From the IMG/VR virus record IMGVR_UViG_3300025141_000794, positions 1 through 23,182 of that record: 23,182 bases of DNA; one strand, 5' to 3'. The stretch comes from a virus. The notes beneath the pieces were generated by a model, which had not been told where the DNA came from, did not search any database, and saw only the letters and a program-made list of their open reading frames with translations. Positions 1 to 23,182 of the stretch are shown here, piece after piece; the first letter of the stretch is position 1, and each line of letters opens with the position of its first letter. The position numbers were made by a program, and so were the translations under genes.

Positions 1-11
1 ATTAGTTCAAT

Positions 12-1127
12 CTAAGCGTTAATACAGATTGCACCGACTGATGGTCTTACAACCTTCAATCCGTATCTCATTGACATGTAAGAACCGACAATTCCAAATC
101 CGGGATTTGCCTCTTCTACGGTCAATGGTCGTCTCTCCACATAAACCATTGGCTTAACGGACAAGTCGAACATACCTATTCTGTCTGATGGAACCCAAGC
201 GTTTACCACGACATCTAATCCGTACAAGCTTCCAACTTTACCTGTTAGGGCAGTTTTGTTGAAAGGATTTGCAGCATTATTTAAAGTGGTTGTTGGATTA
301 CTTGCATCTCCAGCTTCTCCTCCAGCAGCTGCTGTGAAAGCAGTTACGAAGTCACCAATCTTTAAGAGATGGTGATAGTGAGCAGGGGATATGAACAAGT
401 GTGTTGCATTGTATCCGTGTGTTGCTATGCGGTCAATTCCTTTTGCGACGTCTGCGAGAGCGAAAGCACCAGCTCCAGAACCACCTGCGCTATTGAAGTA
501 AGCACCACGAATTAATCGTGTGCTTGATTCGTTAGCGTAAGATGTTAATCTTTTACCGGATGCGTCGATATCTGCGGCAGCCATACCGCTACCAAAGAAT
601 CCACCATATATGTTGTTTGTGAAGTTAGATAGATTAGCTTCGGATGTATCTGCGTCGATAGCATAAGTACCGAAGGTCGTGTCTGCTGCACCACCGAAAA
701 CAACCTTAACTACGTGTTCGGTCATGTGTCGGTCGACAGCTCTGCGAGCTTCTGTCAATGCCATCTCTACTTCATTGAATCTAGAGTCTTCTATCATTCT
801 TCGGGTTACGGCCGTTGCTATACCCCATTCTTTCACTGAAATACGCTCGGAGCGTAGCTTAGTGTGTTGGTATTTCGGGGTCGAACCCTCATCTATTGGT
901 TCCAGCTTCATGCTGGGTTGTGCGAAAGTAATATCAATATTACCGCCTGTATCAGTCGTCATTGGTTCTGCAAAGTATTGCATTACTGGAAGGTCTGTGA
1001 CCTTGTAGTCCATAATTGCGTCTTTGTAGTCGACGAGTATGCGTTCTCCGGTTCCACCGGTTGCGGCATATGCACCTGAATTAAGGCTAGTTAGAACACC
1101 GGGTGTTGCTGTTGGGTAATCGGGCAT
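12..1127 (-). CDS. HK97-fold major capsid protein
   Basis: Major capsid protein forming the icosahedral head shell; 371 residues. It has the expected order for this fold: a short N-terminal arm, an E-loop-like beta stretch at about 60-100, then a long amphipathic spine-type helix at about 106-145 (RRMIEDSRF...EARRAVDRHMTEHVV), followed by Gly/Ala-rich A-domain sequence and a C-terminal beta-rich segment. The start is set by GGAGG about 8 nt upstream. It is the last visible gene of the portal-protease-decoration-capsid operon, the classic position. There is no long N-terminal delta domain, so scaffolding is probably supplied by the protease gene rather than by the capsid protein itself. The call rests on fold-like pattern and gene order, not on a high-identity match. 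Confidence 0.85.
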   Translation of the reverse strand: MPDYPTATPGVLTSLNSGAYAATGGTGERILVDYKDAIMDYKVTDLPVMQYFAEPMTTDTGGNIDITFAQPSMKLEPIDEGSTPKYQHTKLRSERISVKEWGIATAVTRRMIEDSRFNEVEMALTEARRAVDRHMTEHVVKVVFGGAADTTFGTYAIDADTSEANLSNFTNNIYGGFFGSGMAAADIDASGKRLTSYANESSTRLIRGAYFNSAGGSGAGAFALADVAKGIDRIATHGYNATHLFISPAHYHHLLKIGDFVTAFTAAAGGEAGDASNPTTTLNNAANPFNKTALTGKVGSLYGLDVVVNAWVPSDRIGMFDLSVKPMVYVERRPLTVEEANPGFGIVGSYMSMRYGLKVVRPSVGAICINA

Positions 1128-1147
1128 TTATAATTCCTCCTACTTCT

Positions 1148-1534
1148 CTAGCCCCACAGGACTTGTTGCATGGTTGCAGCACCGCTGTGAGCACCACTAG
1201 TATCGATATAAGTACCAACGCCTACAGCAGAGCTGCTTGCTGGTCCAAGGTTACCGTCAGCTAATGTAGCTACTTGGTCTCCTCGTCCTATGGTTCCTGA
1301 ACAAAACATGTTCAAGACTATACCTTTACCTGTGATTACACTTACAGTGTTTCCAGATGTTGCATCGACCATTGCGACTCCAATAGGCATAACATTATCT
1401 GCTGCTGCTATTGTGTCTACTTGAGCGTCTGCTCCCATCTGTAGTGCGTACCCTGCTGTGATGGTACTACCAGCTGTGAAAGGAATAATCCTTGCTGGAG
1501 CTCCACCATCGTTTACTAAAACTTCTGTTGCCAT
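1148..1534 (-). CDS. Head decoration/stabilisation protein (DUF2190-like)
   Basis: Small beta-rich protein of 128 residues between protease and capsid genes, the usual place for a capsid decoration protein. The sequence is rich in Gly, Ala, Thr and Val with a repeating pattern (ITAGYALQMG, NVMPIGVAMVDA, TVSVITGKGIV) that resembles the DUF2190-type decoration proteins of tailed phages, in which a compact beta barrel binds outside the shell. No signal peptide or membrane segment. The gene lies 2 nt after the protease gene and is followed 20 nt later by the capsid gene. The function is inferred mainly from position and composition; a different minor head protein is the main alternative. Confidence 0.65.
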   Translation of the reverse strand: MATEVLVNDGGAPARIIPFTAGSTITAGYALQMGADAQVDTIAAADNVMPIGVAMVDATSGNTVSVITGKGIVLNMFCSGTIGRGDQVATLADGNLGPASSSAVGVGTYIDTSGAHSGAATMQQVLWG

Positions 1535-1536
1535 GT

Positions 1537-2823
1537 TTAGTCACCTCTGGGTTTATAGACTTCAGGGTTCAATCTAAATCGTCCTGAATTGTCCATTTTT
1601 ATACCAAACTTTCTTTCTGTTTGCTCAGGTTTTACTTCTCCTTCTGGAGCTTTACCTTTGCCGAAAGAACGCTCGGTTTCTGTTTCTGGCACTGGCATTG
1701 CTGCCAATGCTTCGCTGAATCCAGTCAGCTTCATCTCGTCCCATGCTGATAATTCTTCTAAACGTGAAGACTTCTTCTCCTCATCAACAGTTCCAAGAAG
1801 TAATTCTTTAGAGATAACAGCCTCGATAGTCTTGGCTTTTCTCTCCTCAGCTTCAGCGGCTTTGCGAGCTTCTTCTGCTTCTTTAAAAGTCTCAATAGAT
1901 TTGAGAGCTTCATCATAAGCTGATTGAATCTCTTTGTTAGCTGCTTGTGCTTCTTCTAACTGTGTCCTGAGTGAAGCGAATTCGCGCTCGACGATATTCT
2001 CAGCGTCGGACTTTACTTCCTTAACTTCTTCGGTCATATTATCTACCTCTGTAGTTGTCCCATCTGCTTCACAACATTCTTTACCGTCGTTACATGAGTC
2101 ACAGCAATCTTTATGCTCTTCATCTTCAGACTCTGAATGTGCACATTCCTTTCCATCTTCTATTGTACATTCCTTACAGACGGGGTCCATTTTTTCATTG
2201 TCTATGAAACTAATTTCAGTAGGAGTTACATTAGTAGCAAAAGTGCTACCCATCACATCAATATCGTTTGAAAGCCAATCAATACTAACATGTGTCATGT
2301 CTCCCTCCTTGACCTTATCCATCACTTCCTGTCCACGGCCATATTTATTAGATACTGTTGCTAGCATCTGGACCGCTGTTTTTCCATTATCCATCTTGAT
2401 TAGAGAAGGGCTCGTTGCCATGCCGATTAAATCCTCCTCAGTTCTTTGATGGTCGACATAAATTGGGAGTTCATTAAAACTCTCAATATGTTCTTTTAAA
2501 ATATTGTCTTCAATATAAACTTTTTGTTCTCCTTCCTCATCAGTATACTCATGAGGTCCGGATGTAATAGCGATGACTGGGAATGTAACAGAGTCAACAC
2601 CCTCATCGCTTGTATAAGTTAAATCTTCTGCTTCCCCTACGGAGAGCGCAAAAGAACGACGCACTGGTTCTAAAGATTTTCCATCTGTTCCAAATTCCCG
2701 CTCAACACCATTATCAGCTGCCCAAAGATTACACATACCATGTGCCATCTCGTTGTGATTATCAAAACCACGCTTCTTTAGTGTTTTACCTACAGTGTCT
2801 ACACATTGTTCTATTTTATTCAT
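1537..2823 (-). CDS. Prohead protease fused to scaffold
   Basis: 428-residue protein combining an N-terminal prohead maturation protease with a C-terminal scaffold. The protease part (about 75-215) shows the probable catalytic His125 in YVDHQ and Ser180 in THVSIDW, with GLSP-like beta strands between (FPVIAITSG, ELPIYVD, TEISFID). Residues 216-251 are an unusual insert with eight cysteines (CKEC, CCDSC, ECC). Residues 265-335 are a highly charged Glu/Lys/Ala coiled coil typical of scaffolding delta segments. A motif [VT]ERxF[GA] occurs at 40-45, 278-283, 383-388 and 402-407, a likely set of self-cleavage or interaction sites. The start overlaps the portal stop as ATGA. The self-cleaving fusion is well known in HK97-type phages; the details here are inferred from sequence. 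Confidence 0.8.
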   Translation of the reverse strand: MNKIEQCVDTVGKTLKKRGFDNHNEMAHGMCNLWAADNGVEREFGTDGKSLEPVRRSFALSVGEAEDLTYTSDEGVDSVTFPVIAITSGPHEYTDEEGEQKVYIEDNILKEHIESFNELPIYVDHQRTEEDLIGMATSPSLIKMDNGKTAVQMLATVSNKYGRGQEVMDKVKEGDMTHVSIDWLSNDIDVMGSTFATNVTPTEISFIDNEKMDPVCKECTIEDGKECAHSESEDEEHKDCCDSCNDGKECCEADGTTTEVDNMTEEVKEVKSDAENIVEREFASLRTQLEEAQAANKEIQSAYDEALKSIETFKEAEEARKAAEAEERKAKTIEAVISKELLLGTVDEEKKSSRLEELSAWDEMKLTGFSEALAAMPVPETETERSFGKGKAPEGEVKPEQTERKFGIKMDNSGRFRLNPEVYKPRGD

Positions 2824-4127
2824 GCTCTGTCTCCTGTAACATTGGCGGAAGGCTTATTGCCTCTGTTCTGTGCTCTGGCGGTTTCTTCTTTCTTGTCTTC
2901 ATTCTTTCCACCAGAGATGTTTGCATTCTTATCACTTTGTTCTTTCTTGATAGGAGATGCCTTGATATCTTCAGAAGTTTCCATATCTAATTCTACAACT
3001 CCTTCAGGGTCAAGACCACGCTCCTCTCTAACTTCGCCGGGTGATAATACACCTTCAGATAGATAAATCATATCTGTCTTAGCTTTAGTGAATGCGTCAT
3101 CAACATTAATTTGCCTGAACTTAAACTTAGCCTCACCACTTTCTAATTGTGGCATTAATTGTGCGTTAAGTGCTCCTTCTACCATAGTTTGTAAATATCT
3201 TACATATGGTTCAAAAATAGGTCGAGCTTGCTCAGGTTGTTCCCACATAGTCATAGGTACTTTCAGTGCCATGTGGATTTTCTTTAATATGTCGTCTGTA
3301 TACTTACCGTATTCAAACGCTCTTTGTGTTCCTTGTAATTCTTTGATTACTATGTCGTTACCATGTATAATGTCTTCACCGGGTTCTAATGCATTGAATG
3401 CGTCAACAATCTCATTAATCTTATCCGGTCCATAAGGCATATCTGGTAAACCACAAGATATATCAAAGCGAGAAGATGCATACTTATTAAGTGCTGCTCC
3501 TATATCTCTCTCTGCGTAATCTTTTAAATCTATTAAATACATAATAGGGTGGATATCTGATAATCCATAACCATAGTCTTCGAATTCGTTATTCTTAAGT
3601 TCTATGATTTCATCAGGTTCGAAACGAATATTTTCTTTATCGTCTCCTACGTCCTGATAATAATACATTATCTGACCGTGCTCATTGCGTTGAACATACA
3701 TGTTCTGACTTGAGCGTAAAATTAAATTGTCTCCAGTCCATTCTAAATATCCAGTTCCAAATATACGTGCATTCCGTAACCACCCATAAAGTACGTTTTC
3801 CATGTTTATGTCTCTGAACAGTTCTTCTACATCGTCACGTAACTCATCTTTCTCAGTTACAATATCGAAACAGTCTTTAACTGCATAAAGACATGGAAGG
3901 TCAATTAGTGTTCTGACTATAGGGTCAGCTAAATAGACATTAAGATACATTCTATTACTACCTATATGTTCTTCATATTTTCCTGATGTTGAAAAACCAT
4001 AGTTAGAGTTAGACAGTTTAAGTCTTTTTATAACACCTGCTCCATAACTTCGTGGGTCATCCTTTTTGAAGGCTGGTTCGCTTCCTACGGATGCAAAACG
4101 TCGCCTTACATTATCAATAAACGACAT
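2820..4127 (-). CDS. Portal protein
   Basis: Portal, the dodecameric vertex through which DNA is packaged; 435 residues, about the usual length for the short HK97/SPP1-type family. Supporting features are the N-terminal segment that joins the wing (VRTLIDLPCLYAVKDCFDIV), a mixed central region with YGYGLSDIHPI and ERDIGAALNKYA, and a C-terminal part rich in turns and Glu/Lys. It lies directly between terminase and prohead protease. A promoter with its TATA box centred about 30 nt upstream implies a leaderless or nearly leaderless mRNA that opens the head operon. The last 40 residues are Lys/Asn/Glu-rich and probably disordered. Identification rests on gene order plus general portal-like pattern. 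Confidence 0.8.
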   Translation of the reverse strand: MSFIDNVRRRFASVGSEPAFKKDDPRSYGAGVIKRLKLSNSNYGFSTSGKYEEHIGSNRMYLNVYLADPIVRTLIDLPCLYAVKDCFDIVTEKDELRDDVEELFRDINMENVLYGWLRNARIFGTGYLEWTGDNLILRSSQNMYVQRNEHGQIMYYYQDVGDDKENIRFEPDEIIELKNNEFEDYGYGLSDIHPIMYLIDLKDYAERDIGAALNKYASSRFDISCGLPDMPYGPDKINEIVDAFNALEPGEDIIHGNDIVIKELQGTQRAFEYGKYTDDILKKIHMALKVPMTMWEQPEQARPIFEPYVRYLQTMVEGALNAQLMPQLESGEAKFKFRQINVDDAFTKAKTDMIYLSEGVLSPGEVREERGLDPEGVVELDMETSEDIKASPIKKEQSDKNANISGGKNEDKKEETARAQNRGNKPSANVTGDRA

Positions 4128-4151
4128 GGCTATTTATATTAAATCGAAAAT

Positions 4152-4167
4152 AGTATATAAAGCTTTC
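4152..4167 (-). promoter_or_regulatory. Leaderless archaeal promoter of the head operon
   Basis: Minus-strand GAAAGCTTTATATACT, with a purine-rich BRE before the TATA box, is centred about 30 nt from the portal ATG. It drives portal, protease, decoration and capsid genes. Confidence 0.75.
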
Positions 4168-4179
4168 CTCCGATTTATA

Positions 4180-5892
4180 TCAAAATTTACCATATCGGCC
4201 TTTATTTAGTCGAACTCGGCGTTGTCGAGTGGTAAAAAGACCCTTATTAGAAACCTTCCCTGAAAAGTCTCTTTGGACCTTTCGAGGGCTTCCTTGTTTT
4301 AAATCTGCGTTACCAAAACTACCTGCTCCCGGTAACATACTTAAAGTGGCATGTAGACCCATTGCAGAACTATCACAATAGTCATCATGCTTTGTATCTG
4401 GAGCAGCTATCTTTTCTGTCTTATTAGCTGCATCCATTGTATATTGTAAGTCGAAATGTTCTCTTATCCATTTATTAATTACCTTAGCTTGATGTGGTAA
4501 TAGATTATCAGGACTAGGCACTATTACGCGCCCCTGTTGGATAAAAGATTGATAATCTCTATACATCTGTGTTTTAGTACCTCTAGGTCCTCCTGTAAAA
4601 ACAAAGCCTATAAAATGTATTTGTGGAGCTGAATTGATACATGCTAGTCTGAGGTCTTGTTCGATAGCGCCACCAATTCCCGTACAATCCACAATAAGCT
4701 TATCAGCACCAAGAGCATTAGAAACATCCATAATACGCTGACGTTGAAATGGAATGTCGTGCCCACCAGTTCTAGGATTGATTTCTTCAATGTATATAAG
4801 GCGTGCAATATCATCTCCCGCAATATCCCCCATAGACTTCTCCCTTCTCCATCCTGTAATAACAGTAGAGTTAACAGATTTCCCAACATCAACACCGACA
4901 GTAATGTTAGGACCGTAATCTCGTCCCGACTCAAGGGATTCTGCTGTGGTGACTTCGTACTCATGTAAACATGCCTTTATTTTTTCTGGATTAAATACAT
5001 TCGATACAGACTCTACAAACTCACATTCATATTCCGTTCTCCAGTATATGGAGTCTTCCCCCCATTCCATCATCTTCTCTAACATGTCCTCTTCCGTATA
5101 GGGAGCTGAATAAGCATCTCCCTTTTTCACTGCATCTCTCCACGTATATACTAGGCGCGTAAATGAAGCTCCATAGCTATCATCATATAAATAACGCCAC
5201 ATATGATTATCTTTTGATTTAGGTGTTCCTAAATTGATAAATGGTGCTTTATTAGAAACTATTGCTGGTTCTACATTATCTACAAATAGTCTATCATCAA
5301 TAAGTGGAGACTCATCTACAATACATAGTGTAGGATGTTGTCCACGTATAGATTGTCCTTGATTACTAGGCGCTAATGGAGCTCTTCGCATTAATGTGCC
5401 CCCCTTCATGCGTATATGGGGCTTATTGTGAAATTTATAGTTATCTACTAAACTATCTAAGAATTTATTATCCTTGAAGTTTCGATATACATATCCAAAG
5501 ATTAATGCTGCTTGGTCCTCAGAAGGAGCCAATACAAATATTAAATCCCTAAATCTTTTAAAGAACATATAGATAGTGACAGCTACCGCTAAGGCGTATG
5601 ACTTTCCACTACCACGTGGCGCTAAAATGGCCAGTTTACGTTGCTTCCCATTCTGAGAATGTGTTAAAGCTTTAACTATTATATCCTCTTGCAGTGGTCT
5701 CAACTTTAATGGTCGTTGTTTATTATCAATTAAATACGTCCCACAAAAGGCACGTATTAATTTTATCATTTTATCTTCACTATGTCTACACTTCTCGAAT
5801 ATATCCTCTAATCCTCTTGAATCATAGGTTCCTACTCCACTAAGAGCTTTCTTTAGTTTCTTCGTCTCTTCCTTTACTGGTAGACTCTTCAT
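4180..5892 (-). CDS. terL: Terminase large subunit (packaging ATPase/nuclease)
   Basis: Packaging motor that translocates DNA into the prohead and cuts it; 570 residues. The N-terminal ATPase has Walker A at 92-98 (PRGSGKS), Walker B at 189-194 (LCIVDE) and a coupling motif LGTP at 221-224. The C-terminal RNase H-like nuclease has Asp335 (GVDVGKS), Asp402 (VDCTG) and Asp503/Asp504 (KHDDYCDS), so both activities look intact. The start is supported by GGAGG 7 nt upstream although it lies 53 nt inside the preceding gene, which suggests translational coupling. The C-terminus is basic (RQRRVRLNKGRYGKF). The next gene, portal, has its own promoter in the 52-nt gap. This is the firmest call in the window. 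Confidence 0.96.
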   Translation of the reverse strand: MKSLPVKEETKKLKKALSGVGTYDSRGLEDIFEKCRHSEDKMIKLIRAFCGTYLIDNKQRPLKLRPLQEDIIVKALTHSQNGKQRKLAILAPRGSGKSYALAVAVTIYMFFKRFRDLIFVLAPSEDQAALIFGYVYRNFKDNKFLDSLVDNYKFHNKPHIRMKGGTLMRRAPLAPSNQGQSIRGQHPTLCIVDESPLIDDRLFVDNVEPAIVSNKAPFINLGTPKSKDNHMWRYLYDDSYGASFTRLVYTWRDAVKKGDAYSAPYTEEDMLEKMMEWGEDSIYWRTEYECEFVESVSNVFNPEKIKACLHEYEVTTAESLESGRDYGPNITVGVDVGKSVNSTVITGWRREKSMGDIAGDDIARLIYIEEINPRTGGHDIPFQRQRIMDVSNALGADKLIVDCTGIGGAIEQDLRLACINSAPQIHFIGFVFTGGPRGTKTQMYRDYQSFIQQGRVIVPSPDNLLPHQAKVINKWIREHFDLQYTMDAANKTEKIAAPDTKHDDYCDSSAMGLHATLSMLPGAGSFGNADLKQGSPRKVQRDFSGKVSNKGLFTTRQRRVRLNKGRYGKF

Positions 5893-6181
5893 TTAAATCC
5901 TCCAAGAAGGAAGCAAATCCTTCAGTCTTCTTTTCCACTACACTTGGTATTTCAATGTTTAACGCTCTGAATTCCGTATGTATGTCTTTAACGATTGCAT
6001 TTCTTTGGCGCAAGAGCTCTGTTCGTAAGTTAATATCCCGAAGATGTATAGAAATTTCTTCCCAAAGAATGTCTTCAAGAGAGAGATTGCGAGCCAGCAA
6101 GCGTACAAGTTCTTTATGACGTTCATATTCTCCTTCTCCTACTCGCTGGCGTAACCGCTGCTCATATTCCGTTTCGTTCAA
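5840..6181 (-). CDS. Small helical protein, candidate terminase small subunit
   Basis: 113-residue, almost wholly helical and highly charged protein immediately upstream of, and overlapping, the large terminase gene by 53 nt. No known motif is evident. Position, size and helical character suit a terminase small subunit, which binds the packaging site, but this is inference only. The reading frame contains no ATG; the best start is TTG, which overlaps the previous stop as TTGA and so looks translationally coupled. A GTG further in (before GEGEYERH) would shorten it by 13 residues. The C-terminal 20 residues are Ser/Glu/Lys-rich and likely disordered, and lie in the region shared with the terminase start. 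Confidence 0.5.
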   Translation of the reverse strand: MNETEYEQRLRQRVGEGEYERHKELVRLLARNLSLEDILWEEISIHLRDINLRTELLRQRNAIVKDIHTEFRALNIEIPSVVEKKTEGFASFLEDLNEESTSKGRDEETKESS

Positions 6182-6639
6182 AGCTGTTTAGCTTCAACCA
6201 AAGCGTCTTTAACTTCGCCTTTAACAACCGCTACGAACTTATCGTCGTTTTGGTCATATACAGACATAATTACATTTCTGAGCATTGCATCTTTTACATG
6301 CTTTTGAGCTACTTCATCTAGCTTCTCATAAGCTTTAACCTGTGCTGCTGTCATGTGTTTATCCATAAGGTCAATAATTTGGTCATCATACTTTTTTAAT
6401 AAAGGTAATAACAAAGCCTTAACCGCTGGTTGTGTGTATGCAATATAGGCAGCGAGTGCCCCAATGACTAAAAGAGCTAAAGATAGCTCTGGTGAGTCAG
6501 CTAATGCATCCATTAATCCATCTAGCATTCCAGATTCGCTTACATCATTTGTGGTACCGTTAAGGCTAGTATTGTTATCTTCTAGGACTGTTTCGTTCCC
6601 ACTTGTTTCGTTTGTTGTATTGTTCATGTATTTCTCCAT
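6178..6639 (-). CDS. Sequon-rich single-pass membrane protein
   Basis: 153 residues: an N-terminal segment with about seven overlapping N-x-T/S sequons in residues 6-29, one hydrophobic span at about 51-69 (ELSLALLVIGALAAYIAY), and a helical, charged C-terminal domain of about 80 residues. The topology is probably N-out with a glycosylated exposed arm. A virion membrane or lysis-associated role is possible; I do not recognise a family. Two starts are plausible: the first ATG (6639, GGGGAG 9 nt upstream) and the fifth codon ATG (6627, GGAG 6 nt upstream). It is the first gene after the promoter near 6732 and is followed by the candidate small terminase with a TTGA overlap. Confidence 0.6.
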   Translation of the reverse strand: MEKYMNNTTNETSGNETVLEDNNTSLNGTTNDVSESGMLDGLMDALADSPELSLALLVIGALAAYIAYTQPAVKALLLPLLKKYDDQIIDLMDKHMTAAQVKAYEKLDEVAQKHVKDAMLRNVIMSVYDQNDDKFVAVVKGEVKDALVEAKQL

Positions 6640-6726
6640 GATTGGGGGCTCCCCTTGGACACTGGCGTAAGCCGTCCTATGAAGCCTTGGCCCTAACGGG
6701 CGAGCCCTTAATAACTAGGTGCCCGC

Positions 6727-6742
6727 CCTATATAAGGCTTAC
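6727..6742 (-). promoter_or_regulatory. Archaeal promoter with an unusually long leader
   Basis: Minus-strand AAGCCTTATATAGGGC gives a TATA box centred near 6732. The expected start is near 6707, leaving a GC-rich leader of about 70-80 nt before 6639/6627, unlike the near-leaderless promoters at 4158 and 9159. A 7-bp inverted repeat (GTAAGCC at 6667-6673, GGCTTAC at 6736-6742) flanks it. Confidence 0.55.
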
Positions 6743-6745
6743 TAT

Positions 6746-6994
6746 TTACTCTCTTAAGGTCTTCTTATGAGAGCGTGCTTGGCGTTTGCCTATTACGTGT
6801 CCGTGATGTTCTCTACTTTCTATCTCGGACTCTGTAACGTCTCTTATCTGCTTTAAAGCAGTTTCTTTAGATATAGCTTTCTTTTCGAGAGCGTGTGTCT
6901 TACCACCTACGTGACTGAAGACTTTCTCTCCAGAGCCACTCTTTCTCATAGTTAGCGTTTTATCTATATTGTATTTCTTATTTTGGTTTACCAT
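6746..6994 (-). CDS. Small basic hypothetical protein
   Basis: 82-residue, strongly basic protein (Lys, Arg and His throughout; HGHVIGKRQARSHKK at the C-terminus) with no Cys and no hydrophobic span. AAGGAG sits 5 nt before the ATG. No family recognised; DNA or nucleoprotein binding inside the head would fit the charge but is not shown. It is the last gene before the next promoter downstream (near 6732). Confidence 0.55.
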   Translation of the reverse strand: MVNQNKKYNIDKTLTMRKSGSGEKVFSHVGGKTHALEKKAISKETALKQIRDVTESEIESREHHGHVIGKRQARSHKKTLRE

Positions 6995-7029
6995 GTTTCT
7001 CCTTTTAAAATTAGCGGCGCGCTATATTC

Positions 7030-7323
7030 CTATGGTTCTGGTAAATCCTCTTCTTCCCCAGTCATTCTAATCTTCTCTAGCCATGCTACAGAAGTTGGGG
7101 TTTCTCTAGGACCAATCTTGCCGGAGCCATCAGAAGCCATATATTGTTGTACACTCTCGTTTCCGGGCGCATCAATAGATTCGTTCTTAGTTATTGGAAA
7201 TCCTCTTACAGATTTCTTAGCCTCCATTGCGGCAATATCTGCTTCGCTTACTGTAGAAAAATCTAGTTTCATGTCTGGATTATTCTTTGCGAAGTGTTCT
7301 CCTTTAAGTTCTGGGTCGGCCAT
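7030..7323 (-). CDS. Small acidic hypothetical protein
   Basis: 97-residue protein with an acidic C-terminus (TGEEEDLPEP), mostly polar, no Cys and no membrane span. It starts with a strong GGAGGAGG and its ATG shares one base with the stop of the previous gene (TAATG), so the two are coupled. No recognisable domain. It sits among small structural or membrane genes upstream of the terminase block, so a minor virion protein is plausible. Confidence 0.55.
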   Translation of the reverse strand: MADPELKGEHFAKNNPDMKLDFSTVSEADIAAMEAKKSVRGFPITKNESIDAPGNESVQQYMASDGSGKIGPRETPTSVAWLEKIRMTGEEEDLPEP

Positions 7324-7472
7324 TATTCCTCCTCCTCAGTAACTTCTTCGTCTTTCTCTGCTTCACAGCAGTCGCATTTGCAGCAGCAGTTCATTTTAGC
7401 TAGTAGAGCTTCTACTACCTCATGCAATCCTGCGACTTCATCTGCTAATTTCAGTTGTTCGAAATCGTTCAT
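7323..7472 (-). CDS. 49-residue cysteine-cluster protein
   Basis: Tiny gene fitting exactly between two neighbours: its ATG overlaps the upstream stop (ATGA) and its TAA overlaps the downstream ATG (TAATG). The protein has a short amphipathic helix (about 3-26), a cluster of six cysteines in eight residues (CCCKCDCC, 29-36) and a Glu-rich tail (EKDEEVTEEEE). The cluster could bind zinc or an iron-sulphur or copper centre, or form disulphides; none can be decided from sequence. It recalls the eight-Cys insert of the prohead protease. No family recognised. Confidence 0.7.
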   Translation of the reverse strand: MNDFEQLKLADEVAGLHEVVEALLAKMNCCCKCDCCEAEKDEEVTEEEE

Positions 7473-8035
7473 TTTTTCGTCTCCATCTTATGTTCTTGTT
7501 CTTGTGCCTTTGATTCAATCATTTGAGATTGTTTCTGAGATGCATCATTATAATCAATAACAGCTTGCGCTTTTACCTTATAGAATGCTGTCTTCTCAGC
7601 TTGTTCTTGTTTCCATACATCTAAAGCATCTTTAATAATTAGAAGGGCTGGCCCACCTAATATAGCTATCAAAGTTGTATATGCTTCAATATTCTCAAGA
7701 ACTTCTGGTTTACTAAGTCCGCTGTGTATAACAAACCCTGCAAACCCAACCCAAAGTAATATTAAAGGTACAGCAATCATAAACATAAAAATATCGTTAA
7801 ATGTTACACCTTCTCCTTTCTCTTTACTCATTCTTGGTATCTCCTTTTCTTCGTCCACCTTCTCCTTTTTCTTCGGTATTAGTTTTATTAGTCTCGCGAA
7901 TAGAATTATCCACGGACTTAAGCACCAATAGGTTATCCGAAGCGCAAAAGCAACTAGGATTAAAATCCCAGCAAGTGCTAGAGCAACTGCTCCAACCTCT
8001 ATACAATGGAGTAAAAACTCTGCCAGTGGCGTCAT
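7469..8035 (-). CDS. Multi-pass membrane protein, possible internal start
   Basis: 188 residues. Hydrophobic spans at about 12-32, a weaker one at 35-50, then 81-104 and 118-135, followed by a charged helical C-terminus (about 136-188, rich in Lys, Gln and Glu). GGAGG precedes the start. A second well-placed start exists at codon 69 (ATG ending at 7831), with AAGGAG about 9 nt upstream, giving a 120-residue form with only the last two spans. Two membrane spans with a charged tail is a holin-like layout, and dual starts are known in holin genes, but no specific family is recognised. A virion membrane component is the alternative. Confidence 0.6.
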   Translation of the reverse strand: MTPLAEFLLHCIEVGAVALALAGILILVAFALRITYWCLSPWIILFARLIKLIPKKKEKVDEEKEIPRMSKEKGEGVTFNDIFMFMIAVPLILLWVGFAGFVIHSGLSKPEVLENIEAYTTLIAILGGPALLIIKDALDVWKQEQAEKTAFYKVKAQAVIDYNDASQKQSQMIESKAQEQEHKMETKK

Positions 8036-8191
8036 TCATTCTTCCTCCGTCGCACTGGTCTCGTGACCAATCGCTTTGCTCATTTCATATTTGTCCATTT
8101 GTAATCTGATTAATAGTTCTTTAACTTCATCCACTTCTGAGAGTATCATATCTAGTTTATTAGTCAAATGCAACATCTCAGCTGCATTCAT
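8036..8191 (-). CDS. 51-residue coiled-coil protein
   Basis: Small gene starting with ATG after GGAGGGG; the ATG overlaps the stop of the spike-like gene (ATGA) and its own TGA abuts the next start. The product is predicted to be a single helix with heptad-like leucines and charged residues (LTNKLDMILSEVDEVKELLIRLQMDKYEM, given here as residues 9-37 in outline: L, L, I, L, V, V, L, L, I at regular spacing), ending in a Glu-rich tail. It could be an oligomerising partner of its membrane neighbours. No family recognised. Confidence 0.6.
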   Translation of the reverse strand: MNAAEMLHLTNKLDMILSEVDEVKELLIRLQMDKYEMSKAIGHETSATEEE

Positions 8192-9132
8192 TGCCCCTCC
8201 ACTCTTATCTCTGGTATTTCAAATTGTTGTTGAAAGTAATAGTCCTCATTCTCCTCATCCCATACGAGTAGTGCTACCCACATAGACCAAATACCTTCTG
8301 TTTCGTTAAGTTCTTCGAAAGTAAAATTAAACCAATGGCTGTCCCAATTATCACCATTGACTGTTAAATATATATCTGTCCAGTTATATTCACCAGACTC
8401 TTCATGCCATACATCCACATAAATCAACACAGATGCATTATAATCACTACACTCAGCATCTATATCTGTTAATACGGATATACCTTCTACATCTGGGTCT
8501 ACCCAATAAACAGTTGCGTTATCTGTCTCTTCGTCATACCAACCCGGATAAAAAAGTACTGATGTAGAATTACATTCAGGTTCTTCATACTCATCTTCGT
8601 AATCACATGAACCATCATCTTCAGTGGCCTTATCATCATAATTATTAGCATCTATATCCATGCAACCATAAACAACTGTTTCATTGGTACTACCATTGCC
8701 GTCGTTTAAAACTACACAACGTCCATCATCATGTGTAGCTTGGTCATCATAATTTTCAGCTTCGGGATTAGTACAACCATATATAATAATTAAAAAATTA
8801 CAACTCCCATCATCAAAAGTAGCTTGAGGATTGTAATTAGTGGCGTCTGTTTGTAGACAGCCCCCGATGGGGCCTTCATCATCTCCATTGAAATAATCAT
8901 GGATAATAGACATGTTGGCCCCCCCACTCAGAAGCGCTAGCAATACAACGGTGATTATAGTCCCTATCTTCTTCCCTACTTGGGTTTCTCCGATTTTATC
9001 AGCAGCCTTACCAATAGTTTCGAATAGTTTTTCTTCTTCCTCGTCAGAGGGTTTTTTAGGACCCTTTATCCCTAGTATCTCTTTTTCTTCATCAGAGATT
9101 ACAGAGATGGCTCCATAATCATCGCGCGCCAT
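8188..9132 (-). CDS. Membrane-anchored surface protein with DDGSC repeats
   Basis: 314 residues: an acidic and basic cytoplasmic or internal N-terminus (1-54), one membrane span at about 56-73, then an exposed, acidic, Cys-containing ectodomain. Residues 91-111, 119-139 and 156-176 are three repeats of the type GC....A.NY...AT.DDGSC, a module common in surface proteins of marine archaea and bacteria and thought to bind calcium. The rest (about 185-300) is Trp/Tyr/Asp-rich beta sequence with about eight N-x-T/S sequons. It resembles a receptor-binding or spike protein, or a virion envelope protein. A TATA box about 26 nt upstream makes it leaderless and the first gene of its operon. The repeats are clear; the role is inference. 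Confidence 0.65.
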   Translation of the reverse strand: MARDDYGAISVISDEEKEILGIKGPKKPSDEEEEKLFETIGKAADKIGETQVGKKIGTIITVVLLALLSGGANMSIIHDYFNGDDEGPIGGCLQTDATNYNPQATFDDGSCNFLIIIYGCTNPEAENYDDQATHDDGRCVVLNDGNGSTNETVVYGCMDIDANNYDDKATEDDGSCDYEDEYEEPECNSTSVLFYPGWYDEETDNATVYWVDPDVEGISVLTDIDAECSDYNASVLIYVDVWHEESGEYNWTDIYLTVNGDNWDSHWFNFTFEELNETEGIWSMWVALLVWDEENEDYYFQQQFEIPEIRVEGQ

Positions 9133-9152
9133 GTATATGTTTTACACAACGC

Positions 9153-9166
9153 GCATATATAAAGAT
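9153..9166 (-). promoter_or_regulatory. Leaderless archaeal promoter of the surface-protein operon
   Basis: Minus-strand ATCTTTATATATGC puts a TATA box centre about 26 nt from the ATG at 9132, so transcription should start at or next to the start codon. It lies in the 39-nt gap after the nuclease gene. Confidence 0.7.
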
Positions 9167-9171
9167 TTCGC

Positions 9172-10143
9172 CTAATCGAACTCAGGAAACTGGTCTTGGC
9201 TATCAAGCTCTATTAATCCTTTCGCTTTTGAGTCTATATCTTTATATGTCTCTTTCTTATAATTTTTCTTATATTTAGGTTTCCATACTGGTATCTTGGC
9301 ATCACATGGTCCACCATTGCTTTTATGGAACGAGCACCATTTACATAAATTCTGTGGCACTTGCTCATATCGGTCTTCCATTTCTTCCCTTTCCTTAATA
9401 CAGTCGTGTACGAACTTAATTAAGTCTTTAGCTTCATCGAGCTGATTCTGTGTTATCTTTACAAAGAAAGTATCATCAAAGCGTAGATAGTTAACGCCTA
9501 CAAAATTAGGCATCTCACCCATCTCTAATGTATACAAAAATGCATAGATAATCAACTGGCGATAATATTCCTCTGGTAAATAGGGCCCATAGCGCTTACT
9601 AGTTTTATAATCTAATAAAGTAGTACCACCATCAAAATCATTACATACAACATCAATAACTCCAACTATCGCATACTCATGAGATTTAACCCAACGTTCT
9701 GCATACTTAGGAGCAACTGCGTTCCAAGCTTGTTGTTTACTTTTATATATCTTCCAGTGAACCATTTCATTAAGTTTTTTATTAACACTCTGAACAAAGT
9801 TCTGTAAGAGCTGTTCTGTCTCAATATACATAGCATCCATTTCTTCTTTGGTATGGACTTCCCATAACCATTTATGTTTTGCTATCTTCTCTTCCCAACC
9901 CTTTTCAAACTGGTCTTGAACCCATATAGCAGGTCCACCTTTTTCCCATTGAGGTAACGTTCTGAACTTATTCTTAAATAAATTTTCTAATACTTTGTGT
10001 ACTAGAGTTCCACGGAATAAGTGTATTGTTTTCTTTTCTGGGAGCTTACTTATATATTTATAGTAAAATTCTCTAGGACATTTCATATATGTATTGATTT
10101 TACTTGGGCTCAGCCTCATGTGACTTGGTGTCCATTTTGTCAT
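9172..10143 (-). CDS. Cas4/RecB-family PD-(D/E)XK nuclease with Fe-S cysteines
   Basis: 323-residue nuclease. The active site is complete: His49 (LVHKVLE), Asp164 (GVIDVV), Asp178 and Lys180 (LLDYKTSK) and Gln196 (YYRQLIIY). Four cysteines in the Cas4/AddB arrangement, Cys22 (KCPREF) and Cys267, Cys270 and Cys280 (CKWCSF...PCD), should hold a 4Fe-4S cluster. Proteins of this type are 5'-3' or 3'-5' DNA exonucleases acting in recombination, end processing and, in Cas4, spacer acquisition; no cas genes are near, so a viral recombination or genome-processing role is more likely. It ends the sugar operon and overlaps the preceding stop as ATGA. Function class is confident, biological role is not. 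Confidence 0.88.
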   Translation of the reverse strand: MTKWTPSHMRLSPSKINTYMKCPREFYYKYISKLPEKKTIHLFRGTLVHKVLENLFKNKFRTLPQWEKGGPAIWVQDQFEKGWEEKIAKHKWLWEVHTKEEMDAMYIETEQLLQNFVQSVNKKLNEMVHWKIYKSKQQAWNAVAPKYAERWVKSHEYAIVGVIDVVCNDFDGGTTLLDYKTSKRYGPYLPEEYYRQLIIYAFLYTLEMGEMPNFVGVNYLRFDDTFFVKITQNQLDEAKDLIKFVHDCIKEREEMEDRYEQVPQNLCKWCSFHKSNGGPCDAKIPVWKPKYKKNYKKETYKDIDSKAKGLIELDSQDQFPEFD

Positions 10144-12101
10144 GCTAATATATCTCCAATTTCGTTTAGTAACTTAAGTGCGCTGTTATAAGCGAATCTA
10201 CCTTGTTCATCACTTACCTTCAGCCTAAATGGTATCATTCTAATTAAATGTAGTGCAGTATAGAAATATATCTTAGCTCTTAATATCTCTTCGTCTTCAT
10301 CTAATATCTTACTCCATAGATTGATATACCCCTCAATCTGAGGAGAGTCTAATGAGAAATCAAATGTCTTTAATTCTTCATCTGATAACTTAGACCATGT
10401 TTCATAATATGTTATAAGGGATTGAAACATCTTTCCCATATCTAATTCCATTGCATCCATATACTCTGCTCCATCCATATCTATAAGTTTAACATCATCA
10501 TTCTTTTCATCCACTAGGATGTTTTCAAATGTTAAGTCTCCATGTATAGGACATAAGTTTTTTGGTGCAAGAACCCAACCAAATGAATTTAAACATTCAT
10601 CTAATAATAAGCGTAGTCTTCCTGAATGGTCTAAGAGTTCAGCCTTCTTAAAGACTTTATGTTCTAAATGTTGGCGTAGCCAATCGCGACCATCTTTTAA
10701 AGTTGCTTTGTGGTTGTATACATTCTTGGTTAATAATTTAAGTAACTTCTCTATTGCCCTGTGTTGTACAGTGTAGGCGCAATCAGATAGAAGTTTATAA
10801 TCTTCTAGGTATTCCATCTCATAATAATATTCAAAGGAATTGTCTTCTTCATTAATAATTGTAGGTACTAATGAATTATAAAAGGTTTTAAACCTTTGTA
10901 GTTCACCAGCTTGTTTCTTTAATTTGATATAACCTAATTCTAGATTCTCAGACTTAGAAGCAGTCTTTCTAACAAACTTCTGGTCATCATGTTCTACTAA
11001 TAGAGTATCAGCAAAAGAACCACCCTTCATACGTTCAATGATATTTACATAGGGTATAGAAACCTCAAGGTCTAATATACCATCATTTCTCTTAACTTCA
11101 AAAGCACGAGCTGATGGTCTTAGAAATTCAGAAGGTTTACGGTCATTAATAACAACACGTGGTCCTGAAGACAAGTCCATGATTAATTCATCATAAACTA
11201 TATTGTTCCTTAATAGCTGCGATTCTAAGTATTCACGATTTAAACTATTACGTGCTGTACTTAACACTATATAATAGCCCTCTTCTTTCCATTCTCTTAA
11301 TTTCTGAGTAGCACCATCTAATACTTTAATACCCATAGTAGATGGAGAATCTTCATGGACTATAACTGTTCCATCTAAGTCACAGAATATAGTTCCTTTA
11401 CTTTCTTCAGCTAATGTTCTTTTTAATCTTTCAGGGTCACCAAAGAATTTAGCCCAATCTATTTTTACAGCCTGAACATTAAGTCCATCTTCAATATGAG
11501 CAGAGACAATATCAGAAACATTATCACCCTCTTGTAGATTAAAGCTTTCTATATCTTTAATAAAAACACAACCAATAACTCCAAAGAATTCTCCAGCAGT
11601 ATCTGGTAGTTTCTTTTCAGCTATACCTGTAACCTTTCCAGTATTAGTAACAGAAGCTATACTCCAAGACTTTATATCTTCTCCACGTAATGGCCATACT
11701 GGTAAGATAGCATCATGACCATCTAATAGATTTTTAAATATATTATCCACATGTAAAGCATGGTCACAATCACAAATAATAGCAGAACCTTTTATATTCT
11801 TTTCTTGAATAGCCATACGAATAGTATCAGCTGGACCACTCGTTGCTTTCTCTAACATACAAATATCAAATTTAATATCAGGAAATGATTTACGAAGGTT
11901 TTCACTAACATTATACTCTTCTTCTTGTTCAGAAAGATATACAAATAATACATTCTTAATATATGGTAACCACTTCTTGAATGGTTCAAAAGCTAACTCT
12001 ATGAATGTACCATGACTATTAACCTCTAAGAAAGGTTTGAAGGTTTCACCAAAGCGTACACCTTTACCAGCCATAGGGAATATTAATGTAGTGTTATTCA
12101 T
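10140..12101 (-). CDS. Sugar nucleotidyltransferase-HAD phosphatase-kinase fusion
   Basis: 653-residue, three-domain enzyme. Residues 1-230 are a GT-A nucleotidyltransferase with the nucleotide-binding AGKGVRFG (11-18) and metal site DCD (111-113). Residues 235-345 are a HAD phosphatase with DLDGT (241-245), STARN and INDRKP. Residues 350-650 are an aminoglycoside-phosphotransferase/choline-kinase-like domain with HGDLTFENIL (520-529) and LIDMDG (539-544). Together these could phosphorylate, dephosphorylate and NMP-activate a sugar or polyol. It starts within the transaldolase gene, with an 8-nt overlap and GGAGG. Similar domain trios occur in surface-polysaccharide clusters; the exact substrate is unknown. 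All catalytic motifs appear intact. Confidence 0.82.
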   Translation of the reverse strand: MNNTTLIFPMAGKGVRFGETFKPFLEVNSHGTFIELAFEPFKKWLPYIKNVLFVYLSEQEEEYNVSENLRKSFPDIKFDICMLEKATSGPADTIRMAIQEKNIKGSAIICDCDHALHVDNIFKNLLDGHDAILPVWPLRGEDIKSWSIASVTNTGKVTGIAEKKLPDTAGEFFGVIGCVFIKDIESFNLQEGDNVSDIVSAHIEDGLNVQAVKIDWAKFFGDPERLKRTLAEESKGTIFCDLDGTVIVHEDSPSTMGIKVLDGATQKLREWKEEGYYIVLSTARNSLNREYLESQLLRNNIVYDELIMDLSSGPRVVINDRKPSEFLRPSARAFEVKRNDGILDLEVSIPYVNIIERMKGGSFADTLLVEHDDQKFVRKTASKSENLELGYIKLKKQAGELQRFKTFYNSLVPTIINEEDNSFEYYYEMEYLEDYKLLSDCAYTVQHRAIEKLLKLLTKNVYNHKATLKDGRDWLRQHLEHKVFKKAELLDHSGRLRLLLDECLNSFGWVLAPKNLCPIHGDLTFENILVDEKNDDVKLIDMDGAEYMDAMELDMGKMFQSLITYYETWSKLSDEELKTFDFSLDSPQIEGYINLWSKILDEDEEILRAKIYFYTALHLIRMIPFRLKVSDEQGRFAYNSALKLLNEIGDILA

Positions 12102-12768
12102 TTAATGCCTCCGCATCTTTAAGAAACATCTGAACAGTCTCTTTAGTATACGGATGTACATACATACCTTCTAGTATGTGTGGAGGCACTGTAACTATAT
12201 GTGCTCCATTGTGTAACCATTCCATAACATTAATCTGCTCTCTTACTGAGCCTACAATTATCTTAGCTGATAAATCATGTTCTACAAGTAATATCCTGAG
12301 TTTAGATATTTCTTTTTTAGAATCATAACCCATATTATTTATTCTTCCTCCAAATAAGGAAACATAACTAGCTCCAGCCATTGCGGCTAAATAACATTGC
12401 TGTACACTCATCATTGCTGTAACATTCACTTCTATACCTTGTTGACTCAAATCATTAATCAACTTGAGATTAGGTTCACCATTAGGACCATGTATAGTTA
12501 TTTTAATATTTATATTCTCAGCCCAAGTAGAGAACTCGACCCCTTGTTCAAAAGCTTCTTGTGGGTCGTTTGTAGTTACTTCTACTGATACTGGATAAGG
12601 ATATACTAATTCACATATCTCTACTATAGTCTTCTTTATATCTGTATTACCATCCTTTTTCATAATCGTAGGGTTAGTTGTTACGCCACGGATGATTCCC
12701 ATTTCGTGGAATCTTTTTATTTCCGTGACGTCAGATGAATCTAGGAAAATTCCTTCCATATCCATCAT
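12094..12768 (-). CDS. Transaldolase / fructose-6-phosphate aldolase-like enzyme
   Basis: 224-residue TIM-barrel aldolase of the small transaldolase (TalC/FSA) class, about the usual length. It has the family signature GVTTNPTI (28-35), the Schiff-base lysine probably Lys89 (NINIKITI), the VNVTAMMSVQQ strand-helix (114-124) and SLFGGRINN (137-145, normally PFVGRIDD). Such enzymes move a three-carbon dihydroxyacetone unit between sugars or cleave it off. Small transaldolases are known auxiliary genes of cyanophages, but here the flanking genes point to sugar synthesis rather than to the pentose cycle. Its ATG overlaps the previous stop (ATGA). The changed residues near the active site may mean a different substrate. 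Confidence 0.85.
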   Translation of the reverse strand: MMDMEGIFLDSSDVTEIKRFHEMGIIRGVTTNPTIMKKDGNTDIKKTIVEICELVYPYPVSVEVTTNDPQEAFEQGVEFSTWAENINIKITIHGPNGEPNLKLINDLSQQGIEVNVTAMMSVQQCYLAAMAGASYVSLFGGRINNMGYDSKKEISKLRILLVEHDLSAKIIVGSVREQINVMEWLHNGAHIVTVPPHILEGMYVHPYTKETVQMFLKDAEALNE

Positions 12769-14885
12769 GCCTTATATCCCTTTGGTGTAAATAGATAATC
12801 ATCTTCATCTATGTGTTCATATGTATAGCCCATGTCTATTAACTCTTTGAATCTAGTATCCATTTTTTCTGGAGACATTGTATCGAATTCATCAAAATCA
12901 TCAAAGGCTTCTATGACAATTAGTGGCTTACATCTTTTAATGGTTTTTAATGCTCCTAGTATTACATACTTCTCATAACCTTCCACATCTACTTTGATAT
13001 AATCTACTTTCTTTAGTTTGAGAGAATCTAAAGTTATCAGGTCTATTTTACTTTCCTCGTTCTCTTCATAGAAGTTAACAGTTGCATTAGGTTTACCTAA
13101 CTCCTCACCTATTATACCTGTACCACCGGGATTATTTGTACTAGTGAATCCTAAGTAACCTTCTTCATTAACATTAGATAATGCTTTTTCATATGTCTTA
13201 ACATTCTTACATTTATTTAATTTCATGTTCTCCTTTAATAATTCATAAGAAGGTGTGAAGGGTTCGAATGCGTGTACTTCTTTAGCTACCTTAGAAAGTC
13301 TAACCGTAGCTGTACCTATATGTGAACCTACTTCTACTACTACAGAATCCTTTGTTACATATTCATCTATTAAATGATGTTGGTGTTCTTCCCAAAGATA
13401 ACCTCTTCTAATACATGCACTAATAGGACAATGTTTAAATAAACTGAACTGAGCTGAATAACCTTTGTAGTAGTTCTTAAACTGAAAGACATCATCAGAC
13501 ACAGCGAAAGGGGCTCCATCATCATCAGACCATGATTCACCAAACTGAGATGCTTGATTCTCATAAGGATATTCTACCCAGCCATATGTAGGCCAAGCTA
13601 AATCTATACCTTCTCTTGGGAAACAATGAAACACTTTATCAAGCATATCATCACTAACATCCATAACTTCTTGCATAAATGGTGCATCATCATAAAGATA
13701 TCTTTCTGGCATCAATAAGTATTTCTTTATCTTAGAATTAAAGCGTGCACAGTAATGTGCTCCAATATAACTTTCAGTTCTAATGAAACAATCATATAAA
13801 TGAGATAATTCAACTTTCTCCATGTTTAACTTATCGTGTAAGCCTATTGGTTCTAATGGTGTACTAAACAAATCAATTAAGTCTTGTCGATGACCCCAGA
13901 ACACATGGTCACGAGGATGGAAAGGGAACTCTCTAAAGTATCCTGCGGTAAATATTTTACCTTTAGCACCCTTAGGTATATCCTTATCAAAGTTGATATT
14001 AAAGTACTCATTCATCTTCCACATACTATCTAAGGTGTAACGCTGGTCGTTTCTCATCTTGACAACATATTGAGAGGTTGAGCGCTTAACTCCTGCTAGA
14101 GAAGAAACAATCTGTAGATTTCTATTTCCTGTTCCTCTATTATCTGGTTCAGGTGATTGAACAACTCTTATATTAGAATGTTCTATTTTAGGAACCTCAT
14201 CATTCTCCCAGCAAGATATAATAATATCATTAACAAAAGGAAGTGTAGCATATTCTTGAGCTGTCTCTAATGCATAAGGACTAAATGGTCCTTGTAGAAC
14301 AATATCTAATTTGTTTTGAATTAATACATTAGATAAATTATATTCTGCCATTCCTCTATATTCATCACATACAGTAGGGTCTTCCATTAGTTCTAAAAAG
14401 ATTGTTCTAGATTCATCGAATCTACCTACCCACCATAAACCTACACCTTGTTCAAATTTTAATTGATATAATCCTTTATAACCTACATCAGTATATAATG
14501 GTTCTATATCTTTTTGTGATACTATATCATTTCCTAACTCTAATCCTAATTTAGCAAATAGTATACACTTCTTCATGTTGCTTGTCTTCTCATAGAAGTT
14601 AGCTAAAGAGTGATAACCTTCTACTCTTTTAGGTAATAGTTCTATAGCCATAAGTAGAGTATTCTCTGTGTGTACATTTCTTTCTCCCTGTTTATCATAA
14701 CAGGTAGCTATTCTTAATAAACATTCATATGCAAGTTTATCATCATCTGTTTTATCTGCACAACTAAGATAGAAACCTATAGCTGATGCATACTGATTTA
14801 ACTGTTCATATTCATAACCTACATCGAAGTTCTTCTCAGGATGTTGAGTATCCTTAATAAACTTCTCTAATTGTTTTTGTAACAT
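12765..14885 (-). CDS. TPR-WavE glycosyltransferase-FkbM methyltransferase fusion
   Basis: 706-residue, three-part protein. Residues 20-190 are helical TPR-like repeats. Residues 192-475 match the WavE-type glycosyltransferase pattern (LDIVLQGPFSPY, then NIRVVQSPEPDNRG, NRNLQIVSS and YVVKMRNDQRY), a family first tied to lipopolysaccharide core synthesis. Residues 490-706 are an FkbM-type SAM methyltransferase with VEVGSHIG (517-524), AFEPF (539-543) and KVDVEGYE (631-638). It should build and O-methylate a glycan; no signal or membrane segment, so cytoplasmic. The ATG shares a base with the preceding stop (TAATG) after AAGGAG. Domain assignment is good; substrates are unknown. Confidence 0.82.
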   Translation of the reverse strand: MLQKQLEKFIKDTQHPEKNFDVGYEYEQLNQYASAIGFYLSCADKTDDDKLAYECLLRIATCYDKQGERNVHTENTLLMAIELLPKRVEGYHSLANFYEKTSNMKKCILFAKLGLELGNDIVSQKDIEPLYTDVGYKGLYQLKFEQGVGLWWVGRFDESRTIFLELMEDPTVCDEYRGMAEYNLSNVLIQNKLDIVLQGPFSPYALETAQEYATLPFVNDIIISCWENDEVPKIEHSNIRVVQSPEPDNRGTGNRNLQIVSSLAGVKRSTSQYVVKMRNDQRYTLDSMWKMNEYFNINFDKDIPKGAKGKIFTAGYFREFPFHPRDHVFWGHRQDLIDLFSTPLEPIGLHDKLNMEKVELSHLYDCFIRTESYIGAHYCARFNSKIKKYLLMPERYLYDDAPFMQEVMDVSDDMLDKVFHCFPREGIDLAWPTYGWVEYPYENQASQFGESWSDDDGAPFAVSDDVFQFKNYYKGYSAQFSLFKHCPISACIRRGYLWEEHQHHLIDEYVTKDSVVVEVGSHIGTATVRLSKVAKEVHAFEPFTPSYELLKENMKLNKCKNVKTYEKALSNVNEEGYLGFTSTNNPGGTGIIGEELGKPNATVNFYEENEESKIDLITLDSLKLKKVDYIKVDVEGYEKYVILGALKTIKRCKPLIVIEAFDDFDEFDTMSPEKMDTRFKELIDMGYTYEHIDEDDYLFTPKGYKA

Positions 14886-16144
14886 TATAACTCCTTTCCT
14901 AAGAATCTTTCAAATACTGACTCTGGAGTCCTTACTAAGTAAGCTGCGTTGTCTTGATAACCAAACGTTATAAGTAAGTCATCTCCATCAGAAGCCATTC
15001 CACAACAGAACTCTATTCTACCATCCATGAACTTCCAAGGTCTAGACATCGTTACTAAGTTCCAGTCCATGTCCCATACTACGAAACGGTGCCAATAGAT
15101 AGCATCTCTATCTCCCTTTTCATTATGCCAAAAATTAACATCATGAACTACACATATCCTGTACTTACCTTTCCAAGGTATAACTTGAGAACTACCACGT
15201 GGGTCATAAGGTAAGTCTAACTTGGTACTCTCGTCAGCCTTAACTTCTATCTCACTGGAGTTCCTATAACCTTCTGTTCTTGGATACGCCTTAACTACTT
15301 CCAAAGGATTAGTCCACTTAACAAATGTATTATCTAAGTCAGTAACTGGCATCCAGTTCTTTTCACAATAGGCGTCTTTATCTACTGGTGATTGTATTCT
15401 ATGTCTGAAGGTTTCCTTTACGCCTTTCTTGGTAATCTTAATCTTAGACATCTCCATACGACTCTCACCATCTTCTTTTACATCTCTTCTGCATCCACAT
15501 ATGTATAAGCTAGGTTTTCCGTTCTGGTCTTTCCACCTTACTATGCGTGCGTCTTCTAAACCATGGAACTCCCATACCGCTGGTTTCTTAAACTTAGAAG
15601 TATTTACTTGGTGCGCCCATAACAAACCTCCTATAGCTTTACCGTTCTTATCTAACTTACCAACGAAGTTGGTTGTCCTAAGAGTAGGGTCGTTATCAGG
15701 ACGTACATAATTAAGGGGACCCCAAGGAGTTTGGAACTTCTGGTCTCCCTCATTGTGATGTAGCGTATAGGATACGTTCCTAACTACTACTAAAAAATTA
15801 TTCTTTCCGTCGTCGTAAATCGACGGGTTGCATAAACCTAAGCCTCCTGATTCTTCAGAGTTAATCAACAGAGGATGTATAGAACCTCCCTCATTCAGAG
15901 AAGCATCTACTAAGTTCTGATGGTATTGGTCCTGAGTTGCATTAGCTTCTATAGCAGCTTTCTTCTTAGGACTCATCGTAATATTAGGCTCTATATCGCT
16001 AGTCTCATGTTCAGTGCTGCTCTCCATAGCTTTTCGGGCTGCTTTCATTTGAGCATCAGTAATATGCTTCATTTCGCCTTCCTTTGGTGGGACTATGCCT
16101 ATCTTAGCGAGACCTTCAGTTATCTTCTTGCTGGTTTTCTTCAT
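14885..16144 (-). CDS. GH130-like five-bladed beta-propeller glycosidase/phosphorylase
   Basis: 419-residue protein with a charged N-terminus (1-85, probably disordered) and a beta-propeller typical of GH130 and related GH43/GH32 enzymes. Blade motifs include NPSIYDDG (106-113), VVRNVSY (120-126), GLEDARIVRW (195-204), EKNWMPV (261-267), GSSQVIPWKGKYRI (317-330) and IEFCCGMA (377-384). GH130 members are mostly mannoside phosphorylases; substitutions here make the substrate uncertain, and a glycosyltransferase-associated accessory or transferase role is possible. It overlaps the preceding gene by 29 nt and the next by one base, so it belongs to the sugar operon. Confidence 0.7.
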   Translation of the reverse strand: MKKTSKKITEGLAKIGIVPPKEGEMKHITDAQMKAARKAMESSTEHETSDIEPNITMSPKKKAAIEANATQDQYHQNLVDASLNEGGSIHPLLINSEESGGLGLCNPSIYDDGKNNFLVVVRNVSYTLHHNEGDQKFQTPWGPLNYVRPDNDPTLRTTNFVGKLDKNGKAIGGLLWAHQVNTSKFKKPAVWEFHGLEDARIVRWKDQNGKPSLYICGCRRDVKEDGESRMEMSKIKITKKGVKETFRHRIQSPVDKDAYCEKNWMPVTDLDNTFVKWTNPLEVVKAYPRTEGYRNSSEIEVKADESTKLDLPYDPRGSSQVIPWKGKYRICVVHDVNFWHNEKGDRDAIYWHRFVVWDMDWNLVTMSRPWKFMDGRIEFCCGMASDGDDLLITFGYQDNAAYLVRTPESVFERFLGKEL

Positions 16145-16550
16145 TGGTAAATACTCTCACTTCTGTATCTTTAGGAATCTCCATGCTCCATGGGGGTACA
16201 TACCCTGTATCGCATGAACAGTTATGCCACCCGTGTTCACAATTACACGTGGTAAATTGAGTCACTCTTTCGGTGTTAGTGTCCCGTGCGATTTTGAGCA
16301 ATATGAGATATCCTATCAAATCGTCTAATGTATCTTCTGTTGCATCATCGAGCCCAGTGTTTTTAATTCTACTGAGCTTGTCATCGATACGTGCACAGAT
16401 GGCCTGTGCGTTATCGAGCTTACTAAAAATATTATCAGGTTCTATAGCGCTGTCGCCATAGGCCTTGTTCTTGCTCAAGAGCAAGTCGCGGATTTCATTA
16501 CATGTCCACTTAATGTTATTTTGCGTCTTTTTTGTCATAAGTTTTTTCAC
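16116..16550 (-). CDS. DUF1599/Nmad1-like protein, first gene of sugar operon
   Basis: 144 residues. The core (about 15-90) fits the DUF1599 family, also called nucleotide modification associated domain 1: SKNKAYGDSAI, RIDDKLSRIKN and EDTLDDLIGYLILLKIA, a MazG-like helical arrangement seen in phages and linked to nucleotide metabolism. The C-terminus adds a Cys/His cluster (C102, C104, H106, H109, C111, C113) that could bind zinc. The furthest start is GTG (16550), placed for leaderless initiation about 27 nt from the TATA box; an ATG four codons in (16538) is the alternative with a leader of about 13 nt and no Shine-Dalgarno. It leads the six-gene operon. Confidence 0.7.
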   Translation of the reverse strand: MKKLMTKKTQNNIKWTCNEIRDLLLSKNKAYGDSAIEPDNIFSKLDNAQAICARIDDKLSRIKNTGLDDATEDTLDDLIGYLILLKIARDTNTERVTQFTTCNCEHGWHNCSCDTGYVPPWSMEIPKDTEVRVFTNEENQQEDN

Positions 16551-16572
16551 TAATTACTTTTAACATGTCTGA

Positions 16573-16584
16573 GTATATAAGGTT
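16573..16584 (-). promoter_or_regulatory. Archaeal promoter of the sugar operon
   Basis: Read on the minus strand, AACCTTATATACTC gives a TATA box centred near 16577. It is about 27 nt from the GTG and 39 nt from the ATG of the DUF1599-like gene. All downstream genes to 9172 overlap, so this is probably the only promoter of the operon. Confidence 0.65.
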
Positions 16585-16634
16585 TTCCTTCCCTGTCTTA
16601 ATATATATCTTAATATAGCTCTTAAGCTCTACCA

Positions 16635-16708
16635 AGTGTTAACACTACTTAGCATAATATAGTTCAAAATATAGCTCGATGTGTTTTGACCCCTACACGG
16701 TGTTTTGA
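16635..16708. promoter_or_regulatory. Palindrome and direct repeats in the divergent intergenic region
   Basis: In the 343-base gap between the sugar operon and the plus-strand micro-operon lie a perfect 12-bp palindrome, AGTGTTAACACT (16635-16646), and two copies of GTGTTTTGA (16681-16689 and 16700-16708) 19 nt apart. Likely regulator sites for the divergent promoters; no coding sequence seen here. Confidence 0.4.
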
Positions 16709-16771
16709 GTCAGGTGGGGCCTTCTTCGTTTAGACGGGGGGCCTTCAGTTCAAAAAGGATAAGATAATACA

Positions 16772-16875
16772 CTAAAAATAGTGAGCGGGATTTAATCCTT
16801 TATATACTCAATATTTAGTTTTATATCTCTCGACGATAGGCTATACCCATAAGCTTATATATAATATAGCTATTG
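16772..16875 (+). promoter_or_regulatory. Multi-TATA promoter with GAGCGGG box (micro-operon at 16894)
   Basis: Order: a CTAAAAATAGTGAGCGGGA box (16772-16790), TATA-like CTTTATATACTC (centre 16804), TTTATATC (16823) and AAGCTTATATATA (centre 16857), then ATTG 20 nt after AGC. The last TATA box predicts a start near 16882, 12 nt before the ATG. Confidence 0.6.
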
Positions 16876-16893
16876 TATATTTAGAGGTAAACA

Positions 16894-17001
16894 ATGACAA
16901 CAAAACTAACACCTAAGCAAGCACACGCAATATGGAAGGCTCACCACAGGGTAGCTACCACAACAAGACACTCCCTCTGGAGTAAGAAAGGAGGTGCATA
17001 G
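16894..17001 (+). CDS. 35-residue basic micro-protein
   Basis: Short ORF with GAGGT 6 nt before the ATG and a TATA box (AAGCTTATATATA) about 37 nt upstream. The product is basic with His and Trp (IWKAHHRV...RHSLWSKKGG). It ends in GGAGGTG, which is also the ribosome site of the next ORF, so the two are linked. No family recognised; reality rests on promoter, ribosome site and coupling. Confidence 0.5.
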   Translation: MTTKLTPKQAHAIWKAHHRVATTTRHSLWSKKGGA

Positions 17002-17003
17002 AT

Positions 17004-17072
17004 ATGACCCCATACCGCAGGTTTTTAATAACCTATATGGTTGGTATTGCATACGCAGTGCGTAAGCTGTAA
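17004..17072 (+). CDS. 22-residue hydrophobic micro-peptide
   Basis: ATG two nt after the previous stop, with GGAGGTG about 7 nt upstream. The peptide is basic at both ends with a hydrophobic middle (FLITYMVGIAYAV), so it could insert in the membrane. Two hairpins follow directly. Too short for statistical support; reported because of its ribosome site and position. Confidence 0.35.
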   Translation: MTPYRRFLITYMVGIAYAVRKL

Positions 17073-17083
17073 CCAGCCCATCA

Positions 17084-17137
17084 GAGGGGCGTACCCCTCA
17101 ATGATAACCCCCCTATATGAAATAATGATTTAGGGGG
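17084..17137 (+). terminator. Two tandem hairpins after the 16894-17072 micro-operon
   Basis: GAGGGG-CGTA-CCCCTC (17084-17099) has a 6-bp stem and 4-nt loop; CCCCCTA (17109-17115) pairs with TAGGGGG (17131-17137). No T-run follows at once, but the T-rich GCCATGGC element lies about 50 nt on. Probable 3' end structure. Confidence 0.45.
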
Positions 17138-17185
17138 CGCTTAGCTTAGGCATAGGCCTATACTTAATTATACCCTATACAAAAA

Positions 17186-17217
17186 TCTTTTTCACCATGG
17201 CGATTTTTATTTTTTTA
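17186..17217 (+). repeat. T-tract/CCATGG element, copy 1
   Basis: CTTTTTCACCATGGCG followed by ATTTTTATTTTTTT. Lies between the convergent ends of the plus micro-operon and the minus four-gene operon. The palindrome is ACCATGGC, one base off the others. Confidence 0.65.
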
Positions 17218-17237
17218 TAATCGCTTTATATATACCC

Positions 17238-17342
17238 TTATAGCTCGTCCTCTTCTAATTGCTTAAGGCAGTTAGTTATACACTCAGTGAGTAACTTATC
17301 TAACTTATCAAGGGTGCTACTGGTGGAGGGGGTGGCACTCAT
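17238..17342 (-). CDS. 34-residue helical micro-protein
   Basis: Last ORF of a four-gene minus-strand operon; its ATG overlaps the stop of the preceding gene (ATGA). The product has a Ser/Thr/Pro N-terminus, then one helix with regular leucines and two Cys (LDKLDKLLTECITNCLKQLE) and an acidic end. No family recognised. The coupling to a well-supported upstream gene is the main evidence. Confidence 0.45.
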   Translation of the reverse strand: MSATPSTSSTLDKLDKLLTECITNCLKQLEEDEL

Positions 17343-17512
17343 GCATACCCCCCGCATGCCTCATAGAATACCCCCCTATCAAAACGGGGGTTGTCTTGGG
17401 CGAACATATCAGCGAAGGCCTCGATAAGCTTAGCCTGTGACGCCGTAGGGCTACCGTGTGGAAAGGCCTTTATTATTTCAGCTACGGCCCTGTAGTGTTT
17501 ACGACTTAACAT
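17339..17512 (-). CDS. Conserved small phage-type protein (NPRFDR...ACG)
   Basis: 57-residue protein: a basic N-terminal helix (SRKHYRAVAEIIKAF), a short linker, then a second helix with FADMFAQDNPRFDRGVFYEACG. This pattern, ending in NPRFD...F..AC, is one I know from many small uncharacterised phage proteins across hosts; no function is established. Its ATG shares a base with the previous TAA (TAATG), and the next gene starts at its stop (ATGA). It is shorter than 60 residues but is among the better supported small genes here. Confidence 0.7.
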   Translation of the reverse strand: MLSRKHYRAVAEIIKAFPHGSPTASQAKLIEAFADMFAQDNPRFDRGVFYEACGGYA

Positions 17513-17736
17513 TATTTAACCTCCGGTTTAATGCTTTCAATTTCTGCGTTAATTTCCGAAAGCCTTTTTAAAACGTGTTTAGCGTAGCGGTTCAAATCGT
17601 GGCCTTTCATTCCGGCCGTATCTTGTAAATATTTAATTTTACCAGCTAAGACCCAAAAAGCATTTGCTTCGTGTCTGTATTGGTCTTTACTCAAAGCTTC
17701 GCTATTTTCGGCTCTTGTTAGATGTGTTTTTAACAT
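17512..17736 (-). CDS. Small helical hypothetical protein
   Basis: 74 residues, helical and basic, with no Cys or membrane span (AFWVLAGKIKYLQDTAG; ending in AEIESIKPEVK). The start codon follows the previous stop directly, with GGAG 10 nt upstream inside the previous gene. Second gene of the minus-strand four-gene operon. No family recognised. Confidence 0.6.
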   Translation of the reverse strand: MLKTHLTRAENSEALSKDQYRHEANAFWVLAGKIKYLQDTAGMKGHDLNRYAKHVLKRLSEINAEIESIKPEVK

Positions 17737-18039
17737 TTAAATTACTCCGTAATATTTTGATGCATTATAATTATTATATTGCGTAGGTTCTACTTTTGGA
17801 TAAAGTTTAAACTTTGCTCCAACACTATTAATTAAGTCCCAAACTTCGCCGTCGTCAAGACTGCCGTGTTTGGTTCCGAAGCTGTGCAGGTTTGCCCAGC
17901 CTACGGTATGACAATAAAGGGAATTGGTCCCCTCCATTCTTGAACCCATTAATTCCACATAAAAGTTGTGGATACTCATCAATCGACCGTTCCAGTCGAC
18001 GAAGCCAGTTTTATTAGTTTGATACGTTGTTTTGTTCAT
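17737..18039 (-). CDS. Small hypothetical protein, first gene of four-gene operon
   Basis: 100-residue protein, polar with many aromatic residues (HNFYVELMG; YNNYNASKYYGVI), no membrane span. GAGGT lies 7 nt before the ATG. About 46 nt upstream is the first of three TATA boxes, behind a GAGCGGG box, the same promoter module as in the two genes to its right. No domain recognised. The strong promoter and leading position suggest an early gene. Confidence 0.6.
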   Translation of the reverse strand: MNKTTYQTNKTGFVDWNGRLMSIHNFYVELMGSRMEGTNSLYCHTVGWANLHSFGTKHGSLDDGEVWDLINSVGAKFKLYPKVEPTQYNNYNASKYYGVI

Positions 18040-18080
18040 TTTAATTACCTCTTTTTCTCTATTTTACTTACGGTTTCAAA

Positions 18081-18165
18081 GTATATAAAGCTTTGCCTCC
18101 AAATAGTATATAAGGCTCCTCTTCCCTTATATAGGGCCGTTTAGGTCCCGCTCGCACTTTTTGGA
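18081..18165 (-). promoter_or_regulatory. Triple-TATA promoter with GAGCGGG box (four-gene operon)
   Basis: On the minus strand: TCCAAAAAGTGCGAGCGGGA box (18143-18165 with flank), then TATA boxes centred near 18131, 18109 and 18085, spaced about 22 and 24 nt, then ATG at 18039. The box is about 15 nt from the first TATA box. Confidence 0.65.
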
Positions 18166-18170
18166 AAAAA

Positions 18171-18200
18171 ATCAATTTTGCCATGGCTAAAATTTTTTTT
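18171..18200 (+). repeat. T-tract/GCCATGGC element, copy 2
   Basis: AATTTTGCCATGGCTAAAA followed by a T8 run; upstream of the triple-TATA promoter of the minus four-gene operon. Confidence 0.7.
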
Positions 18201-18231
18201 AGGTTACCCTAAACATTGTTAATATATTTGT

Positions 18232-18280
18232 CGGTTGGGGTGCCCCAGAACCCCTCACGCTAACCACGGGTTTCCAACCG
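18232..18280. other. Hairpin-forming segment in the 18200-18480 non-coding stretch
   Basis: CGGTTGG (18232-18238) pairs with CCAACCG (18274-18280), with further GGGGT/ACCCC pairing inside. The stretch from about 18203 to 18480 has no convincing gene; it may be part of the 3' untranslated region of 18744-18914 or a separate RNA. Confidence 0.35.
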
Positions 18281-18494
18281 CGTCACTCCGGAAGTGCCGA
18301 ATTAACCAAACCCTCGACACGCGTGCCTCTTGATTTGATTATTCTTTTACGCTTCGTCATTCGTTGTCCGACGACCGACATTATTTTTCTTCGGATTATA
18401 CCCGAATATCTAAAACGTCTATAAAGTTTCACACATTGAAAGGTAAGATTCTAGAAGTCTATCTTTCGTGTTCTTTGAATAGATGTTATAAAAA

Positions 18495-18623
18495 TAAGGT
18501 GGTTAGGTGCAATACTATTTTGCTATTTTCATCTTCCTAACCGGTGCAACGGGGGATTCGTGGTTAACCCCCAAAGAGACGCCCAACTACCTAAGTAGTT
18601 ATTTGTCGCTTCTTACCACCTTA
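18495..18623. ncRNA. Candidate multibranch structured RNA
   Basis: A perfect 9-bp closing stem, TAAGGTGGT (18495-18503) with ACCACCTTA (18615-18623), encloses three local hairpins: TAGG (18504-18507)/CCTA (18536-18539), GGGGG (18551-18555)/CCCCC (18568-18572), and AACTAC-CTAA-GTAGTT (18585-18600). This cloverleaf-like layout sits in a 540-base stretch without a convincing gene. Strand of transcription is unknown. Confidence 0.4.
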
Positions 18624-18743
18624 CACCTCCTCATTCACTTGAACGTTGGAGCAGTTCGGCGTGCCTTAATCCGTTGGGTAGGATTTATTCAGCCAGTTGC
18701 GATACAGGGGAGCTACCCCCGTAAACGTAATAATTGCGTATGA

Positions 18744-18914
18744 TTATAATAAGCTACTGTCTCGAAGTAGACGATTAACGCCCCACTTTCGAATTCTTAC
18801 AAGTCGAGCTTGTGTTACCAAGTCCTGTTTGTAGAACGTCTCAAAGTCGAGTGCTCCACCGTTTCCCTTGTAGGAGTGCCAGTTGCTTACTATTTGGTTT
18901 TCGTATTTATCCAT
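18744..18914 (-). CDS. 56-residue basic protein under a triple-TATA promoter
   Basis: Small ORF: ATG after GAGG about 9 nt upstream, TAA at the left end. The product is mixed and then basic (NWHSYKGNGGALDFETFYKQ; LVRIRKWGVNRLLR), without Cys. Its promoter has three TATA boxes spaced about 24 and 20 nt and a distal GAGCGG box, matching those of 17737-18039 and of 19230-19364. No family recognised. About 540 bases of non-coding, hairpin-rich sequence follow downstream. Confidence 0.6.
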   Translation of the reverse strand: MDKYENQIVSNWHSYKGNGGALDFETFYKQDLVTQARLVRIRKWGVNRLLRDSSLL

Positions 18915-18948
18915 TGTTTCTTTTCCTCTGTATTACCTGTAGCAACAA

Positions 18949-19034
18949 AGTATTTAAAGCTTTGCCTCGTTTTAGTATATAAGGGTCGAGGGGGTATATA
19001 TACTCCGTTATAGGTTCCGCTCGCACTTTTTGGA
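18949..19034 (-). promoter_or_regulatory. Triple-TATA promoter with GAGCGG box (gene 18744-18914)
   Basis: On the minus strand: AAAAAGTGCGAGCGGAACC box (19012-19034 with flank), TATA boxes centred near 18998, 18978 and 18954 (spacing about 20 and 24 nt), then ATG at 18914. It shares a 23-bp stretch with the 18143-18165 copy, one base different. Confidence 0.65.
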
Positions 19035-19049
19035 CCAAGCGCGCGACAC

Positions 19050-19088
19050 AAAAATTATTTTTCGCCATGGCGTTTTTTCTTTTTTTTT
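19050..19088 (+). repeat. T-tract/GCCATGGC element, copy 3
   Basis: ATTTTTCGCCATGGCG followed by long T-runs, placed between two divergent triple-TATA promoters. Confidence 0.7.
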
Positions 19089-19099
19089 GGGGCGTGCCT

Positions 19100-19195
19100 C
19101 GCCCGCTTTTCTAAAAACAGTGAGCGGGCGTTATATTGGGGTATATAAGGCTAGAGGAGACTTATATACCTTTTAGAGAGAAAGCTTTATATACT
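19100..19195 (+). promoter_or_regulatory. Triple-TATA promoter with GAGCGGG box and dyad (micro-operon at 19230)
   Basis: CTAAAAACAGTGAGCGGGC box (19111-19129) inside an 8-bp inverted repeat (CGCCCGCT 19100-19107, AGCGGGCG 19123-19130), then TATA boxes centred near 19144, 19164 and 19189 (spacing 20 and 25 nt). It is back to back with the 18949-19034 promoter, with a GCCATGGC element between them. Confidence 0.65.
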
Positions 19196-19229
19196 CCGAA
19201 ACTGTGTGTAATATAGAGGAAAACTAAAA

Positions 19230-19364
19230 ATGAGTGACCACTACTATGACAGATTCGCCGAGTGCGAAGACTGCGGGCTTGAACGTCGATTATACGGCGG
19301 ACTTTGTGAAGAATGTGACGGCGAAATGTTCGCCACATTTTGGACAGGTGATGACGATGAGTAA
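19230..19364 (+). CDS. 44-residue zinc-ribbon protein
   Basis: First gene of a five-gene micro-operon. It holds two CxxC pairs, Cys12/Cys15 (CEDC) and Cys26/Cys29 (CEEC), separated by ten residues with a Gly-Gly turn, the layout of a zinc ribbon, and an acidic tail (TGDDDE). GAGG is about 10 nt upstream; the proximal TATA box is about 41 nt upstream. Viral zinc ribbons of this size often bind host transcription proteins or nucleic acid; that role is inference. The longer frame that overlaps it (from 19234) is rejected below. Confidence 0.65.
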   Translation: MSDHYYDRFAECEDCGLERRLYGGLCEECDGEMFATFWTGDDDE

Positions 19365-19488
19365 TCATAATCATCTTAATTGGACCGACTTTTTATTAAG
19401 TATCGGAATGGAATTAGCATTTTGTAAGAATCCAATCAACGAACAACTTATTGTTGAGAAGATACAATCTTTAGGGGGTAAACTATGA
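19357..19488 (+). CDS. 43-residue hypothetical micro-protein
   Basis: Starts with ATG eight nt before the end of the zinc-ribbon gene, in another frame, and ends overlapping the next ATG (ATGA). The product begins with His and Asn residues (SNHNHLNWTDF) followed by a helical, mildly hydrophobic stretch (LLSIGMELAF) and IVEKIQSLGG. No family recognised. Support is from tight coupling on both sides. Confidence 0.5.
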   Translation: MSNHNHLNWTDFLLSIGMELAFCKNPINEQLIVEKIQSLGGKL

Positions 19489-19604
19489 AGGACACAATAT
19501 TTTGTGTGCCTTGCTCTGAAGGTCTAAGAATCTTTAAGGATGCTACTCGATGGTGTCGAGGTGTTGAAGTCTGTGATGACTGCTTCGAGGAGGGCGGAAT
19601 ATGA
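19485..19604 (+). CDS. 39-residue zinc-binding micro-protein
   Basis: Carries CVPC (7-10) and CDDC (30-33) plus Cys24, so a zinc ribbon with one spare cysteine. Its ATG overlaps the previous stop and its TGA the next ATG (both ATGA). GGGGG lies about 6 nt upstream. No family recognised; a small regulatory or nucleic-acid-binding protein is the natural guess. Confidence 0.6.
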   Translation: MKDTIFCVPCSEGLRIFKDATRWCRGVEVCDDCFEEGGI

Positions 19605-19753
19605 AACCGTCAATAGTCGCCACGATGTTAGACTCTTTGAGATTTGACCTTGAAAGGCTTCAAGAAGAATTCGGTCTTAAACTGATTGAAGATTATGACG
19701 AGTCGATAGCTGTCGCCTCAGCATTAATAAGAGGATATAAATATGAAAATTAA
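19601..19753 (+). CDS. 50-residue helical micro-protein
   Basis: ATG overlaps the previous stop (ATGA), with GAGGAGGG about 6 nt upstream. The product is one or two amphipathic helices with an acidic middle (SLRFDLERLQEEFGLKLIEDYD) and no Cys. No family recognised. Confidence 0.55.
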   Translation: MKPSIVATMLDSLRFDLERLQEEFGLKLIEDYDESIAVASALIRGYKYEN

Positions 19754-19829
19754 AGAAATAGGAAAAGTAACCTTAAACAAGGAGTTAATAAATAAACTCA
19801 TGAAATTAGGTTATGAAGAAAACGAATAG
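19743..19829 (+). CDS. 28-residue micro-peptide, end of operon
   Basis: ATG inside the previous gene, with GAGG 8 nt upstream. A short Lys/Glu-rich helix (KIKEIGKVTLNKELINKLMK) ending in YEENE. It closes the five-gene operon; a GC-rich, hairpin-forming stretch follows directly. Too short for firm support. Confidence 0.45.
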   Translation: MKIKEIGKVTLNKELINKLMKLGYEENE

Positions 19830-19940
19830 CGGACGCCGAAAACACCGGACCGCAAGGGCTGGCTTCAGGGGCCGAATCCCGGCCAGCCCCAGCACAAGGC
19901 CTAAGCTCAGTCATTAATGTGGCGCTCTTAGGCCAGCGCT
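19830..19940 (+). other. GC-rich double hairpin after the micro-operon
   Basis: GGGCTGGC (19856-19863) pairs with GCCAGCCC (19882-19889), with an inner GGG/CCC stem; GGCCTAAG (19898-19905) pairs with CTTAGGCC (19927-19934). This roughly 110-base stretch is visibly richer in G+C than its AT-rich surroundings and ends at the T-tract element. Terminator or small structured RNA. Confidence 0.5.
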
Positions 19941-19943
19941 CAA

Positions 19944-19977
19944 ATCTTATTTTTTGCCATGGCGAAAATTCTTTTTT
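19944..19977 (+). repeat. T-tract/GCCATGGC element, copy 4
   Basis: ATTTTTTGCCATGGCGAAAA followed by TTCTTTTTT; follows the five-gene micro-operon and precedes the promoter of gene 20035 by about 20 nt. Confidence 0.7.
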
Positions 19978-19992
19978 ACATGCTGTCAGGGC

Positions 19993-20023
19993 AAAGCTTA
20001 TATAGTGGGTCTCTATTGGTATA
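19993..20023 (+). promoter_or_regulatory. Archaeal promoter of gene 20035
   Basis: AAAGCTTATATAG, then GTCTCTATTGGTATA starting exactly 14 nt after AGC. The predicted start is near 20026. The proximal part is almost identical to the promoter at 20866. Confidence 0.7.
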
Positions 20024-20034
20024 TTAGAACAAAT

Positions 20035-20178
20035 ATGAGCAAAATACAAGAAGTGAGAAACGAATTTCGTTTCCGAAAACAGCCACGCAAACAAGAATGG
20101 AGAAATGATTATTCAAGAATTCATTCTTTAGGAATAACTGAGGCTCTCGAAGCCCGACGCAAGGGGTTAGACCAATGA
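20035..20178 (+). CDS. 47-residue basic protein
   Basis: Start ATG lies about 9 nt after the expected transcription start from the TATA box at 19995-20005. The product is very basic in its first half (VRNEFRFRKQPRKQEWR) and helical after (ITEALEARRKG), consistent with nucleic-acid binding. The frame is open further upstream, but that extension crosses the T-tract/GCCATGGC element and the promoter and is not believable. The next gene starts at its stop (ATGA). Confidence 0.6.
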   Translation: MSKIQEVRNEFRFRKQPRKQEWRNDYSRIHSLGITEALEARRKGLDQ

Positions 20179-20411
20179 GTAAAAACCTCTGCGGTAAGAC
20201 ACGAGACGTTGAGAATCCTTATGAGACTTGGAACGGTCCCGGCGGATTTGAATGGAGAGTTCTTAAGAAATATCAGAAGCCTGAGCTTGAAGCTAAGAAC
20301 CCTTACGCTCGTTGGTATTGTGCCGTTAAATCAAATATGACCTACGGGGAATTTGAATACGGTGATACTTATGTATCAGATATAAAAACCTACGGCGTGA
20401 AACAAGATTAA
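20175..20411 (+). CDS. Conserved small phage-type protein (NPYETW...YVSDI)
   Basis: 78 residues. The pattern NPYETWNGPGGFEWRVLKKYQ, split here as NPYETW (14-19) and WRVLKKYQ (27-34), followed by NPYARWYCAVKS (42-53) and GDTYVSDIKTYG (63-74), matches a small protein I know from many phages of unrelated hosts; no function is established. Rich in aromatic and basic residues, soluble. Coupled to the preceding gene by ATGA. Confidence 0.7.
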   Translation: MSKNLCGKTRDVENPYETWNGPGGFEWRVLKKYQKPELEAKNPYARWYCAVKSNMTYGEFEYGDTYVSDIKTYGVKQD

Positions 20412-20465
20412 ATAAAGCTTGGCTTTGTTTTACCTCTGGAGTTGGTCCCTCCTTAAAAGGACCAA

Positions 20466-20499
20466 ATATTATTTTTTGCCATGGCTAAAATTTTTTTTT
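20466..20499 (+). repeat. T-tract/GCCATGGC element, copy 5
   Basis: ATTTTTTGCCATGGCTAAAA followed by a T9 run; after gene 20175-20411 and before the promoter of gene 20602. The 190-base gap otherwise holds GGCAGCGGGA, a partial match to the GAGCGGG box, at 20500-20510. Confidence 0.7.
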
Positions 20500-20567
20500 G
20501 GGCAGCGGGACGTCAAAATGCGTTCCAAAAAACGCTTAAAAAATTTTGTCGACGATAGCCTCTACCC

Positions 20568-20594
20568 AAAGCTTTATATATAGAGTATACACTG
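20568..20594 (+). promoter_or_regulatory. Leaderless archaeal promoter of gene 20602
   Basis: AAAGCTTTATATATAG centred about 25 nt before the ATG, with ACTG 21 nt after AGC. Confidence 0.7.
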
Positions 20595-20601
20595 TAGTAG
20601 T

Positions 20602-20862
20602 ATGAGCAGAAGAGAGAACTTTGTTACTAAGAAAGCACTCCCGTGGCAAAGTAGAGCGGTGCCTTTGGCCGACTACTACGCTGAGATTGGAGACACGGTT
20701 TACGGCAAGTCCGGATATTACCGTGAGAAAGTTTCGTTGGGAAGTTTCCCAATCGGAATGCACGACCAACTGAGATTAGAGTTATTAAATTCTAATACAG
20801 TTTTCGACTCACCCTACTGGGGCGGAGAAGACCTAAAATTGAGGCAGATAATCTCTTCATAA
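20602..20862 (+). CDS. Small hypothetical protein, leaderless
   Basis: 86 residues, Tyr-rich and basic in its first half (SRRENFVTKKALPWQSR), mixed after. The ATG is about 25 nt from the centre of a TATA box (AGCTTTATATATA), so the mRNA is probably leaderless; there is no Shine-Dalgarno. No domain recognised. A T-tract/GCCATGGC element lies about 90 nt upstream of the TATA box. Confidence 0.6.
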   Translation: MSRRENFVTKKALPWQSRAVPLADYYAEIGDTVYGKSGYYREKVSLGSFPIGMHDQLRLELLNSNTVFDSPYWGGEDLKLRQIISS

Positions 20863-20864
20863 GC

Positions 20865-20898
20865 AAAAGCTTATATAGAGAGTCTCTATTGGTATAAT
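20865..20898 (+). promoter_or_regulatory. Archaeal promoter of gene 20915
   Basis: AAAAGCTTATATAG, then GTCTCTATTGGTATAAT at the same 14-nt offset as at 19993. The predicted start near 20899 leaves a 16-nt leader holding AAGGAG. Confidence 0.75.
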
Positions 20899-20914
20899 AC
20901 AAGGAGTATAAAAA

Positions 20915-21262
20915 ATGGTAGCAACAAAAAAAGACCAAAAAAGCACAGCGATGGACTACTTAGCTTCACCACGAAGTGAGGGCTTAGTAGCCGGAATAAT
21001 GACCCTGTTAGGATACACGGCACCAAAAGGTGGCCGACTTCCTGCCGGAGTCAAATACGACACACTCGTAGCACTCAAAGATGTTTTAGGAACTGACGAT
21101 AAGTTCGCATCTATGATGACGAGTAGAATTGCTCAACTTCAAGGAAACCGCAGTCGTGGAACACCTAAAATTGGAGCAAATCCAGAATCGATTATTCAAG
21201 CAGTAAAGCAAGGGAAAATTTCTCTTGAAGAGCTAAAGAAACAAATCGCTTCTTTGGATTAA
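20915..21262 (+). CDS. Hypothetical basic helical protein
   Basis: 115 residues with a Lys-rich N-terminus (VATKKDQKSTAMDYL), a central Gly/Pro-rich part and a helical C-terminus (NPESIIQAVKQGKISLEELKKQIASLD, residues 89-115 in outline). AAGGAG is 9 nt before the ATG and a TATA box about 41 nt upstream, with a proximal element nearly identical to that of 20035-20178. A 7-bp hairpin follows the stop by 11 nt. No family recognised. Confidence 0.65.
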   Translation: MVATKKDQKSTAMDYLASPRSEGLVAGIMTLLGYTAPKGGRLPAGVKYDTLVALKDVLGTDDKFASMMTSRIAQLQGNRSRGTPKIGANPESIIQAVKQGKISLEELKKQIASLD

Positions 21263-21273
21263 GTCAAAACGTC

Positions 21274-21292
21274 GGGGAGGCGATTCCTCCCC
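21274..21292 (+). terminator. 7-bp hairpin after gene 20915-21262
   Basis: GGGGAGG-CGATT-CCTCCCC, perfect stem with 5-nt loop, 11 nt after the stop codon. A weak T-run follows (CCTTACATTTATA). From here to 21614 I see no convincing gene or other feature, only scattered TATA-like sequences at about 21300 and 21315. Confidence 0.55.
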
Positions 21293-21614
21293 CTTACATT
21301 TATACAGAGCTCGTATAATCGGGTCGGTAAGTTAAGTCACGCATTCGCACACTAAAGAAACAAACCTAATTTGAACCTGCGCACATTTCACTCAGTTAAC
21401 CCTTCAGTCACTTGTTGACGGTAATATTTTAAAGACTAACCTGCGCCTCTTCTCAAACTTGTAGAATTACTCGACATTTCCCTCCAGTTGAATCATTTAG
21501 GAAACCCGTTTCTCTGTATGTATCGTCTGACAGCACTTGCTTGTGTAATATCCTGACTGGTAACGGTTTGATATTACGCCGACCCAAACCTTATAATGAC
21601 AAATGGTCTTAACA

Positions 21615-21663
21615 GGAGGGTGTTAAAGTGGGACGCCCAACCCTTATTTTGAGGGCACCCTCC
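21615..21663 (+). terminator. Three-way-junction-like hairpin before a T-tract
   Basis: GGAGGGTG (21615-21622) pairs with CACCCTCC (21656-21663), enclosing TGGG-ACG-CCCA and CCCT...AGGG hairpins. A T9 run follows within about 20 nt, so this could be the 3' end of a plus-strand transcript. Confidence 0.45.
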
Positions 21664-21673
21664 GAAGTGACCA

Positions 21674-21717
21674 AAACTTTTTTTTTGCCATGGCAATAAA
21701 TCTTTTTTAGCCATGGC
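21674..21717 (+). repeat. T-tract/GCCATGGC element, copies 6 and 7
   Basis: Two copies 23 nt apart: a T9 run with GCCATGGC (21687-21694), then TCTTTTTTA and a second GCCATGGC (21710-21717), which runs directly into the promoter at 21721. Confidence 0.7.
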
Positions 21718-21720
21718 GCA

Positions 21721-21737
21721 TATAGCTTTTATATACT
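21721..21737 (+). promoter_or_regulatory. Archaeal promoter with no following gene
   Basis: TATAGCTTTTATATACT centred near 21730 predicts a transcript starting near 21755. No convincing ORF follows for about 400 nt; instead a hairpin-forming sequence begins there. Confidence 0.55.
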
Positions 21738-21754
21738 TAAGCTCAATTAAGCAT

Positions 21755-21955
21755 ACCTCTCGACGGGCTTAACTAAGAATGCTTTATAATGCCTATGCCC
21801 CGTGACGCCTAAGCGTATAGGTCGAGGTGAGAAAGGCTCTGCTAAGCATATAGAACGGCTCTAACGCTAAGTCAAGGTGAGAACCTATGCTCTTAGTCTC
21901 CATCAGGCTGTGAGAATATTAATTATGCATGCAAAATAGAGCTTATATCTTTTAT
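21755..21955 (+). ncRNA. Candidate promoter-linked non-coding RNA
   Basis: The TATA box near 21730 predicts a start at about 21755, where a foldable region begins: CTCGAC (21759-21764) with GTCGAG (21821-21826), CCTAT (21792-21796) with ATAGG (21817-21821), ACGC-CTAA-GCGT inside, and alternative ACGGG/CCCGT pairing. AGGTGAGAA occurs at about 21825 and 21875. No ORF with ribosome site. The 3' end is a guess, at the T-rich sequence near 21950. Confidence 0.4.
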
Positions 21956-21988
21956 TTTGCCTGTTATATGTGTATACAGAGCAAAATA
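21931..21988. promoter_or_regulatory. GCAAAATA operator-like dyad
   Basis: GCAAAATA (21931-21938) and TATTTTGC (21953-21960) form an 8-bp inverted repeat around CTTATAT; a third GCAAAATA lies at 21981-21988 beside CTTATATAC. Suggests a regulator bound over TATA-like sequences. Confidence 0.4.
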
Positions 21989-22127
21989 CTTATATACACC
22001 CATTAACTATATATTATAATTAAGCTCTATTAAGCAATTAATAAGCTCTATTAAGCATTTTACTTATATCTATATTATAGCTCTTAATTAATCTATATCT
22101 TAATATAGTATAATATAGGAGTCTCCG

Positions 22128-22160
22128 AAAGCTTTAAATACTCGCTCTACATTGGTTATA
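22128..22160 (+). promoter_or_regulatory. Leaderless archaeal promoter of operon 22163-23049
   Basis: AAAGCTTTAAATACTC with ATTGG 21 nt after AGC; TATA centre about 27 nt before the ATG. Confidence 0.7.
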
Positions 22161-22162
22161 GG

Positions 22163-22408
22163 ATGAGTTTGAACGACCTAATTGAGAGCCTCAGCCCAGA
22201 CCAACTATATGCTTTAGTTAAGGATATAAAGACCTTACCTAAGAATAGAGTTCGAGTCGTAGATACTTCCCACAGGGAACGTAGGAATAACATAACTGCA
22301 CTATACTTCGAGTGTGCACCTAAGCCTATAGATTTTCAAAACTATGAGGTATACAGTGACCACGCCGAAGCGATAAGACAACAGTGTATCAGTGGAGTAG
22401 ACCTGTGA
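22163..22408 (+). CDS. Small hypothetical protein, leaderless operon leader
   Basis: 81 residues, acidic helical N-terminus (SLNDLIESLSPDQLYALVKDI) then a basic middle (RVRVVDTSHRERRNN). The ATG is about 27 nt from the TATA box centre, so it is probably leaderless; no Shine-Dalgarno. No family recognised. The next gene overlaps its stop (GTGA). Confidence 0.6.
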   Translation: MSLNDLIESLSPDQLYALVKDIKTLPKNRVRVVDTSHRERRNNITALYFECAPKPIDFQNYEVYSDHAEAIRQQCISGVDL

Positions 22409-22515
22409 GCAGTATAGAGCCTATTACTGTTGATGCCTTCGGTATAGAAGTCTGTAGCGTATGCGACTGTGCAGTAGAGAATAACTCTTGCCTGTGTGAT
22501 ATGAGAGGTTGGTGA
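22405..22515 (+). CDS. 36-residue cysteine-rich micro-protein
   Basis: Begins with GTG overlapping the previous stop (GTGA). Five cysteines in the order C17-x2-C20-x-C22 and C29-x-C31 (CSVCDC and CLCD) suggest a zinc or metal knuckle. No family recognised; a short product without ATG, so moderate support from coupling and from similarity in style to the other cysteine micro-proteins. Confidence 0.5.
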   Translation: MSSIEPITVDAFGIEVCSVCDCAVENNSCLCDMRGW

Positions 22516-22516
22516 G

Positions 22517-22867
22517 ATGGATAAAGAAGTAACAATAGAAGATGTCCAGCACTTTATACGTGCTAAGTCTGAGATACCCCTGATTCATGTTAGAGGTATG
22601 GATGACCCAATCTATAAGAATATGGAAGATATAGTAATGAGAATTTGGCCTAATACTGAGAAACATCCATATGCGATTGCAGGACAGATAAAAGAGATGA
22701 TGTTTACCTTTCAGTATATGGAGGACTATGATAAAGATAAGATTATATCTACCTTTGCTAAGTATCAAGTAAAAGGTGAGAGTGGTGGAGTATACGGAGA
22801 ACGCACCTATGGATATGATAAGTCAAGGGTAGACCGTTCACTGATAAGAAGAAAGAGAGGTAACTAA
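22517..22867 (+). CDS. Hypothetical protein
   Basis: 116 residues, one nt after the previous stop, with GAGAGG 9 nt upstream. Helical N-terminal half with acidic start (DKEVTIEDVQHFIRAKSEIP), a Met/Phe-rich helix (GQIKEMMFTFQYMEDYD) and a very basic C-terminus (RVDRSLIRRKRGN). Soluble. The basic tail suggests nucleic-acid contact; no family recognised. Confidence 0.6.
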   Translation: MDKEVTIEDVQHFIRAKSEIPLIHVRGMDDPIYKNMEDIVMRIWPNTEKHPYAIAGQIKEMMFTFQYMEDYDKDKIISTFAKYQVKGESGGVYGERTYGYDKSRVDRSLIRRKRGN

Positions 22868-22869
22868 AT

Positions 22870-23049
22870 ATGGTTACCTTATATGACCCTCCTTACAAAC
22901 AAAAGATTAGTTCTTATGCAGTTAAGTTCTATGATATGGATGGTAAAGAGATAGAGATACCTGAGAGAGTTATGAAGTCAGCTTATACTGAGATAGACCA
23001 AGCTATATATGAGTGGGAGAACGACGTAGAAGTAGGAGAATGGGCTTAA
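22870..23049 (+). CDS. 59-residue acidic hypothetical protein
   Basis: ATG two nt after the previous stop, with AGAGGT about 9 nt upstream in the previous gene. The product is acidic, with Tyr-rich N-terminus (VTLYDPPYKQ), a beta-like stretch (SYAVKFYDMDGKEIEIPE) and an acidic C-terminus ending in EWENDVEVGEWA. No family recognised. Last gene of the operon before a new promoter. Confidence 0.55.
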   Translation: MVTLYDPPYKQKISSYAVKFYDMDGKEIEIPERVMKSAYTEIDQAIYEWENDVEVGEWA

Positions 23050-23063
23050 GGTATAGACCTACC

Positions 23064-23091
23064 AAAAGCTTTAAATACTAAGTAAATATTG
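23064..23091 (+). promoter_or_regulatory. Archaeal promoter of gene 23107
   Basis: AAAAGCTTTAAATAC with ATTG 21 nt after AGC; predicted start near 23099, about 8 nt before the ATG. Confidence 0.65.
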
Positions 23092-23106
23092 TAGAGTGTT
23101 GATAAA

Positions 23107-23182
23107 ATGGGAATACTAAGTGATTGTGACTTTGGCTTTAAAGAGTGTGAAGTATGCCAAGAGAAGGCTACTATACTCTTCG
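23107..23182 (+). CDS. Cysteine-containing small protein, cut by window edge
   Basis: Only the first 25 codons are present. They include Cys7, Cys14 and Cys17 (CEVC), suggesting another zinc-binding micro-protein. A TATA box (AGCTTTAAATA) lies about 34 nt upstream; no Shine-Dalgarno. The remainder runs off the right edge. Confidence 0.45.
   Translation, partial: MGILSDCDFGFKECEVCQEKATILF

Follow-up and report, generated by a model that had tools for sequence, protein, structure and literature searches.

The 23,182-nucleotide viral sequence analysed here (IMG/VR record IMGVR_UViG_3300025141_000794; hereafter the window) and its relatives carry a repeated promoter module in which a GC-rich box and three TATA boxes (TATA1, TATA2 and TATA3) stand at fixed distances in front of small genes. 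Judging from its sequence pattern, we suggest, with a probability of about 0.58, that the module has a single productive promoter, TATA3, governed by a rigid upstream element through which an early-type regulon is coordinated; one composite archaeal promoter would be reused to run small, probably early genes together. In this model, host TBP, TFB and RNA polymerase would transcribe from TATA3 with a single start approximately 27 bp after the beginning of its TATATA core (column ~93). The upstream part, consisting of the GC-rich box, an AT step and an inverted TATA pair around a 7-bp centre, would be held at a fixed helical phase relative to TATA3 and act as one unit, recruiting or positioning the host machinery and in that way setting the strength and timing of the gene set.

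The preliminary description had reported three full copies of the module in the window, and all three are confirmed at their reported places and on their reported strands. Each spans 106 bp without insertions or deletions, with the layout AAAAA-N4-GAGCGG, TATATA at +20, +41 and +66 and a predicted start near +93; the cores at +20 and +41 are exactly placed in each copy, TATA3 is TATATA or TAAATA at +66 in every copy, and the downstream gene begins at +108 to +114. Two details are revised: GAGCGG and the upstream A-run hold, but in the ungapped form given above rather than as AAAAAxAGTGxGAGCGG, and the spacing of the TATA boxes is fixed but not even, the invariant steps being 21 and 25 bp. With columns taken from an ungapped alignment of 63 non-redundant modules, copy A (18039-18162, minus strand) has AAAAA at 18162-18158, box GAGCGG at 18153-18148, TATA1 at 18133-18128, a centre of the GAG form at 18123-18117, TATA2 at 18112-18107, the BRE at 18094-18092, TATA3 at 18089-18082, a predicted start at ~18060 and the ATG at 18039. 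It leads into a 100-aa gene (17737-18039, minus) of family c1, which has module-driven orthologues in 10 other records. Copy B (18914-19031, minus) has AAAAA at 19031-19027, the box at 19022-19017, TATA1 at 19002-18997, a centre of the CTC form at 18992-18986, TATA2 at 18981-18976, TATA3 (TTTAAATA) at 18958-18951, a predicted start at ~18929 and the ATG at 18914 of a 56-aa gene (18744-18914, minus; family c2). Copy C (19113-19230, plus) has AAAAA at 19113-19117, the box at 19122-19127, TATA1 at 19142-19147, a centre of the GAG form at 19152-19158, TATA2 at 19163-19168, TATA3 at 19186-19193, a predicted start at ~19215 and the ATG at 19230 of a gene for a 44-aa CxxC protein (19230-19364, plus; family c6).

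The original observation is real and larger in extent than first claimed. Related IMG/VR viruses yielded 77 modules in 19 records (63 non-redundant), with 3-7 copies in most records, and an array scan blind to the box added nine further modules, eight of which have CGG at columns 3-5. The 63 non-redundant modules align gap-free from -9 to +97 with a mean identity of 66% (45% across the 49 variable columns), and with the spacing left free 52 of 53 true arrays have steps of 21 and 25 bp, the sole exception (L127) carrying a 1-nt insertion. Moreover, the upstream array is all-or-none: the upstream scores of 125 ORF-preceding TATA3-like promoters were either -60 or lower or +30 or higher, with none between. 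All 77 modules lead into a small ORF (22-124 aa, 19 families), in agreement with the claim that the module is always directed toward a small gene. The motif search of the window and the related viruses supports the claim of a shared promoter module, and the conservation of box and spacing among relatives, the point on which the preliminary description had itself staked its proposal, favours that proposal.

A chance repeat is rejected given that, with the module matrix, reversed sequences never scored above -77 compared to +44 or higher for every copy, and that twenty Markov shuffles of 795 kb gave no array at the 21/25 spacing compared to the 52 observed. Several loci (L091, L094, L099, L104, L105, L108 and L167) were set aside as chance or low-complexity pattern matches. 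Recent duplication alone is rejected because the copies are 46-90% identical and stand before unrelated genes. Alternatively, the module could be a recombination or cassette boundary with identical ends that let small accessory genes swap between viruses, in which case its conservation would reflect exchange and not binding geometry. The 19 gene families behind the module, the differing sets in related viruses and the 29 of 69 cases in which the nearest relative of a module precedes an unrelated gene in another genome all fit this idea; however, exchange by homology would be inefficient because the copies, at their mean identity of 66%, are too divergent, conservation is patterned (TATA, BRE, SD) and stops at the ribosome site, and modules before the same gene are the most alike (0.70 vs 0.65). 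We consider a boundary of this kind highly improbable.

Zero GTDB genome contigs matched the three-TATA pattern, which rejects a genome-wide element also present in cells, and by this measure the module is specific to this virus group. The carriers form a group of uncultured, tailed marine viruses whose promoters are of the archaeal type. They were compared with Magrovirales-type viruses of Poseidoniales, which are marine and marked by HK97 head genes, PolB and archaeal promoters: MCP, portal and TerL genes are present, as is PolB in five of the six relatives searched; viral TBP or TFB genes were not found in ten records, and a chaperonin gene was looked for and not found. A host search with a TerL alignment returned 46 pattern-matching stretches in the GTDB genomes scanned, none of which was confirmed as a relative, and phage records held no MCP relative and only distant TerL, exonuclease and PolB relatives.

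In the 63-module alignment TATA3 comprises a CAAAGC BRE, TTTATATA, an AT-rich stretch, TA at columns 92-93 and GAGG at columns 94-97, and the gap-free stretch stops at the TATA3 start and the ribosome site, after which the position of the ATG is free (usually columns 103-115). Columns 59-71 and 88-97 are those of a canonical archaeal core promoter with a predicted start, and of the three boxes TATA3 alone combines an A-rich BRE with a melting region and a ribosome site at the right position. TATA1 and TATA2 fall short of a core promoter in that the AAA of the BRE is missing upstream of either, and the only initiator-like column is at 92-93. Sigma-70 promoters did not occur above chance.

These features bear on the earlier proposal of a stepwise promoter, with a separate RNA begun by each TATA box and its start site overlapped by the following box. 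In its favour, the 21- and 25-bp steps come close to the distance from a TATA box to the melting region (22 bp from TATA3 to AATATA), and the flanks of TATA2 resemble those of TATA3 in the same direction. TATA1, however, is laid out in the opposite direction, its flanks resembling the reverse complement of TATA2 (similarity 0.45 vs 0.19 for the direct orientation), and the 7-bp centre adjoining TATA2 flips freely: it is CCCTCGA or TCGAGGG, reverse-complement pairs number 490 compared to 145 ± 22 with shuffled columns, and both orientations are found even before orthologous genes. Similarly, of the boxes in a multi-TATA promoter of halovirus HF2, only the one correctly spaced from the mapped start was considered usable (PMC8707807). 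Together with the missing BRE and initiator this lends the stepwise proposal little weight, and we regard it as quite unlikely. A divergent start from the reversed TATA1 is, by inspection, also unlikely because the GC-rich box would be its melting region.

TATATA is invariant at TATA1 and nearly invariant at TATA2, and an invariant TATATA is a hallmark of TBP sites. Because both boxes look as if TBP-bound, TATA2 may also fire as a weak start, which counts against a single start at TATA3. Tentatively, we suggest that TATA1 and TATA2, being inverted and BRE-less, might serve as non-productive TBP landing sites that feed TATA3 in one fixed nucleoprotein complex; if true, the module would amount to a prokaryotic multi-TBP element resembling an enhancer, with a centre working in either orientation.

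The strongest dyad of the module is at column 33 (0.63 vs a mean of 0.27, sd 0.07), midway between TATA1 and TATA2, and another is at column 56, so that the two are 23 bp apart and each lies midway between successive TATA boxes. Possibly, a dimeric regulator of viral or host origin, e.g. of the Lrp type, binds cooperatively at TATA1, the centre and TATA2, perhaps also at the TTTGASSCAAA dyad that adjoins the BRE, and either closes the promoter or acts as its on-to-off switch. The placement of the dyads, the 21 bp (two helical turns) between the centres of TATA1 and TATA2 and the lack of an A-rich BRE at both boxes would suit such an operator array. Likewise, co-expressed Aca8 is believed to repress the early promoters of SIRV2 (PMC11065993), and archaeal Lrp regulators bind semi-palindromes that are clustered at helical spacing, with two or three turns from one to the next and a site of constrained position adjoining the BRE. 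The Ptr2 and Ss-LrpB sites may be parallels to the array in both respects, whereas TATA boxes, which are part of the array here, are not described within those sites in the portion of the source drawn on (PMC2995911). The dyads, however, differ in sequence (CSWSG and TTTGASSCAAA), the 25 bp from TATA2 to TATA3 is not a whole number of turns, the GC-rich box is left unexplained, and the invariance of TATATA argues for TBP. We find an operator doubtful; that the array could be a repressor operator rather than an activating element nevertheless counts against the reading of one productive promoter under an upstream element.

A sequence-specific activator most likely contacts the GC-rich box, because the box is common to all promoter classes here. 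The preliminary description had taken 16772-16866 as a fourth, looser copy of the module: the box is present, but the promoter belongs to a second class, of which the window holds two members and which retains the box and the final BRE-TATA, has a TATA at +18 and carries CGACGATAG in the middle. The first (16774-16896, plus) has AAAAA at 16774-16778, box GAGCGG at 16783-16788, CGACGATAG at 16831-16839, the final TATA at 16855-16863 and the ATG of a 35-aa gene at 16894; the second (20503-20604, plus) has the box CAGCGGGA at 20503 (CAGCGG), CGACGATAG at 20550-20558, TTTATATATA at 20573 and the ATG of an 86-aa gene at 20602. Searching for the class-2 core with an exact pattern gave no match, the pattern being too strict. 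In one clade the orthologues of the 44-aa gene behind copy C have the three-TATA module (class 1), whereas those in the sister clade have a class-2 promoter that carries the same box. In two other promoter classes, too, the box precedes the final TATA by 71-75 bp. At two loci, L087 and L090, the box is present in a different arrangement. The sequence of the box varies among modules (GTTCGG, ACGCGA and others), which is not easily allowed for a strict activator site and counts against our explanation. In UV-inducible Sulfolobus promoters a short conserved hexanucleotide upstream of the BRE/TATA is essential for activity and is the presumed contact of an unknown activator; its position is -39 to -44 from the start (PMC5817253), whereas the box here precedes the predicted start by ~93 bp and has two TATA boxes in between.

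Repeated promoter cassettes are known from SIRV2 and HF2, and the module is a new form of these; we found no description in the literature of a GC-rich box with three TATA boxes at fixed distances. In SIRV2 and other archaeal viruses, many small single genes that are unrelated to one another are preceded by a common sequence built around a near-identical BRE and TATA; these genes are transcribed first and include anti-CRISPRs (PMC11065993). The module resembles this early regulatory sequence in standing before several small monocistronic genes of one genome. The SIRV2 type, as published, has one core promoter flanked by conserved or inverted-repeat sequence (PMC11065993), whereas the element here is rigid, is 106 bp long, combines a GC-rich box and three TATA boxes and is found in tailed marine viruses, where early timing is presumed. 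The class I intergenic repeats of HF2 (56-58 bp; blocks alpha, beta and gamma; early-middle arm) are likewise intergenic promoters that recur in an archaeal tailed virus and keep their positions among its relatives; they are half as long, with one TATA box, a beta motif with CTTTAAGT and different blocks (PMC8707807), and in place of their 58-bp unit, CTTTAAGT and single TATA the module consensus has 106 bp, CTTTATATAC and three TATA boxes. HF2 T-17064 and T-17022 also have several regularly stepped TATA boxes before mapped starts; these are 12-bp direct repeats every 14-15 bp at one locus, their spacing is unfixed among relatives (2-bp and larger deletions), and only the properly spaced TATA is thought to work (PMC8707807).

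Ten representatives of the driven genes had no Pfam or PHROG match. The cassette would mark at least 19 small-protein families that the SIRV2 analogy makes candidates for host take-over and anti-defence, and it points to the genes these viruses probably need first. It would offer a readable early-gene code for uncultured marine archaeal-type viruses. The geometry predicts one start at column ~93, sensitivity to half-turn insertions and indifference to a flip of the centre, and the module provides a ready system for asking whether archaeal TBP acts from upstream, non-productive TATA boxes. Finally, a palindrome, GCCATGGC, is found at 18180-18187 between T-runs, 27 bp upstream of the copy A box, and again at 19064-19071 between the divergent copies B and C; it is a virus-specific tag.

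The window, an IMG/VR virus record of 23,182 bases, encodes an HK97-type capsid protein, a portal and a large terminase, and its promoters are of the archaeal TATA type. The preliminary description had located three full modules, and their positions match the window sequence exactly. Read 5' to 3' toward the gene and numbered from the G of the GAGCGG box, the 106-bp module consists of AAAAA (columns -9 to -5) followed by N4, the GAGCGG box (0-5), a TATA (10-13), TATA1 (TATATA, 20-25), a 7-bp centre (30-36), TATA2 (TATATA, 41-46), a short dyad TTTGASSCAAA around column 56, a BRE (AAA, 59-61), TATA3 (TTTATATA, 64-71), an AT-rich stretch whose last two bases are TA (92-93), and GAGG (94-97); the ATG usually follows at columns 103-115.

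A terminase search of IMG/VR gave 523 related loci, of which 80 were retained. Scans of all IMG/VR for the box plus TATA pattern matched the window's virus group, as well as a few sequences by chance, a loosened box pattern added no records to those already known, and the three-TATA pattern had no match in GTDB genome contigs. In whole-record searches, 20 records each had one to six copies of the module, and a control pattern gave none. Scanning the early regions with a matrix recovered 77 modules in 19 records, and a TATA-array scan blind to the box recovered nine more. Columns 3-5 read CGG in eight of these nine, several of which have the variant box GTTCGG, so box and array co-occur even when the box is not in the query.

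The module is rigid. Among 63 modules less than 90% identical to each other, mean identity is 66% (45% at the 49 variable columns), and their alignment requires no gap across 106 columns. As the matrix scan was ungapped, the search was repeated with free spacing (TATA1-TATA2 12-29, TATA2-TATA3 15-33): 52 arrays have 21/25 spacing and the single real exception, in the related record L127, has 22/25, while 20 shuffles gave a mean of 0.30 arrays each and none at 21/25. Entries at 19/25, 19/27 and 21/27 were rejected as second registers of TATATATA, and those in L132 and L143 as unrelated sequences. Beyond the module the flanks are dissimilar and the ATG position varies; therefore, the constraint spans the box to the predicted transcription start of TATA3, which suggests a single nucleoprotein assembly.

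Use of the module is all-or-none: when 125 TATA3-like promoters upstream of ORFs were scored for the module's upstream part, about 50 scored -60 or less, 74 scored +30 or more and none fell between. Module promoters lie in the tiny-gene region; elsewhere in the large records that were examined, all promoters are single. The evidence as a whole favours TATA3 as the one productive promoter, which would be governed by a fixed upstream element whose TATA boxes may bind TBP as landing sites or, alternatively, a dimeric regulator as an operator. A TATA step of about 24 nt, equal to the TATA-to-start distance, had led the preliminary description to propose a possible stepwise promoter. TATA2 and TATA3 do point in the same direction, and a stepwise start at TATA2 in particular may occur; by its flanks, however, TATA1 is similar to TATA2 read in reverse complement, and the best and second-best dyads of the module lie midway between TATA1 and TATA2 (column 33) and between TATA2 and TATA3 (column 56). 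CCCTCGA and TCGAGGG, each the reverse complement of the other, are the two forms of the centre, and reverse-complement pairs number 490 vs 145 +/- 22 with shuffled columns; orthologues of one gene are preceded by either form, and in a single example the class 2 motif TCTCGACGATAG is inverted in place (L148 vs L063). Such indifference to orientation would be unexpected of a directional start site, and we regard the stepwise promoter as the least favoured of the three readings.

Two further promoter types also begin with the box, with the final TATA 71-75 bp from it. Class 2, to which the looser copy of the preliminary description belongs, has CGACGATAG as its middle part and occurs in the window at 16783 and 20503; class 3 lies upstream of a conserved gene of ~55-95 aa. 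The full module (class 1) precedes the window's 19230 gene and its orthologues in L110 and L119; the orthologues in L061-L063, L067, L147, L148 and others have class 2 instead. Thus, the frame of box and BRE-TATA3 is kept and the middle exchanged. In the terminase tree class 1 records form one group and class 2-only records another; as these are contig fragments, the absence of class 1 is provisional. Since repeated viral promoter cassettes are known from SIRV2 and HF2, the kind of element is not new; in the literature searched we found no description of the rigid three-TATA design, of the inverted TATA pair with an orientation-free centre or of a box common to three promoter classes. In two other virus contigs, AAAAA-N4-GAGCGG stands before TATA boxes in another arrangement, with palindromes of the form TCGA...TCGA (L087 near 7378, L090 near 2167). 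A further type of promoter, in which CTATTGGTATA follows the TATA (window 20871-20917, L110 near 9380, L061, L063, L147), is possibly leaderless, because the ATG lies almost at the expected start and a ribosome site is often absent.

The host is likely a member of the Poseidoniales. PolB, which the published magroviruses of Poseidoniales, themselves marine and tailed, also carry (PMC10768690, PMC10160649), is present in five of six relatives searched. Against this assignment, a host genome link was sought and none was found, and a search of the window's virus group for TFB and chaperonin genes, both of which the aoguangvirid has, found neither.

Each of the 77 modules is followed by an ORF of 22-124 aa. 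These ORFs belong to 19 families, and ten representatives had no match in Pfam or PHROG. In SIRV2, one shared promoter before small unrelated single genes marks early, anti-defence-rich genes (PMC11065993), and by analogy the module-driven genes are candidates for early or anti-defence functions. Virus-specific short palindromic or near-palindromic tags, often between T-runs, lie a few dozen bases upstream of early promoters and could be virus-specific operators or terminators: GCCATGGC in the window (six occurrences vs 0.11 expected; 18180, 19064, 19956, 20478, 21687, 21710), GACAGTC in L117/L118 and CAGGGGCTG in L120-L122 (13 occurrences in L121 vs 0.07 expected). tRNA genes lie directly upstream of module copies in L116 (12853-12925, minus strand), L117 (11129-11201, minus) and L118 (10240-10312, minus). 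Behind the 56-aa gene of module B (18744-18914, minus), the Rfam manA RNA (RF01745) matches window 18541-18723 (minus) at 47.4 bits, slightly short of the gathering score; it is above gathering in the early regions of L116 (72.6 bits), L118, L113 and L112. Between the exonuclease and the early region, the window encodes transaldolase-like and sugar/methyltransferase-type proteins (12094-12768, 12765-14885 and 10140-12101, minus), which are probably products of surface glycan genes.
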